Shown here in pieces: positions 1 through 64,000 of a stretch of DNA of 64,000 nt. Both the position numbers and the translations under genes were made by a program. The notes beneath the pieces are model-generated. The model ran no database searches. It was not told the origin of the DNA and saw nothing but the letters and a program-made list of their open reading frames with translations. The stretch is taken from NCBI RefSeq assembly GCF_026723765.1, contig NZ_CP113524.1, forward strand, positions 1,659,001 to 1,723,000. Direction: 5' to 3'. The first letter of the stretch is position 1. Each line of letters begins with the position of its first letter. This DNA comes from Lacrimispora xylanolytica (GTDB lineage: Bacteria > Bacillota > Clostridia > Lachnospirales > Lachnospiraceae).

Positions 1-146
1 ACGCCCTGGCCTCTTAAAGAATCATCTACAAAAGTATGGTTGATATCTACGGTGTCCGCATCCACGTTGGGAAACGTAACTTCGGCCAGCAGATTATTAT
101 CGGAATGAAAATAAGCGATCTGATTTGGATTATACGTAAAATTCAT
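1..146 (-). CDS. GNAT-family N-acetyltransferase, N-terminal part (runs off the window)
   Basis: Reading leftwards from an ATG at 146, with AAGGAGG at 154-160 upstream, the frame stays open for 48 codons to the window edge. The peptide begins MNFTYNPNQ, continues with AEVTFP and ends at DDSLRGQG. That layout is typical of the short COG2388 acetyltransferases, where RGQG is the start of the acetyl-CoA pyrophosphate-binding loop. These proteins are normally about 90-100 residues, so roughly half is missing. The substrate is unknown. The call rests on motif resemblance only. Confidence 0.7.
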   Translation of the reverse strand, partial: MNFTYNPNQIAYFHSDNNLLAEVTFPNVDADTVDINHTFVDDSLRGQG

Positions 147-309
147 ATGATTTCCTCCTTACATGTAATAAAGAAATTATATCACGAATGGGGGAGCCAT
201 TCAACAAATCGGGAGAAATATTTTCCTTGTCTGTCTGTCTTAATGTGACAAAAAAGTTTGGTTTGCATACTATATTAATCAAAGAATATAAAAATGGTAA
301 GGTGAATCT

Positions 310-1146
310 ATGGGAATTATGAGTCTCTTCCTGCAAAAGATAGCAAGATTACGTGAGAAAGAGGCCGAACAAGGGGAGGCTTTCTATGAGGAGCAGGTGA
401 CAAGGTCGGTAAATGATTTTGTAAATGTACTGCAACTTACCCTGAAAAAGACAGCAGAGGAATTTGCATCAAGAGACGGGGCAAAGATATTTCATAGTGA
501 CCTCGCGGCCTTAGCAGAGGAAAGTAACCCCGATGTAAAAGATGTGGAAGAACTGACCCAAAAGATACATAATGAAATCAAAAGAATACAGTCCATCATA
601 TCCCTTCATGCAGGCAAGGTACAAAAGGCAGAGGGAATCCGCACTGGTCTTAAGCTATTGGAAGACATTGAGACGGGGCTTAAGTCGATTTACCCCTTTG
701 AGGAAGAGGTGCTTGATAAAGATACCATAAAGGAATCTAAAACCGTAAAGGATTTAGATATTCTGCTTACGAATCTATCGGCCCTCATAGAAAATAAAGA
801 GGTATCAGAAAGATACAGTGAGCTGGAAGGCCAGCTTAAGGAGATTTTTGCATCTGCTCAGAAGCTGGTGCAGTCATTTGAGGATGTCACTCCGGAAGAA
901 TCAATCGAAGAGCTAAAACAGAATGCCACTGAAGTATTCAGCAGCTTTCAGGAGCTTCTTCCCCTTGTATCTTCCTGCATTGAAGAATTTATTGCCGCAG
1001 TTCAACGTGAGAATGAAGAAGTGCTGAACGAAGAGGAGCAAGGCGAACAATTTAAGGAGTATAAAAATGAGCTGATTCAGTTGATTGTCTTAAATGAAAG
1101 ACTCAATAGCTGTATCCATTCTGTAAAAGACAACAACCAGTCATAG
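310..1146 (+). CDS. orphan helical coiled-coil protein, function unknown
   Basis: A 278-residue protein rich in Glu, Lys, Leu and Gln. It has no Cys-rich site, P-loop, signal peptide or membrane segment, and nearly the whole chain looks like charged amphipathic helix, so a cytosolic helical bundle or coiled coil is likely. GGTGA lies just before the ATG at 310; a second ATG three codons in is possible. The gene stands alone between a divergent acetyltransferase gene and an oxidoreductase operon, and is closed by its own hairpin terminator. I do not recognise a family and assign no function. One Cys near residue 219 and one near 270 are the only cysteines. Confidence 0.75.
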   Translation: MGIMSLFLQKIARLREKEAEQGEAFYEEQVTRSVNDFVNVLQLTLKKTAEEFASRDGAKIFHSDLAALAEESNPDVKDVEELTQKIHNEIKRIQSIISLHAGKVQKAEGIRTGLKLLEDIETGLKSIYPFEEEVLDKDTIKESKTVKDLDILLTNLSALIENKEVSERYSELEGQLKEIFASAQKLVQSFEDVTPEESIEELKQNATEVFSSFQELLPLVSSCIEEFIAAVQRENEEVLNEEEQGEQFKEYKNELIQLIVLNERLNSCIHSVKDNNQS

Positions 1147-1158
1147 CTTTTAAGACGA

Positions 1159-1204
1159 GGGTAAGATTTCGGACTCATGAATCCGGAATCTTATCCTTTT
1201 CTTT
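1159..1204 (+). terminator. rho-independent terminator after the orphan helical gene
   Basis: GGTAAGATTTCGGA pairs with TCCGGAATCTTATCC (G-U pairs allowed) around a short loop and is followed by a T-rich run. It begins 13 bases after the stop codon at 1146. Confidence 0.75.
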
Positions 1205-1282
1205 ATCTGTATTAAAAAGTGCTATATGGTACAGGACCATCATAAGATGGTATGAACAATTTATTGTAAAGCAGGTGGAAGA

Positions 1283-1900
1283 TTGGATTGGACAAATCGT
1301 GATTCGGACTTAAGAATGTGGGAGGCAGTTCCTCAAACTGGCTATCTGGAAGAGGCATACAAAGCTTTTGTGGATTCCATAGTTCCCCGTTCTCCAGATC
1401 TTGCGGAGCTGTATGGGATGATCCAGTATTACGGTGCATTGGATTTTAATACAGATGAGTATCTTATCATGTCAATGGGCAGTCTCTACGTTCCCGTGGC
1501 AATTTTAGGAGCCGAAGTCTTAAACACGGCTGCCAGACAATATCTCTATGAGAGGGATGGAGAAGCTAATGTTGAGCCTCCTCTCAATGGATCTTACTTT
1601 GCCAGGCTTACCATGAATGAACGGCTTGCCGTCATGGCAGTGCTTTTGGGACCGGATCGAATCAACTATTTTCCTGTGCAGGAGAATTTTGAATTGGAAG
1701 ACATCCTTCCTATTTTCCCGATTATGAACCGGCTGACTTTTATGGGGTATTATTCTGAATGGTGGGGGTATGGTTCCACCAGGATTCTGCCTCCCAATCA
1801 GAGAGTTCTTGAGTATTTCCCCGGAAGCTGGGAGCAGATTGGATATCCAGGCCCATCCCTTGGTTACAGGGCTGCAAGGACTTATGATTATACTAAGTAA
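1283..1900 (+). CDS. gluconate 2-dehydrogenase subunit 3-like small subunit
   Basis: A 205-residue protein starting with TTG, placed about five bases after AGGTGG (1274-1279). Its N-terminal half (YKAFVDSIVPRSP, then a run of hydrophobic and small residues) resembles the Gluconate_2-dh3 family, whose members accompany a GMC flavoprotein and are thought to help fold or export it. The gene ends 29 bases before a GMC oxidoreductase, which is the main support. Members from Gram-negative bacteria carry Tat signals; none is visible here, so the pair probably stays in the cytosol. Family assignment is moderate and rests largely on the pairing. Confidence 0.55.
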   Translation: MDWTNRDSDLRMWEAVPQTGYLEEAYKAFVDSIVPRSPDLAELYGMIQYYGALDFNTDEYLIMSMGSLYVPVAILGAEVLNTAARQYLYERDGEANVEPPLNGSYFARLTMNERLAVMAVLLGPDRINYFPVQENFELEDILPIFPIMNRLTFMGYYSEWWGYGSTRILPPNQRVLEYFPGSWEQIGYPGPSLGYRAARTYDYTK

Positions 1901-1929
1901 CCGGAAGAAACTAAGAATTGGAGGAAAAT

Positions 1930-3654
1930 ATGGCGAACGGATACGATGCAGATGTAATTGTAATAGGTGCAGGAGGCGGCGGAGGGGTAATCGCAAAGGA
2001 ACTGGGAGAGAAAGGAATTAAGGTTCTGGTCATAGAGGCTGGTCCCTGGTATGGCAACAGCAAGTGGCCAAGGCCCAACGAGGAGCCTGGGGCAGAGCGT
2101 GGTTCCAGCATGGATGATCTGGATATCAATCTCTTAAAGGCCACCTTTACGGATCTGGAAGATGATATGAATGATTCCATATCCGGCAAATTTCGCTGGG
2201 GTGTGGCAAACAGGGATTTGAGTCCCTGGATCAGGGTATTACCTAAGGGAGGCTTTACCTGGCAGTCGGCAGGAGTGGGTGGAACAACACTGTTGTATTG
2301 GGCCAATTCCCCCAGGGCATATCCGGAAGCATTTGAAAAGGAATGGCCTATTTCCTATGAAGAAATGATTCCATATTATGAGAAGGTGGAAAATACCCTT
2401 CCTGTTCGGGAAGCTACGGGAACAGCCAAAGAAGATTTATTTTACTACGGTGCAAAAAAGATGGGGTGGAAATACATACAGGCAAAAGATATAACAGAAC
2501 CTGGCTACCGGGCCCAGCCCAATGCCATATTAGGGGTCAATCCCATGCTAAATAACCCTGATTTTGATATCCAGAACAATCAATCCGTTGGCTGTACCTT
2601 AAGGGGACACTGTGTCAATGGCTGCAGTCTTGGTCCCAGTGTGGATACGGTGGCAAAGAGATCCACTCTGGTCAGCTATATTCCCATGGCGCTCCGGACC
2701 GGCAATGTGGAAATCATGCCAAATTCCTTTGTTATAAAAATCAATACAGGGGAGGATAGCAGCCAGGGTATCTACGCGCAAAGCGTTACGGTGAGAAATA
2801 CCTGGACGGAAGAGATTCGGGAGCTGCGGGCAAAGGTCATTGTTATGTCCTGCGGTGCCATTGAATCACCAAGGCTATGGCTTAATTCCGGTCTGCCTGA
2901 GAATGAGTGGGTGGGAAGGGGTCTGACCAATCATATGATTGACTGTGTCTCCGGTATTTTTGAAGAGGAAGACTTAATGAATGCCCTTGGAATGTCAGAA
3001 ATAAATCCTTTTGTGGGACAGAACTCAGCCGCCCGCTTTGACTATCCCGGTCTTGGAGCCTTTGAACCCTTTGGAACAAGTCCTGGCATCAATTCTCTTA
3101 TGATCTATGGAACCAGCCAGAAGGGCTATTACTTCCAGAACCAGACCACAGATGAGGAGCCTTGGGACAGAGAAGGGATTATAGCCGGTGAGCTTTTAAA
3201 AGAATTTATGAGAGATTACAGAAGGACCCTTAGCATTGTTGTTTTTTCAGATGATTCCGTCAATCAGAACAATGGTGTTTACTTAGACCCGGAACAGAGA
3301 GATGAAAACGGGTTCATTCCAATTATATCTTATGAGTTAAGTGAAGAAGATACTTTAAAAAGGGATCAGCTGGTAGGCCTTGCCTGCGATATCTTAAGAA
3401 GCGCAGGGGCGAAGACCGTTTCCCGTGCCAACTGGCCGCCGGATGTGTGCGCCCATATCATGAGTACCATGCGCATCGGATATGTGACGGATACAGACTG
3501 TGAGGCAAAGCAGGTCAAGCGGTTGTTCATTGCAGATACCAGTGTATTATGCAATGGACTGGGAGGCCCTAACCCAACCCTGACCAGTCAGGCGCTGGCT
3601 ACCAGAACGGCAGAGAAAATTGTTGCAAAGTATTTTACCCCTGCCACTACATAA
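1930..3654 (+). CDS. GMC-family FAD oxidoreductase (gluconate/sugar dehydrogenase-like large subunit)
   Basis: A 574-residue flavoprotein. The dinucleotide-binding loop VIVIGAGGGGG lies at residues 9-19 and is followed by an EAGP motif. A Cys-bearing segment (VGCTLRGHCVNGC) and the C-terminal FIADTSVLCNGLGGPNPTLT block are typical of COG2303 gluconate/fructose/sorbitol dehydrogenases, in which the C-terminal Asn and nearby His/Asn act on the substrate alcohol. ATG 1930 is preferred to an in-frame TTG at 1918 because GGAGG at 1920-1924 spaces correctly only to the ATG. It follows the subunit-3-like gene, so the two probably form one complex. No cytochrome subunit or signal peptide is present, so the electron acceptor is unclear; sugar or polyol oxidation is inferred. 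Confidence 0.85.
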   Translation: MANGYDADVIVIGAGGGGGVIAKELGEKGIKVLVIEAGPWYGNSKWPRPNEEPGAERGSSMDDLDINLLKATFTDLEDDMNDSISGKFRWGVANRDLSPWIRVLPKGGFTWQSAGVGGTTLLYWANSPRAYPEAFEKEWPISYEEMIPYYEKVENTLPVREATGTAKEDLFYYGAKKMGWKYIQAKDITEPGYRAQPNAILGVNPMLNNPDFDIQNNQSVGCTLRGHCVNGCSLGPSVDTVAKRSTLVSYIPMALRTGNVEIMPNSFVIKINTGEDSSQGIYAQSVTVRNTWTEEIRELRAKVIVMSCGAIESPRLWLNSGLPENEWVGRGLTNHMIDCVSGIFEEEDLMNALGMSEINPFVGQNSAARFDYPGLGAFEPFGTSPGINSLMIYGTSQKGYYFQNQTTDEEPWDREGIIAGELLKEFMRDYRRTLSIVVFSDDSVNQNNGVYLDPEQRDENGFIPIISYELSEEDTLKRDQLVGLACDILRSAGAKTVSRANWPPDVCAHIMSTMRIGYVTDTDCEAKQVKRLFIADTSVLCNGLGGPNPTLTSQALATRTAEKIVAKYFTPATT

Positions 3655-3697
3655 ATAAAGGGATTCAGCCATATTTTAAAGCTGGATCAAACATGGG

Positions 3698-3737
3698 AAA
3701 GAGCCGATTGGAGTGAACATTCCATCGGCTCTTTGAT
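3698..3737. terminator. bidirectional terminator between convergent genes
   Basis: AAAGAGCCGAT and ATCGGCTCTTT arms enclose a short loop. A/T runs flank both sides, so it can serve the GMC operon on the plus strand and the ATPase gene on the minus strand. Confidence 0.8.
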
Positions 3738-3751
3738 TGTAAGAAAAAAAC

Positions 3752-4450
3752 TTAATCCAATAATTTGCCTAAAAAGTAATCTTTATTTTCTATAAATAAT
3801 TTGGTTATCTGGTAGGCTTCTGTCTCCTCGTAAGAAATGGGAAGAACCGATGAACCATCAAAAGAGTAGATTAATGCATCGGGAAATGCCAGCAGAATGG
3901 GAGAATGGGTAGCTATGATGAACTGTGACTTACTTTTGACCAGTCGGTTGATTTCGCAAAGTAATGTCAATTGCCTTTGAGGAGATAGTGCGGCTTCCGG
4001 CTCATCGAGAATATAAAGCCCCTTTCCACCAAATCTGTCTTGAACCATGGATAGAAAGCTTTCTCCATGAGACTCTTCATGTAATGACGGTATGATGCCC
4101 TCATATATATCATCAATTTCCGTTGCAAAATTATAAAAACTTTCTGCTCTTAAAAAGAAACCATCCTTTGCATGCTGGAAGCTTTTTGAGAGAAGTAATT
4201 GCTTATACAAAGAGGAATGAGTATTTCTTGAAGAAAAGTTATGGTCTAAGCTCCCTCCTTCCGGATTAAATCCATAGGCGATTGCAATTGCTTCCAGCAG
4301 AGTAGATTTTCCGGCTCCATTCTCCCCTACAAAAAATGTCACTGAATCATTAAGAACCAATTGGTCGGTATTTTTAAGTGCTTCAATCTCCTCATAATAG
4401 GTACAGGATTCTTCCTTGGGCCATCGAAAGAGGACTTCTTTTATATACAT
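3752..4450 (-). CDS. small ABC-type AAA ATPase (COG3910-like)
   Basis: A 232-residue stand-alone nucleotide-binding protein of the SMC/RecF-like AAA_21 type rather than a transporter subunit. Walker A is GENGAGKST (about residues 43-51). A signature-like HGESF precedes Walker B (LYILDEPEAALSP), and an H-loop follows in ATHSP. There are no membrane segments. An AGGTG motif precedes the ATG at 4450. Members of this family are widespread single genes, and some act as the ATPase half of OLD- or AbiEii-like defence pairs, but no nuclease partner is encoded beside it. Cellular role unknown. Confidence 0.85.
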   Translation of the reverse strand: MYIKEVLFRWPKEESCTYYEEIEALKNTDQLVLNDSVTFFVGENGAGKSTLLEAIAIAYGFNPEGGSLDHNFSSRNTHSSLYKQLLLSKSFQHAKDGFFLRAESFYNFATEIDDIYEGIIPSLHEESHGESFLSMVQDRFGGKGLYILDEPEAALSPQRQLTLLCEINRLVKSKSQFIIATHSPILLAFPDALIYSFDGSSVLPISYEETEAYQITKLFIENKDYFLGKLLD

Positions 4451-4471
4451 AATGCACCTGCTTTCCTCATT

Positions 4472-4510
4472 AAAAAATCAGAGGGTGTCATTTCTCCCTC
4501 TGATTTCATT
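4472..4510 (-). terminator. terminator of the DUF2935 gene
   Basis: On the minus strand AATCAGAGGG pairs with CCCTCTGATT and is followed by a T run. It lies between the DUF2935 stop and the ATPase start, so the two genes are probably separate units. Confidence 0.75.
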
Positions 4511-4556
4511 ATAACATGAATGATATGTATTCGATAGCTTTCTTCTATCCATAATT

Positions 4557-5441
4557 TTATTTCATAAGATAAATAAAATGGTTTGCCTCTCTTAATAAGT
4601 GATCCGTGTAAAGAGCAAGCATGATAGACTGGACCTTGCAGCGCATAATAGCATCGGTTGTGTTTGCTTTAAAATCCCGAATCTCATTGGTGCTGATTAA
4701 AAGCTCCTGATTGGTGGGGAAGGTATTCGTTCCCGTTTCTTCCTCGGATAGAGTATCAAAAAGCTCAGCAAGCTGGTTTGCCCTGTTAAAATATGCGGCT
4801 TCCGTTGGATCAAATTGGCCTCTCATGACCTTGGCGTGATCTGCCATGTTATGGGTCCAGAAGATCTTATAATCCTCTATGGCATTTTCATCTCTGTTTT
4901 GAAGCGCGGAAAGAATCATCTGATATCTCTTTGCTTCCATTAGTACGTGTAAGATATCCCCGGTGTACATCATGGTAAAGAGACGGCAGGAGGCTCTGTC
5001 ATTTAAAAGATCAGACTGGAACTGAATAAAGGAATCGGTGAGGGTAAGAACACTCTGGTTTAGATGAATGACATCCTGCTCTAAGCTTCCTGTAATTGTT
5101 AAATTGCCATAAACAGGAGCGATATCGTATTCCTTTACCGTAATATCAGGCCTTGTGCTGATACCGGTATAATTTTCTGCATCCTGCTCGGCTCCTTCGG
5201 TAAATTGGGTATAATACTGACCGGACTCCAGTGCATCACGGGGAATCATCCCGTTGGATAAAATAATTGTGGTCAATAAAAACTGATCATAATTCTGTTT
5301 GTAGGCATCAGCCTTTTGTGCAAGGGATTTTCCGGGAGGCGGCATGGTTGCTTCAATGAATATGGCATGTTCTTTCATAATACGGAGCCAAAAGAGATGA
5401 TATTGCAGGGACCATTGTACGAATAATTCTTGGGATAACAT
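4557..5441 (-). CDS. DUF2935 family protein
   Basis: A 294-residue helical protein with two related halves. Each carries a His/Glu helix pair (LRIMKEHAIFIE near the start, WTHNMADHAKVM in the second half), the pattern of the DUF2935 family, whose folds are ferritin/hemerythrin-like metal-binding bundles. Clostridia and bacilli carry it commonly; a spore-related or stress role has been suggested, but the function is not established. Of two nearby ATGs, 5441 is chosen because AGGAG sits eight bases upstream of it and only two upstream of the ATG at 5447. It is divergent from msrAB. Confidence 0.8.
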   Translation of the reverse strand: MLSQELFVQWSLQYHLFWLRIMKEHAIFIEATMPPPGKSLAQKADAYKQNYDQFLLTTIILSNGMIPRDALESGQYYTQFTEGAEQDAENYTGISTRPDITVKEYDIAPVYGNLTITGSLEQDVIHLNQSVLTLTDSFIQFQSDLLNDRASCRLFTMMYTGDILHVLMEAKRYQMILSALQNRDENAIEDYKIFWTHNMADHAKVMRGQFDPTEAAYFNRANQLAELFDTLSEEETGTNTFPTNQELLISTNEIRDFKANTTDAIMRCKVQSIMLALYTDHLLREANHFIYLMK

Positions 5442-5588
5442 ATACATTACTCCTATGAATACTAATTAGTGAATCTTATGCTTGTTGTCCAGTAAGTATT
5501 CAAAAAATCGAACAGGCAGATTTTGCTTGTTTTCATTCCCTGTTTTTGATATTATATCAAGAAAAAACATGTAAGAGAGGTGGTTCCT

Positions 5589-6539
5589 ATGAAAAAAGAA
5601 ATTTATTTAGCAGGCGGGTGTTTTTGGGGAACAGAACAATATCTTCAGAACATTCCGGGTATCCTGGCAACAGAAGTTGGCTATGCAAACGGCAACACAG
5701 AACACCCCACCTATGAAGAGGTATGCAGGCACAACACCGGCCATGCAGAAACAGTCAAGGTGGAGTATGAGGACACGGTAATAGGGCTTCCCTATATTTT
5801 AGAACTGTATTATGATGTGATCAATCCAGTCAGCATAAACCGCCAGGGCGGTGATGTTGGATCTCAATATCGAACCGGAATCTATTATACAGATGCAAAG
5901 GATGCACCTGTGATAGAAGAATCCATAAAAAAGCTCCAGAATCGTTATCAGGAGAAAATAGCCATTGAGCGGCTTCCTCTTGAAAATTATTATAAGGCAG
6001 AAGAGTATCATCAGAAATACTTAGATAAAAACCCAGGGGGATATTGCCACATAGGAGCAGATAAGTTTGAAAAGGCAAAAAAGGCAGTAGATAAGGATAA
6101 AAAGTTTGCAAAGAAACCGGAAAATGAACTAAAACAGGAGCTTACGAAAGAACAGTTTGAAGTAACTCAAAACAGTGCAACAGAGGCTCCTTTTCAAAAT
6201 GAGTATTACAATGAATTCCGGGAAGGAATCTATGTGGATATTACCACTGGAGAACCTCTTTTTATGTCGGCGGACAAGTTTGATGCCGGCTGCGGATGGC
6301 CCAGTTTTTCAAAGCCAATAGAATCAGCGGCGATTAAAGAACTTCTTGATACCAGTTACGGTCGGATCCGAACAGAAGTAAGAAGCAGTCATGGGGATGC
6401 TCATCTTGGTCATGTGTTTACCGATGGCCCTAAGGAAACGGGCGGACTTCGTTATTGCATCAACAGTGCTTCCCTTCGGTTCATACCAAAAGAGAAGATG
6501 GAAGAAGAAGGCTACGGAGTGTATCTGGGATTGTTTTAA
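5589..6539 (+). CDS. msrAB: bifunctional peptide-methionine sulfoxide reductase MsrA-MsrB
   Basis: A 316-residue fusion repairing both diastereomers of oxidised methionine. The MsrA part (about residues 1-155) has the GGCFWG active-site motif with Cys11. After a Lys-rich linker, the MsrB part (about 170-316) has GCGWPSF and the catalytic [11 protein letters not shown] (Cys290). The paired CxxC motifs that bind structural zinc in many MsrB proteins are absent, so this is the zinc-free form. ATG 5589 is used, not the in-frame GTG at 5580, because AGAGGTGG overlaps the GTG. There is no signal peptide, so it is cytosolic. It stands alone and divergent from the DUF2935 gene. Confidence 0.95.
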
Positions 6540-6598
6540 GTTTGTATAATTTAGAGAACCTGGAATATAATGTACTAAAATATTTCCAGGAGAAGTGA

Positions 6599-7975
6599 AT
6601 GTTTCAAGGCGTAAATAGAAACAGAATTCATTCTTGCAATGATGATGATACTATGTTGGAGCGGTTTCTGGATCCATCCGATATCTATATCATAAGAGGC
6701 TACGGAGTGGAGGTTTTTATCAACAACTTAGATGCCCCCTCCAGCATGGTTTTCGACGAAGAAGGAAATATTTTTATCTCCGATTCCGGAAGGGCTACAG
6801 ACCATCCCAGAATTCTTAAACTGGTGAACGGACAGTTTGAGACCATTGCAGATGATTTTGTTACTCCTATATCAGGAATCAATTATCTGCATGGGATTCT
6901 CTACGTATCTCACAGAGGCTTCATCACCAAAATATATAAAGACGGTACAAGACAGAATATTATTATGGGACTGCCCAGCAATGGGGACCATATAAACAGT
7001 CCGGTCGCTTTTTCTCCGGATAATAAACTATACTTTGGACAGGGTACTGTTACCAACAGCGGAGTGGTGGGTAATGACAATAAATGGGTGACCGTTTCTC
7101 CATTGTTATGTGATTATACAGGTGATTATGTCATGCTCTATGGCCAGAATTTCATGACAGATAATATACTAACAGAAGCTGTCACAGACGACCCTGCATT
7201 TACCGGTGCATTTTCCCCTTATGGGATTCCTAATATTGAATTTGAAATTAGAAAAAGATATATAAAGGCGTCAGGAAGCATCTTACGTGCCAATCTGGAC
7301 GGTTCTAATTTAGAGCAGGTCGCATGGGGATTTCGTGATCCTGCGTTTTTAAGGTTTGATAACAGCGGGCAGCTCTACGTGGTGAATAACGGCTTTAATC
7401 CAGTCGGTTCCAGACCCATTGAGAATGCCAGCGAAGATTTTTACTATGTCACACCGGATCAGTGGTATGGCTGGCCTGATTATTCTGGTGGAGAACCTGT
7501 AGATTCTCCCAGGTATACCCCGGCAGGAGGAGTCCAGCCCACCCTGATTTTTAAAAACCAGCCCAATGTGCCGCCCAGACCTTTTGTGCGGTTTCCGCCT
7601 AGTTCCACCTTATCAGGCTTTGAATTTAATTATAATCGAGCCTTTGGTCCTTATGGAGATGTTTATGTGACCGAGTTTGGAAGCACCATTGACGGCCGTA
7701 TGGGGGAAGGAACGTCATATGCAGGTTCTGGGCACCGGGTGTCCAGAATCGATATGAAAGCCAGAACCATCAGTACCTTTGCCATTAATAAAAACGGATT
7801 TCCCTCATCCATTGCAAGAAGTGGTGGATTTGAACGTCCGGTTCATCTTCTTTTCGGACCAGACGGAGCCATGTATATTGTTGATATGGGATATAATCTG
7901 GATGGGGATCCCAGCGTGTTTATACCAAAGACCGGTGTTGTATGGAGGGTTTACCGAACGGCAGAAGCCTTATGA
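6599..7975 (+). CDS. beta-propeller sugar dehydrogenase-like protein (glucose/sorbosone dehydrogenase family)
   Basis: A 458-residue protein made of repeated NHL/YVTN-like propeller blades (for example SSMVFDEEGNIFISDSG and PAFLRFDNSGQLYVVNNG), with the HLLFGPDGAMYIVD block typical of soluble PQQ glucose dehydrogenase/GSDH-type proteins. It lacks the usual export signal and begins MFQGVNRNR. AGGAGA sits eight bases before ATG 6599. Anaerobic Firmicutes rarely make PQQ and I saw no PQQ genes, so a lactonase-type or sugar-binding role is also possible. It leads a compact run with carbonic anhydrase and a Gfo/Idh/MocA dehydrogenase. Confidence 0.7.
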   Translation: MFQGVNRNRIHSCNDDDTMLERFLDPSDIYIIRGYGVEVFINNLDAPSSMVFDEEGNIFISDSGRATDHPRILKLVNGQFETIADDFVTPISGINYLHGILYVSHRGFITKIYKDGTRQNIIMGLPSNGDHINSPVAFSPDNKLYFGQGTVTNSGVVGNDNKWVTVSPLLCDYTGDYVMLYGQNFMTDNILTEAVTDDPAFTGAFSPYGIPNIEFEIRKRYIKASGSILRANLDGSNLEQVAWGFRDPAFLRFDNSGQLYVVNNGFNPVGSRPIENASEDFYYVTPDQWYGWPDYSGGEPVDSPRYTPAGGVQPTLIFKNQPNVPPRPFVRFPPSSTLSGFEFNYNRAFGPYGDVYVTEFGSTIDGRMGEGTSYAGSGHRVSRIDMKARTISTFAINKNGFPSSIARSGGFERPVHLLFGPDGAMYIVDMGYNLDGDPSVFIPKTGVVWRVYRTAEAL

Positions 7976-8015
7976 AATTTTAAGGTTCCACAATTTAGCA
8001 GGAGATGAATCAACG

Positions 8016-8558
8016 ATGATTGATGAGATACTTGAATATAATGAAGAATTTGTTAAGAATAAAGGATACGAACGGTATATAACAAACAAGTATCCCGATA
8101 AAAAAACAGCTATAGTATCCTGCATGGATACCAGACTGACGCAGCTCCTTCCAGCCGCACTGGGCATAAAAAATGGCGATGCCAAGATAATTAAAAATGC
8201 CGGGGGCATCATTTCCCATCCCTTTGGAAGCGCAATGCGAAGCCTTTTAATCGGTATTTATGAGCTGGGAGTGGATGAGATTCTTGTCATTGGACATACG
8301 GACTGTGGAGCCAGATATACGGACAGTCAGGGAATGATTCAGAAGATGAAGGCCAGAGGTGTGGAACAAAGAAATATTGATTTGATTAAATATTACGGCA
8401 TTGATTTTGAAACCTGGCTGGGCGGTTTTTTAGACTTAGACCAGTCTATTACGAAATCCGTGGATATCATTCGTAATCACCCGCTGGTACCGGATACCAT
8501 TAAGGTCTACGGTCTGGTGATTGATTCGGTAACAGGTGCACTGCGCCGTGTGGTGTAG
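8016..8558 (+). CDS. beta-class carbonic anhydrase
   Basis: A 180-residue enzyme interconverting CO2 and bicarbonate. Zinc ligands are visible as CMDTR (Cys36, with the Asp38/Arg40 dyad) and HTDCGA (His94, Cys97). The length and the SVTGAL C-terminus match the short type-II beta carbonic anhydrases common in Clostridia. The frame is open further upstream, inside the preceding gene, but ATG 8016 follows AGGAGA and gives the usual family N-terminus (MIDEILEYNEEFV). It lies 40 bases after the beta-propeller gene and 33 before the next dehydrogenase gene, probably in one transcript. Confidence 0.92.
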   Translation: MIDEILEYNEEFVKNKGYERYITNKYPDKKTAIVSCMDTRLTQLLPAALGIKNGDAKIIKNAGGIISHPFGSAMRSLLIGIYELGVDEILVIGHTDCGARYTDSQGMIQKMKARGVEQRNIDLIKYYGIDFETWLGGFLDLDQSITKSVDIIRNHPLVPDTIKVYGLVIDSVTGALRRVV

Positions 8559-8591
8559 GGCCGGGGTTTATGGACAAAGGAGAGATTCTGT

Positions 8592-9584
8592 ATGAAGCTT
8601 GGTATTGCAGGAACAGGAATGATAGTAAAGGATTTTTTATCCGTCAGTGACCAGATAAAAGGTTTGCTTATAGGGGCAATTTTAAGCACTCCTAAAAGTG
8701 AAGCTTCGGCGAGAGAGCTTGCGGCTCAATATGGAATCGAGAAGGTGTACACCCAGTATGACCAGCTTTTAATTAGTGATGTGGACACGATTTATGTGGC
8801 ATTGCCCAATCACCTTCATTTTCCGTTTGCCAAAGAGGCTTTAGAGGCAGGAAAACATGTAATTGTTGAAAAACCCTTTACTACCAATGTTTCAGAAGCT
8901 TTGATATTAAGTGATCTGGCTCGGGAAAAGGGTTTGTTTCTGATAGAAGCGGTTACCACGCTGTATCTCCCGAATTATAAAAAAATAAAAGAAATGCTGC
9001 CTGAGCTTGGAGATATAAAGATAGTACAATGTAATTTCTCTCAGTATTCTTCTCGTTATGATTCCTTTAAACAGGGCATGGTCCTTCCGGCCTTTGATCC
9101 CTGCTATTCCGGCGGTGCTCTCATGGATATTAATATCTATAACCTGCATTACGTGACCGGTTTATTTGGAGAGCCAAAAGGGGTAGAGTATTATCCCAAC
9201 ATCGAGAGGGGGATTGATACCTCAGGCATATTAATTCTCAGCTATTCTGGTTTTCAGTGTACCCTGACAGGTGCTAAGGACTGCTCCAGTCCGGCTGTAT
9301 ACAGAATACAGGGAGACAGAGGATATCTGTTTCAGGAGACAACAGCCAATGTATGCGGAGAAATAAATGTTGTGTCCAATGATGGGACAAGGGTAGTAAT
9401 GAATGAAAACCACAGGAATCACCGCATGATAGATGAGTTTACAGAGTTTCAGGAAATGATAGATAATCACAGGCTTTTAAAGTGCTATGATCTTCTGGAC
9501 CACACCCTTTTGGTCAGTAAAATTCAAACGGAGGCAAGAAAAAAGGCAGGAATTTATTTTTACGGGGAGAAAGAAAATTTATAA
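8592..9584 (+). CDS. Gfo/Idh/MocA family NAD(P)-dependent oxidoreductase
   Basis: A 330-residue protein. The N-terminal Rossmann domain has GIAGTGMI, and the catalytic-domain EKPF motif (residues about 94-97) follows ALEAGKHVIV. A C-terminal alpha/beta substrate domain contains GGALMDINIYNL, where the family usually has GG.l.D.g.y. Relatives oxidise sugars, inositols or their phosphates. AAGGAGA precedes ATG 8592. It is the last gene of the 6599-9584 run, and a strong promoter and T-box leader start immediately after its stop. The substrate cannot be read from the sequence. Confidence 0.88.
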   Translation: MKLGIAGTGMIVKDFLSVSDQIKGLLIGAILSTPKSEASARELAAQYGIEKVYTQYDQLLISDVDTIYVALPNHLHFPFAKEALEAGKHVIVEKPFTTNVSEALILSDLAREKGLFLIEAVTTLYLPNYKKIKEMLPELGDIKIVQCNFSQYSSRYDSFKQGMVLPAFDPCYSGGALMDINIYNLHYVTGLFGEPKGVEYYPNIERGIDTSGILILSYSGFQCTLTGAKDCSSPAVYRIQGDRGYLFQETTANVCGEINVVSNDGTRVVMNENHRNHRMIDEFTEFQEMIDNHRLLKCYDLLDHTLLVSKIQTEARKKAGIYFYGEKENL

Positions 9585-9613
9585 TTGACAATTATTCCCC
9601 CCTGTGCTATGAT
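9585..9613 (+). promoter_or_regulatory. alaA: consensus sigma-A promoter for the T-box/alaA operon
   Basis: TTGACA (9585-9590), a 17-base spacer and TATGAT (9608-9613) form a near-perfect housekeeping promoter. Transcription would begin near 9620, exactly where the T-box leader begins. Confidence 0.85.
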
Positions 9614-9619
9614 TGCGGA

Positions 9620-9888
9620 AATAGTGAAAAGGCGATGAAGAGAAATAGTACATATTCGCGGAATTTCAGAGAGAAGATGGTTGGTGCGAATCTTCATTCC
9701 AAGGTATGGAAGCAGTCTCGGAGCTTTGGACCGAACGGTGATTTTTTCCTTAGTAGGCTCCAACGTATTCCCACGTTACAGGGACTCGGTATGATAGTAC
9801 CGTAAGAGTGCAGAGAATTCTCTGAATTTAGGTGGTAACACGGATTGTATATTCGCCCTAAGCGTTTCGACGCTTAGGGCTTTTTTTT
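9620..9888 (+). ncRNA. T-box riboswitch leader, probably alanine-specific
   Basis: The leader has all major T-box parts in order: the S-turn AGTA (9647-9650), helix strands CATA and GGAAT pairing with ATTCC and TATG, the AGAGA distal bulge (9668-9672), an apical hairpin GAAGAT/ATCTTC with GGTTGGTGCGA, the T-box antiterminator core TTTAGGTGGTAACACGG (near 9827-9843), and a terminator (GCCCTAAGCG/CGCTTAGGGC, 9855-9880, then eight T). Uncharged tRNA binding favours read-through. The triplet in the specifier position after TATG-GAA is GCA (9712-9714), an alanine codon. This agrees with the downstream gene, alaA. The T-box call is near certain; the specifier assignment is moderate because the neighbouring triplets GAA or GTC could be argued. 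Confidence 0.93.
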
Positions 9889-9924
9889 ATTTCATATTAC
9901 GCAGAAAAAGAAGGAGAGAAAATT

Positions 9925-11145
9925 ATGAAGACATTTGAAAAATCTGCAAAACTGAACTACGTGTGTTATGATATCAGAGGGCCGGTTATGGATGAGGCCA
10001 ACAAAATGATTGACCAGGGGATTGATATCCTGAAGTTGAATATAGGAAATCCTGCTCCCTTCGGATTTCGGGCGCCGGAAGAGCTGTTAAGACTTATGAA
10101 TGAGAATCTATGCAACACAGAAGGCTATTCCGATTCCAAGGGTCTTTTATCTGCGAGAAAATCCATTGTGGAATATTGCAGAAAAAAAGGAATCCATCAG
10201 GTGACCACTGACGATGTCTATACAGGAAACGGAGTCAGCGAGCTGATTACCCTATCCATGCAGGGACTTTTAAATCCTGGTGATGAGATTTTAGTTCCCT
10301 CTCCGGATTACCCCTTGTGGACTGCTTCCGTCACACTTGCAGGCGGAAGTGCAGTTCATTATATCTGCGATGAGCAGTCAGAATGGTATCCGGATATTCA
10401 GGACATTAAAAGTAAGATTACAAGCAGAACAAAAGGCATTGTTGTCATTAACCCAAACAATCCAACAGGAGCCTTATATCCCAGGGAGCTTCTTTTGGAA
10501 ATCACAGAGCTGTCCAGACAGAACGGACTGATCATCTTTGCCGATGAGATTTATGACAGACTGGTGCTTGATGAAGAGGAGCACGTATCCATCGCATCCC
10601 TTGCACCGGACCTTTTGACCATTACCTTTAACGGTCTGTCCAAATCCCATCTAATCGCAGGTTATCGCTGCGGCTGGATGTGCCTGTGCGGAGATAAATC
10701 CTTTGCGAAGGGATATGTGGAGGGAATCAATCTTTTATCCTCCATGAGGCTATGCTCCAATGTTCCTGCCCAGTCCGTCATCAGTGCTGCCCTTGACATG
10801 GAAGAGGAGACAAAACAGCTCCTTGTACCAGGGGGTAGGGTCTACGAGCAGAGAGAATACATATACCACGCATTGAATGCGATTCCAGGAATCTCTGTGG
10901 TAAAGCCGAAAGCTGCCTTTTATATGTTCCCGAAAATCGATACGAAACGGTTCCAGATTGAGGATGACGAAAGGTTTGTTTTAGACTTCTTAAAGGAGAA
11001 GCAGATCCTTCTGACCCATGGCGGCGGCTTTCATTGGGAAACGCCGGATCATTTCCGGGTGGTCTATCTGCCGGAGATCAATCAGCTGAAAACTGCCTGT
11101 GAAAAGCTGTCTGATTTCCTGTCTTATTACAAGCAGAAACACTGA
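9925..11145 (+). CDS. alaA: alanine-synthesising aminotransferase AlaA (glutamate-pyruvate type)
   Basis: A 406-residue fold-I PLP aminotransferase. It resembles E. coli AlaA strongly from the N-terminus (KSAKLNYVCYDIRGPV, KLNIGNPAPFGF) through GNGVSELI, the DYPLW and NPNNPTGA blocks, and the PLP lysine in NGLSKSHLIAGYRCGW (about Lys240). AlaA makes L-alanine from pyruvate using glutamate. The gene sits directly behind a T-box leader whose apparent specifier is an Ala codon, so alanine starvation should raise expression. It is followed 19 bases later by an MFS gene in the same transcript. The start ATG 9925 has GGAGAG upstream. Confidence 0.92.
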   Translation: MKTFEKSAKLNYVCYDIRGPVMDEANKMIDQGIDILKLNIGNPAPFGFRAPEELLRLMNENLCNTEGYSDSKGLLSARKSIVEYCRKKGIHQVTTDDVYTGNGVSELITLSMQGLLNPGDEILVPSPDYPLWTASVTLAGGSAVHYICDEQSEWYPDIQDIKSKITSRTKGIVVINPNNPTGALYPRELLLEITELSRQNGLIIFADEIYDRLVLDEEEHVSIASLAPDLLTITFNGLSKSHLIAGYRCGWMCLCGDKSFAKGYVEGINLLSSMRLCSNVPAQSVISAALDMEEETKQLLVPGGRVYEQREYIYHALNAIPGISVVKPKAAFYMFPKIDTKRFQIEDDERFVLDFLKEKQILLTHGGGFHWETPDHFRVVYLPEINQLKTACEKLSDFLSYYKQKH

Positions 11146-11164
11146 TTCAGGCAAAAGGAGGGCT

Positions 11165-12301
11165 ATGAGATATAGAAAATTAGCAGTGCCGGTGATGTTA
11201 GTATCTCTGCCGGTGATTATGTTTGAAGGTCTTTTTCCGCTTTACACAAAACAGCTGGGTTACTCAACGTTTCAAATGACCATTTTTTATTCTGCCTTCG
11301 CTCTGGCAGGGCTTGTGATGAGGTTTTTCATGGGAAAGCTTTCTGATAAGTATACCCGGCGAAGGGTGTTCCTTTTCGCGGTCTTATTGTATGCAGCTGC
11401 CTATATATCCCTGTCCGGGGCGGTATCCATGCCTCATATCATGGCAGCAAGATTCATTCAGGGAGCCGCCGGCATTTTACTCACCCTTTCTGTGGTTGGA
11501 GTTATTACCGATGAAAATGATAAGTTCGCCCAGACCATGGGCCGGTTTGACAGTAACCGGAACCTGGGGGGAATGATTGGGGTAGGGCTTTGCTTTCTGA
11601 TTTTCACCAATTACGATTTGCTCTCAGGCTGGAACATATTCTTTCTATGTTGTTTTGGAGCTTCCCTGTCCGCATATTTATATAGCCTTGTGAAAGTCAG
11701 AAAGCAGGAAAAAGCAAACGTCCCCCGGAAGGCTAAGGTTGTATTTTCAGTTGAAAAGAAGAAGCTATGGATATTTAACCTGTTTTTCTGCCTCTTTGCA
11801 AGCATGACCGGAGTTCTGCTGATTCCATATGTGACAGCAGCTTTTGACTTAGGAATGGAATCCCTAATATCTGTTTTCTTTTTTCCTATGGTTGTTTCTT
11901 CCTTTGCAGGCCCTCATCTTGGGCGGCTGGGAGATACCTTTGGCTACCGAAGGGTCATGATTTTATCTGCCTTTTTATTAGCCCTTATAGCTATTTTAGT
12001 TCCCATGATTCATACCCCTGACAGCTTTACCATCATCTGGACCCTTTATGTTTTATCCATCTCTGCGCTGGACTATTCCATGGATGCTTTGTTTGTTCAG
12101 GGAATAGAGGAACATGTGATAGGGGATTATTATGGAAAGTATGCCTTTGGCTCGAACATTGGTCATATTCTGGGACCATTGGCGGGAGGATACTTATTTG
12201 ACCATCTGGGAATCAGCACTCCCTATATTACCTTTTCTGTGTGCATGTTATTCTTTGCAGCGGCGTGTATCCGGTATATGCCAAAAGGGAACAGAACTTA
12301 A
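11165..12301 (+). CDS. MFS transporter co-transcribed with alaA
   Basis: A 378-residue membrane protein with about 12 hydrophobic segments. The MFS loop-2/3 motif appears as GKLSDKYTRRRV, repeated in weaker form as GRLGDTFGYRRV in the second half. AAGGAGG ends four bases before ATG 11165; the frame is open earlier but only inside alaA. It shares the T-box-controlled transcript of alaA, so an alanine, peptide or related amino-acid link is plausible, though the family itself (drug or sugar efflux type) does not show the substrate. A 15-bp hairpin terminator follows 34 bases after its stop. Confidence 0.85.
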   Translation: MRYRKLAVPVMLVSLPVIMFEGLFPLYTKQLGYSTFQMTIFYSAFALAGLVMRFFMGKLSDKYTRRRVFLFAVLLYAAAYISLSGAVSMPHIMAARFIQGAAGILLTLSVVGVITDENDKFAQTMGRFDSNRNLGGMIGVGLCFLIFTNYDLLSGWNIFFLCCFGASLSAYLYSLVKVRKQEKANVPRKAKVVFSVEKKKLWIFNLFFCLFASMTGVLLIPYVTAAFDLGMESLISVFFFPMVVSSFAGPHLGRLGDTFGYRRVMILSAFLLALIAILVPMIHTPDSFTIIWTLYVLSISALDYSMDALFVQGIEEHVIGDYYGKYAFGSNIGHILGPLAGGYLFDHLGISTPYITFSVCMLFFAAACIRYMPKGNRT

Positions 12302-12335
12302 TCATCTAAGAGTGTTTTAACGCGATTGAAATAAT

Positions 12336-12385
12336 ATGCCTCATGGACCAGCATCTGATATCTGTTGGTCTGTGGGGCATTTTTA
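12336..12385 (+). terminator. terminator of the alaA-MFS operon
   Basis: ATGCCTCATGGACCA pairs along its full length (with G-U pairs) with TGGTCTGTGGGGCAT and is followed by TTTTT. Confidence 0.88.
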
Positions 12386-12671
12386 AACTTTTTAGGGAAG
12401 CATGGAAGAAAGGTATGAACAATATAAAAAAACCAACTTAATTAATAAAAAAGTAAACATACATGCATGGTATTATTTGTTATAATAAAGAAAATGTGTA
12501 AAGTTTACAGTGAAATAGGGAAGGCGTATGGCTAAGATGGGGATAGAAAGGAGGGCAGAAGCACATATCCCTGAAGATATATGATCCGTAACGAAATATA
12601 GAGAGGAGGGAGACCAGTTTCAATTATTTTAAGATAGCATTTGATAATGTTAGAAAAAATGGAGGGTGTTT
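12386..12671 (+). promoter_or_regulatory. long leader before the arabinofuranosidase gene
   Basis: An extended -10 (TG-T-TATAAT, 12478-12486) suggests transcription from about 12493, leaving a leader of roughly 180 bases. It holds a GGGATA/TATCCC hairpin candidate and a possible 18-codon peptide from ATG 12528 behind GGGAAGGCG. I recognise no known riboswitch motif. An attenuator or leader peptide is possible but unproven. Confidence 0.4.
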
Positions 12672-14045
12672 ATGAGTAAATTATGGAAGCTTTTAGGCTT
12701 AATGCTTGTTTTGCTAACGTGTTTTCCTTTTGTAAGCTATGGGGATAATCCCATAATTACTGATGTCTTTACCGCAGATCCGGCAACGCTTGTGTATGAT
12801 GGAACCTGCTATGTATACGTTGGGCACGACGAGAATGATGCGCCCAATACGGGATATAAAATGGTGGACTGGAAAGTCTATTCCTCTACCGATATGGTAA
12901 ATTGGACGGACAGGGGAACCGCTCTTACCGCCAAGACCTTCAGCTGGTCAGGCGGAGATGCCAATGCAGCCCAGTGTATCTATCGGAACGGAAAGTTTTA
13001 CTGGTATGTCAGCACCCATGACAAAACCAATCCGGGAGTGGCTATCGGTGTTGCGGTATCCGATAGCCCCACAGGTCCTTTTAAGGATGCCTTAGGGCGT
13101 GCTCTCATTACCAATGATATGACCAAATATGCGTCTCACTCATGGGATGATCTGGACCCTACCGTATTTATTGACGATGATGGACAGGCATATTTATACT
13201 GGGGAAACAAAGCCTGCTATTGGGTTAAGCTGAATGATGATATGATTAGCTTAAAGGGGGCAATTACAGCCATTCCAATCACAAAAGAAGCCTTTGGACC
13301 AGGGTTTGAGGAGGCTCCCTGGCTGTATAAAAGGAATGGATTATACTATCTTTTATATGCCTCCGGATTTCCTGAGAGCATCGCATATTCTACCAGCAGC
13401 AGCCCTGCAGGTCCTTGGACTTACCGTGGGATTATTATGAAACCGACTCCTACAAGCACCACCATTCACCCGGCAATTGTAGATTATAAGGGAGCTTCTT
13501 ACTTTTTATACCACAATGGATCATTGCCCGGAGGCGGGAGCTATAAGCGTTCCGTCTGTATACAGAAGTTTCAATATAATTCAGATGGGACCATACCCTT
13601 ACTTACAGATACAACCACAGGCCTTAACGGGACCATGAGCCGTATGAAGTCCTATAATTTCCAGAATATGTACTGGAGGAATTCAGACTTTAACGTGAAA
13701 ATAGAAGCAAACGTAACTCCGGCAACGGATCAATTCTGGCAGGTGGTACCTGGACTGGCAGATTCTACAGATGGCAATGTATCCTTCCGCTCGGTTTACT
13801 ATCCTGGGTATTACTTAAGACAAAATAACAATGAACTGAAGCTGGAGAAACAGGACGGCAGTACAAAATTTTCAAAAGATGCCACCTTTAAGAAGGTTCC
13901 TGGTCTAAAAGATTCAAGCTGGTCATCCTTCCAGTCCTTTGCTGCACCTGATTTATATATCAGACATAGTAATTATACCTTGAGGATGAGTACTATAAGT
14001 ACGGATCTGGACCGACAGGATGCCACCTTTCTAATCGGTAAGTAA
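12672..14045 (+). CDS. secreted GH43 arabinofuranosidase with C-terminal AbfB (CBM42) domain
   Basis: A 457-residue exo-enzyme that would release arabinose side chains from arabinan or arabinoxylan. A Sec signal peptide spans residues 1 to about 25 (hydrophobic LLGLMLVLLTCFPF, small residues before DNP). The five-bladed GH43 propeller shows the general base in FTADPA (Asp36), the DPTVFIDDDG block, and the acid Glu in FEEAPW. Residues about 320-457 form an arabinose-binding AbfB domain with the repeated pattern SFRSVYYPGYYLR and SFQSFAAPDLYIR. ATG 12672 fits GGAGGG at 12661-12666 better than the GTG at 12666, which overlaps it. It is a single-gene unit with its own terminator. Confidence 0.9.
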   Translation: MSKLWKLLGLMLVLLTCFPFVSYGDNPIITDVFTADPATLVYDGTCYVYVGHDENDAPNTGYKMVDWKVYSSTDMVNWTDRGTALTAKTFSWSGGDANAAQCIYRNGKFYWYVSTHDKTNPGVAIGVAVSDSPTGPFKDALGRALITNDMTKYASHSWDDLDPTVFIDDDGQAYLYWGNKACYWVKLNDDMISLKGAITAIPITKEAFGPGFEEAPWLYKRNGLYYLLYASGFPESIAYSTSSSPAGPWTYRGIIMKPTPTSTTIHPAIVDYKGASYFLYHNGSLPGGGSYKRSVCIQKFQYNSDGTIPLLTDTTTGLNGTMSRMKSYNFQNMYWRNSDFNVKIEANVTPATDQFWQVVPGLADSTDGNVSFRSVYYPGYYLRQNNNELKLEKQDGSTKFSKDATFKKVPGLKDSSWSSFQSFAAPDLYIRHSNYTLRMSTISTDLDRQDATFLIGK

Positions 14046-14053
14046 AAGCTAAT

Positions 14054-14126
14054 AAAAAAAGCCTTGTCTTTGATTCGTAAATAGCCCGTTTAAGGGCATA
14101 TCAAACAATCAATGACAAGGCTTTTT
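14054..14126. terminator. bidirectional terminator with forked stem
   Basis: GCCTTGTC...GACAAGGC arms (14061-14068 and 14114-14121) continue into TTGATT/AATCAA, enclose a smaller GCCC/GGGC hairpin, and are flanked by A and T runs. It serves the GH43 gene and, on the other strand, the DsbA-family gene. Confidence 0.8.
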
Positions 14127-14160
14127 CCTTTGACAGGGATAATAGCTAAAGCAACGGAAG

Positions 14161-14793
14161 TTACTTATGATACGCTTTGTTTAATGCATTCAGAATGTAA
14201 TCAGGGCTTTGAGCACCAGATATTACATATTTGCCGTCAATAATAAAGTGGGGGATGCTGTTAATTCCAAGCTTTGCGGCTTCTTCTTCGTCTCTTTGTA
14301 CCTGAGAGGATAGGGTACCATTCTCATACTGGGATTGGAAGTGGGTCAAATCCACGCCCAGGTCTTTGGTAAGCTGAAAGAGAACTTCTTTGTCTTCTAA
14401 GTGGAGTCCCTGAGTGAAGACCCCTTCAAACAGGCGGCGGATCAGTTCCAGATTCTTTCCCTGACCAGCAGCATAGTGTACCAATTCATGGGCCAGCCTG
14501 GTACGTTCCACTTGAAACAAGTCAAAGCGGATATTGAGTCCCACCTGTCTGCCTGCTTCTGTAATACTGTCATTGTTGGCTTTTGCCTGGGCATAGCTGA
14601 CATGATACTTATCTGCAATAATCTGGTTAATGTCTTTGCCTTTGGTGGAATCGGATGCCATATTAAGCTCAAAGCTTTTGAAAATCAGTTCCACCTCATC
14701 ACGGTGTTCAAATTTTTCCAGTGCAAGTTCCAGCTTCCGTTCTCCCAGATAGCAGTACGGGCAGACGAAATCAAACCATAGTTCAATTCTCAT
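14161..14793 (-). CDS. DsbA-family (FrnE-like) thiol oxidoreductase
   Basis: A 210-residue thioredoxin-fold protein with an inserted helical domain. The active site is CPYC (residues 11-14, in FDFVCPYCYLGE), and the cis-proline loop is SIPHFII near residue 185. No signal peptide is present, so like FrnE/YwbO proteins it probably works in the cytosol, perhaps as a disulfide or glutathione-type isomerase under oxidative stress. It has its own consensus promoter (14873-14901), so it is not simply the last gene of the Dlt-like operon upstream. The substrate is unknown. Confidence 0.9.
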   Translation of the reverse strand: MRIELWFDFVCPYCYLGERKLELALEKFEHRDEVELIFKSFELNMASDSTKGKDINQIIADKYHVSYAQAKANNDSITEAGRQVGLNIRFDLFQVERTRLAHELVHYAAGQGKNLELIRRLFEGVFTQGLHLEDKEVLFQLTKDLGVDLTHFQSQYENGTLSSQVQRDEEEAAKLGINSIPHFIIDGKYVISGAQSPDYILNALNKAYHK

Positions 14794-14872
14794 AAAACAA
14801 ACTCCTTTCTATTCCAGAGGAATGGAGTGACATTGTTTAAGTGTAACTAATAAAATTACAGTTATTAATATC

Positions 14873-14901
14873 ATTATAAAGTTCTATGAGAATTTTGTCA
14901 A
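14873..14901 (-). promoter_or_regulatory. consensus promoter of the DsbA-family gene
   Basis: On the minus strand TTGACA, a 17-base spacer and TATAAT match the sigma-A consensus exactly. A TAACT/AGTTA inverted pair lies just downstream (about 14845-14865) and might be an operator. Confidence 0.8.
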
Positions 14902-14923
14902 TACTGGAAGCTTAAATTAGGGG

Positions 14924-15889
14924 TTACTCTTGTTTGGTCAGCTTTTTATATGCCACCAGGTCCTGGTTCCAGGAATCATAGGTTTTGTCCTTACGGTGAT
15001 CGGTCAGAATTCCTTGCTTCGATAAATAAGAACCGATATAGCCTGATATTTTAACACTGCCGAAGTAATTTGGATGATCTCCCTCATCTCTGGTATCCTT
15101 ATTCCAGTCCATAGGAACTTCAGAAGTCATAAGATTAAGATCAAGGAAGGTAAGCTGGTTCTTTTCTGCAAGGGAAACTGCGGTATTGTGCTTGCCTGGA
15201 GTCCAGTTCTTAGGGGTAGGTACAGAGTAAAGAACCAGTTGAATGTTCTGTTCCCTGCAAAGCTCAATAATTTTATTAATATACTCCATAGGCTGGTCAC
15301 CAATGGGATAAACGGAATCACTTTCCCTTATATAGGGTCCGCCTTTGTAGGGATTTATTACTGGTACATATTTAAAGCCCTTATAGGTGTTGACCGGTCC
15401 GTCAGCCGCCTTATTTTTTAAATTTCTCAACATATTTAAGTGGAAATATTTCCAGTTGCTGTGGAATTTGTAAACTGGGAACATATTCTTCATGTTCTCG
15501 TCCACCATATTATCCAGCGCACTTAGATATTCAAAATCCCTGTAAAATGCGTTTGTTTCCAGAAAAACAATTTTAGGGGTTTGCTTTTTTAAGACCTTCT
15601 CAAATAAGTAATAAGTATCCTGGAGCCGCTGTCCTGGTACTCCACAGTTATAACCTGTATAGCCGTAATCCTTCCAGATTTCCATGGGGGATATACTGGA
15701 TACGGCTTCGCTGTCACCGATAACGATATAATCAATGGTATTTTCAGCCTCACTTGTAATGCTGTTTGTTTTTTTATATAAACCGCTGTCCATGGTGTTG
15801 TTTGGAAGGATCAGATACGATAATCCATACAGCAAAATAAAAAGTCCGGATAGAAAAAGAACTATTTTGACCTTGTTATTGATTTTCAT
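14924..15889 (-). CDS. SGNH-fold/DltD-like protein, last gene of the Dlt-like operon
   Basis: A 321-residue protein with one N-terminal membrane anchor (residues about 9-28) and an outward-facing SGNH-hydrolase-like domain: IGDSEAV (Ser60), NCGVPGQ, and the C-terminal EGDHPN (Asp271, His272). The Dlt machine uses DltD, and alginate acetylation uses AlgJ/AlgX, both similarly anchored partners of an MBOAT protein. GAGGTGATGA precedes ATG 15889; an upstream frame extension lies inside the MBOAT gene and is rejected. It probably passes the acyl or aminoacyl group to the final polymer, or edits it. It starts 11 bases after the MBOAT stop. Confidence 0.8.
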   Translation of the reverse strand: MKINNKVKIVLFLSGLFILLYGLSYLILPNNTMDSGLYKKTNSITSEAENTIDYIVIGDSEAVSSISPMEIWKDYGYTGYNCGVPGQRLQDTYYLFEKVLKKQTPKIVFLETNAFYRDFEYLSALDNMVDENMKNMFPVYKFHSNWKYFHLNMLRNLKNKAADGPVNTYKGFKYVPVINPYKGGPYIRESDSVYPIGDQPMEYINKIIELCREQNIQLVLYSVPTPKNWTPGKHNTAVSLAEKNQLTFLDLNLMTSEVPMDWNKDTRDEGDHPNYFGSVKISGYIGSYLSKQGILTDHRKDKTYDSWNQDLVAYKKLTKQE

Positions 15890-15900
15890 TTCATCACCTC

Positions 15901-17484
15901 TTAAAATCCGGCATAAATTAATTTCACCGGTAAATATCCCTCGCCGTAAGCACCAAAAATAAGCACCACAAAAATTGCGGCATAAAGAAAGGCAAAACGG
16001 GCGGGCATGCGCCATGCAGAAACTTTATCACGAATGGAAATTCCCCGCTCATGAATCACTCCCACAATAAGAACCGTAAGGAGGCCAAAGAATGCGGCAT
16101 AGAAATCCTGAATGGATACCCCTAGCTTAAGGAGAGAACCGTCAGTCAGTACCGACCAGTGAAAACCGGTAAAAATGGAAGCGAACATCTGAAACCCTAA
16201 GGTCAAGTTTCTTGCAGCAAAAAACAGCTCGCCGACGAATACAATGATGAGAAGCTTTATAGTCTGAAACACACGGTAGAGAATACCTTCCCTGTTCATG
16301 TGAAGGGCATTTGTCACTGTCACGACCCATGGTTCCATAAGATTTTCCAAAAGTATGATCACTAAATAATACATTCCAAAAAAGATGTAATGCCAACCAG
16401 TTCCATGCCAGAATCCATTGGCCAGCCAGACTCCCAGCAGTGGAAGTGCGGAAGATAATATCTGACCTAAGTGCTTTCCAAATCGTTCCCGGGATTTTTT
16501 TCCCAGCTTTTTTCCGAATTTTGTCAAAGAGATGGGATAGAACACGTAATCCTTTAACCAGGTGCCAAGGGTAATGTGCCACCTCCTCCAAAATTCAGAC
16601 GCATTTTTTGCAAAAAAAGGCTGGCGGAAGTTTTCCGGTATAATAACACCAAAGATTTCTCCGGTACCAATGGTCATATCAATACAGCCTGAAAAGTCAG
16701 CATAGAGCTGGAACGTATATAAAACGGCACCAATAATAATCGTAATACCGCTGTAATTGCCAGGTGTATTAAAGATATTGTCCACAAGAGGATTTAATCG
16801 ATCTGCGATGATAAGCTTTTTAAACAATCCCCAAAGAACTCTTTGAAGACCATAGGTGAGGTTTTTATAATCCAGAGGCTTTCCGCTATAGAGAGAATCT
16901 GCTGTCTGATTGTAACGGCAGATGGGTCCTTCCATTAAAGAAGGGAAGAAGGCAAGATAAAGGGCAAGCCGCTCTAAATTATCATCAGGCTTGATTTTTT
17001 CGTAATAAACATCAACCAGATAAGATACTGCCTGCAAGGTGTAAAATGAGATTCCAATGGGTACTACAAAATGCAAGGCAGGCACTACTTCTTTAAAAGA
17101 AAAGATATGAAGTATGCCATTGATGTTCTTCACAAAGAAATTAGAGTATTTCAGCACAAGTAAAATGCCAAGCTGAAAACCAATGGAAAGCCATAGAATG
17201 CGGCGGCGTTTCCTTGCATAGACTGCTTTCAATGCCTTTTTGTCCTGGGAAGCCAAAAGCTCCCGTTCCCCCTCTGCTTTGCAATAGCCAAGCCACAAAC
17301 CACCATGATGGATGAGCAAGGTAGACAGCAGCAGGTATATCAGGAGCTTTCCACTGATGGAATAAAAGAAGATATAGCTGGCCAGTAAAAGGACCTTTGA
17401 ACGGTGGCGCTGGGGGCAGAAATAGTATGCCGCCAGCACCAGTGGGAAAAATGCAAAAAGGTAAAGGGGGGAAGTATACGTCAT
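15901..17484 (-). CDS. MBOAT-family membrane acyltransferase (DltB/AlgI-like)
   Basis: A 527-residue polytopic protein. It has the MBOAT core block ENFRQPFFAKNASEFWRRWHITLGTWLKDYVFYP and the catalytic histidine in NGFWHGTGWHYI (about residue 358). In DltB this protein takes the aminoacyl group from the carrier protein and moves it across the membrane. It begins three bases after the carrier-protein stop, with the ribosome site inside the carrier gene, so the two should be made together. Overall length is above DltB (about 400) and nearer AlgI/PatA-type proteins, so the acceptor may not be a teichoic acid. Confidence 0.88.
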   Translation of the reverse strand: MTYTSPLYLFAFFPLVLAAYYFCPQRHRSKVLLLASYIFFYSISGKLLIYLLLSTLLIHHGGLWLGYCKAEGERELLASQDKKALKAVYARKRRRILWLSIGFQLGILLVLKYSNFFVKNINGILHIFSFKEVVPALHFVVPIGISFYTLQAVSYLVDVYYEKIKPDDNLERLALYLAFFPSLMEGPICRYNQTADSLYSGKPLDYKNLTYGLQRVLWGLFKKLIIADRLNPLVDNIFNTPGNYSGITIIIGAVLYTFQLYADFSGCIDMTIGTGEIFGVIIPENFRQPFFAKNASEFWRRWHITLGTWLKDYVFYPISLTKFGKKLGKKSRERFGKHLGQILSSALPLLGVWLANGFWHGTGWHYIFFGMYYLVIILLENLMEPWVVTVTNALHMNREGILYRVFQTIKLLIIVFVGELFFAARNLTLGFQMFASIFTGFHWSVLTDGSLLKLGVSIQDFYAAFFGLLTVLIVGVIHERGISIRDKVSAWRMPARFAFLYAAIFVVLIFGAYGEGYLPVKLIYAGF

Positions 17485-17487
17485 CTT

Positions 17488-17715
17488 TTATTCCTCTTTC
17501 AGACGGGTGATCATACTCCAGATTGCATCTGCGGAATTAAAGTTTGCAGGGACCATTTCACCAGGGGTAATTTCAACGTCAAAGGCCTCTTCTAATTCAG
17601 GAATGAGAGAGAGGATGGAAAAAGAATCTAACAGTCCTCCGTCAATGAGTTTTGTCTCTGTTTCATAATCAATGCCTGGGTTAATTCCATTTAAAATTTC
17701 AAATAACTGTTCCAT
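17488..17715 (-). CDS. DltC-like acyl/aminoacyl carrier protein
   Basis: A 75-residue four-helix carrier protein. The phosphopantetheine attachment serine is Ser31 in GGLLDSFSIL, the same context as DltC (LDSFG). AAAGGAG sits before ATG 17715. It lies between the PLP enzyme and the MBOAT gene, and would carry the residue activated by the adenylation enzyme as a thioester. It needs a phosphopantetheinyl transferase, which is not in this window. Confidence 0.88.
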   Translation of the reverse strand: MEQLFEILNGINPGIDYETETKLIDGGLLDSFSILSLIPELEEAFDVEITPGEMVPANFNSADAIWSMITRLKEE

Positions 17716-17727
17716 AAGTTTTCTCCT

Positions 17728-18912
17728 TTATGATTGAATATAATTGAATAAATTGGTTGGTGTAGAGGGTCTGGCTTCTATATACTGATCCTTCTCAGAA
17801 TAGAGAAGAACGGTGGGTAAATCCCGGCTTAAGAATAATGACATTCCTTCTGTGACAGAATAAGCTCCAGTCTTTTCAAATGACAGATAATCTCCAGTCT
17901 TTAAGCCTGTAAGAGGATACTGCTTGACAAGCATGTCATTTACCGTGCAAAGAGAGCCGCAGATGGTCCACTCACCTTTTTCTCCATCCTTTTCTCCCAG
18001 ATGCTTTATGAACGGCTTTTTCATGGCGAGCATCTGTCCGTAATAATTCACCTGATGACAGCCGCCGTCGACGATGCAGTAGGATTGGCCCTTGTTTGTT
18101 TTCATATCCACTACCTTTGTCACATAAGAACCGCAGCAGGCGGCCATAAAGCGGCCCATTTCCAGGGTGACAACTCCTCCAAAGGTCATTTCCTCAATGG
18201 CCTTTGACAGCTGATGGAGCATTTCATCCTCCTGATTTTCTTCCTCTTCAAAGTAGCAGACGGGGAGTCCTGGGCCATATTCGATTTTCTTAACAATAAA
18301 GCCGTATTTTTCTTTCCAGGCATCACAAAGACCATCAAGTCTTTTAAGCTCTTTAAAAAGTTTAGAAGAAGATTTCTTTTGAGTACCAGAAAAATACTGA
18401 ATTCCTTCCATGGTGATCCACTCATAAGGACCTTTCCGGATCAGTTCCTCCAAAAGCTCCTCATCCATTCCAAACTGGTTTCCGCTGGTAAGCCTTAACA
18501 GTACATTCACATGGGTCTTGTACTTTTCTGCACAGGCTGTAATCATCTGCCAGTGGGAAAGAGACTCTACGGTATAGGTAATGCGTTCACCGAAGGTTTT
18601 TACGGCATGGTCTACGTCTGATATGTTCTTATGGACACCAGACATGACGATTTTTTCGCCGGGGACATTGGCTCTTTCGCAAATAGAAAATTCTCCGGGA
18701 GAGCAGACCTCAAAGAAATCCACCTGATCCACCAGGCTTTTTATGAGAAATGGATTGGCCTTCATGGCATAGCACAGCTCCACCTGATGGCCAAGGATTC
18801 CTCTTATTTTTTCAATCTGTCCGGCCAGGGTATCCAAATCAAACAAATAGAGAGGCGTTTGATAAGTGCGGACAGCGTTAGTTAAGGTTGTGTGATTGAT
18901 TGAATTTTTCAT
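17728..18912 (-). CDS. fold-III PLP decarboxylase-family enzyme inside the Dlt-like operon
   Basis: A 394-residue protein of the ornithine/diaminopimelate decarboxylase family. The PLP lysine is Lys51 (CYAMKANP), the phosphate-binding EMGR motif is at 251-254, the active-site cysteine of the partner subunit is Cys322 (CGSLCTVNDML), and GAY is at 349-351. Where ODC and DAPDC have HVGS/HIGS stacking on the cofactor, this protein has FSGT (about 174-177), so the usual His seems replaced. ATG 18912 overlaps the adenylation-enzyme stop as ATGA, with GGAG eight bases before. Canonical dlt operons have no such gene. It may make the residue that is loaded on the carrier, or modify it there; the substrate is unknown. 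Confidence 0.85.
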   Translation of the reverse strand: MKNSINHTTLTNAVRTYQTPLYLFDLDTLAGQIEKIRGILGHQVELCYAMKANPFLIKSLVDQVDFFEVCSPGEFSICERANVPGEKIVMSGVHKNISDVDHAVKTFGERITYTVESLSHWQMITACAEKYKTHVNVLLRLTSGNQFGMDEELLEELIRKGPYEWITMEGIQYFSGTQKKSSSKLFKELKRLDGLCDAWKEKYGFIVKKIEYGPGLPVCYFEEEENQEDEMLHQLSKAIEEMTFGGVVTLEMGRFMAACCGSYVTKVVDMKTNKGQSYCIVDGGCHQVNYYGQMLAMKKPFIKHLGEKDGEKGEWTICGSLCTVNDMLVKQYPLTGLKTGDYLSFEKTGAYSVTEGMSLFLSRDLPTVLLYSEKDQYIEARPSTPTNLFNYIQS

Positions 18913-20414
18913 ATACACATCTCCAGTAATTTTTTTCTGTCAATTTTCCCATTAGGGGTAATGGGGAATTCGGTGAGAGAGTGAAAGCCAGTGGGTATCA
19001 TATAGGAAGGAAGCGTGCTTCGCATCTTTTCAGAAAGTTCCTTTCCGTCCATGGTGCCTACATAAAAGGCTGTAATTCTGTTTCGTTTCTCATCGAATAC
19101 ACAGCAGGCCCGTTCCATGGAGGGGTAGCTGTTCATAGCCATTTCGATTTCTTCCAGCTCAATGCGGTGTCCCATATGCTTGATCTGAAAGTCTTTCCGT
19201 CCGGCAAAGCAAAGGTCCTTGTTTTCGTTATAAAAGGCCAGGTCTCCGGTTCGGTATATCAGCTCCAGATAATGATTGTTCAAAGGATTCTGGACAAAGG
19301 CACGCTTTGTCTGTTCCGGGTTATTATAGTAACCAAGGGCAAGGGCAGTACCAGCCACACAAAGCTCTCCGTTTATTCCCGGACCTGTCACCTGCTTATC
19401 CTCCTCATCAAGGAGAAATACCTTTTCATTGGGAAATGGTTTTCCAATGGGTATTTTTTCATCGGTCTGAAACTCCCGGTCTATCTCATAATACGTGCAG
19501 TTACAGGTGATTTCCGTGGGGCCGTAGAGGTTTACATACCTGGCATCAGGAAGATACTTCTTCCAGGTGTTCAGCTGCTTGACCGGCATGGCCTCTCCGC
19601 TGAATAACACCTTGTTAATCTGATCAGGTACCTTGTAGGTGAATCCCTTCAGCTGGGATACGAGGCAAAGTGCAGATACTGCCCAGATTAAGGTAGTCAC
19701 CTTCTGCTCGCACAAATAATCCAGTAGCAGAGTGGGAATGGAAAACATTCTTTTTGGTATGATCACCATGGCAGCGCCCGTTTTTAACGTGGAATAAATG
19801 TCTTTTACGGATACATCAAAGTCAAAGGGTGCCTGATTTCCGATGATGTCCTCCTCTGTAATGTGGAAGAGATCAGGGAAATATTCCATGAAATCTATGA
19901 CGGACCGATGGCTGACCAGGACGCCTTTTGGAATGCCGGTAGAGCCAGAGGTGAAGTTACAGTACAATGGATCCACATCAAGGGAATGATTACGAATTTC
20001 TCTTAAAGCCGTTTCCCTGATTTCGTGTTTCACCATCTCATGATAATCAAAGCATTTCCCCACATAACCGGCTTCCTTAAGAACGTTTCTATCCTCACCC
20101 AGGGTGATGACAGAGCCTGCATTGGAGGTTTCTAATATCTGACGGATTCGAACGGGCGGCTGGTCCATGTTGATGGAGATATAAAAGCAGCCTGCAGCCA
20201 CAATTCCCATAAATGCGGTCAGTGCCTCCACACTTTTATCCATGAAAACGGCCACTGGACGCCTGGGAGCTTCCTGCTCCGATAAAAAGCTTCCGATGCG
20301 CCTGGCATTGTGTAACAGCTCTTCATAAGTAATACTTTTTTCTGGATCCAGGACTGCTGTTTTGTCAGGGTACAACTTAGCGGATTGTTCCAGGTATTCT
20401 AATACATTTTTCAT
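18909..20414 (-). CDS. DltA-like amino-acid adenylation enzyme
   Basis: A 501-residue ANL ligase that activates a carboxylic acid with ATP and loads a carrier protein. Core motifs: A3 TSGSTGIPKG (155-164), A4 FDFDVS with the amino-group-binding Asp200, A5 NLYGPTE (295-301), A7 YRTGD, A8 around KHMGHRIELEEIE, and the A10 lysine Lys490 (PNGKIDR). It is closest in feel to DltA (D-alanine carrier ligase), but the DltA FCGE pocket motif reads FSGE here (Ser272). In Bacillus DltA that Cys helps select D-alanine. The stop overlaps the PLP-enzyme start. It follows the sensor-kinase gene by three bases, so all seven genes form one operon. Confidence 0.88.
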   Translation of the reverse strand: MKNVLEYLEQSAKLYPDKTAVLDPEKSITYEELLHNARRIGSFLSEQEAPRRPVAVFMDKSVEALTAFMGIVAAGCFYISINMDQPPVRIRQILETSNAGSVITLGEDRNVLKEAGYVGKCFDYHEMVKHEIRETALREIRNHSLDVDPLYCNFTSGSTGIPKGVLVSHRSVIDFMEYFPDLFHITEEDIIGNQAPFDFDVSVKDIYSTLKTGAAMVIIPKRMFSIPTLLLDYLCEQKVTTLIWAVSALCLVSQLKGFTYKVPDQINKVLFSGEAMPVKQLNTWKKYLPDARYVNLYGPTEITCNCTYYEIDREFQTDEKIPIGKPFPNEKVFLLDEEDKQVTGPGINGELCVAGTALALGYYNNPEQTKRAFVQNPLNNHYLELIYRTGDLAFYNENKDLCFAGRKDFQIKHMGHRIELEEIEMAMNSYPSMERACCVFDEKRNRITAFYVGTMDGKELSEKMRSTLPSYMIPTGFHSLTEFPITPNGKIDRKKLLEMCI

Positions 20415-20417
20415 ACG

Positions 20418-21749
20418 TTACGCTTCCTTTCCTTGGGCTGACACTGGAAAGCTGGCCCTGGCTTCAAACCGAGTCCGGTTTTTTCTTATCTTAAAGGTCC
20501 CTTTCATCTGCTCTGTTATTTTGCGGCAGGTCTTAAGACCGATTCCAGTACTTTCCGCCAGAGAATCATCCTGTCGGATATCATTGCTGATGCTGATGAT
20601 TATGTGTTGTCCATTGCATTCGGCATTCACAAGAACTGGCCCACTGGTGCTTGCATATTTTCTTACATTGGAAAACAGGTTATCAAAGAGACGCTTAAAG
20701 TATTGAATATCACCTGTCATCATACAGGACTGCTCCAAAAGCCCGGTCCTCACATCAAACCCCTGATTGCTTAAATCAAATACATGCTCGCTGATCAGCT
20801 GTTCTAAAAGGATGCGCGCATCAAAGGTCTCTTTCTTCATTAGTATGGTCTCCTTGCCAAATACAAGGAAGTATTGAAACAGCTTATCGGACAGCTCCTT
20901 AAGCTGCAGGGATTTTTCTTTGCAGCTTTTGATATATTTAGAAAGCTGTTCTTCTGAATGATATCCCTCCGTTTCCAGAATCTCCAGATAGCCGATGAGA
21001 GCCGTGAGAGGAGTTCTGATGTCATGGGACATGGAAGTAATCAGCTCGCTGTTAGCTTCCCATGCCTCCTTTTCGCTTTTGTAACGTGTAATAATGGAAT
21101 TTCTCATATTGTCAGCATTTATGGCAAGTAGAGCTATCTCATCATTCCCTTTATGGTAAATGGGCTGTTCTAGATTTCCCTGTTCAATCAGGGAAACTTC
21201 TTTTGACAGGAGCATGATCCGGGCAATGATTTTGTGATTATAAAAGATCACAATGCCGAACAAAAACAAAAAGAAAACTCCAAGGGATATATAAAAAACA
21301 ATGCTGTACCATTTGATTTCCGAGGAATCGATAATGGATACAGAATAGACCCCGTCGGTAAATGCAATGTTTCTAGTCAGCTGCTGGCTTTCTTCCAGGA
21401 AGGTTCCTGTGGACTCGTAATTGTAATAAGCATCGTTCCAGAAGCCGGATTCATATAAAATCTCATCGCCGCTGTAAATGGTCAAATACGTGTATTTATG
21501 GCTTTTGACCCATTTGGACAAAGCCCTTACATCTTTCACCGAAAGTTTATTTTTCCTGATATAAGCTTCCATGGAATTTTGATAGTTTTCCAGCCGTTTT
21601 GTGGAAGCATCTGCATTCAAATGATTCTTGGAAATCAGGTAATCTCCCAGAGACTGAGTCGCAAGATACATGAGAAAGCTGATCAAAAGACCTAAGGCCA
21701 ATATATAGACCTGTTTGTAACGGAGGGAAGATCTTATACTAAACTTCAT
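20418..21749 (-). CDS. two-component sensor histidine kinase
   Basis: A 443-residue membrane kinase: TM1 about 13-31, an extracellular sensor region about 32-147, TM2 about 148-170, HAMP-like linker, H-box SMSHDIRTPLT (His242), and C-terminal HATPase blocks (NLFSNVRKYA, STGIGLKTC). The frame opens earlier, but ATG 21749 is preferred; the start overlaps the response-regulator 3' end by 11 bases. It is followed after three bases by the adenylation enzyme. The layout resembles kinases sensing cell-envelope stress (VanS- or PhoR-like) and suggests the envelope-modification operon is autoregulated. Confidence 0.9.
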   Translation of the reverse strand: MKFSIRSSLRYKQVYILALGLLISFLMYLATQSLGDYLISKNHLNADASTKRLENYQNSMEAYIRKNKLSVKDVRALSKWVKSHKYTYLTIYSGDEILYESGFWNDAYYNYESTGTFLEESQQLTRNIAFTDGVYSVSIIDSSEIKWYSIVFYISLGVFFLFLFGIVIFYNHKIIARIMLLSKEVSLIEQGNLEQPIYHKGNDEIALLAINADNMRNSIITRYKSEKEAWEANSELITSMSHDIRTPLTALIGYLEILETEGYHSEEQLSKYIKSCKEKSLQLKELSDKLFQYFLVFGKETILMKKETFDARILLEQLISEHVFDLSNQGFDVRTGLLEQSCMMTGDIQYFKRLFDNLFSNVRKYASTSGPVLVNAECNGQHIIISISNDIRQDDSLAESTGIGLKTCRKITEQMKGTFKIRKNRTRFEARASFPVSAQGKEA

Positions 21750-22452
21750 CAATCTGATAGCCCTTTCCCCAAACGGTGCGTATGATCGTTGGATTATTGG
21801 AATCAAGTTCCAGCTTCTTTCGCAGCTTCAAAATGTGAACCATTATGGTATTGGTAGAGGAGGGAAGAAACTTATCATTCCAAACGCCCTCGTAGATGGC
21901 TCTGGCATCCTTTGCACTGCCCCTGTTTTTTACAAGATACATGAGAACCTGAAACTCTGTATCCGTTAGGTCGATTTTTTGGTTCTCCCGGTACACCTGA
22001 CGGCTTTGGGTATTAATAAGCACATCCTGAATCCGGATTTCTGAATTACTGATGTTTGGCTGGGATTTTCCTTTGTATATCACGTATCTTCTTAAGAGTG
22101 AATGAACCTTCATAAGAAGCTCCGACTGGGAAAATGGTTTTACCAGATAATCGTCCCCGCCAGTTTCATAAGCTTCTGTCTTATCACTTTCCTTTGATTT
22201 GGCGGTGAGAAAGAGTATGGGTGCGGAAGAGGTTTTTCTGATTTCCTTGCATACATCGATTCCGGACAGACCGGGCATCATGATATCAAGAATAATTAAA
22301 TCAATGTCCTGATTTTTTGAAACGGTTTGAAGTGCTTCCTTACCGTTAGAGGCATCCCAGACAGAATAGCCTTTATTCTCCAAATGGATGCGGAGTACTT
22401 CCCGAATATCGGCATCGTCATCCACAATTAAAATCTGCTGTGCAGTCTCCAT
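21739..22452 (-). CDS. OmpR/PhoB-family response regulator
   Basis: A 237-residue regulator: receiver domain with acidic pocket VDDDAD, phospho-acceptor Asp56 (ILDIMMPG), the conserved Lys in KPFSQSEL, and a C-terminal winged helix (LTDTEFQVLMYL ... TIIRTVWGKGYQID). GGGAGG precedes ATG 22452. It heads the seven-gene operon that ends with the DltD-like gene, so it probably controls this operon. A pair of TTCTTAA direct repeats ten bases apart just upstream of its promoter fits the tandem sites used by this family. Confidence 0.93.
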   Translation of the reverse strand: METAQQILIVDDDADIREVLRIHLENKGYSVWDASNGKEALQTVSKNQDIDLIILDIMMPGLSGIDVCKEIRKTSSAPILFLTAKSKESDKTEAYETGGDDYLVKPFSQSELLMKVHSLLRRYVIYKGKSQPNISNSEIRIQDVLINTQSRQVYRENQKIDLTDTEFQVLMYLVKNRGSAKDARAIYEGVWNDKFLPSSTNTIMVHILKLRKKLELDSNNPTIIRTVWGKGYQIDEV

Positions 22453-22490
22453 GGTCCGCGGCCTCCCTCTTAGTAATTTGAATATGAAAA

Positions 22491-22551
22491 ATTATAACAT
22501 TTGGGTCAAGAATAACAATGTGTTTTAGGAGGATTTAAGAATTATTAAGAA
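22491..22551 (-). promoter_or_regulatory. promoter and possible tandem response-regulator site of the Dlt-like operon
   Basis: On the minus strand TTGTTA (22513-22518), a 16-base spacer and TATAAT (22491-22496) form a promoter. Upstream lie two TTCTTAA copies (22535-22541 and 22545-22551) with a 10-base period. The rest of the 352-base gap to 22804 is AT-rich and holds only a -10-like TATAAT (22774-22779) for the divergent ferritin-like gene. Confidence 0.5.
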
Positions 22552-22804
22552 ATGAAATACGGCTTTATTTCCTGTTATTTTCCCACCATACGATTCTCCT
22601 GCTTTCTACCGTATTAGCATGTCCATGATTCTTTTTGTTTTCTTAAATTTCACTGACAATATGAGAAAGATAAACGGAAACAAATCATAGGAATTGAATG
22701 TGAATTACATATATTTAACAAAAGATAAAAAATAAGGATTATTTCTCACTTATGGGGAAAGAAAGTCATAGGATATAATTAAGTAACACCTTTGGAGATA
22801 ATAA

Positions 22805-23329
22805 ATGAAAGAGTATGATTTTTCTGGAATGACCTCTGAACATTCTCCTTTTATGAATTTTACAGAAACCATTTACGATCAGAAATTTATGGATATGGAC
22901 ATATACAATTATCCGGAGAATCTTGCCAATGCCATGGAGCTGATGAAACAGGCATTGAATGGAGAAGTTGAAGATCAGATGTTTTATATGTGGCTGATCA
23001 GCAACGCTAAAACCGAAGAAGAAAGGCAGATTATTGGAAGCATCCGTGACGATGAAGTGGGACATTTTGAATTATTCCGTCAGATTTATTATGATCTGAC
23101 CGGTATGGATCTGCGTCAGGTGTCAGAAGAGACATTTATACCACCGGAAAGCTATTGCGAAGGAATAGCCAGAGCGCTTTTAGGCGAGCAGAATGCAGTG
23201 CGGAACTACAGAAAGATTCTTTACGCCATGCAGTCCCGTATTCATATAAATATGCTCATTGATATTATTACCGATGAGATCAGACATGGGATTCTTTACA
23301 ATTATCTGTTTAGTAGAAATGGCTGTTAA
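22805..23329 (+). CDS. ferritin-like di-iron protein
   Basis: A 174-residue four-helix protein. Glu/His metal-site patterns are visible: GEVEDQMFYMWL, then RDDEVGHFELF in the first helical pair, and LLGEQNAVRNY plus TDEIRHGILYN in the second, matching the ferritin-like/rubrerythrin (COG1633) pattern of ExxH motifs. It lacks a rubredoxin domain, so it is not a full rubrerythrin. Such proteins commonly handle iron or peroxide in anaerobes. It is divergent from the two-component operon. GGAGA precedes ATG 22805. Confidence 0.82.
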   Translation: MKEYDFSGMTSEHSPFMNFTETIYDQKFMDMDIYNYPENLANAMELMKQALNGEVEDQMFYMWLISNAKTEEERQIIGSIRDDEVGHFELFRQIYYDLTGMDLRQVSEETFIPPESYCEGIARALLGEQNAVRNYRKILYAMQSRIHINMLIDIITDEIRHGILYNYLFSRNGC

Positions 23330-23444
23330 GGAAGCCAGATTGATGCGTAATGCATGCACATAGCAGGGCTTTTTTTACAGCCCTGTGTACATAAAATACG
23401 AAAGAAAACAGCACAATAAAAAGAAAAACATTCAGGAGGTACCT

Positions 23445-23579
23445 ATGCCAAAAGACAGTCAGCCAGATAACAAAAAGGCCAGAATGGAAAAATGCAACGG
23501 ACAAACACCCATTACAAGAGAGAATCAAAACAAGAACAAAAATGCCAAAAGAAAGTCCATTGAGCATAATGATGTATAA
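23445..23579 (+). CDS. 44-residue basic, disorder-prone small protein
   Basis: A short gene with a strong AGGAGG seven bases before ATG 23445, ending in TAA before a good terminator. The peptide starts MPKDSQPDNKKA and is mostly Lys, Asn, Gln and Arg with one Cys; it is predicted to be disordered and has no membrane segment. The good ribosome site and dedicated terminator support a real gene. Small basic proteins of this kind in Clostridia are sometimes spore-associated, but I see no small acid-soluble-protein motif and assign no function. Confidence 0.6.
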   Translation: MPKDSQPDNKKARMEKCNGQTPITRENQNKNKNAKRKSIEHNDV

Positions 23580-23591
23580 GCTTTATTCCCC

Positions 23592-23640
23592 TAAAAAGAT
23601 ATCAGAAGTGTCCCAAAAGGCCTTCTGGTATCTTTTTTAT
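23592..23640 (+). terminator. terminator after the small basic protein
   Basis: GATATCAGAAG pairs with CTTCTGGTATC and is followed by TTTTTT; an A run precedes it. Confidence 0.8.
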
Positions 23641-23668
23641 CATAAAGTTTCCTTAGGGAAATCCCACA

Positions 23669-23721
23669 TTGACTCCCGTATGGTTCCTGTTATATAATGA
23701 TAGTTAGTTATATCTAACTAA
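23669..23721 (+). promoter_or_regulatory. promoter with palindromic operator for the first Crp/Fnr gene
   Basis: TTGACT (23669-23674), an 18-base spacer and TATAAT (23693-23698) form a good promoter. A perfect palindrome TTAGTTA-TATC-TAACTAA (23704-23721) covers the expected transcription start, a classic place for autorepression. Confidence 0.75.
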
Positions 23722-23771
23722 AGTGTAATTCGTTCAGAAATGTCGGTTGCAATAGCAGCTTGGAGGTAAAT

Positions 23772-24509
23772 ATGAAGGAAACCAGATGGGGGGGAACATT
23801 TGGCAGTTTTTATGGAGCCGTTTCAGAGGATGAAGTAAGGCAGTTTTCTCATGTTTTAAAGGAGTGCAGCTGTTTTGAAGGAATTCCGGAATCTAAATAC
23901 ACGGCAGTGTTATGCTGTCTGCGGGCCAGACATAAGACATTTTCAAAGGGCAGTATGATATTACAGGTCAGTGACCGGGAAAACCTTGCCGGGGTTGTAT
24001 TAAAAGGAACTGCAGAGCTGACCTTATACAGTGAAAATGGAAGTCAGATCAATATCAACCACTGTTCCTGTGGGGATATGTTTGGAGAAGACCTTGCCTG
24101 CTCAAAATCCGCAGACAGCTCTATGCAGATCTGGGCGGTAACGGACTGTGAGATCCTTTTTCTGGACTTCGCCTCATTGTTTTCCATGGAAGGTGGAACC
24201 TGTCCCTTTAAAATGCGGGTATCCACCAATCTCCTTCGGGAATTTGCAGACAAAGCCAGATTTTTAAATGATAAGGTACGCATTCTGGCTCAAAAGCGGC
24301 TGCGGGATAAGTTAAAGGTTTATCTGCAGCTGCAAACAGGGAGCAGGGAAGGAAGGATTGAACTTCCATTCCGGAGAAATGAACTGGCTGAATTTCTTTG
24401 TGTGGATCGAAGTGCCTTATCCCGTGAACTATCAAGAATGCAGCAGGAAGGAATTCTATCCTATGAAGGAAGGAAGATTCACATACACGATCAAAGCTTT
24501 CTTAAATAG
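23772..24509 (+). CDS. Crp/Fnr-family transcriptional regulator
   Basis: A 245-residue regulator. The N-terminal cyclic-nucleotide-like beta-barrel (about 30-155) contains FSKGSMILQV and GDMFGEDLA; the C-terminal winged helix has LPFRRNELAEFLCVDRSALSREL (about 200-225). The FNR iron-sulfur Cys pattern is not evident, though several Cys occur early (CSCF, CCLR). The ATG at 23772, not the TTG at 23760, fits GGAGG. This subfamily with CVDRSALSREL is common in Clostridia, often next to stress or nitrosative-response genes; no obvious target is adjacent. A palindrome over its start site suggests autoregulation. Confidence 0.88.
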   Translation: MKETRWGGTFGSFYGAVSEDEVRQFSHVLKECSCFEGIPESKYTAVLCCLRARHKTFSKGSMILQVSDRENLAGVVLKGTAELTLYSENGSQININHCSCGDMFGEDLACSKSADSSMQIWAVTDCEILFLDFASLFSMEGGTCPFKMRVSTNLLREFADKARFLNDKVRILAQKRLRDKLKVYLQLQTGSREGRIELPFRRNELAEFLCVDRSALSRELSRMQQEGILSYEGRKIHIHDQSFLK

Positions 24510-24540
24510 CAAATGACGCAGTAAGCGATTTTTAAAATTG

Positions 24541-24580
24541 AAACAGCCTTTGGAAAGAGCGCTTCCCTGGCTGTTTTTTT
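24541..24580 (+). terminator. terminator of the first Crp/Fnr gene
   Basis: AAACAGCC pairs with GGCTGTTT, with an inner GGAA/TTCC stem, followed by a run of T. Confidence 0.82.
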
Positions 24581-24704
24581 AATTACCAGATGATAGATGT
24601 GATTTTAAGGACAAACAGCTCCCATGAACGAATCTGTGGAAACGATAATATAGTGGTAGCGTAGGCTCTAAATCCTATAATTTTTTTTAGAAAGGTAAAG
24701 ATAT

Positions 24705-26339
24705 ATGATGAAAAAATGGGAAACAATCACGGGAACGTCTATTTCTGCAAAGGCAGAGGGTATTTCACTGACAGAGAGCGGAGGCTGGTTTGAAAGCGCA
24801 TATCTGAAATGGAAGCCTGTAGACAAAGCGGTATCTTACCAGGTTTTAGTAAAATCTGCTGGAGCAGGCGACCCGGCCTACGTGCAAATCGATGATACAC
24901 TGATTCGTAAGTATCCCTCGTATTTCAGGGCGGATGCATTGGGGCTTTCTGCTGGTCAATACACTTTTAAGCTGGAAGTGAATTTTGCCAATGGTTCCAG
25001 CAAAACCATAGTCTCTGAACCAATCGCTGTAAAAGCAAACAGCAGGACCGGATTTGCTTTTTCTGGGGAATCTCCCTCCCAGACAGGGTCCGGCGCTTAT
25101 GAGGAAAATGGAGCTTTAAAAAATGGGGCGCAGATTGTATATATCACGGCTGCAACGGCAAAAACCGTAACTCTTGATGTCATAATAAATAATTCTGGGA
25201 AAAAACAGACCGCAACTGGAATTGGGGAGATTATGACCCTGCGTCAAAAGGGCTATGATAAGACCCCTCTTATCATTCGTTTTATTGGTCAAATTACAGG
25301 AGAGGATATGTCCGGCCAGCTAAACAGCAGTGGATACCTTCAGGTAAAAGGCAAATCAGCCTATACAGAGATGAACATGACCTTAGAAGGCGTAGGAGAT
25401 GATGCAACGGCATATGGCTGGGGCATTCTCGTTAGAAACTGTAAGAATCTGGAGATCAGAAATTTAGGCATTATGCTGTTTCCTGATGATGGAATCTCCC
25501 TTGATACGAGTAACTGCAATGTATGGATTCATCACAATGATATCTTCTACGGAGCAGCAGGTTCTGATGCGGACCAGGCAAAGGGGGATGGTTCTATTGA
25601 TGTTAAAAATGCATCCACCTATGTCACCGTATCCTATAATCATTTCTGGGATTCCGGGAAGTGTTCTCTTTGCGGCATGAAGGACTCTGAAGAATTTTTC
25701 GTCACCTATCACCATAACTGGTATGATCATTCCGATTCCCGCCACCCAAGAATCCGGCAGGCATCGGTTCATATCTATAATAATTATTATGATGGTATCG
25801 CAAAATATGGAGTTGGTGTGACAAATGGAAGCTCTGCATTCGTAGAGGAAAACTATTTCAGGCATTGCAAATATCCAATGATGAGCTCTCTACAGGGCAC
25901 AGATACCCTGGGGAAAGGAACCTTTTCCGGTGAGAACGGAGGAATAATAAAAGCTTATCATAACAGGATAGAACAGGCAGACAGCCTTATTTATGCCAAT
26001 ACCAACCATGGAACAACAAGTGGAAATGAAACCTCCTTTGATGCTTATGAAGCTTCCAAACGAGGTGAAATCGTTCCAGCCACCTATAAGACCATGGCAG
26101 GAAATACTTCCTATAATAATTTTGATACCTTAAAAGATCTGGGTGCTAATCAGGCAGACATTGACGATGTAACAGCAGTAGAAGGTATCGTAACTAAGGA
26201 AGCCGGCCGTATGAATCAAGGTGATTTTACCTGGAAGTTTAATAACGAAACCGATGATACTTCTTATGGTTTAAACAGTGAGCTCATGTCTAAAATAAGG
26301 AATTATAAGACCCAGCTTATATCTGTGGGAGTGAAATAA
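24705..26339 (+). CDS. family PL1 pectate lyase without visible signal peptide
   Basis: A 544-residue right-handed beta-helix enzyme that cleaves polygalacturonate by beta-elimination. An N-terminal fibronectin-like domain (about 5-115) precedes the PL1 domain. Conserved blocks: SLDTSNCNVWIHHNDIF, GDGSIDVKN (calcium-binding acids), VSYNHFWDSGK, and the catalytic-arginine region SDSRHPRIRQ. The protein begins MMKKWETITGT and has no hydrophobic stretch, so Sec export is not apparent, unlike the nearby GH43 enzyme. GAAAGG precedes ATG 24705. It could act on imported oligogalacturonides or use a non-classical route. It forms a single-gene unit. Confidence 0.92.
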   Translation: MMKKWETITGTSISAKAEGISLTESGGWFESAYLKWKPVDKAVSYQVLVKSAGAGDPAYVQIDDTLIRKYPSYFRADALGLSAGQYTFKLEVNFANGSSKTIVSEPIAVKANSRTGFAFSGESPSQTGSGAYEENGALKNGAQIVYITAATAKTVTLDVIINNSGKKQTATGIGEIMTLRQKGYDKTPLIIRFIGQITGEDMSGQLNSSGYLQVKGKSAYTEMNMTLEGVGDDATAYGWGILVRNCKNLEIRNLGIMLFPDDGISLDTSNCNVWIHHNDIFYGAAGSDADQAKGDGSIDVKNASTYVTVSYNHFWDSGKCSLCGMKDSEEFFVTYHHNWYDHSDSRHPRIRQASVHIYNNYYDGIAKYGVGVTNGSSAFVEENYFRHCKYPMMSSLQGTDTLGKGTFSGENGGIIKAYHNRIEQADSLIYANTNHGTTSGNETSFDAYEASKRGEIVPATYKTMAGNTSYNNFDTLKDLGANQADIDDVTAVEGIVTKEAGRMNQGDFTWKFNNETDDTSYGLNSELMSKIRNYKTQLISVGVK

Positions 26340-26497
26340 ATTCCCTGAGAATCCGCATTAGAATCACTGGTTTCAACCTTAAAATGGAATTAAAAAGTCG
26401 TTAGAAAACTCTCTTTCAAGGTTTAATTACTGGTTATTTTGCTCTGAAGTTTGTATGAAAAGTAACAATAAAAACATCTGAAACCATAAAAAAGAAC

Positions 26498-26531
26498 AGC
26501 CTGAGAAGATTTTATTTCTCAGGCTACTTTT
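26498..26531. terminator. hairpin terminator in the pectate lyase-ech gap
   Basis: AGCCTGAGAA and TTCTCAGGCT (26498-26507, 26516-26525) form a perfect 10-bp stem with an 8-base loop, followed by ACTTTTT. The 627-base gap 26340-26966 otherwise holds no credible gene, only this hairpin and the ech promoter region. Confidence 0.78.
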
Positions 26532-26817
26532 TCGGTTCTCCAAAAAAATTAATGCAAACAACTCCTTTATGCCCCGTTTTTCAGTACAAATTCTTGCTAT
26601 TTCAGGCACTCCAAGCAGGAAACAATGCCTATACTTTCTGTCTTTTTTTAAGTACAATCCTAATTTACGCAAAAATATGATCTTATATTGTCTAAAAGTT
26701 AACATGTCCTTGTATTTATTTTAGTACATATCTCTGCATTCTCATTTTTTTTATGAGAATTAGTTAAAAATTTGTCAAATACAGAGCTTTTGTGTAAAAT
26801 GTACACATAATAAAACA

Positions 26818-26929
26818 TTGACAAGAAATTTTAGTGTGATAGAATGAGAACATATAAATCGATAATGCGGTTGACATCGCTTGTTTGTACTATTTGAATA
26901 GCTTTATTGATGAAAACAAGGCTTGTTTT
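26818..26929 (+). promoter_or_regulatory. promoter region and palindrome of the ech-hyp operon
   Basis: TTGACA (26818-26823), 16 bases and TAGAAT (26840-26845, with upstream TG) form one promoter. A second TTGACA (26871-26876) with TTGAAT 17 bases later may be another. Downstream a perfect palindrome AAAACAAG-G-CTTGTTTT (26913-26929) lies about 38 bases before echA and may be an operator or an RNA hairpin. Confidence 0.6.
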
Positions 26930-26966
26930 GGCAAATACTATAAAACAAAGATAAGGTGATGAATGT

Positions 26967-28874
26967 ATGGTTGCAATTACTGTTTTCCTGTTGTTTCCTA
27001 TGTTGGCTGCATTAGCTGTTTTTTTGGTTAAACATGATGCAGCAAGAAGTATGTTAGTCAGAATCAGTGCTGTCATAACAGCCCTTCTGACGCTGGCAGT
27101 GGTGGGAATCTTTTTTAAGGACGGAATCCGTATGGCTTGTCCATGGGAAGAAAAAATTGATCTCATCATTGTAGCAGCTGAAGTTATCATAGCTGCTTAC
27201 ATTATTACTCTTGGTATCCGTAACAAAAAGTACGTCATTTCTATTCTGTCATTTCTGCAGACAGCAGCAATTCTGGTTTTTGAGTTTGGGTTTAAAGAAG
27301 GAATCACCGTTCAGACAGCCATCGTTTTTGATAAGCTGACTGCGATTATGGCCTTGGTAATCGGACTGGTGGGAAGCCTTATTTGTATTTATGCGGTGGG
27401 ATATATGAAGGATTATCATAACCATCACAAGGAATACAAAGAAAGGAAAAGCTTTTTCTTCTCCATCCTGTTTTTATTCCTTTCCGCCATGTTTGGAATC
27501 GTTTTGAGCAATAATCTCGTGTGGATGTATTTCTGTTGGGAGATTACGACTCTTTGCTCTTTCCTTTTAATCGGCTATACCCAGACAGAAGAAGCAAAGA
27601 ACAATTCCCTACGTGCCCTTGTCATTAACTTAGGCGGCGGAGTTGCCTTTGCAGCTGCCATTATTTTCATCGGCATGTACTATCACACCCTGGAGCTTTC
27701 CGTGCTGATACAGAAGAATCCGGATGCAGTCATTATGATTCCGGTCTTCCTTCTGTCCATCGCAGCACTGACAAAATCTGCCCAGCTTCCCTTTTCCTCC
27801 TGGCTCCTTGGAGCTATGGTGGCACCGACGCCTACCTCTGCGCTGCTTCATTCCGCAACCATGGTTAAGGCTGGAGTCTATTTAATTATCCGGCTTGCCC
27901 CCTTATTAGGCCCTACCAGTGTCGGCAGAGTGGTAACCTTTGGCGGCGGTGTAACATTCCTTGCCTGCTCGCTGATGGCTATATCCCAAAGTGACGGAAA
28001 GAAGATTCTTGCCTATTCCACACTTGCAAACCTGGGACTGATTGTAATATGTGCCAGTGCCGGAACCCAGGAATCCTTATGGGCAGCAATTTTACTTATA
28101 ATCTTCCACGCAGTATCCAAATCCCTCCTTTTCATATCCGTAGGATCTGCAGAACACCAGATCGGAAACCGAAATGTGGAAAATATGGATCTGTTAATGG
28201 GAGTGTCCAGTAAGCTGGCATTCTACATGATGATCGGTATTGCAGGCATGTTCCTTGCACCCTTTGGAATGCTGGTATCCAAATGGGTAGCCATGAAAGC
28301 CCTCATTGATTCCGATAATGTAATCATTGTTATTATCCTGGCTTACGGAAGTGCAGCGACCTTGTTTTATTGGGCTAAGTGGATGGGCAAACTGGTATCC
28401 AAGGTCAATATGGGCCACAAGAACCATCACGATTTATCCTTAGATGAAGAACTTCCCATTACAGTTTTGGCTGTCCTGGTGGTGATTTCCTGCTTTACCT
28501 TTCCTCTGGTTTCAAGGTATGCCCTGGAGCCGTATCTTACCGAAGTCTATAAAACCACAGCACTGATTCCTATTGAGACGAGTGACATTAAGCTGATGCT
28601 TTGTATGCTGAGCATGCTCATACTGCTCCCCATCAGCTTTATCCCCATCTATAAGAATGACAAGAGAAGAAAGGTTCCCATTTATATGGCGGGAGAAAAC
28701 ACAGGAGACAACCAGACGTTTTACGGAGCAATGGGCGTAAAACAAAAGGTGGAGATGCGCAACTGGTATATGGAAGAATTCTTTGGAGCCCATAAACTCA
28801 CCTTCTTAAGCAACGCACTGTGTACAGCAATCCTGGTAGTGGGAGTCATACTGTTGATAGGAGGGTTGGCATAA
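26967..28874 (+). CDS. echA: Ech hydrogenase subunit EchA (NuoL/HyfB-like antiporter subunit)
   Basis: A 635-residue membrane protein with some 15 hydrophobic segments, belonging to the proton-conducting NuoL/M/N family. Diagnostic parts are the WEITTLCSFLLIG helix with its conserved Glu, KSAQLPFSSWLLGAMVAPTPTSALLHSATMVKAGVYL (proton-channel lysine and histidines), and a C-terminal NWYMEEFFGAH extension. It couples ferredoxin-driven hydrogen evolution to proton or sodium translocation. AAGGTGA precedes ATG 26967. It is the first gene of a 13-gene ech-hyp block and ends one base before echB. Confidence 0.93.
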   Translation: MVAITVFLLFPMLAALAVFLVKHDAARSMLVRISAVITALLTLAVVGIFFKDGIRMACPWEEKIDLIIVAAEVIIAAYIITLGIRNKKYVISILSFLQTAAILVFEFGFKEGITVQTAIVFDKLTAIMALVIGLVGSLICIYAVGYMKDYHNHHKEYKERKSFFFSILFLFLSAMFGIVLSNNLVWMYFCWEITTLCSFLLIGYTQTEEAKNNSLRALVINLGGGVAFAAAIIFIGMYYHTLELSVLIQKNPDAVIMIPVFLLSIAALTKSAQLPFSSWLLGAMVAPTPTSALLHSATMVKAGVYLIIRLAPLLGPTSVGRVVTFGGGVTFLACSLMAISQSDGKKILAYSTLANLGLIVICASAGTQESLWAAILLIIFHAVSKSLLFISVGSAEHQIGNRNVENMDLLMGVSSKLAFYMMIGIAGMFLAPFGMLVSKWVAMKALIDSDNVIIVIILAYGSAATLFYWAKWMGKLVSKVNMGHKNHHDLSLDEELPITVLAVLVVISCFTFPLVSRYALEPYLTEVYKTTALIPIETSDIKLMLCMLSMLILLPISFIPIYKNDKRRKVPIYMAGENTGDNQTFYGAMGVKQKVEMRNWYMEEFFGAHKLTFLSNALCTAILVVGVILLIGGLA

Positions 28875-28875
28875 T

Positions 28876-29733
28876 ATGAACATTGTTAAAATCATTGCAA
28901 TTATTATATTCACACCTTTGGTTGGCGGACTTCTTACGGGAGTAGACCGTATCATATCCGCAAGACTTCAGGGAAGGCAGGGGCCGCCCCTGTTACAACC
29001 CTTTTATGATGTATTAAAGCTGACGGAAAAGGAATCCATAGAGGTCAATTCCATGCACCGTTTCTTTGTTTACGTGTCACTGGTATTTGCTGTATTTACG
29101 ACCCTGATCCTGTTATCCGGCGGAGATATCCTTTTAGCTATCTTTGCCCTGACCCTTGGGTCCGTGTTCTTTGTGCTGGGCGGCTATGCTTCCAATTCCC
29201 CGTACAATACCATAGGATCGGAACGGGAACTTTTGCAGATTATGTCCTATGAGCCTATGGTTCTTCTTACCTGTATCGGCTTATATTATGCAGAGCACAG
29301 CTTTTTCATCCGGGATATCGTAGCGGCTGAGAAGCCCTCCATACTTTATCTTCCCGGAGTATTTATCGGTCTTGTATTTGTCCTTACCTTTAAGTTAAGA
29401 AAATCGCCCTTTGATTTAAGCATGTCCCATCACGGACATCAGGAGATTGTTAAAGGAATCACAACGGAGTATTCCGGCAAGGATTTAGCTGTGATTGAGG
29501 TGACCCACTGGTATGAGGTCATCATTTCCCTGACTTTAGTCTATGTGTTTTTTGCAACAGCAGCACCCATAAGCCGTGTTTTTGCAGTCATCGCCTGTCT
29601 GGTCGTCTATCTTTTTGAAATAATCGTAGACAATGGTTCTGCCCGGGTCAAATGGCAGCAGGCCTTAAAATCAGCCTGGGTCGTAACTGCAATTATGGGA
29701 ACGGTTAATCTTTTGATCCTTTCCTACTTTTAA
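28876..29733 (+). CDS. echB: Ech hydrogenase membrane subunit EchB (NuoH-like)
   Basis: A 285-residue protein with about eight membrane segments, homologous to NuoH/HyfC. The quinone-subunit-like loop GRQGPPLLQPFYDVLKL appears at about 32-48, and SPFDLSMSHHGHQEI at about 178-192 is the acidic/histidine region typical of Ech and CooK subunits. It anchors the soluble hydrogenase arm to the membrane. The ribosome site GGAGGG lies inside echA. Confidence 0.93.
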   Translation: MNIVKIIAIIIFTPLVGGLLTGVDRIISARLQGRQGPPLLQPFYDVLKLTEKESIEVNSMHRFFVYVSLVFAVFTTLILLSGGDILLAIFALTLGSVFFVLGGYASNSPYNTIGSERELLQIMSYEPMVLLTCIGLYYAEHSFFIRDIVAAEKPSILYLPGVFIGLVFVLTFKLRKSPFDLSMSHHGHQEIVKGITTEYSGKDLAVIEVTHWYEVIISLTLVYVFFATAAPISRVFAVIACLVVYLFEIIVDNGSARVKWQQALKSAWVVTAIMGTVNLLILSYF

Positions 29734-29779
29734 CTGGGATTCATGAAAAGAAACCAAATTTTGCGGTATGGAGGATACT

Positions 29780-30214
29780 ATGGATGGAATAAAAAAATCA
29801 CCCTGGATTTTGCATTATGACGGCACCAGCTGCAATGGATGCGACATTGAGGTGCTGGCCTGTCTGACTCCCTTATATGATGTGGAGCGCTTTGGCATGA
29901 TCAACACAGGAAATCCCAAGCACGCCGATGTTTTTTTAATTACCGGAAGTGTCAATGAACAGAATATTCCTGTAGTAAAGCAGCTTTACGAACAGATGCC
30001 TGATCCAAAGGTGGTCATAGCAGTAGGAATTTGTGCAACCTCAGGAGGAATCTTTGCCGAGTGCTACAATGTGGCAGGTGGAGTGGATAAGGTAATTCCA
30101 GTGGATGTATACGTACCGGGCTGTGCGGCCCGTCCGGAATCCATTATAGACGGCGTGGTAAAAGGTCTTGAGATTCTGGGAGAAAAGAAAAAGAAGGCCG
30201 GAAAAAAGCAATAA
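29780..30214 (+). CDS. echC: Ech hydrogenase small subunit EchC (NuoB-like)
   Basis: A 144-residue [4Fe-4S] protein that passes electrons to the NiFe centre. Cluster ligands are visible: the SCNGCDIEVLAC region near the N-terminus, VGICATSGG, and VPGCAARPE near the C-terminus. The length is that of the compact group-4 small subunits. ATG 29780 is favoured over the in-frame ATG at 29768 because GGAGG (29770-29774) fits the later one. It lies between echB and echD. Confidence 0.95.
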   Translation: MDGIKKSPWILHYDGTSCNGCDIEVLACLTPLYDVERFGMINTGNPKHADVFLITGSVNEQNIPVVKQLYEQMPDPKVVIAVGICATSGGIFAECYNVAGGVDKVIPVDVYVPGCAARPESIIDGVVKGLEILGEKKKKAGKKQ

Positions 30215-30235
30215 AACTGGCTAAGGAGGGAAAAT

Positions 30236-30577
30236 ATGGCGAGTGAAACCTTAAAGGAGATTTCCGCTTCTGATCTTCTGACGGAGACTCTAAAACTTAA
30301 AAATGCAGGATACCGGCTCGTTGCCATCAGCAGCACCTATAAAGAAGAGATGGAGCTGACCTATTCCTTTGATTTAAATTATGAACTGGTGAATCTAAGG
30401 CTTCATATTGATACGGAAGCAGAGCTTGACAGCATCAGCATTATTTATCCTTACTCCTTTTTATACGAAAATGAGATCAAGGAATTGTTTGGAATAAAAA
30501 TAAATGGAATCACACCGGATTATAACAATTCCCTTTATAAGATTCCGGTCAAAGCGCCATTTGGTGTACAGGAGTAA
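30236..30577 (+). CDS. echD: Ech hydrogenase subunit EchD (NuoC-like)
   Basis: A 113-residue soluble subunit related to the 30-kDa subunit of complex I. The recognisable part is the C-terminal block YPYSFLYENEIKELFGIKINGI, the equivalent of the NuoC signature (EREv.DlfGi.f.gh). It has no cofactor motif and serves as scaffold between EchC and EchE. AAGGAGGG precedes ATG 30236. Confidence 0.92.
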   Translation: MASETLKEISASDLLTETLKLKNAGYRLVAISSTYKEEMELTYSFDLNYELVNLRLHIDTEAELDSISIIYPYSFLYENEIKELFGIKINGITPDYNNSLYKIPVKAPFGVQE

Positions 30578-30613
30578 AAAAGATGCTCTCACGCATCGGA
30601 TTGGAGGTTACTT

Positions 30614-31693
30614 ATGGGAAACAGGACAATTGTTCCTTTCGGTCCCCAGCATCCCGTCCTTCCCGAGCCCATTCATCTGGATCTGGTTCTGGAGGATGAA
30701 ACGGTGGTGGAGGCGATTCCTAGAATCGGATATGTTCACAGAGGGTTAGAAAAGCTGGTAGAGAAAAGAGATTTTCAGCAGTATACATTTGTCGCAGAAC
30801 GAATCTGCGGAATCTGTTCTTTTATGCACGGCATGGGATATTGCATGTCGGTGGAAAGTATTATGGGAGCAGAGATTCCCGATCGGGCTAAATTTTTAAG
30901 AACCATCTGGGCAGAATTTTCCAGACTCCACAGCCATCTTATGTGGCTGGGACTCTTAGCGGATGCCTTTGGATTTGAAAGTCTGTTTATGCAGTCCTGG
31001 AAATTAAGGGAAGAGGTTCTTGATGTATTTGAAGAGACCACCGGCGGCAGAGTTATTTTCTCTGTCTGTGATATTGGCGGTGTGAGAAAAGATATTAATA
31101 AAGAGACCCTTCATAAAATCCTTGAAGTCCTGGACCGTATGGAAAAGGAACTTAAGGAAATTGCAGCCGTATTTATCAATGATTCTACGGTAAAACTGCG
31201 GACACGGGGCGTTGGTAAATTATCAAAGCAGGCGGCCTTTGAGCTTGGGGCATTAGGTCCCATGGCAAGGGCGAGCGGCATCGAGATGGATATGAGGACT
31301 CAGGGCTATGCGGCTTACGGAAAACTGGACTTTAAGCCCATTATTGATGAAGAAGGCGATTGCTATGCAAGAACCAGGGTCCGTATCGGAGAGATGTTCC
31401 AGGCCATGGATTTGATTCGCCAGTGCATCAGGCTTATGCCGGAAGGAGACATCAAGGTAAAGGTGACCGGAAGTCCAAAGGGAGAGTATTTTACCCGTCT
31501 GGAACAGCCTAGAGGAGAGGTCCTTTATTACGTGAAAGCAAACGGAACAAAGTTTCTTGACCGGGTCAGAGTAAGAACGCCTACCTTTGCCAATGTACCG
31601 GCCCTGCTTGAAACTTTAAAGAACTGTTCCCTGGCCGATGTGCCCATACTGATACTTACCATTGATCCATGTATCAGTTGTACGGAACGGTAA
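30614..31693 (+). CDS. echE: Ech hydrogenase large subunit EchE (NiFe active site)
   Basis: A 359-residue catalytic subunit. The N-terminal Ni/Fe ligands lie in ERICGICSFMHGMGYC (L1 motif, Cys65 and Cys68) and the C-terminal pair in DPCISCTER (L2 motif). The chain ends right after this Arg, so there is no C-terminal tail to be removed by a HycI/HyaD-type endopeptidase. Complex-I-like features include SRLHSHLMWLG and PRGEVLYYV. It reduces protons with electrons from ferredoxin via EchF and EchC. GGAGG precedes ATG 30614. Confidence 0.95.
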   Translation: MGNRTIVPFGPQHPVLPEPIHLDLVLEDETVVEAIPRIGYVHRGLEKLVEKRDFQQYTFVAERICGICSFMHGMGYCMSVESIMGAEIPDRAKFLRTIWAEFSRLHSHLMWLGLLADAFGFESLFMQSWKLREEVLDVFEETTGGRVIFSVCDIGGVRKDINKETLHKILEVLDRMEKELKEIAAVFINDSTVKLRTRGVGKLSKQAAFELGALGPMARASGIEMDMRTQGYAAYGKLDFKPIIDEEGDCYARTRVRIGEMFQAMDLIRQCIRLMPEGDIKVKVTGSPKGEYFTRLEQPRGEVLYYVKANGTKFLDRVRVRTPTFANVPALLETLKNCSLADVPILILTIDPCISCTER

Positions 31694-31747
31694 CCGTTTT
31701 ACCTGCAGAAAGCCAGAGCTGCCATAAACAGCGGAATTGAGGGTGCT

Positions 31748-32113
31748 ATGTCAATATTAAGAATGACAAAAACATTGATTAAAAATTTATTCCACGGTCC
31801 ATTTACCGTATCCTATCCAATTGAGAAAAAGGAGACTTTTGACAGGACCAGAGGAAGTATCGGTATTTCCATCGATGACTGCATTTTCTGTGGCATGTGC
31901 GAGAGACGGTGTCCTACCAATGCCATTCATACGGATAAGGCGAGGACCTCCTGGAGCATTGAGCGGTTAAAATGCATTCAGTGCGGCTATTGCACGGAAG
32001 TCTGTCCGAAAAAATGCCTCATGATGGAGAACCACTATACGGAACCGTCGTTTGGAAATGTAAGGGATGTACACGTAAAATGCACGAATACCCAATCACC
32101 CAGCGAATCATAG
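31748..32113 (+). CDS. echF: Ech hydrogenase ferredoxin-like subunit EchF (NuoI-like)
   Basis: A 121-residue subunit with two [4Fe-4S] motifs: CIFCGMCERRCP (about 41-52) and CIQCGYCTEVCP (about 77-88). It accepts electrons from soluble ferredoxin. The 3' end overlaps the hypA start by 34 bases, linking hydrogenase structural and maturation genes in one transcript. Confidence 0.95.
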   Translation: MSILRMTKTLIKNLFHGPFTVSYPIEKKETFDRTRGSIGISIDDCIFCGMCERRCPTNAIHTDKARTSWSIERLKCIQCGYCTEVCPKKCLMMENHYTEPSFGNVRDVHVKCTNTQSPSES

Positions 32114-32418
32114 AGATAGCCTGGGAATATGCAAAGGAACATCAGGCCGAAGAGATTAAGGTCATCAATCTGGTGGTAGGAGATTACTGCGGCTATGTGG
32201 CAAGCTCCATAGAGCTGTATTTTGGCCTGATTGCAGAAGGAACGCCCTGCGAACATGCAGAGCTTCATATGGAAAGGGTCATACCTAAGCTGAGATGCAA
32301 ACGCTGTGGAGAATTATTTGTCCGCAAGCCCTTTCATTTTGAATGCCCCATCTGTAACGGTGATGGGGAACCCACAGAGATCGGACAGGAATTTTATATT
32401 AAATCCATAGAGATATAA
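32080..32418 (+). CDS. hypA: hydrogenase nickel-insertion protein HypA
   Basis: A 112-residue metallochaperone. The nickel-binding N-terminus is MHEYPIT (His2), and a zinc-ribbon has CKRC and CPIC pairs in the C-terminal half (about 72-92). ATG 32080 is chosen because HypA must begin Met-His-Glu and AAGGGA lies upstream; longer in-frame versions lie inside echF. It works with HypB to deliver nickel to EchE. Confidence 0.95.
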   Translation: MHEYPITQRIIEIAWEYAKEHQAEEIKVINLVVGDYCGYVASSIELYFGLIAEGTPCEHAELHMERVIPKLRCKRCGELFVRKPFHFECPICNGDGEPTEIGQEFYIKSIEI

Positions 32419-32458
32419 AAAGAAGGACAAAAGGAATTAGCCTGAGGCGGAGGTACAT

Positions 32459-33112
32459 ATGTCTGAGAATAAAGAAATAGAGATCATGCAGTCTGTATAC
32501 GATAAGAATGATGAGACTGCATCACGGATCAATGCGTCACTGACGGAAAAAGGGATTTTTGCCGTCAATGTAATGGGAGCTCCTGGAGCAGGAAAGACCA
32601 CGTCTCTCATTCAGATCATCAAACAGCTTGACGGTATCAATTCTTATGTCATTGAGGGAGATATTGAGGCTGATTTTGATACAAAAAAACTATTGTCTCT
32701 TGGAGTGCAGGCCATTCAGATCAATACTGGTGGTGCCTGCCATCTGGATTCCCCTGTGATTGGGGAAGCAGTGGAAGAGATGGAGCTTCAAAAAGGAGTT
32801 CTTTTTATAGAGAATATTGGAAATCTGGTTTGTCCTGCTGAATTCATGATTGGGGAGCATGTAAAGATGCTGATATCCACAGTCACCGAGGGAAGTGATA
32901 AGCCATATAAATATCCCCTTGCGTTTGAAAAGGCGGATATCATTCTGATTAATAAATGTGATCTCATCCCATATCTTGATTTTGATGAGGACTTCTTTAT
33001 GAAAGGAGTCCGTGCGTTAAACAAGTCAGCCCCTGTCATAAAAGTATCAGGAAAGACGGAAGAGGGCTATGATCAGGTAGCAGCATGGATCAGGGAAAAG
33101 ATCAATCTATGA
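32459..33112 (+). CDS. hypB: hydrogenase nickel-insertion GTPase HypB
   Basis: A 217-residue SIMIBI-class GTPase. The P-loop is GAPGAGKTT (about 39-47), with the DxxG-region EGDIEADFDTKK and NKCDL for guanine specificity. GGACH holds metal-binding Cys and His. The N-terminal His-rich nickel-storage stretch of some HypB proteins is absent. Its stop overlaps the hypF start as ATGA. Confidence 0.95.
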   Translation: MSENKEIEIMQSVYDKNDETASRINASLTEKGIFAVNVMGAPGAGKTTSLIQIIKQLDGINSYVIEGDIEADFDTKKLLSLGVQAIQINTGGACHLDSPVIGEAVEEMELQKGVLFIENIGNLVCPAEFMIGEHVKMLISTVTEGSDKPYKYPLAFEKADIILINKCDLIPYLDFDEDFFMKGVRALNKSAPVIKVSGKTEEGYDQVAAWIREKINL

Positions 33113-35391
33113 CATTAAAAATATATGCTTACGGTATTGTTCAAGGGGTTGGTTTCCGACCCCTTGTTTATCATATGGCAAAGAACGAAGGAATCTCAGG
33201 AACGGTACGAAATGTAGGCGGATACGTGGAAATCATTGCTCAGGGGGAGAAGGGGGCAGTGGGCCGGTTCCTGACAGTACTTACGGAAACAAAAGACATG
33301 GGATATGAGATCATTAAGTTTGAGAAAGAGGAGATCTCTCCCCTTGCGCTTAATGATTTTGTCATCTTAAAAAGCGGTGCGCTTGGGGAGTCCTCTGTGA
33401 TTCCGCCTGACCTTCCTGTCTGCCCTGCCTGCCAGAAGGAGCTTTTAAATGGAGGGGACAGGCGTTTTGGGAATCCGTTTATCAGCTGTATTTCCTGCGG
33501 TCCCAGATATACCATTATGGAGCGGCTTCCTTACGACAGGGATCACACAGCCATGATTGATTTTAAGATGTGTGAGGAATGTGAAAAAGAGTATACGTCT
33601 CCGGAAAGCAGACGTTTTCATGCCCAGACCATTTCCTGTAATGACTGCGGGCCTTATCTTATATACCGGGACAAAAAGAAAGAGGAAAAAGAGTGGCTGG
33701 AAGGAGAGGCACTGGATCAGGCAGCAGCGGCGCTTTTAGAAGGCGGGATTTTAGCTGTGAAAGGAATTGGAGGCTATCACCTTGTGTGCTCTCCCTTTCG
33801 GGAAGATACCGTAAACAGGCTTAGAATCTTAAAGGGCAGGGAAGAAAAGCCCTTTGCTGTTATGTTTTCTTCCATTGCCGAAATAAAAAAGTATTGTCAT
33901 GTCTCTAAAGAAGAACGTTCTCTGTTAGAATCCAGGCCAAGGCCCATTGTGCTGTTGCGTCGGGAGGGAGATTACATGGCTCCTTCCACCAATAAAGGGA
34001 GCATGTACTGCGGAGCCTTTCTTCCTTATACTCCGCTTCAGATCTTGCTTACTGAAAAACTGGGACCTCTCATTATGACAAGTGCCAATATATCCGGTCA
34101 GCCAATCATTCGGGAAGATGAGCCTATGCTCTCTCTTTCTTCCAAAGAGCTAAGGGGCGTTCTCTATAATCATAGAAGAATACTCCGCTCCGTAGACGAT
34201 TCGGTGGCAAAAATCGTGGATGGAAAGCCCCAGCTCATCAGAAGAAGCAGAGGCTATGTGCCTTATCCGGTTTTTCTCGCCACAGAGGTAAAAGAAAGTC
34301 ATGGGGAGAAAGAGCCCTCTGTGTTTGCAGCTGGTGGAGATTTAAAGGCTTCCTTTTGCTTCTATAAGAATGGAAGCGCAGTGGTATCCCAGTATTTTGG
34401 TGATCTGGAGGAAAGTAAGGTGATGGAGGAGTATGAACGCTCCTTTGAGGATATGAAAAAGCTGTTTCGGTTCCAGCCAGAGCTAGTTGTCTGCGACCTC
34501 CACCCAAACTATCATTCAGCCCGGTATGCCAGCTCTCTTGGGCTTCCTCTCATAAAGGTGCAGCACCATCATGCCCATATAGCTTCTGTCATGGCGGAGC
34601 ATCACCTGGAGGGGCCTGTCATAGGCGTTGCCATGGATGGAACCGGCTATGGAACCGATGGAACCATATGGGGAGGTGAATTCCTCATCTGCCAGGATAA
34701 GGAATGTAAGAGAGCCGGCCATTTAAGCCCCTTTCCCATTCTTGGAGGAGACCAGTCCATGCGGGAGGCATGGAAAACAGCCATTTGCTGCCTGATTCAT
34801 TTTGGTCTCCAGGAGTATATCACGGATGAAAGAAGCGATCTCATAAAGGCGGCTCTTCGTCATCACATAAATGTAGTATCCTCCTCCAGTGCAGGACGTC
34901 TCTTTGACGCAGCATCTTCCGTTCTTTTAATCGCCCATGAAAATACATATGAAGGAGAATGCGCCTCCTTATTTGAAAAAAGCGGACTATCCGCCATGGA
35001 AAGACAGATAAAACCTGCCTCCGTGCCTTTTGAAGTTTCAGAAAGAAAGGGCATATGGGAGCTTGATCCAAAGAGTGCATTTGCTGCTCTATGTAAAGAG
35101 AGAGGAAAAGAAAATATCAGTGCTTTAGCTCTGGGATTTCACATAGGGTTTGCAAAAGGAATTGTTTCTATTTGCGAAAAGCTGAAAGATCAATACAAAA
35201 TTTCAGATGTCTGTTTAAGCGGCGGTGTTTTTCAGAACACAGTCCTTACAGAACATGCGGCCAGATTTCTTAGAGAAAAAGGATTTAAAGTCTATATGAA
35301 CTTGTCTGTTCCTCCCAATGACGGAGGAATCAGCCTTGGACAGGTGTACCTTGGACGGAAATATTTAAAAGCATTTTATCAGACAAAATAG
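33109..35391 (+). CDS. hypF: carbamoyltransferase HypF (CN ligand synthesis)
   Basis: A 760-residue multidomain enzyme that makes the thiocarbamate precursor of the active-site cyanide. Domains in order: acylphosphatase-like (about 1-90, VQGVGFRP), two zinc-finger Cys blocks (CPACQKEL ... CISCG and CEECEKEY ... CNDCG), a YrdC-like domain (about 200-380, with KGIGGYHLVC), and a Kae1-like carbamoyl-transfer domain with VQHHHAH and VAMDGTGYGTDG. The ATG at 33109 overlaps the hypB stop. The length matches the family. Confidence 0.95.
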   Translation: MTLKIYAYGIVQGVGFRPLVYHMAKNEGISGTVRNVGGYVEIIAQGEKGAVGRFLTVLTETKDMGYEIIKFEKEEISPLALNDFVILKSGALGESSVIPPDLPVCPACQKELLNGGDRRFGNPFISCISCGPRYTIMERLPYDRDHTAMIDFKMCEECEKEYTSPESRRFHAQTISCNDCGPYLIYRDKKKEEKEWLEGEALDQAAAALLEGGILAVKGIGGYHLVCSPFREDTVNRLRILKGREEKPFAVMFSSIAEIKKYCHVSKEERSLLESRPRPIVLLRREGDYMAPSTNKGSMYCGAFLPYTPLQILLTEKLGPLIMTSANISGQPIIREDEPMLSLSSKELRGVLYNHRRILRSVDDSVAKIVDGKPQLIRRSRGYVPYPVFLATEVKESHGEKEPSVFAAGGDLKASFCFYKNGSAVVSQYFGDLEESKVMEEYERSFEDMKKLFRFQPELVVCDLHPNYHSARYASSLGLPLIKVQHHHAHIASVMAEHHLEGPVIGVAMDGTGYGTDGTIWGGEFLICQDKECKRAGHLSPFPILGGDQSMREAWKTAICCLIHFGLQEYITDERSDLIKAALRHHINVVSSSSAGRLFDAASSVLLIAHENTYEGECASLFEKSGLSAMERQIKPASVPFEVSERKGIWELDPKSAFAALCKERGKENISALALGFHIGFAKGIVSICEKLKDQYKISDVCLSGGVFQNTVLTEHAARFLREKGFKVYMNLSVPPNDGGISLGQVYLGRKYLKAFYQTK

Positions 35392-35405
35392 AAAGGCGGG
35401 AGCTT

Positions 35406-35633
35406 ATGTGTGTTGCAGTACCGGGAAAGATTGTTAAGATCGATGGGGACTATGCAAAGGTCAATGTATTAGAGAACCTGACCGATGTAAATATAAAGCT
35501 GGTAGAGGCCGGAGTAGGAGATTACGTGCTCATCCATGCCGGGTGTGCCATAGAGGTTTTAAAAGAGGACGCAGCAAAAGAAATCATTGATTTGTTTCAA
35601 GAGCTTCAGGAGGTCTTTGATGATGAAGCTTGA
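35406..35633 (+). CDS. hypC: hydrogenase assembly chaperone HypC
   Basis: A 75-residue chaperone. Its essential Cys2 is in MCVAVPGKIV, and it has the small beta-barrel and amphipathic C-terminal helix of the family. It carries the Fe(CN)2CO unit with HypD to EchE. It overlaps hypD by 14 bases. Confidence 0.95.
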   Translation: MCVAVPGKIVKIDGDYAKVNVLENLTDVNIKLVEAGVGDYVLIHAGCAIEVLKEDAAKEIIDLFQELQEVFDDEA

Positions 35634-36663
35634 ACAGGTGATAAAGGCGCTGAAAGAATATGACGGTGAGCCGGTAAAGATCATGGAGGTCTGCGGGACT
35701 CATACAAAAAGCATCTTCCAGCATGGAATCCGGTCCATTATCTCGCCAAAGATTCAGCTGATCTCAGGGCCGGGCTGTCCGGTCTGCGTTACCGCACCAT
35801 CTTATATTGACCGTTTGGTGGAGCTTTCTCTAAAGGAAACGTATTGTGTCCTCACCTTTGGAGATATGATGAAGGTAAAGGGCACTCAGATGTCCTTAAC
35901 AGAGGCAAAGGCAATGGGAGCGGAGGTAAAGGTGCTTTATTCTCCCTTGGGAGCCCTGAGTGAAGCGGAAAATCATAAGGATATCCAGTATGTATTTGCA
36001 GCAGTGGGATTTGAAACCACGACTCCCGTATACGCTCTGCTGCTTGATGAGATTCAGAAACGAAACATCAAAAACCTGAAATTAGCCACCTCCATTAAAA
36101 CCATTCTGCCCGCTCTTTCCTTTATCTGTGAAAATGAGACCAGCATCGATGCCTTCTTAAGTCCCGGACATGTCAGTGTCATTACCGGAAGCAGGATTTA
36201 TGAAGAGCTGGCAGCTGCATATAAAAAGCCTTTTGTGGTGGCTGGCTTTGAGGGAGAGCATATTCTGGCTGCCATCTATGAAATCATGACCCAGTTAAAA
36301 GGGAAACGGTATCAGGTCGCGAACTTATATTCCAATGCAGTGACAGAGGAAGGGAATCAAAAGGCGGAAGCACTCATTCACCAGTATTTTGAACCGGCAG
36401 ATGATGCATGGAGAGGCATTGGGACCATAAAGCAATCGGCTCTTAAGCTGAAAGAGGAATATAAGGAATACGATGCAGGAGGAAGTCAGGAGGAAATCAT
36501 AGAAACGCTTCCGCCAGGCTGTAAATGCACCGATGTGATTCTTGGCCGGATTCAGCCGATGGACTGCCCCTTGTTTCAGAAGGTGTGCACGCCTTTGCAT
36601 GCGGTTGGGCCTTGTATGGTCTCTTCCGAAGGGGCTTGTGGAATCTGGTATCAGAATTCGTAA
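35620..36663 (+). CDS. hypD: Fe-(CN)2CO assembly scaffold HypD
   Basis: A 347-residue iron-sulfur protein. Conserved blocks are EVCGTHT (about 24-30), SGPGCPVCV, GFETTTP, and the C-terminal Cys cluster region (LPPGCKCTDV, then MDCPLFQKVC and GPCMVSSEGAC). ATG 35620 follows CAGGAGG; the next codon is also ATG, so a start three bases later is equally possible. Longer in-frame versions lie within hypC. Confidence 0.95.
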   Translation: MMKLEQVIKALKEYDGEPVKIMEVCGTHTKSIFQHGIRSIISPKIQLISGPGCPVCVTAPSYIDRLVELSLKETYCVLTFGDMMKVKGTQMSLTEAKAMGAEVKVLYSPLGALSEAENHKDIQYVFAAVGFETTTPVYALLLDEIQKRNIKNLKLATSIKTILPALSFICENETSIDAFLSPGHVSVITGSRIYEELAAAYKKPFVVAGFEGEHILAAIYEIMTQLKGKRYQVANLYSNAVTEEGNQKAEALIHQYFEPADDAWRGIGTIKQSALKLKEEYKEYDAGGSQEEIIETLPPGCKCTDVILGRIQPMDCPLFQKVCTPLHAVGPCMVSSEGACGIWYQNS

Positions 36664-36684
36664 GGAAAGGGGCTTAAGTATATT

Positions 36685-37662
36685 ATGAAAATAGATATGA
36701 CATATGGAAGCGGAGGAAAGCAGACCGGCGACTTAATCAACCAGGTGTTTTTAAAGCATTTTTCCAATCCGGTCCTTAACCGGTTAGAGGATGCGGCTGT
36801 TCTTTCTATCTCTGGAAAGATTGCTTATACAACGGACTCCTTTGTGGTGACTCCTTTGTTCTTTCGAGGAGGTAATATTGGTAAGCTGGCAGTGTGCGGA
36901 ACTGTCAATGATTTATCCATGATGGGGGCAGTTCCCAAATACCTTACCGCTGGATTTATCATTGAGGAGGGTGCGGAGCTTAAAGATGTGGAGACCATTG
37001 CAGAGACCATGGCACTTGCAGCCAAAGAAGCTGGTGTCAGTATTGTGGCTGGTGATACAAAGGTGGTGGAAGGTAGTGGTGGTATTTATATCAACACCTC
37101 TGGAATCGGAGAGATAAAAAAGGAGGGCATCACCATATCCGGATGCAAGCCTGGAGATGTCATCATTTTATCCGGCAATCTTGGGGATCATCATGCTGCC
37201 ATTTTATCAGAGCGGATGGGGATTGAAAATGAGATTGCCAGCGACTGCGCCCCCCTTTGTACCATTGTGGCAAATTTATTCGAGGCTGACATCGACGTCC
37301 GTTGTATGAGAGATGTGACGAGAGGCGGGTTAGCTACGGTGTTAAATGAAGCCGCAGACCAGTCGGGATGCAGCGTGGAATTGTTAGAGGAAGCCATACC
37401 CGTCAGCAGGGAAGTAAAGGGCTTTTGCGATATTCTGGGGCTTGATCCTCTCTACATGGCAAATGAAGGGAAGATGATAGCCGTGGTACCAGAAGGACAG
37501 GCAGAAGAAGCCTTAAAGGCGGTAAAGAAAAGTCCTTATGGAACGAATGCCAGAATTATTGGAACCATCCTGGAAGGAAAGGGAGTCCGGATGAAAACAA
37601 AGTTTATGGGAAGCAGGACCATTGACGTTTTATATGGAGAGGGCTTACCAAGAATCTGCTGA
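36685..37662 (+). CDS. hypE: thiocarbamate dehydratase HypE
   Basis: A 325-residue PurM/AIR-synthase-fold enzyme converting the carbamoylated terminal cysteine to a thiocyanate. The C-terminus is GLPRIC, with the essential terminal Cys. ATP-binding segments GSGGKQ and DSFVVTPLFFRGG are visible. It closes the maturation set (A, B, F, C, D and E all present). No endopeptidase gene follows. Confidence 0.95.
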   Translation: MKIDMTYGSGGKQTGDLINQVFLKHFSNPVLNRLEDAAVLSISGKIAYTTDSFVVTPLFFRGGNIGKLAVCGTVNDLSMMGAVPKYLTAGFIIEEGAELKDVETIAETMALAAKEAGVSIVAGDTKVVEGSGGIYINTSGIGEIKKEGITISGCKPGDVIILSGNLGDHHAAILSERMGIENEIASDCAPLCTIVANLFEADIDVRCMRDVTRGGLATVLNEAADQSGCSVELLEEAIPVSREVKGFCDILGLDPLYMANEGKMIAVVPEGQAEEALKAVKKSPYGTNARIIGTILEGKGVRMKTKFMGSRTIDVLYGEGLPRIC

Positions 37663-37749
37663 AAAAGCAGGATAAATTCTAATAATATGTAGCATCCACC
37701 TGAAAGATGAATATATTTATTATAGTTGAGTAGGAAAGGAAATGCTTAC

Positions 37750-38319
37750 ATGGCTATTAAAATATTTATTGATCAGGGGCATAATCCAAGCGGGTCCTTT
37801 AACAGCGGCGCAGAAGCCAATGGACTTTATGAATCGGAAATTAACTATCAGGTAGGAATTTATCTTCAAAACTTATTAGAGAGTGATCCCAGATTTGAGG
37901 TTCGGGTATCAAGACCAGAGCCTTACACTACTTTAGGAACCAACAATACTACCAGTCTGGCCGCGAGAGTAGCCCTTGCCAACAACTGGCCGGCAGATTA
38001 TTTCATCAGCATTCATTGTAATTCAAACCCCAACCCTGCCATTAATGGTACCGAGGTATACATCTATCAGTACAATACCCAGGCACAATGGCTGGCAGAG
38101 CAAATCATGGCAGGAATTACCCAGACGGTGGGAACAAGAAACAACGGAATCCGGGAAAATCCCTCTCTGTATGTGTTAAGGAATGCAAACATGCCTGCAA
38201 ATCTGGTAGAGCTTGGATATATCACCAATCCGTCGGATGCCAATAAATTCAGAAATGATTTATATGGATTTGCTTATGGAATTTATCTTGGACTGTTAAG
38301 ATACTTTGGATTTGTATAA
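37750..38319 (+). CDS. N-acetylmuramoyl-L-alanine amidase (Amidase_3)
   Basis: A 189-residue zinc amidase without a signal peptide or wall-binding repeats. Zinc and catalytic residues lie in DQGHNPS (His near the N-terminus), ESEINY (Glu), SIHCNSN (His), and the catalytic Glu in NLVELGYITN. It cleaves the amide between MurNAc and the peptide stem. ATG 37750 is used; an in-frame TTG at 37726 lies over the AGGAAAGGA ribosome site. Lack of an export signal suggests a lysis, sporulation or recycling role, or non-classical export. It follows the hyp genes by 87 bases. Confidence 0.9.
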   Translation: MAIKIFIDQGHNPSGSFNSGAEANGLYESEINYQVGIYLQNLLESDPRFEVRVSRPEPYTTLGTNNTTSLAARVALANNWPADYFISIHCNSNPNPAINGTEVYIYQYNTQAQWLAEQIMAGITQTVGTRNNGIRENPSLYVLRNANMPANLVELGYITNPSDANKFRNDLYGFAYGIYLGLLRYFGFV

Positions 38320-38404
38320 ACGGGACCACCTGGACTTTTCCATCGCCTCCATGATATAATGAATGATAATACTAGATTAGAGAAAAGATTTGAGGGAAAA
38401 GGAT

Positions 38405-39151
38405 ATGGCGTTGTTTTCCAATCAGGTACTGAGCCAGTTTGGCGAACTGGATTATGAAGTATATAACTTTATATTAAAGAACAGTGATAAGATTCCTTAT
38501 ATGACCATTAGGGAGGTGGCAAAGGAGGCCCATGTGTCAACTACCACCATAACCCGTTTTTGCAGGAAAGTACAATGCAGCGGTTTTTCGGAATTCAAGG
38601 TGCGTTTTAAGATGGAAAAGGAGAAAAAAACGGCAGCCAGCAAAACATACGACCACAGCTCAGTCTTTGAGTTCTTTCAGAGAGTGGAAACAGAAAGCTT
38701 TCAAAAGCAGCTGGAGGCCATTGCAGAAGTTATTGCCGGAAAGAAGCAGATCATATTTCTTGGAACGGGTAATTCTGGTATCATGGCAGAGTATGCCAGC
38801 CGTTATTTCTGCGATATCGGTATTTTTTCCACAGGAATTAATTCTCCTATGTTTCCCATTAATTTAGAGTTCCCGGAAGAAAGTATCATTATCATTCTTT
38901 CTGTAGAGGGAGAGACCGAAATACTCATTGACAATTCTTCAAAGTTAAAGGAAAGCAGCAGTACCGTTGTCTCCATTACCAACAGCAAGAACAGCACCCT
39001 TGCCAAGATTTCAGATTATAACATATCGTATTATATACAACGGGAGTTAAATGCCGTGGAAAAGATGAAGGTGGATATTACCTCTCAGATTCCGGCTGTG
39101 TACATTGTAGAGTCTTTAGCCAGACTCACTGTGCAAAAAAAACAGGGATAA
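38405..39151 (+). CDS. MurR/RpiR-family transcriptional regulator
   Basis: A 248-residue regulator: N-terminal HTH_6 (IREVAKEAHVSTTTITRFCRK, about 34-54) and C-terminal SIS sugar-phosphate-binding domain (IIFLGTGNSGIMAEYASRYF). The family senses phosphosugars. The nearby GH4 and GH1 phospho-beta-glucosidases are candidate targets, which is inference. The ATG at 38405 follows GAGGGA; the TTG at 38390 overlaps that site. Confidence 0.88.
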   Translation: MALFSNQVLSQFGELDYEVYNFILKNSDKIPYMTIREVAKEAHVSTTTITRFCRKVQCSGFSEFKVRFKMEKEKKTAASKTYDHSSVFEFFQRVETESFQKQLEAIAEVIAGKKQIIFLGTGNSGIMAEYASRYFCDIGIFSTGINSPMFPINLEFPEESIIIILSVEGETEILIDNSSKLKESSSTVVSITNSKNSTLAKISDYNISYYIQRELNAVEKMKVDITSQIPAVYIVESLARLTVQKKQG

Positions 39152-39218
39152 GGCAATCTGCCATGAGACAGTATCAGAATACGATATTATTTATTGGTAC
39201 CTGCCAGGTGAGACATCT

Positions 39219-39261
39219 AAAACAAGCGTATTGGGATTAGAACGATACGCTTGTTTTTTTG
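39219..39261 (+). terminator. terminator after the RpiR gene
   Basis: AAAACAAGCGTAT pairs with ATACGCTTGTTTT around a 12-base loop and ends in a T run. The remainder of the 311-base gap 39152-39462 is AT-rich, with one -10-like TATAAT at 39303-39308. Confidence 0.85.
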
Positions 39262-39462
39262 TCTAAACATGATTCATTATTTCAAAAAATCATAAATCTT
39301 GATATAATATTTGCAATGGGTATTTATGGTAATTACTTTTATTAGAGTCTGATATGAACGGTGTATTTAATATGATATTTGATACATTGGATAAAAAAGA
39401 GCAGACTGGGTTAAGCATTTGTTTTTCGTCTGTGATATATTGCTTTAGAGAGAGGGATTAAT

Positions 39463-40374
39463 ATGCACGCATGGGAAGCCATACAAAAAACTTTGGACCA
39501 CATCGAAGAACATCTCGGTGAAGAGATCCACATCGAAGAACTGGCAGAAACTGCCGCACTTTCAGTGTTTTATTATCAGAGGTTATTCACACGGTTAGTA
39601 AAGACATCGGTTAGAGACTATATAAAATTACGCCGCTTGGCAAAATCTCTACCGATGCTGCGTGATAAAAAAAACCGGATTATTGACATAGCAATGGAAT
39701 ATGGTTTTGGCAGTCATGTAACATATACCCGAGCGTTTAAAGAAACCTATGGGATAACCCCTTCCCAATACCGGGATGAACTTATTGGCTTACAGAATTT
39801 TGTTAAACCTGATTTATTGCTCAGTTATATTGTGGTTGATGAAGGGGTACCACTGATTAGTGATGGACTGGTTTTGGAAATGAACCGAAAAACTCTTAAA
39901 GACCCCCTTCATTTTGCTGGTGTTGTAGGATATTATCCATTTAAATATGGTAAAATGTCTGGCGAAAGAACCGGTGTTGACAGAGTTGGTGAGATATGGG
40001 ACAAGTTCTTTAAGGCCCTTCCAAATATCACTCACATTTCAGGGGGACGCTGGGCTGGCGTTTCTTATCACGGCGATGCAGCTGAAGGTTATTCCAGTTA
40101 TTTTGTGGGTGCCGAAGTAGACAAAGACGAGAAAAACCAAGGATTTACAAATTGGCAGCTTCCTATACGGGAATATGTCGTTTGTGGCTTTGAATCGGAA
40201 CATCACGAACACATGATCATTAATATGGGTAAGGCAATGAAATACACACGGTTTTGGCTTAAAGAACACAATTTGATTGCTGATGGATTTTTCCCTGAGC
40301 TGTACTATCAAAGTATGTCCGATGTCTCTTATGCAGAATTATGGATTCCTTTTATAAAAAGAGAAAACAAATAA
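39463..40374 (+). CDS. AraC-family regulator with GyrI-like effector domain
   Basis: A 303-residue protein. The N-terminal double HTH (about 1-105) contains LAETAALSVFYYQRLFTRLV and IAMEYGFGSHVTYTRAFKETYGITPSQYR. The C-terminal half (about 115-300) matches the GyrI/SOUL-like small-molecule domain (REYVVCGFES, then AELWIPF). This SbmC/Rob-type arrangement senses hydrophobic compounds. It ends 21 bases before a flavin split-barrel gene, so the two are probably one unit. Confidence 0.88.
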   Translation: MHAWEAIQKTLDHIEEHLGEEIHIEELAETAALSVFYYQRLFTRLVKTSVRDYIKLRRLAKSLPMLRDKKNRIIDIAMEYGFGSHVTYTRAFKETYGITPSQYRDELIGLQNFVKPDLLLSYIVVDEGVPLISDGLVLEMNRKTLKDPLHFAGVVGYYPFKYGKMSGERTGVDRVGEIWDKFFKALPNITHISGGRWAGVSYHGDAAEGYSSYFVGAEVDKDEKNQGFTNWQLPIREYVVCGFESEHHEHMIINMGKAMKYTRFWLKEHNLIADGFFPELYYQSMSDVSYAELWIPFIKRENK

Positions 40375-40395
40375 TAATTGGTGGAGGAAAAACAA

Positions 40396-40887
40396 ATGAA
40401 CAAGTATGAAGAAGGATTTAAATTAATCGAAGAGAAGTTCGGAAATGGCAAAGACAATGTGATTTCCCTGGCAACGATTGCGCGGGAACCTGGGGCTAAC
40501 GGAGAGCCTCGCCCAGTTGTCCGCAGTGTAGACGCTTATTATGAAGATGGCGTTTTCTATGTTGTAACAAATGGAAAATCAAATAAAATGAAGCAAATCG
40601 CAGAGAATTCTCAGGTTTCGGTGGCTGGTTGTTTCGAGATGTTTACCGCCAATGGAGTAGGTGAAAACCTGGGCTGGGTTCTTGATCCAAAAAATGCAGA
40701 ACTAAGAACCAAGCTTCGTACAGCTTTTTCAGAATGGTACGATTCTGCAAATAATGAAAAGGATGAAAATTGTTGTTTTTTAGCAATCCGTCTCACCAGG
40801 GGAACATTAAACATTAATCATTGGGAAAAGTTATATCATATGGATTTTGTGAATAAGACAGATATGGAAAATGGGGGCATTTATTAA
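40396..40887 (+). CDS. pyridoxamine-phosphate-oxidase-like flavin split-barrel protein
   Basis: A 163-residue PNPOx-like protein expected to bind FMN or F420. It shows the split-barrel start (GNGKDNVISLATI), the RPVVRSVDAYYEDGVFYVVTN block and a C-terminal INHWEKLYHM. ATG 40396 follows GGAGG; a TTG at 40378 overlaps it. Co-transcribed with the AraC/GyrI-like regulator, it may reduce a xenobiotic sensed by that protein. It is one of three related genes in the window (also 48072 and 52168). Confidence 0.8.
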   Translation: MNKYEEGFKLIEEKFGNGKDNVISLATIAREPGANGEPRPVVRSVDAYYEDGVFYVVTNGKSNKMKQIAENSQVSVAGCFEMFTANGVGENLGWVLDPKNAELRTKLRTAFSEWYDSANNEKDENCCFLAIRLTRGTLNINHWEKLYHMDFVNKTDMENGGIY

Positions 40888-40990
40888 ACTGCCACTTAAA
40901 ACACCCTGTTTTTTTTGTGGTACAATTGCCAAGAAGATCCCATTTGTCACCAAATAGGCTGAAGGTATATCCCTGCTCCTCTTTTTCTAG

Positions 40991-41005
40991 TATGATCGTA
41001 TCATA
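40991..41005 (+). promoter_or_regulatory. palindromic operator candidate before the GH4 gene
   Basis: A perfect inverted repeat TATGAT-CGT-ATCATA lies 22 bases before the start codon. It sits downstream of a plausible promoter (TTGTCA 40944-40949, 16 bases, TATATC 40966-40971), where a repressor would block elongation. Confidence 0.5.
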
Positions 41006-41027
41006 GAGAAAAGAAGGAGGAAGGCTT

Positions 41028-42398
41028 ATGAAAGGAAATATCAAAATCGTTACCATTGGAGGCGGCTCCAGCTATACTCCGGAGCTTATCGAGGGTTTTA
41101 TAAAAAGAAAGGACCAGCTTCCCATCGGCGAAATCTGGCTTGTGGATATTGAGGAAGGAAAAGAAAAGCTTGATATTGTAGGAAATCTGGCAAAGCGAAT
41201 GATTAAGAAAGCAGGACTTGACTGGAAGGTTCATTTGACTTTAGACAGGAGAGAGGCCCTAAAGGATGCAGATTTCGTATCCACCCAGTTTCGGGTTGGC
41301 CTTTTAGATGCCAGAATCAAGGATGAGAGAATTCCGCTGTCCCATGGTGTCATCGGCCAGGAGACCAATGGAGCAGGAGGCATGTTTAAGGCGTTTCGTA
41401 CCATTCCTGTGATTCTTGATATCGTAGAGGATATGAAGGAGCTTTGCCCCAATGCCTGGCTTGTGAACTTCACAAATCCTTCCGGCATGGTGACAGAGGC
41501 TGTTATTCGCTACGGAAAATGGGATAAGGTAGTAGGTCTTTGTAACGTTCCCATTATGTGCCGGAAGATAGCTGCGGGCTCTCTTCAAACAGAGGAAGAG
41601 GATTTATTCTTCCGTTTTGGCGGACTCAATCATTTTCATTGGCACAGGGTATGGAATAAAGACGGGGAAGAAAAGACAGCAGAGGTCATTGAGAAGGTTT
41701 ACGCCACAGAAGGTGGACTGAAAAAAGCAATGCAGGGGCTTAAAAGCTCCGGTGTCCAGAACATTCCAAACATTTCCTTTCTGGCAGGCCAGATCAGAAA
41801 CTTAGGGATCATTCCCTGCATGTATCACCGGTATTATTACATCACCGATGACATGCTAAAGGAAGAGCTGGAGTCCTATGAAAAGGGTGAGACCAGAGCA
41901 GAGCTGGTGAAAAAGACGGAAGCCGAATTATTTGAACTTTATAAAGATCCGGATCTGAATGTAAAGCCCCCTCAGCTTGAGAAACGGGGAGGAGCATTTT
42001 ATTCCGATGCTGCCTGTGAACTCATTTCTTCCATATATAATGATAAAAAGACCTATATGGTGGTCAGCACGAGGAATAATGGTGCAATCACAGACTTGCC
42101 TGATGATGTAGTGGTAGAGGTAAGCAGCATCATTACAGCCCATGGTCCCGTGCCCATTTCCTGGGGAAGCTTTGATGCTTCCAGCAGAGGTCTGTTACAG
42201 CTGATGAAGGATATGGAGCTGACTACCATAAAAGCAGCTGTAACAGGAGATTATGATACGGCTCTTCAGGCATTTACCTTAAATCCACTGGTTCCAAGCG
42301 GAGCCATCGCCCAGACCATTCTTGATGAGCTATTGGTGGCTCATAAAAAGCATCTGCCTCAGTTTAAAGAAAAAATTGAAGCTCTGGAGGCAAAATAG
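41028..42398 (+). CDS. GH4 6-phospho-beta-glucosidase (NAD- and metal-dependent)
   Basis: A 456-residue family-4 glycosidase using an NAD-linked redox mechanism. The Rossmann motif is IVTIGGGSSYTPELIEG (about 6-22). VNFTNPSGMVTEA and GLCNVPI hold the substrate and metal site (Cys and His of GLNHFHW). The pattern fits LicH/CelF/ChbF-type enzymes that split phosphorylated cellobiose or aryl-beta-glucosides. AAGGAGGAA precedes ATG 41028. No PTS genes are in the window, so the matching transporter must lie elsewhere. Confidence 0.92.
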   Translation: MKGNIKIVTIGGGSSYTPELIEGFIKRKDQLPIGEIWLVDIEEGKEKLDIVGNLAKRMIKKAGLDWKVHLTLDRREALKDADFVSTQFRVGLLDARIKDERIPLSHGVIGQETNGAGGMFKAFRTIPVILDIVEDMKELCPNAWLVNFTNPSGMVTEAVIRYGKWDKVVGLCNVPIMCRKIAAGSLQTEEEDLFFRFGGLNHFHWHRVWNKDGEEKTAEVIEKVYATEGGLKKAMQGLKSSGVQNIPNISFLAGQIRNLGIIPCMYHRYYYITDDMLKEELESYEKGETRAELVKKTEAELFELYKDPDLNVKPPQLEKRGGAFYSDAACELISSIYNDKKTYMVVSTRNNGAITDLPDDVVVEVSSIITAHGPVPISWGSFDASSRGLLQLMKDMELTTIKAAVTGDYDTALQAFTLNPLVPSGAIAQTILDELLVAHKKHLPQFKEKIEALEAK

Positions 42399-42416
42399 AT
42401 TCAATGATACCGGTCG

Positions 42417-43379
42417 TTATCGATCGTGAGAGAGGACAAAGGAGCGTTTTAGCATAATAAGACGCTCCAATTGCTTTAGGATATAGAATAAGATGGCTCT
42501 AGCTTCAAATTCTTCCCGGCTGACAGGCAGCTCATGTTGCTTTAAATCAGAAAGCAGAAGGTTTAAATCCTGTAAAAGCCCTTCCCCTGTATTGTATCTG
42601 TGATAATTCTGTTCAATGTTCCAAAAGAGTTTTGCAACCTCTTCTCCCTGACGGGGAATCAGAGATATGTTTTTAATATTTTCATAGATTCCTTCTAAAA
42701 CAATGCTTTGCTGCTGACGCATTTCAATGTAATCAATTTCATAGGTGTCCTTTTTCCAGATGGCATTGTTGTAATTGTTAAAGGCGCAGGCTCTGGCCAG
42801 ATCAATTTTTTCTCTAAGACTGGCAATGCAGCTTAAATCAAATCCGCTTTTATCCTCAATGAGAAGCAGGTGAGCCATATGGTTTAAGATGGCTTTGGCT
42901 TTTTGGTCCACTTCATCGGAGAGCTTTTGAAACTCATCTCCACGTTTTCTTAAATGGAGGTTTACAAGCACTCCCACTGTGGTGCCGATGAAAAAGAGAG
43001 CAGCTTCGTTGCCGATGAGATGGAGAGACATGGATTTTTCTGTTAGAAAATGAGTAATCAGAACGGAATCCATGGCAATGGCTTCTCCCCAGCCTGCATA
43101 CAGGCAAAGAAGAGAGAACAAAAGGAGATAAAGGGCAAAGCCTAGGAGGGTAAAGCCAAGAAAGTAGAATACAATACCCGAAAGGAGCAGAGCACCCAGG
43201 AAAGCAAAGGTCCTGTTTCCAGCACTTTTAAAGGTCTCCCGCTTTGTATTTTGTATGCTTAATACGGTAATAATTCCAGCCGTGGCAGAAAATTTGAGGC
43301 CAAGCTCTGCGGCAATGGCAATGGCTAAAACAGCAGCCAAGGCAATTTTTATACTTTTAATAATATTTTCGTGTTTCAT
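42417..43379 (-). CDS. aromatic acid exporter family protein (ArAE_1)
   Basis: A 320-residue protein. The N-terminal half has about four to five membrane segments (IKIALAAVLAIAIAAELGL, then LSIQNTKRETFKSAGNRTFAFLGALLLS, which matches the ArAE/FUSC core). The C-terminal half is cytosolic and helical. Relatives (AaeB, YgaW/YqjA type) export hydroxybenzoates and other aromatic acids. ATG 43379 follows GAGG; the longer frame is rejected. It is divergent from the YdiB-like dehydrogenase and convergent with the GH4 gene. Confidence 0.82.
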   Translation of the reverse strand: MKHENIIKSIKIALAAVLAIAIAAELGLKFSATAGIITVLSIQNTKRETFKSAGNRTFAFLGALLLSGIVFYFLGFTLLGFALYLLLFSLLCLYAGWGEAIAMDSVLITHFLTEKSMSLHLIGNEAALFFIGTTVGVLVNLHLRKRGDEFQKLSDEVDQKAKAILNHMAHLLLIEDKSGFDLSCIASLREKIDLARACAFNNYNNAIWKKDTYEIDYIEMRQQQSIVLEGIYENIKNISLIPRQGEEVAKLFWNIEQNYHRYNTGEGLLQDLNLLLSDLKQHELPVSREEFEARAILFYILKQLERLIMLKRSFVLSHDR

Positions 43380-43547
43380 AGGATTTGCCTCTTTGTTTTG
43401 ATTTTTTCCTATCATATCATATTTGCTTTCTATTTTATACCCATAAAACATCCAAACTATAGGGAGAATATGTTGACAAGCTGGTGAAAAATGTGTATGT
43501 TATCCCTGATAAGGGTAAGCAGAAGGCTCATAAAAAGGAGAAAAGCG

Positions 43548-44417
43548 ATGGAAAGAAGAATCACAGGAAAAACAGGATTAATGGGACTCATCGGCTCGCC
43601 GGTAGGACACTCCGGTTCCCCGGCTATGTACAATTACAGTTTTGAGAAATTAGGACTTGATTATGCCTATCTTGCTTTTGATATTAAGGTAGATGGAGTA
43701 GAAAAAGCAATTGAAGCTATGAAAACGTTCCAGATGAGAGGCTGCAATGTGACCATGCCCTGTAAAAATGAGGCGGTTAAGTATATGGATGAACTGTCAC
43801 CAGCCGCCAGAATCATCGGTGCGGTCAATACCATTGTAAATGAAGACGGAAAACTCATTGGACATATCACAGATGGACAGGGCTTTGTAGACAGTCTGCG
43901 GGATCATGGAATTGATATTTTGGATAAGAAGATTACTGTCTGCGGAGGCGGCGGCGCAGCTACTGCTATTCAGGTGCAGTGCGCACTGGAAGGTGCCAGA
44001 GAGATATCCATTTTTAATATTAAGGATGAATTCTTTGAACGAACAGTCATGACCGCTGAAAAAATCAAAGAAGAAAAGCCTGGCTGTATCGTAAACGTGT
44101 TTGATATTTCGGATCAGCAAAAGATGAAGGAAGAGATGGATTCCAGTGATATCTTTACCAATGCCACGATCGTTGGTATGAAGCCCATGGATGGAGAAAG
44201 TGTGGTAAAGGATCCTGCCATGTTCCATGAGGGACTTGTGGTGGTGGATGCCGTTTATAATCCAAAAGAAACCAGAATGCTTAAGGAAGCAAAGGAAGCA
44301 GGCTGTATCTGCATCAATGGACAGGGCATGCTTTTATGGCAGGGAGCGGCTGCTTTTAAGCTGTATACCGGCCAGGAGATGCCAGTAGAAGAAGTAAAGG
44401 CTTTGTTTTTCAACTAG
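43548..44417 (+). CDS. ydiB: quinate/shikimate dehydrogenase (YdiB-type)
   Basis: A 289-residue AroE-superfamily enzyme. Substrate motifs are SPVGHSGSPAMYN (near the start) and NVTMPCKNEA (catalytic Lys). The nucleotide loop is GGGGAATAI. Its C-terminal half (NIKDEFFERT, VGMKP, GMLLWQGAAAFKLYTGQ) matches E. coli YdiB more closely than biosynthetic AroE, suggesting oxidation of quinate/shikimate or relaxed cofactor use. ATG 43548 follows AAAGGAG. Its neighbours (aromatic-acid exporter, beta-glucosidases) point to plant aromatic metabolism rather than only aromatic amino acid synthesis. Confidence 0.88.
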   Translation: MERRITGKTGLMGLIGSPVGHSGSPAMYNYSFEKLGLDYAYLAFDIKVDGVEKAIEAMKTFQMRGCNVTMPCKNEAVKYMDELSPAARIIGAVNTIVNEDGKLIGHITDGQGFVDSLRDHGIDILDKKITVCGGGGAATAIQVQCALEGAREISIFNIKDEFFERTVMTAEKIKEEKPGCIVNVFDISDQQKMKEEMDSSDIFTNATIVGMKPMDGESVVKDPAMFHEGLVVVDAVYNPKETRMLKEAKEAGCICINGQGMLLWQGAAAFKLYTGQEMPVEEVKALFFN

Positions 44418-44447
44418 CCGGTCAAAACTCCTTTCGTGAGAGTTTGA

Positions 44448-47827
<3,380 letters not shown>

Positions 47828-48071
47828 GAAATCCCTCCAACCATAGATTTATGGAATTATATTAATATGATTTGAACCAAAATGCAACAACTACCCATTG
47901 AAATATGAGGTTTTATTCTCAATTAACTGATTTTTGATGACTTAGTGATTCTATATAAGAGTAAATGAAATCTCTGGTTGATAATTTAATGCTTACCGTG
48001 TATGATTATAAAAAATTGTAACCATTGTTGCCGGGAGCTGAAAGCCGGTTTTTACAGATAGGAGAGCAGAT

Positions 48072-48536
48072 ATGATTCGGGAAATGAGAAGAAAAGACAG
48101 AGAAATCGGTCAGGAGAGAATATTAGATATTTTAAAAAGGCAGCAATACGGTATCTTATCAACCGTTGATTCAGAGGGACAACCCTACGGCCTGCCAATC
48201 AGCTACGTTTATCATCATGAGGCGATCTACATTCACTGTGCGACAGAAGGACATAAGCTTGATAACCTGTTAAAAAATCCCAAGGTATCTTTTTGTGTGG
48301 TAGGTGATACCAATGTAATTCCGGATAAGTTTACCACAGATTATGAAAGCGTTATTGCATTTGGTGAGGCGGGGTTGATAACAGGGGAAGAAAAAGAAGC
48401 GGCTCTCATAGAAATTCTTCATAAATATTCTCCGGATTTTCTGGAAAAGGGAAAGCTTTATATAAAAAATGCAGCGGATAAAACAAAGGTCATGAAGATA
48501 AGCATCAGTCACATGACAGGTAAAGCAAGAGGCTAG
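48072..48536 (+). CDS. NimA-like flavin split-barrel protein
   Basis: A 154-residue protein of the pyridoxamine-phosphate-oxidase-like group containing 5-nitroimidazole-resistance proteins. The start IREMRRKDREI, then GILSTVDSEGQPYGLPISYVYHHEAIYIHCATEGHKLDNL, is characteristic. It probably binds flavin. Nitroimidazole reduction is a family possibility and not shown here. AGGAGA precedes ATG 48072. It stands alone between the GGDEF gene and gldA. Confidence 0.82.
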   Translation: MIREMRRKDREIGQERILDILKRQQYGILSTVDSEGQPYGLPISYVYHHEAIYIHCATEGHKLDNLLKNPKVSFCVVGDTNVIPDKFTTDYESVIAFGEAGLITGEEKEAALIEILHKYSPDFLEKGKLYIKNAADKTKVMKISISHMTGKARG

Positions 48537-48608
48537 AAAGCATTTCTCTTCTTTATATAAGTATCTTTAGCCTGTTCAAATCTTATTCTTTAAACCTTTG
48601 TTAAAATA

Positions 48609-48654
48609 TTGACATTTAAAATATAGAGGAGTATATTTGACATAGCTAAAATAT
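48609..48654 (+). promoter_or_regulatory. gldA: promoter with paired direct repeats before gldA
   Basis: TTGACA (48609-48614), a 17-base spacer and TATATT (48632-48637) form a strong promoter. The -35 region begins a repeat TTGACAT-TT-AAAATAT that recurs as TTGACAT-AGCT-AAAATAT from 48637, overlapping the -10 end and start site. This may be a regulator site. Confidence 0.6.
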
Positions 48655-48679
48655 TTACATAAGAAGAGAGGAGTCTACT

Positions 48680-49771
48680 ATGTTAAAGCTGATGAGGTCA
48701 CCATTAAAGTATGTACAGGGTCAGGGTGCCCTTCTTCATGTCTATGAAGAAACGAAAAATCTGGGGAAGTCCTTCCTGTTTATATGCAGCAACAGCGGGT
48801 ATAAAAGCTGCCATGAAAAGCTTTCAAAAAGCTTTGAAGGAACGGATGCCAAAATCTATTTTGAGATTTTTGGAGGAATCAGTTCCATTGGTGAAGTAGA
48901 AAAGATGCGTGCCATTGTAAAGGAGAAAGGAATTGACTGCGTTGCAGCCGTAGGCGGTGGGTCTGCCATTGATACAGCAAAGGCAACGGCTCATTATGAG
49001 AATCTTCCAGTCCTTATCATTCCTACTGTGGTCGCCACCGATGCACCCTGCACCGGCTTGTCAGTGATTTATCATAATGACGGAAGTTTTTCCAACTATA
49101 TTTTCTATCCAAAGAATCCGGATGCGGTCATTGTGGATTCTGACATCATAGCAAACGCCCCGGCCAAATTCCTTGTGGCAGGAATGGGAGATGCCTTGGG
49201 TACTTATTTTGAAGCCAGAGCCTGCGAAAAGGCAAAGGCACCCAGCCTGGAAAATGGCGGAATCACAAAATCTGCCATGGCTCTTTGCAGGCTATGCTAT
49301 GACACCCTGCTGGAGGACGGCTACAAAGCCCTTAAGGCTTGTGAAAATAAAGTGGTAACCCCCGCATTGGAATCGATTATAGAGGCCAACACATATTTAA
49401 GCGGCGTGGGTGCTGACAATGGCGGACTTGCTGTTTCTCATTCGGTATACAATGGATTTACCGCTTTAACAGAGTGTGAAAGCACCATGCACGGCTGTGT
49501 TGTTGCATTCGGCACCTTAGCACAGCTCATCCTTGAGAATGCACCAGAAGAAGAATTTTACGAAGTCATGGAATTTTGTACAAGTGTAGGTCTTCCGGTG
49601 ACTTTAAAAGAGCTTGGGGTAACGGATCAGGAACGCGTCCGTATTGCAGCAGAGAATGCCTGCGCAGAGGGCGAAAGCATACATAACATGATCGGAGATG
49701 TAACTCCAGAGCAGTTATATAACGCTCTGATTGTTGCAGATGCTCTGGGACAGGAATATTTGAATCAGTGA
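48680..49771 (+). CDS. gldA: glycerol dehydrogenase GldA (iron/zinc-type)
   Basis: A 363-residue group-III alcohol dehydrogenase. The NAD loop is AAVGGGSAIDTAKA (about 93-106), IPTVVATDAPCTGLSV follows, and the metal ligands lie in GMGDALGTYFEA (Asp) and in SHSVYNGF and TMHGCVVAFG (His residues). It oxidises glycerol to dihydroxyacetone, or reduces small hydroxyketones. GAGAGGAG precedes ATG 48680. Its stop overlaps the GTG of a Crp/Fnr gene. Confidence 0.92.
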   Translation: MLKLMRSPLKYVQGQGALLHVYEETKNLGKSFLFICSNSGYKSCHEKLSKSFEGTDAKIYFEIFGGISSIGEVEKMRAIVKEKGIDCVAAVGGGSAIDTAKATAHYENLPVLIIPTVVATDAPCTGLSVIYHNDGSFSNYIFYPKNPDAVIVDSDIIANAPAKFLVAGMGDALGTYFEARACEKAKAPSLENGGITKSAMALCRLCYDTLLEDGYKALKACENKVVTPALESIIEANTYLSGVGADNGGLAVSHSVYNGFTALTECESTMHGCVVAFGTLAQLILENAPEEEFYEVMEFCTSVGLPVTLKELGVTDQERVRIAAENACAEGESIHNMIGDVTPEQLYNALIVADALGQEYLNQ

Positions 49772-50451
49772 CAAAAGTAAGTATATCAGACCATTTACAT
49801 GATTATAGCCAGATCCCTCTATTTGCAGGAATCGAAGGAGAGGATTTACTCTCCGTATTTCAGTGCCTGGGAAGCTTTATTAAGACGTACCAAAAAGGAG
49901 AATACATTCTTTTATCAGAAGAAAAGGTACGATGTGTGGGAGTGATCCTGGAAGGCACCGTCAAGATGATAAAAGAGGATTTATGGGGCAATAAGACCAT
50001 ACTGGCAGTGATGGAGCAAAAGGAGCTCTTTGGGGAATTGTTTGCCTGTGGAAATACCATTGCGGCAACCGTAACCTTTGTGGCAGGCAAGGATACCAGA
50101 GTTTTGTATCTGCCCTTTGAGGGAGTGATGCATTCCTGCACCAAATCCTGTCTGTTCCATCACAGGCTTATTGAAAATATGGTGACTCTCATTGCGGATA
50201 AAAGCGTACAGCTGATGGAAAAGCTGGAGATTACCACAAAAAAGACTCTCCGGGAAAAGATTCTCTGTTTTCTGGACAATCAGGCCAGGAAGCATAACAG
50301 CAGATATTTTACCATTTCCATGGGAAGAATTGAGCTGGCAGAGTATCTCTGTGCAGACCGAAGTGCTCTGACAAGAGAACTGAATCTGATGAAAACGGAG
50401 GGAATTATTGATTTCGATAAGAACACATTTAAAATATTAAGGTTATTTTAA
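49768..50451 (+). CDS. second Crp/Fnr-family regulator, coupled to gldA
   Basis: A 227-residue regulator with a cyclic-nucleotide-like barrel (QKGEYILLSEEKVRCVGVILEGTVKMI) and winged helix (GRIELAEYLCADRSALTRELNLMK). It starts with GTG in the sequence GTGA, overlapping the gldA stop, with AGGAA about 11 bases before. No FNR-type Cys set is evident. Translational coupling to gldA suggests it adjusts gldA or a wider fermentation set. It belongs to the same subfamily as the regulator at 23772 but differs clearly in sequence. Confidence 0.88.
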   Translation: MTKVSISDHLHDYSQIPLFAGIEGEDLLSVFQCLGSFIKTYQKGEYILLSEEKVRCVGVILEGTVKMIKEDLWGNKTILAVMEQKELFGELFACGNTIAATVTFVAGKDTRVLYLPFEGVMHSCTKSCLFHHRLIENMVTLIADKSVQLMEKLEITTKKTLREKILCFLDNQARKHNSRYFTISMGRIELAEYLCADRSALTRELNLMKTEGIIDFDKNTFKILRLF

Positions 50452-50453
50452 TT

Positions 50454-50503
50454 AAAAAGCGGTCTTTATGTTGTTTCTACAACATACTGAGGCCGCTTTT
50501 TTT
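50454..50503 (+). terminator. terminator of the gldA-Crp operon
   Basis: AAAAAGCGG...CCGCTTTTTTT arms with an inner ATGTTGT/ACAACAT hairpin lie directly after the stop at 50451. Confidence 0.88.
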
Positions 50504-50609
50504 GGTACAATAAGGAATAATTAGTAAAATTATTACCAACAATAATGAGGTATCATGGTCCAGGCCGTTTAAATGTTGCCAGGACCCGAAAAGAGAAAGG
50601 AGTTTTGAT

Positions 50610-50798
50610 ATGAAGGCAGAGGTAGACAGAGAAGGATGTATTGAGTGCGGATTATGTGCTTCCACTTGTCCGGAGGTATTCCGTATGGGAGACGATGGAC
50701 CGGCAGAGGCATACGTGGACGAAGTACCAGAGTCTGTGATAGATTCAGCCATAGAAGCTCAGGATGGTTGTCCGGTAGCAGTAATCAAAGTAGAATAA
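50610..50798 (+). CDS. single-cluster [4Fe-4S] ferredoxin
   Basis: A 62-residue ferredoxin. The cluster motif CIECGLCASTCPEVF (residues 10-24) provides three ligands plus a Cys-Pro, and the fourth Cys is in DGCPVAVI near the C-terminus. It is the Thermotoga/Desulfovibrio-type monocluster form rather than the clostridial 2[4Fe-4S] form. GAAAGGAG precedes ATG 50610. It could serve as electron carrier for the Ech hydrogenase, though any pairing is inferred. A hairpin separates it from the DUF438 gene. Confidence 0.93.
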   Translation: MKAEVDREGCIECGLCASTCPEVFRMGDDGPAEAYVDEVPESVIDSAIEAQDGCPVAVIKVE

Positions 50799-50803
50799 GA
50801 CAT

Positions 50804-50856
50804 AAACGCCTCTTTCTGATTGAACTTGAAAAGCATACTCAGACTGGGGCGTTTTC
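50804..50856 (+). terminator. terminator or attenuator between ferredoxin and DUF438 genes
   Basis: AAACGCCTC and GGGGCGTTTT form the outer stem with an inner CTGA/TCAG pair, followed by TTTTCT. It lies just after the ferredoxin stop and just before the DUF438 ribosome site. Confidence 0.6.
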
Positions 50857-50874
50857 TGAAAAGGAGGAATTCAT

Positions 50875-52098
50875 GTGAGCGAATACATCAACAACCGTGA
50901 GATGAGACAAAAAGCCATTAAGGATATTATCAGGAAGCTGCATGAAGGAAAGACGGTAGAGGAAGTAAAGGCCATCTTTGAAGAAGCATTTCATGGTGTT
51001 TCTGCTTCTGAAATCTCTGTGGCGGAATCAGCACTGATTGCTGAAGGGCTTCCTTTGGAAGAGGTACAAAGGCTATGTGATGTTCATGCCGCTGTTTTTA
51101 AAGGCTCCATTGAGGAAATCCATCAGGAAACCGACCCGGCTCTGATCCCTGGTCATCCGGTGAATACCCTGGTGAGGGAAAACAAAAAGATCAATCATAT
51201 TATGGATAAGGAGATCCGACCCTATTTATCCCTGACCATGTTTAATGATATGGACGCCTATCAAAACCTTCTTAATGGGATGGAACAGCTTAAGGATTTA
51301 GCCATTCATTATCAGAAAAAAGAAAATCTTCTGTTTCCTTACATGGAAAAGTACGGAATCACAGCACCCCCGAAGGTAATGTGGGGAGTGGATGATGAGA
51401 TCAGAGCTCAGGTTAAGGAAGTAACGGATATGCTTCTTAACAGAGTGGAGAAGAATGAGACTCTTATAAGTAAGACAGAGGAAGTCCTTGATAAGATTGG
51501 GGAAATGATATTTAAAGAAGAAAATATCATGATTCCCATGCTTTTAGAACAGCTTACAGAGGAAGAATGGAAAGTAATCGCAGACGAGAGCCTGGAAATC
51601 GGATTTATCATTGATCATGTTCCAACCTATCAGCCTGGAGCAGCAGACAAGAAGAAGGCAGAGGAAGAAAAGAAAGAAGAACCTGAGGTATCAGGGCTTA
51701 TAAAGCTTCCGTCTGGAGAATGGACTCCAGAGGAACTGACAGCGACCTTAAATACTCTTCCCTTTGATTTGACCTTTGTGGATAAAAATGACCAGGTGAA
51801 ATATTTTTCAGAAGGAAAAGAACGGGCCTTCCCGCGGACCAGGACCATTCTTGGAAGAAATGTTTCCAACTGTCATCCTCCGGCAAGCGTCCACATCGTG
51901 GAGAAGATTGTAGAGGATTTTAAAAATGGTGTAAAAGACCATGAGGACTTCTGGATCAAAATGGCTGGTAAATACGTATTGATTCGTTATTTTGCAGTAA
52001 GAAACGAACAAGGGGAGTACCTTGGCGTATTAGAACTGACTCAGGATATTAAGCCCATTCAGGAAATTGAAGGGGAGAAACGGCTGATGTCTGAATAA
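50875..52098 (+). CDS. DUF438 protein with hemerythrin-like and PAS-like domains
   Basis: A 407-residue protein. The DUF438 N-terminus (about 1-75) has ISVAESALIAEGLPLEEVQRLCDVHAAVF. A hemerythrin-like helical region follows (about 90-250) with spaced His/Glu (HPVNTLVREN, HYQKKENLLFPYME, FKEENIMIPMLLE). A Lys/Glu linker and a PAS-like C-terminal domain (about 300-400, DKNDQVKYFSEGKERAF, GRNVSNCHPPASV) complete it. Such proteins may sense oxygen or NO through iron. The start is GTG 50875 behind AAGGAGG; an ATG two bases earlier is followed directly by TGA and cannot encode it. Confidence 0.85.
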   Translation: MSEYINNREMRQKAIKDIIRKLHEGKTVEEVKAIFEEAFHGVSASEISVAESALIAEGLPLEEVQRLCDVHAAVFKGSIEEIHQETDPALIPGHPVNTLVRENKKINHIMDKEIRPYLSLTMFNDMDAYQNLLNGMEQLKDLAIHYQKKENLLFPYMEKYGITAPPKVMWGVDDEIRAQVKEVTDMLLNRVEKNETLISKTEEVLDKIGEMIFKEENIMIPMLLEQLTEEEWKVIADESLEIGFIIDHVPTYQPGAADKKKAEEEKKEEPEVSGLIKLPSGEWTPEELTATLNTLPFDLTFVDKNDQVKYFSEGKERAFPRTRTILGRNVSNCHPPASVHIVEKIVEDFKNGVKDHEDFWIKMAGKYVLIRYFAVRNEQGEYLGVLELTQDIKPIQEIEGEKRLMSE

Positions 52099-52122
52099 AT
52101 AGAATAAATGAATGAATAAATG

Positions 52123-52153
52123 AAAGTCCAGGCATCTGCCCTGGACTTTTTTT
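52123..52153. terminator. bidirectional terminator
   Basis: AAAGTCCAGG and CCTGGACTTT arms with a short loop and T/A runs sit between the convergent DUF438 and split-barrel genes. A run of ATAA/ATGA tetranucleotides (about 52094-52124) precedes it. Confidence 0.88.
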
Positions 52154-52167
52154 AGTTTATATCCATA

Positions 52168-52563
52168 TTAGAACTCAATTACCTTTGGATCTCCTGTGAA
52201 AGAGTAGATGGCAGCAGTTGCATTTTTCAGGTAAAGAACCTCAAAGATGCCATCATCAACAGAATACAGATTACTCAGTGAAGCTTTGTTGTCCTCCATC
52301 ATGGCTACACGGGCCTCTCTGCGATCATCGTGGATGGCTTCTGCTTCCAGTCTCAGCCAGGTTCCCTTGTTCATGCAGGAGATTTCAATTTTTGGATTCT
52401 TTTTCATCTGCGCAAAAACAGCTTTTTTATTATTAGTTGTGATGTAGAGCTTTCCTTCAAATTCACAGACAGCGCCAAATGGGCGCACTCTTGGCTGGCC
52501 CTCCTCATTGGTTGCTAAATAAAAGGTACCACATGCTTTTAAGTAATCAAGAACTTCCTTCAT
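52168..52563 (-). CDS. flavin split-barrel (pyridoxamine-phosphate-oxidase-like) protein, divergent from HxlR
   Basis: A 131-residue protein: FYLATNEEGQPRVRPFGAVCEFEGKLYITTNNKKAVFAQMKKNPKIEIS is the typical FMN-binding split-barrel core. The ATG at 52563 follows GGAGC; the longer frame crosses the promoter region and is rejected. It is divergent from an HxlR regulator, a common pairing in which HxlR controls a redox or flavin enzyme in response to electrophiles. The substrate is unknown. Confidence 0.85.
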   Translation of the reverse strand: MKEVLDYLKACGTFYLATNEEGQPRVRPFGAVCEFEGKLYITTNNKKAVFAQMKKNPKIEISCMNKGTWLRLEAEAIHDDRREARVAMMEDNKASLSNLYSVDDGIFEVLYLKNATAAIYSFTGDPKVIEF

Positions 52564-52568
52564 CGTTG

Positions 52569-52666
52569 TTGCTCCTCTCACTTTTTTATGATATAATGTG
52601 TCCACCAGTTTATTATATAGCATAGAACACAATTGTAAACTACGATATTTTATGATACCTAGTATC
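52569..52666. promoter_or_regulatory. divergent promoters and HxlR operator candidate
   Basis: Plus strand: TTGCTC (52569-52574), 17 bases, TATAAT (52592-52597). Minus strand: TTTACA (52634-52639), 16 bases, TATAAT (52612-52617). A perfect GATAC-CTA-GTATC repeat (52654-52666) abuts the hxlR ribosome site and lies upstream of the minus promoter. Confidence 0.6.
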
Positions 52667-52681
52667 AAGGAGGGTACTATT

Positions 52682-53050
52682 ATGGCGAAAAAAGATTTAT
52701 ATGGCTTATGTCCTTACGTTACCTCTCAGAAGATTCTTTCTGGTAAATGGTCCATATATTTATTATACTTATTGCAGGAAGGCCCGGTCAGATTCAATGA
52801 GCTGCAAAGGAAGATGCCGGAAGATATCACCCATACCACTCTTTCCAGACAGCTTAAGTCCCTGGAAGAGGAAGGTCTCATCATCAGACGGGAATACTCC
52901 CAGATTCCTCCCAGAGTAGAATATTCCTTAAGTGAGATCGGCTTAAAGTTTGAGTCCGTGTTAGAGGCTTTAGGGAATTGGGGAAGTGATTATATTGAGT
53001 TTGTAAAACACAAAAATCATACTATGGAAAAAGACGGAGAAGCCATATGA
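52682..53050 (+). CDS. HxlR-family winged-helix regulator
   Basis: A 122-residue regulator with the HxlR signature: LCPYVTSQKILSGKWSIYLLYLLQEGPVRFNELQRKMPEDITHTTLSRQLKSLEEEGLI. Cys10 sits in the position often used by YodB/HxlR proteins to sense electrophiles or disulfide stress. AAGGAGG precedes ATG 52682. It is divergent from the split-barrel gene, and its stop overlaps the following shikimate-kinase gene as ATGA. Confidence 0.9.
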   Translation: MAKKDLYGLCPYVTSQKILSGKWSIYLLYLLQEGPVRFNELQRKMPEDITHTTLSRQLKSLEEEGLIIRREYSQIPPRVEYSLSEIGLKFESVLEALGNWGSDYIEFVKHKNHTMEKDGEAI

Positions 53051-53838
53051 GAGAACTGAAGGAAATAAACCGCGATCTGGAACTTAGCAATCAGAATATG
53101 TTGGAGCTGTTACATCAGCATTTAAGCCTGAAAGCGGAAGCGATGGAGGCAAAGAAAGAAGGCCGGCTTCCGATTCTGGAAGACCAGTCTAAGATGGATG
53201 GAGAGAAACGTATTACTGGGCTGAAAGACAGTCCTTATGAGGAAGAGCTGCAGGAAATATTACATACCATTGAAACCGCTGGGAAACGGGTGGGGAGCAA
53301 ATGTCTCTTTGATTTTAACATTGCTTTAATTGGTTTTATGGGTGCCGGAAAAAGTACGATATCCAGATATTTAAAGGATAAGCTTGCCATGGAAGAAGTG
53401 GATGTGGATGCCATGATTGTTAAGGATCAGAACATGGCTATTAAGGATATCTTTGCAGAGCATGGGGAAGAGTATTTCCGTAAGTGTGAAAGCGAGGCCA
53501 TTATCCGGTTAAAGGATTGCAGACAATCCGTTATTTCCTGCGGAGGCGGTGCCGTAATCCGGGAAGAAAATGTAACAAATTTAAAGAAAATCAGCCGGAT
53601 TGTGCTTTTAACAGCAGCTCCGGAGACCATTTTAAGCCGCGTAAAGACAAGCGACGAACGCCCCATCTTAAATGGAAACATGAATGTGGAATTTATAAAG
53701 GAACTGATGGCAGAACGGGCAGATTATTATCGTAAGGCAGCAGACATCATTATAGAGACCGATCATAAGACCATGAACCAGATCTGTGAGGAACTGATTC
53801 AAGCCCTGATTCTTCTGAAAGAACAGGAAAAAAAATAG
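53047..53838 (+). CDS. aroK: shikimate kinase with chorismate-mutase-like N-terminal domain
   Basis: A 263-residue fusion. Residues about 1-60 look like a type-II chorismate mutase (LKEINRDLELSNQNMLELL, KKEGRLPILEDQSK), but the arginines expected in the second and third active-site positions are missing, so this part may be inactive or regulatory. Residues about 88-260 are shikimate kinase: P-loop GFMGAGKST (96-104), DVDAMI, CGGGAVIREEN, and the lid-arginine region SDERPIL. It phosphorylates shikimate in the chorismate pathway. Its start overlaps the HxlR stop (ATGA), an unusual coupling to a redox regulator. Confidence 0.85.
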   Translation: MRELKEINRDLELSNQNMLELLHQHLSLKAEAMEAKKEGRLPILEDQSKMDGEKRITGLKDSPYEEELQEILHTIETAGKRVGSKCLFDFNIALIGFMGAGKSTISRYLKDKLAMEEVDVDAMIVKDQNMAIKDIFAEHGEEYFRKCESEAIIRLKDCRQSVISCGGGAVIREENVTNLKKISRIVLLTAAPETILSRVKTSDERPILNGNMNVEFIKELMAERADYYRKAADIIIETDHKTMNQICEELIQALILLKEQEKK

Positions 53839-53851
53839 AGCTATTTACATA

Positions 53852-53898
53852 AAGCATGTATTCTCCCTTATTTTCAGGTGGGATACATGCTTTTTTTC
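53852..53898 (+). terminator. terminator of the HxlR-shikimate kinase operon
   Basis: AAGCATGTATTCTCCC pairs with GGGATACATGCTT (one bulge) and is followed by TTTTTT. Confidence 0.85.
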
Positions 53899-53974
53899 AT
53901 AAATATTCTCATCTACACAACTTCTACATATCGTCCTGCTATTCTTTTCATCAGAAATCATAAGGAGGATGGCC

Positions 53975-55831
53975 ATGGGATCTATCGTAAAAACAAGAGT
54001 GCTGCGCGTTGGCGGCATGACCTGTGTAAGCTGTCAGAACAAGATCGAAAAAAAGCTTAAGAACACGGCCGGGATTATCAGTGCAGAAGTAAGCTACAAC
54101 GAAGGAACAGCCAATGTGACGTATGACACAGATATTATTTCTTACAAGACCATTGTAGGTGTGATTGAAAATCTGGACTATATGGTGCTTACGGATCAGG
54201 ATAAAAAGGGAACGGATGCCAGCCGGATTACGGGAATCCTGCTCATCATCGCTGCTCTTTACATGGTAATTGAAAATACCGGTCTGTTAACCCTTTTGAC
54301 ACCAGGTCAGCTTGCAGATCAGACCATGAGCTATGGAATGCTTTTTGTCATCGGTCTTATTACATCGGTCCACTGCGTGGCCATGTGCGGCGGCATAAAC
54401 TTATCCCAGTGCATTCCATATACGGCTGGAGATTCTACGGAAAAAGGCCGTTTATCAGCTCTTCGTCCTACCTTTCTTTATAATCTCGGAAGAGTATTGT
54501 CTTATACCGTCATCGGTTTTGTGGTAGGAGCGTTAGGGTCTGTATTTACCTTTTCCACCACCCTGCAAGGAATTTTAAAACTGATCGCAGGTCTTTTCAT
54601 GGTGATTATGGGAATCAATATGCTTGGAATTTTTCCCTGGCTGCGAAAGCTGAATCCCAGAATGCCCGGATTTTTGGCTAAAAGAGTGTATAAGGAGAAA
54701 GCAAAAAGCAACAGCCCTCTGTTTGTGGGGCTCCTAAATGGCTTTATGCCCTGCGGACCTTTGCAGGCCATGCAGATTTACGCCTTATCCACAGGCAATC
54801 CATTTTCCGGCGCTCTTTCCATGCTTTTATTCAGCCTGGGAACCGTACCATTAATGTTCGGATTAGGTGCGCTTTCAACGGTGCTTGGGAAAAAGTTTGC
54901 CGGTAAGATCATGACGGCGGGAGCGGTTCTTGTGGTAGTACTTGGTTTGTCCATGGTGACTCAGGGCTTTAGCCTTTCCGGGGTATCCGTGCCAAATCTG
55001 GCGTTTGCACAGGAAAAGGATAACGGGGCTGGCCAGGAAAACCAGCCTGCCCAGAAGATAGAAGACGGCGTTCAGATCATTAACAGCACCTTATCCTCCG
55101 GCAAATATCCCAATATAAAGGTACAGGCAGGGATTCCTGTCAAATGGATCATCGATGCGCCAAAAGGCAGCATCAACGGCTGCAATAACCGTATGATCAT
55201 CAGGGATTTCGGCATTGAACACACCTTTCAAACAGGAGAGAATATTATAGAATTTACTCCCGAAAAGACAGGAAAGGTTTCCTACAGCTGCTGGATGGGA
55301 ATGATACGGGGAACCATATCTATTACAGAAGAGGCAGCTGGCACCGGAACTATTGAGAATGAGGCAGAAAATCTCCTTGATAAGCCAGTTCCGGCAGGGG
55401 TTACGATTCCCACCGATGATGTTGCAATAGGGGAAGAATCTGTAGATGAGAATGGCAACCCCATTCAAAAAATTACCATGGAGCTGACAGATAAAGGCTT
55501 TCAGCCAGCAGCTGCAGTGGTAAAGTCTGGCCTTGACGTGGAATGGAATATCATAGACAGCACCACTGGGAATAACTATGGAACGACCATACTTGTGCCT
55601 GATTTTGCAACTCAGGTTCCTCTGGAACCGGGAGACAACCGGTTGTATTTCACACCGGCAGGAAGCTTTGATTTTTCCAATGGAGATAATACCTCTTATG
55701 GCTATATTAAGGTAGTGGATGATATCAGCAAGATGGATTTAAATGAAATCAAGAAAGAGATAGGGAACTTTCAAACTCAGATCTGGCCCGATACCACCTT
55801 TCAGGGGGCAGGAGGCTCCTGCTGTCAGTAG
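53975..55831 (+). CDS. HMA-SafE/UreH membrane protein with C-terminal cupredoxin domains
   Basis: A 618-residue fusion. The N-terminal heavy-metal domain (about 8-75) has GGMTCVSC (Cys17, Cys20). One helix (about 85-105) leads to a six-helix SafE/UreH/DsbD-like core (about 118-340) with HCVAMCGG and FMPCGPLQAMQ. The C-terminal half, probably outside, has two cupredoxin-like domains: the first keeps potential copper ligands (GCNNRMI, SCWMGMI), while the second lacks Cys and His. The protein ends GGSCCQ. ATG 53975 is six bases after AAGGAGG; ATG 53969 is too close. Copper export, delivery or sensing is the likely role. Confidence 0.88.
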   Translation: MGSIVKTRVLRVGGMTCVSCQNKIEKKLKNTAGIISAEVSYNEGTANVTYDTDIISYKTIVGVIENLDYMVLTDQDKKGTDASRITGILLIIAALYMVIENTGLLTLLTPGQLADQTMSYGMLFVIGLITSVHCVAMCGGINLSQCIPYTAGDSTEKGRLSALRPTFLYNLGRVLSYTVIGFVVGALGSVFTFSTTLQGILKLIAGLFMVIMGINMLGIFPWLRKLNPRMPGFLAKRVYKEKAKSNSPLFVGLLNGFMPCGPLQAMQIYALSTGNPFSGALSMLLFSLGTVPLMFGLGALSTVLGKKFAGKIMTAGAVLVVVLGLSMVTQGFSLSGVSVPNLAFAQEKDNGAGQENQPAQKIEDGVQIINSTLSSGKYPNIKVQAGIPVKWIIDAPKGSINGCNNRMIIRDFGIEHTFQTGENIIEFTPEKTGKVSYSCWMGMIRGTISITEEAAGTGTIENEAENLLDKPVPAGVTIPTDDVAIGEESVDENGNPIQKITMELTDKGFQPAAAVVKSGLDVEWNIIDSTTGNNYGTTILVPDFATQVPLEPGDNRLYFTPAGSFDFSNGDNTSYGYIKVVDDISKMDLNEIKKEIGNFQTQIWPDTTFQGAGGSCCQ

Positions 55832-55866
55832 GCAGCCCGTAAAAATTTGGGAAAGGAGCTTCGTTC

Positions 55867-55953
55867 ATGAACTTAATTTTAAGCCATTGGCATTGTATTA
55901 TACCGGCCGCCTTTTTGATTGCCGCCATGTTCTTTTTAAGAGGAAAATCGTAA
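55867..55953 (+). CDS. 28-residue membrane peptide with HWHC motif
   Basis: A very short gene: GGAAAGGAG lies about nine bases before ATG 55867, and the frame closes with TAA at 55951-55953. The peptide begins MNLILSHWHC, continues as one hydrophobic helix (IIPAAFLIAAMFF), and ends with positive residues, so a single-pass membrane peptide is likely. HWHC next to the helix could bind a metal. It lies 35 bases after the HMA-SafE-cupredoxin gene and 35 before a DUF2318 lipoprotein gene, evidently in the same operon. No family is claimed; it resembles small DUF2933-like proteins only loosely. Confidence 0.65.
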   Translation: MNLILSHWHCIIPAAFLIAAMFFLRGKS

Positions 55954-55988
55954 ACCATTAAATAAATTCATATTCAGGAGGTTTGTAA

Positions 55989-56507
55989 ATGAATCAGATC
56001 ATGACACATAAAACTAAGATATTTTTCCGTTCCATCTTAATTATGGCCCTGGCCCTCATCGCCCTGACTGCCTGTTCTGCCAAGGATAAGAAGGAGAGCG
56101 GTTCTTCGGATAAGGCAGCCCAGTATCAGAATGCCTCCGGAGATCTGGTAATCCCCGTAAGCGAGATCAGTGACAAAGCAAGCTTTTATCCAGTGACAGC
56201 TGATGGAACCAAAATGGAGGTTTTAGCAGTGAAGGCACCAGATGGAACCATCCGTACCGCATTTAATACGTGCCAGATCTGTTTTGGTTCAGGAAGAGGC
56301 TATTATAAACAGGAAGGTGATAAATTAGTTTGTCAAAACTGCGGAAATCAGTTCTCCATGGATCTGGTAGAGGTGGAAGCAGGCGGCTGTAACCCATGGC
56401 CCATCTTTGATAAAAATAAGACTGTGACAGACGAATCCATTACCATTCCATCAGATTTTCTAAAGGAGTCAGAGCAGATATTTGCTAACTGGAAGAAATC
56501 TTATTAA
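55989..56507 (+). CDS. DUF2318 lipoprotein (metal-site Cys pairs)
   Basis: A 172-residue lipoprotein. A signal sequence (about 1-28) ends in the lipobox LTAC. The mature domain has CQICFGSGRGYY and CQNCGNQF, two CxxC pairs typical of DUF2318, plus a late GGCNPWPI. DUF2318 domains occur beside or fused to FTR1-type iron permeases and other metal-uptake systems, and are predicted to bind a metal or iron-sulfur centre. Here it follows the copper-type fusion protein and the HWHC peptide. CAGGAGG precedes ATG 55989. Confidence 0.88.
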   Translation: MNQIMTHKTKIFFRSILIMALALIALTACSAKDKKESGSSDKAAQYQNASGDLVIPVSEISDKASFYPVTADGTKMEVLAVKAPDGTIRTAFNTCQICFGSGRGYYKQEGDKLVCQNCGNQFSMDLVEVEAGGCNPWPIFDKNKTVTDESITIPSDFLKESEQIFANWKKSY

Positions 56508-56614
56508 TTCGTAACTCTCCTGAATCAAAAAGCTTCATCTTGTAAGAAGAAAGGCAGGCATGGTATACTGTGATCATGCATTGGCTATATCACAGGAGAA
56601 GGAAATAATACAGC

Positions 56615-57439
56615 ATGGAGAATGAATTAGTTACAATCAGTGAAATGGCAAAGCTACATCATCTCACCCGCCAGACCCTTATTTACTATGATCATATCGG
56701 CTTATTAAAGCCCACATTTATCAATGACCACGGATACCGCTATTACAGCGTTTACCAGATTCCGGTATTAAGGGAAATCTGTCTCTTAAAAAAGCTTGGG
56801 GTAAAGCTTGAAGATATTAAAAAGAACATAGAATCCAGAAATTTAGAATCTGTCATCAATCTGTTGGAATTGCAGAAAAATGTCATTGATGAACAGATGA
56901 AAGAGCTGAACCGTACAAGGATGTATCTGCAAAAAAGAATTAATTTTTATGAGGATTCGAAAAAAACTTATAAGGCGGAGACTCCTCTCTTGAAACAGAT
57001 TCCTCAAAGACAAGTGTTGTTTGTACCGTTTGAGGAGCGGCCAGGAAAGAATGTTCTTCATCTTACTCTGATGAAGGCATGGAACAAGCTATTTGATTCC
57101 GACACCATTCCCTCCTGCGGATTCGGTACTCTCATTCGTTATGAACAGTTTTATAGTGAAGATCTCTATGAGAATTCAGGGATATTTGTGGTGCTTCCAT
57201 ATCCACAGCCTGATCTGCCAGGAGTAGAAGAGATTCCGGGAGGAACGTATCTTTGTATGTACAAATACTCCTATCCCTATGAAGAAAAGGATTTTCATTA
57301 TTTGAAGGAATGGGCCGAGAAGAACAACTACAGAATTACCGGGGATGCCCTGGATCTCTGTCTGCTTGATACCACCTTTTATAATTCAGAGCACAATGTA
57401 GATTATTGCTGCTTACAGATTCCGGTTGTAAAGAATTGA
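56615..57439 (+). CDS. MerR-family regulator with GyrI-like effector domain (BmrR-type)
   Basis: A 274-residue regulator. The N-terminal MerR HTH (about 5-75) reads TISEMAKLHHLTRQTLIYYDHIGLLKP ... GYRYYS; a dimerisation helix follows (about 80-118). The C-terminal half (about 125-272) is a GyrI-like ligand domain, as in BmrR. No metal-binding Cys set is present, so a hydrophobic organic ligand is more likely. It lies directly upstream of the decarboxylase operon, whose promoter has a MerR-type long spacer, so it is the likely activator. Confidence 0.88.
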   Translation: MENELVTISEMAKLHHLTRQTLIYYDHIGLLKPTFINDHGYRYYSVYQIPVLREICLLKKLGVKLEDIKKNIESRNLESVINLLELQKNVIDEQMKELNRTRMYLQKRINFYEDSKKTYKAETPLLKQIPQRQVLFVPFEERPGKNVLHLTLMKAWNKLFDSDTIPSCGFGTLIRYEQFYSEDLYENSGIFVVLPYPQPDLPGVEEIPGGTYLCMYKYSYPYEEKDFHYLKEWAEKNNYRITGDALDLCLLDTTFYNSEHNVDYCCLQIPVVKN

Positions 57440-57452
57440 ATCGAAACAAAAG

Positions 57453-57478
57453 GGCTGCCGTTTTGGCAGCCTTTTTTT
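57453..57478 (+). terminator. terminator of the MerR gene
   Basis: GGCTGCC-GTTTT-... GGCAGCC followed by seven T, just after the stop at 57439. Confidence 0.92.
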
Positions 57479-57565
57479 CGTTGAGATTTTTTAAATGCGC
57501 TCAGGGTGAAGATAGCGGTACGTGAGGTAAAATAAAAATATTTTATACATAATAAGAAAAACCTC

Positions 57566-57596
57566 TTGACTGTATAGCCGCAATATAGCTCATAGT
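57566..57596 (+). promoter_or_regulatory. long-spacer promoter of the decarboxylase operon
   Basis: TTGACT (57566-57571) and CATAGT (57591-57596) are 19 bases apart, the suboptimal distance typical of MerR-activated promoters. The spacer contains TATAGC twice as a direct repeat; I do not see a clean dyad. It is a candidate only. Confidence 0.45.
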
Positions 57597-57640
57597 ATCC
57601 TTAACGGCCGATGAATGAAAAAGTACAAGGAGGATTATTT

Positions 57641-59125
57641 ATGTCTAAAATTAAAGTGAATGATTTGCGTTCTGCCTTAGAGCTTCTGGAATCAATTCCA
57701 GGACAGCTGATAGAAACTGATGTGGAGGTTCATCCTCATGCTCAGTTATCCGGTGTCTATCGCCATGTTGGAGCAGGCGGTACGGTTATGCGCCCCACCC
57801 AGGAAGGGCCTGCCATGATATTTAACAAGGTAACAGGACACGAGGATGCCAGAGTCGCCATTGGCGTTCTTGCAAGCCGCAAACGAGTGGGATACCTTCT
57901 TGATGAGGCTCCAGAGCGTCTGGGCCATCTTTTAAATGAATCTGTAAAGAACCCGGTGAAGCCAGTAGTAATCAATCAAAAGGATGCAAAATGCCAGGAA
58001 GTGGTTCATTATGCCACAGATCCTGATTTTGATATCAGAAAACTGGTGCCTGCACCTACCAACACAGAAGAGGATGCCGGACCTTACATAACTTTAGGTA
58101 TGTGTTATGCCTCTGACCCGGAAACAAAGGAATCCGATGTGACCATTCACCGCCTCTGCCTTCAGAGTAAAGACGAGATTTCCATGTACTTTGTGCCAGG
58201 CTCCAGACATCTTGGTGTATTTAGAGAAAAGGCAGAAGCAGCCGGAAAGCCGCTTCCTATCTCAATCAGCATCGGTGTAGATCCTGCCATAGAAATCGCT
58301 TCCTGTTTTGAACCGCCTACAACGCCTCTTGGCTTTAATGAGTTAGAGATTGCCGGAGCCATTCGAAAAGAAGGAGTAGAGCTTACCCAGTGCCTTACCA
58401 TTGATGAAAAATGCATTGCCAATGCAGAATATGTCATTGAAGGAGAGCTTCTTCCTGGAATCCGTGTGAGAGAGGATCAAAACACCAATACCGGAAAAGC
58501 TATGCCTGAGTTCCCTGGTTATACAGGACCTGCAAACCCGGAGATTCCCATTATTAAGGTAAAGGCAGTAACCCACAGAACCAACCCAATCATGCAGACC
58601 TGTATCGGTCCAAGTGAAGAGCACGTAAGCATGGCTGGTATCCCGACGGAAGCCAGTATATTACAGATGGTAGAAAAAGCAATGCCAGGAAAGCTGTTAA
58701 ATGTTTACTGTGCCTCCAGTGGCGGCGGTAAATACATGGCTGTGCTGCAATTCTGCAAAAAGATACCAAGTGATGAAGGAAGACAACGCCAGGCAGCACT
58801 CCTTGCATTTTCTGCATTCAGTGAATTAAAGCTGGTGGTCCTTGTAGATGAGGATGTAGACCCATTTGATATCAACGATGTTGTCTGGGCTATGAATACC
58901 CGTATGCAGGGAGATTCCGGTATAGTATGCATTCCTGGGGTACGCTGTCATCCGTTGGATCCTTCCAATGACCCAGCTAATTCCCCATCCATCCGCGATC
59001 ATGGAATTGCCTGTAAAACAATTTTCGACTGTACCGTGCCATTCGATCAAAAGCATCGGTTCCAGCGGGCAAAGTTTATGGATGTAGATCCTTCCCATTG
59101 GGTCCCGGACATGTTTAAAAAATAG
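57641..59125 (+). CDS. UbiD-family non-oxidative arylic-acid decarboxylase (LpdC/BsdC-like)
   Basis: A 494-residue prenyl-FMN-dependent decarboxylase. UbiD-family blocks are clear: GVYRHVGAGGTVMRPTQEGPAMIF, PTNTEEDAGPYITLGM, HRLCLQSKDEISMYF, SISIGVDPAIEIASCFEPP, and AITH-like KAVTHRTNPIMQT. Length and neighbours (UbiX- and LpdD-like genes) place it with gallate, hydroxybenzoate or vanillate decarboxylases. The reaction releases CO2 from a phenolic acid, or the reverse. ATG 57641 follows AAGGAGG. The exact phenolic substrate cannot be told. Confidence 0.9.
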   Translation: MSKIKVNDLRSALELLESIPGQLIETDVEVHPHAQLSGVYRHVGAGGTVMRPTQEGPAMIFNKVTGHEDARVAIGVLASRKRVGYLLDEAPERLGHLLNESVKNPVKPVVINQKDAKCQEVVHYATDPDFDIRKLVPAPTNTEEDAGPYITLGMCYASDPETKESDVTIHRLCLQSKDEISMYFVPGSRHLGVFREKAEAAGKPLPISISIGVDPAIEIASCFEPPTTPLGFNELEIAGAIRKEGVELTQCLTIDEKCIANAEYVIEGELLPGIRVREDQNTNTGKAMPEFPGYTGPANPEIPIIKVKAVTHRTNPIMQTCIGPSEEHVSMAGIPTEASILQMVEKAMPGKLLNVYCASSGGGKYMAVLQFCKKIPSDEGRQRQAALLAFSAFSELKLVVLVDEDVDPFDINDVVWAMNTRMQGDSGIVCIPGVRCHPLDPSNDPANSPSIRDHGIACKTIFDCTVPFDQKHRFQRAKFMDVDPSHWVPDMFKK

Positions 59126-59151
59126 AAAATACAACATAAGAGGTGGCAAAT

Positions 59152-59880
59152 ATGCCGATTGGAGTAATCGTCAACAGCCTGGCAGTGCTGACAGGGGGTG
59201 CTGCAGGCGCCTTATTGGGTAATAAAATACCAGAGCATCTGCGCAACAATCTGACCCTGATTTTTGGTGTGGCTTCCATGTCCATGGGAATTACGGCCAT
59301 TGTAAAATTAACCTATCTACCAGCGGTGGTCTTTGCCGTTATTATTGGAACCGCCATTGGTGAACTTGTTCATCTGGAATATGGAATCACGGTAGTAGCA
59401 AAGAAGGTACAGGCCCCTATCTCCAGAATTTTTTCCGGGAAAGATTCAGACATGAGTCAGGAAGAATTCATGCAGAAGCTTGTAAGCATTGTGGTACTGT
59501 TCTGCGCAAGCGGAACCGGTATTTTCGGAGCGTTGCAGGCAGGTATGACCGGAGACCATACCATATTGTTTTCAAAATCAATCCTTGACTTTTTTACCGC
59601 AGCTATTTTTGCAGCCAGTCTTGGATATATTACCTGCACCGTCTGTGTGCCTCAATTCGTGGTTTTGGTACTCCTGTTCTTTAGTGCCTCCATTATCATG
59701 CCCCTGACCAACAAGGAGATGCTCAGTGATTTTACAGCCTGTGGAGGTATATTAATGCTGGCGACCGGACTTCGAATATCCGGTATCAAATCCTTCCCCA
59801 TTGCCAACATGCTTCCTGCCATGGTACTTGTCATGCCCTTTTCTTACTTCTGGTCCCATGTCATCATGAGCCTGTTATAA
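59152..59880 (+). CDS. DUF554 membrane protein in the decarboxylase operon
   Basis: A 242-residue integral membrane protein with six to seven hydrophobic segments (GVIVNSLAVLTGGAAGALLGNKIP at the start is the DUF554 hallmark). The family (YdfK/YqgA type) has no proven function; transport has been suggested. AGAGGTGG fits ATG 59152 and not the GTG at 59143. It sits between the decarboxylase and its flavin prenyltransferase, so it may move the aromatic substrate or product, which is inference. Confidence 0.88.
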   Translation: MPIGVIVNSLAVLTGGAAGALLGNKIPEHLRNNLTLIFGVASMSMGITAIVKLTYLPAVVFAVIIGTAIGELVHLEYGITVVAKKVQAPISRIFSGKDSDMSQEEFMQKLVSIVVLFCASGTGIFGALQAGMTGDHTILFSKSILDFFTAAIFAASLGYITCTVCVPQFVVLVLLFFSASIIMPLTNKEMLSDFTACGGILMLATGLRISGIKSFPIANMLPAMVLVMPFSYFWSHVIMSLL

Positions 59881-59884
59881 GCCT

Positions 59885-60451
59885 ATGGATAAAAAGAGAA
59901 TTGTAGTTGCAGTAAGCGGGGCAAGCGGGGCCCCTCTGGCAGCAGCCTGCATCAGACAGTTAAAGAAGCTGCCGGATTATGAGATTCATCTGGTGGTCAG
60001 TAAAGGCGGGGAGGAGACCATTCTTCATGAGCTTGATATGAGGCTGGAGGAATTTAAAGGACTTGCCCATGTGTGTTACGACAATAAGAACATCAGTGCC
60101 AGCATAGCCAGCGGAACCTATGAAACAGAAGGCATGATCGTAGTCCCATGCAGCATGAAGACGATAGCAGGAATCTGCAGCGGTTATTCCGATAATTTGC
60201 TTCTTCGGGCAGCAGATGTGACCATAAAGGAAAGAAGAAAGCTGATTCTGGTGGCAAGGGAAACGCCCCTTAGTCCCATTCATTTACGGAATATGGAGTA
60301 TTTATCCAGGCTTCAAAACGTGGTTATCCTGCCGCCTGTCATATCATACTACAGTAAGCCAAAGTCCCTGGAGGACATTAATTTCCATATCGCAGGAAAG
60401 ATTCTGGATGCAGCAGGAATTAAGGTGGAAGGCTTCAGACGGTGGGAATAG
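59885..60451 (+). CDS. UbiX-like flavin prenyltransferase (LpdB/VdcB type)
   Basis: A 188-residue flavoprotein that prenylates FMN to make the UbiD cofactor. The N-terminal FMN loop is VAVSGASGAPLAAA, with the later VVPCSMKTIAGICSGYSDNLLLRAADV and LVARETPLSPIHLRNM blocks that define the family. It begins four bases after the DUF554 stop without a strong ribosome site, so translation is probably coupled. Confidence 0.93.
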   Translation: MDKKRIVVAVSGASGAPLAAACIRQLKKLPDYEIHLVVSKGGEETILHELDMRLEEFKGLAHVCYDNKNISASIASGTYETEGMIVVPCSMKTIAGICSGYSDNLLLRAADVTIKERRKLILVARETPLSPIHLRNMEYLSRLQNVVILPPVISYYSKPKSLEDINFHIAGKILDAAGIKVEGFRRWE

Positions 60452-60469
60452 GCATGGATAAGGAGTCTC

Positions 60470-60844
60470 ATGAAAACGTATAAAAAGGTTATTAACGGCA
60501 CAGAAGTTCGCTGTGATGTAATTGCCATGGGGGACGATATCTGCGTTCTCCTATATGGAGGCGACCTTCCTCATATTGGAAGTACAGCGCTATCCGTCCC
60601 CCGTCCCAGCCTGACGGGGGAGGGGATTAGTGCGACCACTTCCATATTAAATTGCATTGGTCATAAGGACGACGTGCTGGCCAAGCTGTTTGCAGAAAAG
60701 ATAGCTGCAAAGACAAACCATGTGACGGTATGCGTCTGTGGCATACATGTGGACCAGTTGTCTTTTGAGGATCTTCAGATGTTGTATGATGGCTGTTGCC
60801 AGTTTCTGGAAGATATTAGCCATTCATTTAGTTCCAAGGAATAA
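60470..60844 (+). CDS. lpdD: LpdD-like prenylated-flavin chaperone/decarboxylase D subunit
   Basis: A 124-residue protein. GDDICVLLYGGDLPHIGSTALSVPRPSL and the HVTVCVCGIHVDQLS block match the LpdD domain found with gallate-type decarboxylases, proposed to carry prenyl-FMN to the C subunit. It is the last gene of the C-DUF554-B-D operon and lies 18 bases after the UbiX-like gene, with AGGAG before ATG 60470. Its presence makes a hydroxyaryl acid a more likely substrate than a ubiquinone precursor. Confidence 0.85.
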   Translation: MKTYKKVINGTEVRCDVIAMGDDICVLLYGGDLPHIGSTALSVPRPSLTGEGISATTSILNCIGHKDDVLAKLFAEKIAAKTNHVTVCVCGIHVDQLSFEDLQMLYDGCCQFLEDISHSFSSKE

Positions 60845-60928
60845 GAGCCGAGGACCAAAGCTTTGTAACAGGAAGAGATCAACGACATATGACAGAATAA
60901 GCATATGAAAATGATAATAATAACTATA

Positions 60929-60957
60929 TTTACATATTAAATAAAGCCTGTTATAAT
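60929..60957 (+). promoter_or_regulatory. promoter of the Cys-rich protein gene
   Basis: TTTACA (60929-60934), a 17-base spacer and TATAAT (60952-60957) match the sigma-A consensus closely. Confidence 0.8.
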
Positions 60958-61017
60958 AGCGGTTACAAAAGGGTCAAATCCGAATGGATCTGCATAAGAC
61001 ATTGGAGGATAAGAATT

Positions 61018-61245
61018 ATGGCGAATGAGAAACACTTCTGTACCTGCAACGAGACAACATGTAAGCTGCATCCTACAAATCACGATATGGGCTGTGATCC
61101 CTGCATTCGTAAGAATTTAAACAAAGGTGAGATGCCAGGCTGTTTCTTTCATTTGATAAGTGACGATACTTCTGAGCTTAAGGAGTTCACCATCGACAGC
61201 TTTGTAAAGTTCTATCTGGATCATAAAAAATCGAAAACTCAATAA
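61018..61245 (+). CDS. small Cys-rich protein (DUF6485-like)
   Basis: A 75-residue cytosolic protein whose N-terminal half carries seven cysteines and several histidines (CTCNETTCKLHPTNHDMGCDPC, then GCFFH). A metal or iron-sulfur site is likely. Such proteins are common single genes in Clostridia, and no function is known. It has its own promoter and terminator, so it is not part of the decarboxylase operon. GGAGGA precedes ATG 61018. Confidence 0.8.
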   Translation: MANEKHFCTCNETTCKLHPTNHDMGCDPCIRKNLNKGEMPGCFFHLISDDTSELKEFTIDSFVKFYLDHKKSKTQ

Positions 61246-61252
61246 ATAAAAG

Positions 61253-61288
61253 AGGAAACCCTGAAATGAATCAGGATTTCCTTTTTTA
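61253..61288. terminator. bidirectional terminator
   Basis: AGGAAACCCTGA pairs with TCAGGATTTCCT (one mismatch) and is followed by TTTTTT; an A run on the other side serves the opposing permease gene. Confidence 0.85.
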
Positions 61289-61297
61289 ATTTCATTC

Positions 61298-62650
61298 TTA
61301 TAATGTTATATTTTTTCTTCTTACAATCAGTGCACCAAACGCCATCACCACTAAATACACAATTAAAAATGCCACAACCGCCATTCCATGAGCAAACCAT
61401 GCAGCAATAATCATAAAGATACTGCCTAAAAGAGAAAGGCTTGGCATGAGAAACCGATTGAAAAATGTAAGCTCTTTTTCCTTCTTCATAAACATGATAA
61501 AGATAGGAATATAAAGCGCATAAATCGTAACAATGGGAAGCTCAGACGAGTCAAAGCTAAAGAACCCGAACCAGCTATTCGTTAAGTTGGCTCCGTAAAA
61601 ATAAAGGAGCCATAAAGCACATAAAAATAGACCAAGAATTGCAGAGTTCACAGGCATATTGGTCGTAGGATCCACCTGGCTGAAAACCTTTGGATTTGGT
61701 CCAAGACCTCTGGCCGCGATGGAATAGATTCCTCTGGTACAGCCAAGCATCAGACCATTTAAGGTCCCAAGGCATGAGATAATAACAAATACAAATAACA
61801 GAGAACCGCCAGCAGAAGAGAAGATGGTCTGGAATGCAAGCTTGGCACCTGTTTCTCCGCCTGCCATCATGACTTCATTCTTAATGGTTCCAGCCAGTCC
61901 GATGTAGTAAAGGATATAAACGGACATGGTAATAAAAGTTCCGGCAATGAGCGCCAGAGGAAGGTTCTTTTTTGCATCCTTTAATTCTGCATTGATACTG
62001 GTGGCAATGATCCAACCCTCATAAGCAAAGCTGGCTGCAACAATGGCAGTAAATAAGCCGCCTTTTGAACTTTGAGACACATAATGAGTGAAATTGTAAG
62101 CAGTCATACCGCTTTTCACTCCCATAAAGGTGCCCACCACTGCCATTAAAAATAAAGGAATCAGTTTAATGACGGTTGTGCTTACCTGAAATTTACCTGC
62201 AAGGACAGGAGATAAGGCATTGAGTGTAAAACTGGCAACCAGGTACAGACATGCAATTGTCATACATTCGCCGCCGGTTATGGAAAAACCCAGAATTACA
62301 CAGGTATACCGGGCGGATACCCAGGCTAACACTGAGGTAATGGTAGGATAATAGATGATTGCCATAAACCAGCCTACATAAAAAGCATACTTTTTCCCCA
62401 TGGCAGCTTCTGCATAATCCACCACTCCATTGACATACTGGTATCTGGTAGCCATCACAGAGAAGGTGTAAGCACAGGAAATCATAATAATGCCGCCGAT
62501 TACCCAGGCCAGAATTCCCTGTTTTAAATTGCCTCCCGTTGCTGTAAGGATCTTTTCTGCCTTAAAAAAAACACCGCTTCCGATCACGATGCCCACAACC
62601 ATGGCAATGGCTGTAATAAGACCGTATTTTTTTTCTAACTTTGGTTCCAT
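61298..62650 (-). CDS. APC-superfamily amino acid permease
   Basis: A 450-residue transporter with 12 membrane segments. TM1 shows the APC motif GIVIGSGVFF, and TM6 the ASFAYEGWIIATSINAELKDAKKNLP block. The type is LAT/YfnA-like, for neutral or cationic amino acids or antiport. ATG 62650 follows AGGAA; a TTG at 62674 with the same frame is less likely. It is a single gene, convergent with the Cys-rich gene. The substrate is not evident. Confidence 0.9.
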   Translation of the reverse strand: MEPKLEKKYGLITAIAMVVGIVIGSGVFFKAEKILTATGGNLKQGILAWVIGGIIMISCAYTFSVMATRYQYVNGVVDYAEAAMGKKYAFYVGWFMAIIYYPTITSVLAWVSARYTCVILGFSITGGECMTIACLYLVASFTLNALSPVLAGKFQVSTTVIKLIPLFLMAVVGTFMGVKSGMTAYNFTHYVSQSSKGGLFTAIVAASFAYEGWIIATSINAELKDAKKNLPLALIAGTFITMSVYILYYIGLAGTIKNEVMMAGGETGAKLAFQTIFSSAGGSLLFVFVIISCLGTLNGLMLGCTRGIYSIAARGLGPNPKVFSQVDPTTNMPVNSAILGLFLCALWLLYFYGANLTNSWFGFFSFDSSELPIVTIYALYIPIFIMFMKKEKELTFFNRFLMPSLSLLGSIFMIIAAWFAHGMAVVAFLIVYLVVMAFGALIVRRKNITL

Positions 62651-62830
62651 CGTTTGACCATTCCTATTCTTCAATAGAATTCCTTTGTCTTTATTTTTTC
62701 ACCATACATAAATAAATTACCCCGAAATCTAATTTTATATCGTTTGGGCCCCCATTTTTGTTGACGAAACTCTTATTATTTTAACACAAAATCAGATATA
62801 ATTCATCAAGATTTTTGCTTTTTAGGGTAT

Positions 62831-62867
62831 AAAAATGCACAGGCGGCCATAATAGCCATCCTGTGCA
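62831..62867 (-). terminator. terminator of the truncated MFS gene
   Basis: On the minus strand TGCACAGG pairs with CCTGTGCA, with an inner GGC/GCC pair, followed by TTTTTAT. Confidence 0.85.
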
Positions 62868-62887
62868 AAATGATTGTGAACATTCCT

Positions 62888-64000
62888 CTAATTTGTTTCC
62901 TCCAGCTCCCATAGATGCCGGTCCAGACGAAAAGGCAGACAGGATAAAGCGCCTGTAATACCGATAAGAAAAAAGAGAAGGGCAGCGCCAGAGCCTTTTC
63001 CTGATCCAAAGACTTGTAAAAGAAAACTGCCTGGAGCCTGATGCGCCATCAAGGGCTCAAAAACCTGATCGATGAGTATGCCTCCGCATAAATAGCCCAG
63101 AGGTATGGTGAAAAACTGCAGCGTATTTCTTGCAGAATATACCCGTCCCTGCATGGTTACCGGTATTTTCGTACGAAGCAGGGCATCCATGTTAGCTCCC
63201 ATAACGGGGATTAAGATCCAGCCAAGGACAGAACCAAAGCACCAGACGGGAGTAGTTCTTCCAAGGGCCAGAATAAAGTTTTCAGTGCTCATGGAAAAGA
63301 GCAGGCAGTTTAAAATCACTCTTACCCGGCTTTTCGGTGCCGGAAGGAGGGTTACCAGAATGCTTCCTGCCAGTGTGGCAAGTCCTGCGGCTGTATTTAC
63401 CATACCAAGCTCCATTTTACCGCCTCCGCTCCTGGAAAGCATCATAGGCGGAAGAGCGGCATTAAAAATAGAGGCTGTAAAATTAATCACGGCCAAAAAC
63501 AAGATAAGGTCAAGAATACCCCGTTCCTTCTTTAAATAAGATAATCCACCATTTACAGACTCCAGAAGAGATTCCCCCTCCTGTGCCTTGTCTGGCTCTA
63601 TTTTGGGAATCTTTATGAAGCATAAAAGTGAGACAAAGGCTGTAAAAAAAGTGATTAAGTCAAACAGGATGACCAGCCGTAAGCCTGCAAAGGAAAGCAG
63701 GGCAGTAGACAGCACAGGAGCCAGAACCGTAACAAAGGAATTTGATAAGGAACGAAGCCCGCTGACTTTCTGATAATACTTGTTCGGGGTGAGTAAACTG
63801 ACTGTCACATCTGCGGCAGGCTGCTGCAAGGTGTTCATAAGTCCGTTCACTGTGTTAAGGAAATACAAATGCCAGATCTTAAGCCTTCCTGTAGAAAACA
63901 GGATAAGAACTAAAACGGTACAAACAGCAGCCAGGCTGTCGCTAGCCAGCATAATAAGCTTTTTGTTCCTCCGGTCGATAAAAGAACCGGCAAATATGCT
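62888..64000 (-). CDS. MFS transporter, 3' part (start lies beyond the window)
   Basis: The frame is open to the window edge, giving 370 residues without a start. The first visible residues, AGSFIDRRNKKLIM, are the MFS loop-2/3 motif, so roughly 50 N-terminal residues are missing. About ten hydrophobic segments follow. The GLRSLSNSFVTVLAP and MGANMDALLRTKIPVTMQGRVYSARN regions resemble the MFS_3/enterobactin-exporter and macrolide-efflux (Mef-like) group. The substrate is unknown. A hairpin terminator follows the stop. Confidence 0.88.
   Translation of the reverse strand, partial: SIFAGSFIDRRNKKLIMLASDSLAAVCTVLVLILFSTGRLKIWHLYFLNTVNGLMNTLQQPAADVTVSLLTPNKYYQKVSGLRSLSNSFVTVLAPVLSTALLSFAGLRLVILFDLITFFTAFVSLLCFIKIPKIEPDKAQEGESLLESVNGGLSYLKKERGILDLILFLAVINFTASIFNAALPPMMLSRSGGGKMELGMVNTAAGLATLAGSILVTLLPAPKSRVRVILNCLLFSMSTENFILALGRTTPVWCFGSVLGWILIPVMGANMDALLRTKIPVTMQGRVYSARNTLQFFTIPLGYLCGGILIDQVFEPLMAHQAPGSFLLQVFGSGKGSGAALLFFLIGITGALSCLPFRLDRHLWELEETN

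Follow-up and report, generated by a model that had tools for sequence, protein, structure and literature searches.

A Dlt-like operon of Lacrimispora xylanolytica with a BtrK-like decarboxylase gene between adenylation enzyme and carrier: a candidate for on-carrier editing in envelope acylation

We describe a seven-gene operon of Lacrimispora xylanolytica in which a fold-III PLP decarboxylase gene lies between the genes for an adenylation enzyme (A) and a DltC-like carrier. The best explanation, which we hold with about as much confidence as reserve, is that this is a Dlt-like envelope acylation operon: a dicarboxylic amino acid would be loaded on the carrier, decarboxylated there and exported to a surface polymer. 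To our knowledge, carrier-protein-based editing of envelope charge is known almost only for D-alanine (plus glycine in AlmE). No description of this gene set, or of beta-alanyl or aminobutyryl wall esters, appeared among the open-access literature matches listed.

Results

The window is the whole 64,000-nt stretch of DNA that was analysed. Its list of open reading frames (ORFs) holds all seven genes on the minus strand, at the positions and in the tight packing that a preliminary description had given them, and we correct two of the starts (Table 1). From the response regulator to the DltD-like gene, the ORF coordinates as listed give raw intergenic gaps of -68, 3, -10, 12, 3 and -115. The two large overlaps arise because the listed starts are over-long. 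The kinase ORF is listed as 20418-21806, beginning at TTG 21806; its start is most likely ATG 21749, which overlaps the response regulator gene by 11 nt. The DltD-like ORF (listed as 14924-16015) is corrected to start at ATG 15889, behind GAGGTGATGA and 11 nt past the MBOAT stop. For the PLP gene, listed as 17728-18918 from GTG 18918, the ORF coordinates place an ATG at 18912-18910 and the A stop at 18911-18909, a 4-nt ATGA overlap that agrees with the translational coupling proposed earlier. Promoter and terminator scans returned hits at chance level (22 versus 20.4 and 10 versus 9.0, respectively).

Table 1. Genes of the operon, with positions in the window and the basis of each assignment
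Product	Position	Strand	Basis
Response regulator, OmpR-type (VanR/PhoB-like)	21739..22452	-	Pfam Response_reg and Trans_reg_C; best NCBIfam model, VanR, below cut-off
Sensor histidine kinase	20418..21749	-	HisKA and HATPase_c; DNA of the start
Stand-alone amino-acid adenylation enzyme (A), pocket code DVKILSLCNK	18909..20414	-	TIGR01733 above cut-off; DltA 303 versus 560 bits, below cut-off
Fold-III PLP decarboxylase, BtrK-like	17728..18912	-	Orn/DAP/Arg decarboxylase fold III Pfam domains; conserved residues; nearest solved relative
DltC-like carrier, phosphopantetheine Ser in LDSF	17488..17715	-	DltC model below cut-off; Ser31; D-alanyl carrier protein is top PDB match
MBOAT acyltransferase, C-terminal acyl-shuttle motif LIYAGF	15901..17484	-	PF03062; His360; C-terminal motif
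DltD-like, putative SGNH protein, N-terminal hydrophobic segment (by eye)	14924..15889	-	GDSL matches in 13 of 24 homologues; D268 and H272 invariant

The two-component system is for the most part a local trait. The pair adjoins the operon in the window, where the adjacent kinase may control it, but what had been called the operon's "own" system is matched at 10 of the 52 named loci. Nine of these have matches to both regulator and kinase within roughly 2.2 kb and on one strand, and the tenth has them divergently; contig ends truncate several of the loci, and the counts would overlook dissimilar regulators.

The operon core recurs in many genera, and its gene set is therefore not a product of chance. 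Matches to A, PLP enzyme and carrier occur at 48 of the 52 named loci, and the remaining four have the PLP gene at one edge; L047 has no carrier within 6 kb after the PLP gene. All five genes (A, PLP, carrier, MBOAT and SGNH) are matched at 33 of the 52, several of the others being cut by contig ends. The check for co-conservation of the adenylation-PLP-carrier-MBOAT(-SGNH) order that had been suggested for this operon thus finds the order elsewhere, with the PLP gene conserved alongside the rest.

The presence of the PLP gene is also linked to the pocket code of A. Across 200 genomes of the family, it adjoins 33 of 43 A genes with the code DVK..S.CNK versus 3 of 56 with other codes (Fisher p 4e-14, kinship left uncorrected); 10 of the 43 same-code operons are without it. 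A formyltransferase gene stands beside four of the 43, in three cases between A and carrier. Ten further DVK entries, nine with the strict code and one (L164) with G for C, form a clade in a quick tree only; one has the PLP gene, four a formyltransferase and five neither. Because the DVK code is common to entries of all three kinds, the loaded amino acid seems to be the same with or without the PLP enzyme. A clade of 35 entries includes two without the PLP gene (L142 and L178), and one with it (L174) lies outside. Three IARx.SQASK entries are nested among the DVK entries in a careful tree, and two of them have the PLP gene, so that a PLP enzyme of the same family can accompany another pocket.

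The A protein has an AMP-binding amino-acid adenylation domain according to Pfam and NCBIfam, and its score on TIGR01734, the DltA equivalog, is below cut-off (Table 1). The D-alanine pocket of Bacillus cereus DltA includes L198 and C269 (PMC11253843, excerpt); the window enzyme has V and S, respectively, at these positions and K at 239. Its code is also unlike the DltA-like code DLMVLCTVAK of L076. By its residues as by the DltA cut-off, then, this is not a D-alanine pocket, in keeping with the earlier claim of a different cargo. Lys239 is one of the residues that define the 43-gene class; in a set of 63 A proteins it is present in 60, the remainder having Arg (two) or Met (one, in a DltA-like neighbour). 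It is not specific, as it is also present in DAK codes, mostly without a PLP gene. Residues V236 and S301 agree with the rule for VinN-type beta-amino-acid adenylation, a bulky residue 236 and Ser301 (PMC11253843, excerpt), and DltA is likewise bulky there. The beta13-14 loop that is shortened by one residue in VinN-type enzymes was not found: the segment has 30 residues in 91 of 100 aligned proteins, the window A included, and an alignment of A with LgrA has no gap in this stretch. Side-chain-carboxyl activation would therefore proceed without the VinN-type mark. We take the Ser code to be DVWHLSLIDK, with six of ten positions in common with the window code, and the Glu code to be DAKDLGVVDK; the literal Glu string had zero occurrences among the literature matches listed.

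The nearest solved relative of the PLP enzyme is BtrK (E 1e-29 with the single sequence, 1.5e-60 with the profile). The profile search gave 7.5e-52 for 6knh, titled 'probable DAP decarboxylase' and presumably SbnH, and 5.6e-48 for 2p3e, the best entry with DAP decarboxylase as its unqualified name. The PLP Lys and catalytic Cys of fold-III decarboxylases are present in the window enzyme, and Lys53, Cys324, Thr325 and Asp328 are found in 71 of 71 aligned family members. In the C-terminal Cys motif, 2p3e has Glu (GPICETGD) where the PLP family, BtrK and 6knh have Thr. Both this Glu (CET) and the Arg (NDLIRP) of 2p3e, to which we would assign a substrate role, are missing from the PLP family. That the gene is a LysA placed here by chance is ruled out by its score on the lysA equivalog (152 bits versus 298), by Thr for Glu and by a separate LysA-like gene elsewhere in the genome (277 bits on the lysA model). 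With BtrK as nearest solved relative and a conserved neighbourhood, the enzyme is more than a stray lysine-biosynthesis gene.

The carrier scores 33.7 bits on NF003464 (DltC equivalog, cut-off 68) and the MBOAT 148 bits on TIGR04091 (DltB equivalog, cut-off 375); the whole L. xylanolytica genome yielded no DltA or DltB above the curated cut-off. The phosphopantetheine Ser31 (LDS) of the carrier is found in 69 of 69 aligned proteins, and His360 of the MBOAT in 55 of 55. There is no separate dltX among the ORF-list entries of at least 70 aa in the operon. This had been counted as a distinguishing mark, which we do not uphold: the MBOAT itself ends in an acyl-shuttle motif, LIYAGF, and this explains the missing dltX. 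Compared with FXYXXF, L replaces the first F and the Tyr is kept; 57 of 89 complete homologues have the strict motif and 30 a relaxed one, with the Tyr in all 89. Such C-terminal motifs are known in other non-Dlt MBOATs (PMC12148441, excerpt).

The DltD-like protein has no Pfam match at E 0.001, and the DltD model does not match this protein and is absent from the list of 21 families given for 24 homologues. Its GDSL match has E 0.14; 13 of the 24 aligned homologues match GDSL at E <=1 (best 9.8e-06). In this alignment G58, D268 and H272 are invariant and S60 is conserved in at least 90%.

Discussion

We propose that the substrate of A is an amino acid that keeps another carboxylate, Asp or Glu being the likeliest, which A activates via the side-chain carboxyl and transfers to the carrier. 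Once it is there, its free alpha-carboxylate would be removed by the PLP enzyme, giving an omega-amino acyl thioester, either beta-alanyl or 4-aminobutyryl. From the carrier the acyl group would pass to the MBOAT's own C-terminal Tyr, and the SGNH protein would then attach it to a surface polymer at a hydroxyl. Because the same code also occurs without the PLP gene or with a formyltransferase, we infer that the cargo loaded is a single amino acid, which is probably Asp or Glu, and that editing on the carrier comes afterwards. Decarboxylation on the carrier is the most likely course by analogy with BtrK and VinO. BtrK converts Glu-S-BtrI to GABA-S-BtrI (PMC7857480, excerpt); VinN loads 3-methyl-Asp, not 3AIB, on VinL and VinO decarboxylates afterwards, and FlvN recognises Asp (PMC11284099, excerpt). 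The preliminary description had an amino compound other than D-alanine attached to a surface polymer; the pocket and the conserved PLP gene agree with this, and we sharpen it to a presumed on-carrier decarboxylation.

The PLP enzyme might instead act before loading, decarboxylating a free amino acid so that A receives the product, beta-alanine or GABA for instance, for activation. Many fold-III decarboxylases do use free amino acids (PMC7857480, excerpt), and same-code operons without the PLP gene could get the same compound from another source. However, we think this order of events unlikely: BtrK and VinO work after loading, Lys239 would fit a substrate still bearing its second carboxylate, and the formyltransferase genes, three of four lying between A and carrier, sit where one would expect enzymes that edit an aminoacyl group after loading.

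The trio of A, PLP enzyme and carrier could also make a small molecule, such as a secreted beta-amino acid product, with the MBOAT-SGNH pair merely a neighbour. Indeed, four loci with long flanks (L053, L065, L078 and L079) have the trio without an adjacent MBOAT-SGNH pair, a co-occurrence that we also count in favour of our main reading. The 33 loci that match all five genes, with several others ending at a contig edge, and the tight spacing in the window, which speaks for a single pathway, make this improbable. Less probable still is that A activates meso-DAP at one end, with the PLP enzyme decarboxylating the second alpha-amino-acid centre to leave a lysyl-carrier. The next-nearest solved relatives include DAP decarboxylases, and Lys239 could bind the far carboxylate, but the family is without the Glu and Arg of 2p3e, the pocket appears small and free lysine would be a simpler route. 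The least probable is ordinary D-alanylation, in which A loads D-alanine and the PLP protein is a racemase or unrelated: the layout is Dlt-like, and the best family matches include the models for DltA, DltC and DltB. Yet all three fall below cut-off, the pocket has V and S in place of L198 and C269 of DltA (PMC11253843, excerpt) and differs from the L076 code, all 71 aligned PLP proteins keep the decarboxylase Cys and the PLP gene is tied to the pocket code; in view of cut-offs and pocket we reject D-alanylation proper.

Beyond on-carrier decarboxylation in this operon, we tentatively suggest, and lean slightly against our own suggestion, that Lachnospiraceae possess a surface platform of interchangeable A enzymes, a DltC-like carrier, on-carrier editing and MBOAT-SGNH export, making a beta-alanyl or 4-aminobutyryl ester here. 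A enzymes of many distinct pocket codes would load different acyl groups with NRPS-like modularity, and the editors would be the PLP decarboxylase, the formyltransferase and perhaps acetyltransferases. If true, loading and on-carrier editing of another amino acid would widen Gram-positive surface chemistry in many gut genera, and could help to account for the tuning of surface charge by commensals in defence against host peptides. A enzyme, carrier and PLP enzyme make the system open to clean in vitro study.

As to the acceptor, no constant polymer genes were found among the neighbours seen at 12 loci, which are part of the gene lists only. Polysaccharide-export-like genes were noticed by eye near L055, the neighbours being otherwise mixed. 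Two genes of the L. xylanolytica genome, one LtaS-like and of the sulfatase family, the other TagB/TagF-like, could provide acceptors, with no link to the operon.

How does the operon compare with known systems? It shares with Dlt an adenylation enzyme, a carrier, an MBOAT, a putative SGNH protein and an acyl-Tyr shuttle motif, and differs in its pocket code, in the PLP gene between A and carrier and in the fusion of the shuttle motif to the MBOAT; no window protein scores above a Dlt cut-off. BtrI/BtrK of the butirosin pathway has in common a fold-III PLP decarboxylase whose substrate is an amino acid bound to a carrier, a carrier step that is predicted here, whereas the butirosin product goes to an antibiotic, not a surface polymer; BtrJ, the butirosin ligase, belongs to another family. 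An analogous pair of A and PLP enzymes is the exosortase A-associated TIGR03098/TIGR03099. Of the NCBIfam models, TIGR03099 fits the PLP protein best, but both models, classed as 'hypoth_equivalog', are far below cut-off in the window (189 versus 592 and 181 versus 478 bits, respectively). VinN/VinL/VinO and FlvN likewise have a stand-alone A, a stand-alone carrier and a PLP decarboxylase acting after loading, as predicted here (PMC11284099, excerpt); that macrolactam starter pathway ends on a polyketide synthase, and the VinN loop shortening is not found in the window A. PatA/PatB and other MBOAT-SGNH systems share the C-terminal FXYXXF-type MBOAT shuttle and the SGNH partner (PMC12148441, excerpt), here a putative one, the donor being acyl-CoA in those systems and probably the carrier protein in the window. 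Overall, we rate the operon as a variant of MBOAT-SGNH envelope acylation.

Results

The operon is real and conserved, and it probably carries out a decarboxylating form of Dlt-like acylation of the envelope, with a putative cargo and acceptor. The seven genes claimed in the preliminary description (response regulator, kinase, adenylation enzyme A, PLP decarboxylase, carrier, MBOAT and DltD-like gene) are present as described. The kinase most likely starts at a corrected ATG, 21749; the start of the DltD-like gene is corrected to ATG 15889, which follows a good ribosome site and lies 11 nt past the MBOAT stop; and ORF coordinates put the PLP start probably at ATG 18912, in a four-base overlap with the A stop. 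A genome-wide model search found no gene reaching the DltA or DltB cut-off in this single-contig, 4.5 Mb genome, where the operon may therefore take the place of dlt. The genome encodes a second MBOAT, and plant polysaccharide genes neighbour the operon (see table).

The PLP protein is 96 and 99% identical to those of [Clostridium] aerotolerans and Clostridium sp. 12(A), and we accordingly class the genome as Lacrimispora-type. It was found in 26 of the 61 genomes of a kinship draw (E up to 1e-20), including 22 of 24 from the genus (own included; one with a split frame), in 40 of 200 genomes from the family, all of different genera (E up to 1e-30), and, counting its own, in 5 of 398 genomes from the phylum (E up to 1e-80). 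Among 52 named loci collected by PLP similarity, 48 have matches to A, PLP and carrier, and 33 to all five genes; the co-conservation that the preliminary description had named as a check is thus borne out. At one of the 48 (L076) the A match lies about 3 kb off, in a separate DltA-like gene. In three loci (L051, L067, L081) the cut falls at the gene that is missing, and L047 starts at the PLP gene, with no carrier seen within 6 kb past it. Split frames in L080 (Lacrimispora xylanisolvens CP070896.1; A, PLP, MBOAT), L061 (A, PLP), L040 (A) and L060 (DltD-like gene) may reflect either assembly error or decay.

The operon had also been credited with its own two-component system. The pair does adjoin it in the window, but same-strand regulator and kinase matches within about 2.2 kb occur at 9 of the 52 loci, upstream of the operon in L031, L032, L034 and L080 and downstream in L045, L046, L072, L073 and L075. 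The pair is divergent beside the operon in L040, and L035 has a kinase at the contig edge. Regulation by the pair therefore looks local.

PLP matches the models TIGR03099 (181 bits, cut-off 478) and lysA (152 bits, cut-off 298) and reaches neither cut-off. BtrK is the top solved structure, both by single sequence and by a profile of 22 family members. The PLP lysine and decarboxylase cysteine are kept in all 71 aligned members, and all 71 have Thr at a site where DAP decarboxylase has Glu. A LysA-like gene elsewhere in the genome (lysA model 277 bits, just below cut-off) has 24% identity to PLP. At locus L162, PLP is part of a fusion in a single open frame of 1123 residues.

The A enzyme is over the amino-acid adenylation domain cut-off and scores 303 bits with the DltA model, against a cut-off of 560. 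Alignment gives DVKILSLCNK as its ten-residue pocket code, with positions mapped via GrsA landmarks and the match to LgrA. Lys239, present in 60 of 63 A proteins compared, would fit a substrate that carries a further carboxylate; it is found too in DAK codes, mostly without PLP.

Querying 200 family genomes with A (E up to 1e-90) matched 85, own included, at 100 places. All 99 except the window's own were classified, neighbours being same-strand genes within 3.5 kb (some loci had 1.5 kb flanks, the MBOAT there lying mostly beyond view). Of 43 places with code DVK..S.CNK, 33 have PLP as a neighbour, 4 a formyltransferase-like gene and 6 neither; PLP adjoins 3 of the 56 with other codes (Fisher p 4e-14, kinship among genes not corrected for). 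The formyltransferase-like gene of L181, like those of L143, L144 and L154, lies beside A and carrier, and the A code is the same at all four loci. In L144, L154 and L181 it occupies the slot of PLP, with A on one side and the carrier on the other; in L143 it comes past the carrier. Formyl_trans_N was found for the L143 and L144 proteins; those of L154 and L181 were assigned by similarity.

The 45 DVK rows (this class, the window and the near variant L164) fall on one side of a weakly supported branch (64) in a quick tree, on which PLP changes seven times. A careful tree requires two changes for these rows; there, a 48-row set that adds three IAR rows, two of these with PLP, has support 98/98. 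A 35-row subclade with the window (93/97) has PLP in 33, window included. The other ten DVK rows (PLP in one, formyltransferase in four, neither in five) group as a clade in the quick tree (support 92), one that the careful tree does not recover. They cannot be told from the 35 by pocket code: the six columns splitting the two sets (60, 175, 189, 257, 260, 453) include no code position.

Most operons with other codes in the family have carrier, MBOAT and SGNH genes. Among these codes are DAKCAGLGMK, seen in 15 genes, DVHFFAMH and an SM.YLALDIK-type group. Ser replaces the usual Asp235 in Dlt-like A genes with codes SM[LTS]Y[LM]ALDIK (L185, L188-L191, L198, L201-L203, L205), suggesting that these enzymes load acids without an alpha-amino group. 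Position 235 is likewise not Asp in the IARGCSQASK operons (L078, L079, L166, L179; order A-carrier-PLP), which makes a different cargo likely. Would-be editing enzymes include a GNAT-like protein in L155, recognized by sequence reading with one weak acetyltransferase model match, and a hexapeptide-repeat acyltransferase-like protein, recognized by eye, in the Oscillospiraceae MAG loci L063 and L065, whose A code is DAKSCVLGIK.

The carrier serine is present in all 69 aligned members. The window MBOAT ends in LIYAGF; among 89 complete homologues from the compared loci (6 others, cut or short, were left out), 57 have a strict FxYxxF end and 30 a relaxed one; the remaining 2 keep the Tyr without the final aromatic residue. 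In PatA and DltX the Tyr of this motif is shown or proposed to bear the acyl group (PMC12148441). The DltD-like gene probably encodes an SGNH protein: catalytic-type G, D and H are invariant among 24 homologues, 13 of which match GDSL at E up to 1 (window protein, 0.14).

Features of the window, its genome and compared loci
Feature	Locus	Position	Strand	Remarks
GH43 arabinosidase-like protein	window	12666-14045	+	AbfB domain; near operon
Pectate-lyase-like protein	window	24705-26339	+	by eye only; near operon
Second MBOAT	L003 (same genome)	G000:C1:2851368-2852255		DltB model 150 bits, below cut-off
PLP fusion	L162	6716-10084	-	PLP decarboxylase, long linker, membrane segment (by eye), surface Ig-like domains, transglutaminase core
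Formyltransferase-like	L143	5-943	-	beside A, carrier
Formyltransferase-like	L144	4559-5458	-	beside A, carrier
Formyltransferase-like	L154	3925-4809	-	beside A, carrier
Hexapeptide-repeat acyltransferase-like (by eye)	L063	4796-5392		between PLP and carrier
Hexapeptide-repeat acyltransferase-like (by eye)	L065	11202-11798		between PLP and carrier

Discussion

Because the same pocket occurs with PLP, formyltransferase or neither, we infer that A would load the same amino acid in all DVK operons. PLP and formyltransferase would then edit it while on the carrier. We favour a route from beta-Asp to beta-alanyl, with gamma-Glu to GABA as second choice.

The F domain of LgrA reportedly formylates on the carrier. 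Precedents for on-carrier editing are BtrK (PMC7857480) and VinN-VinL-VinO and FlvN (PMC11284099). The window A lacks the loop shortening of VinN but resembles it in V236 and S301, set beside F231 and S299 of VinN (PMC11253843).
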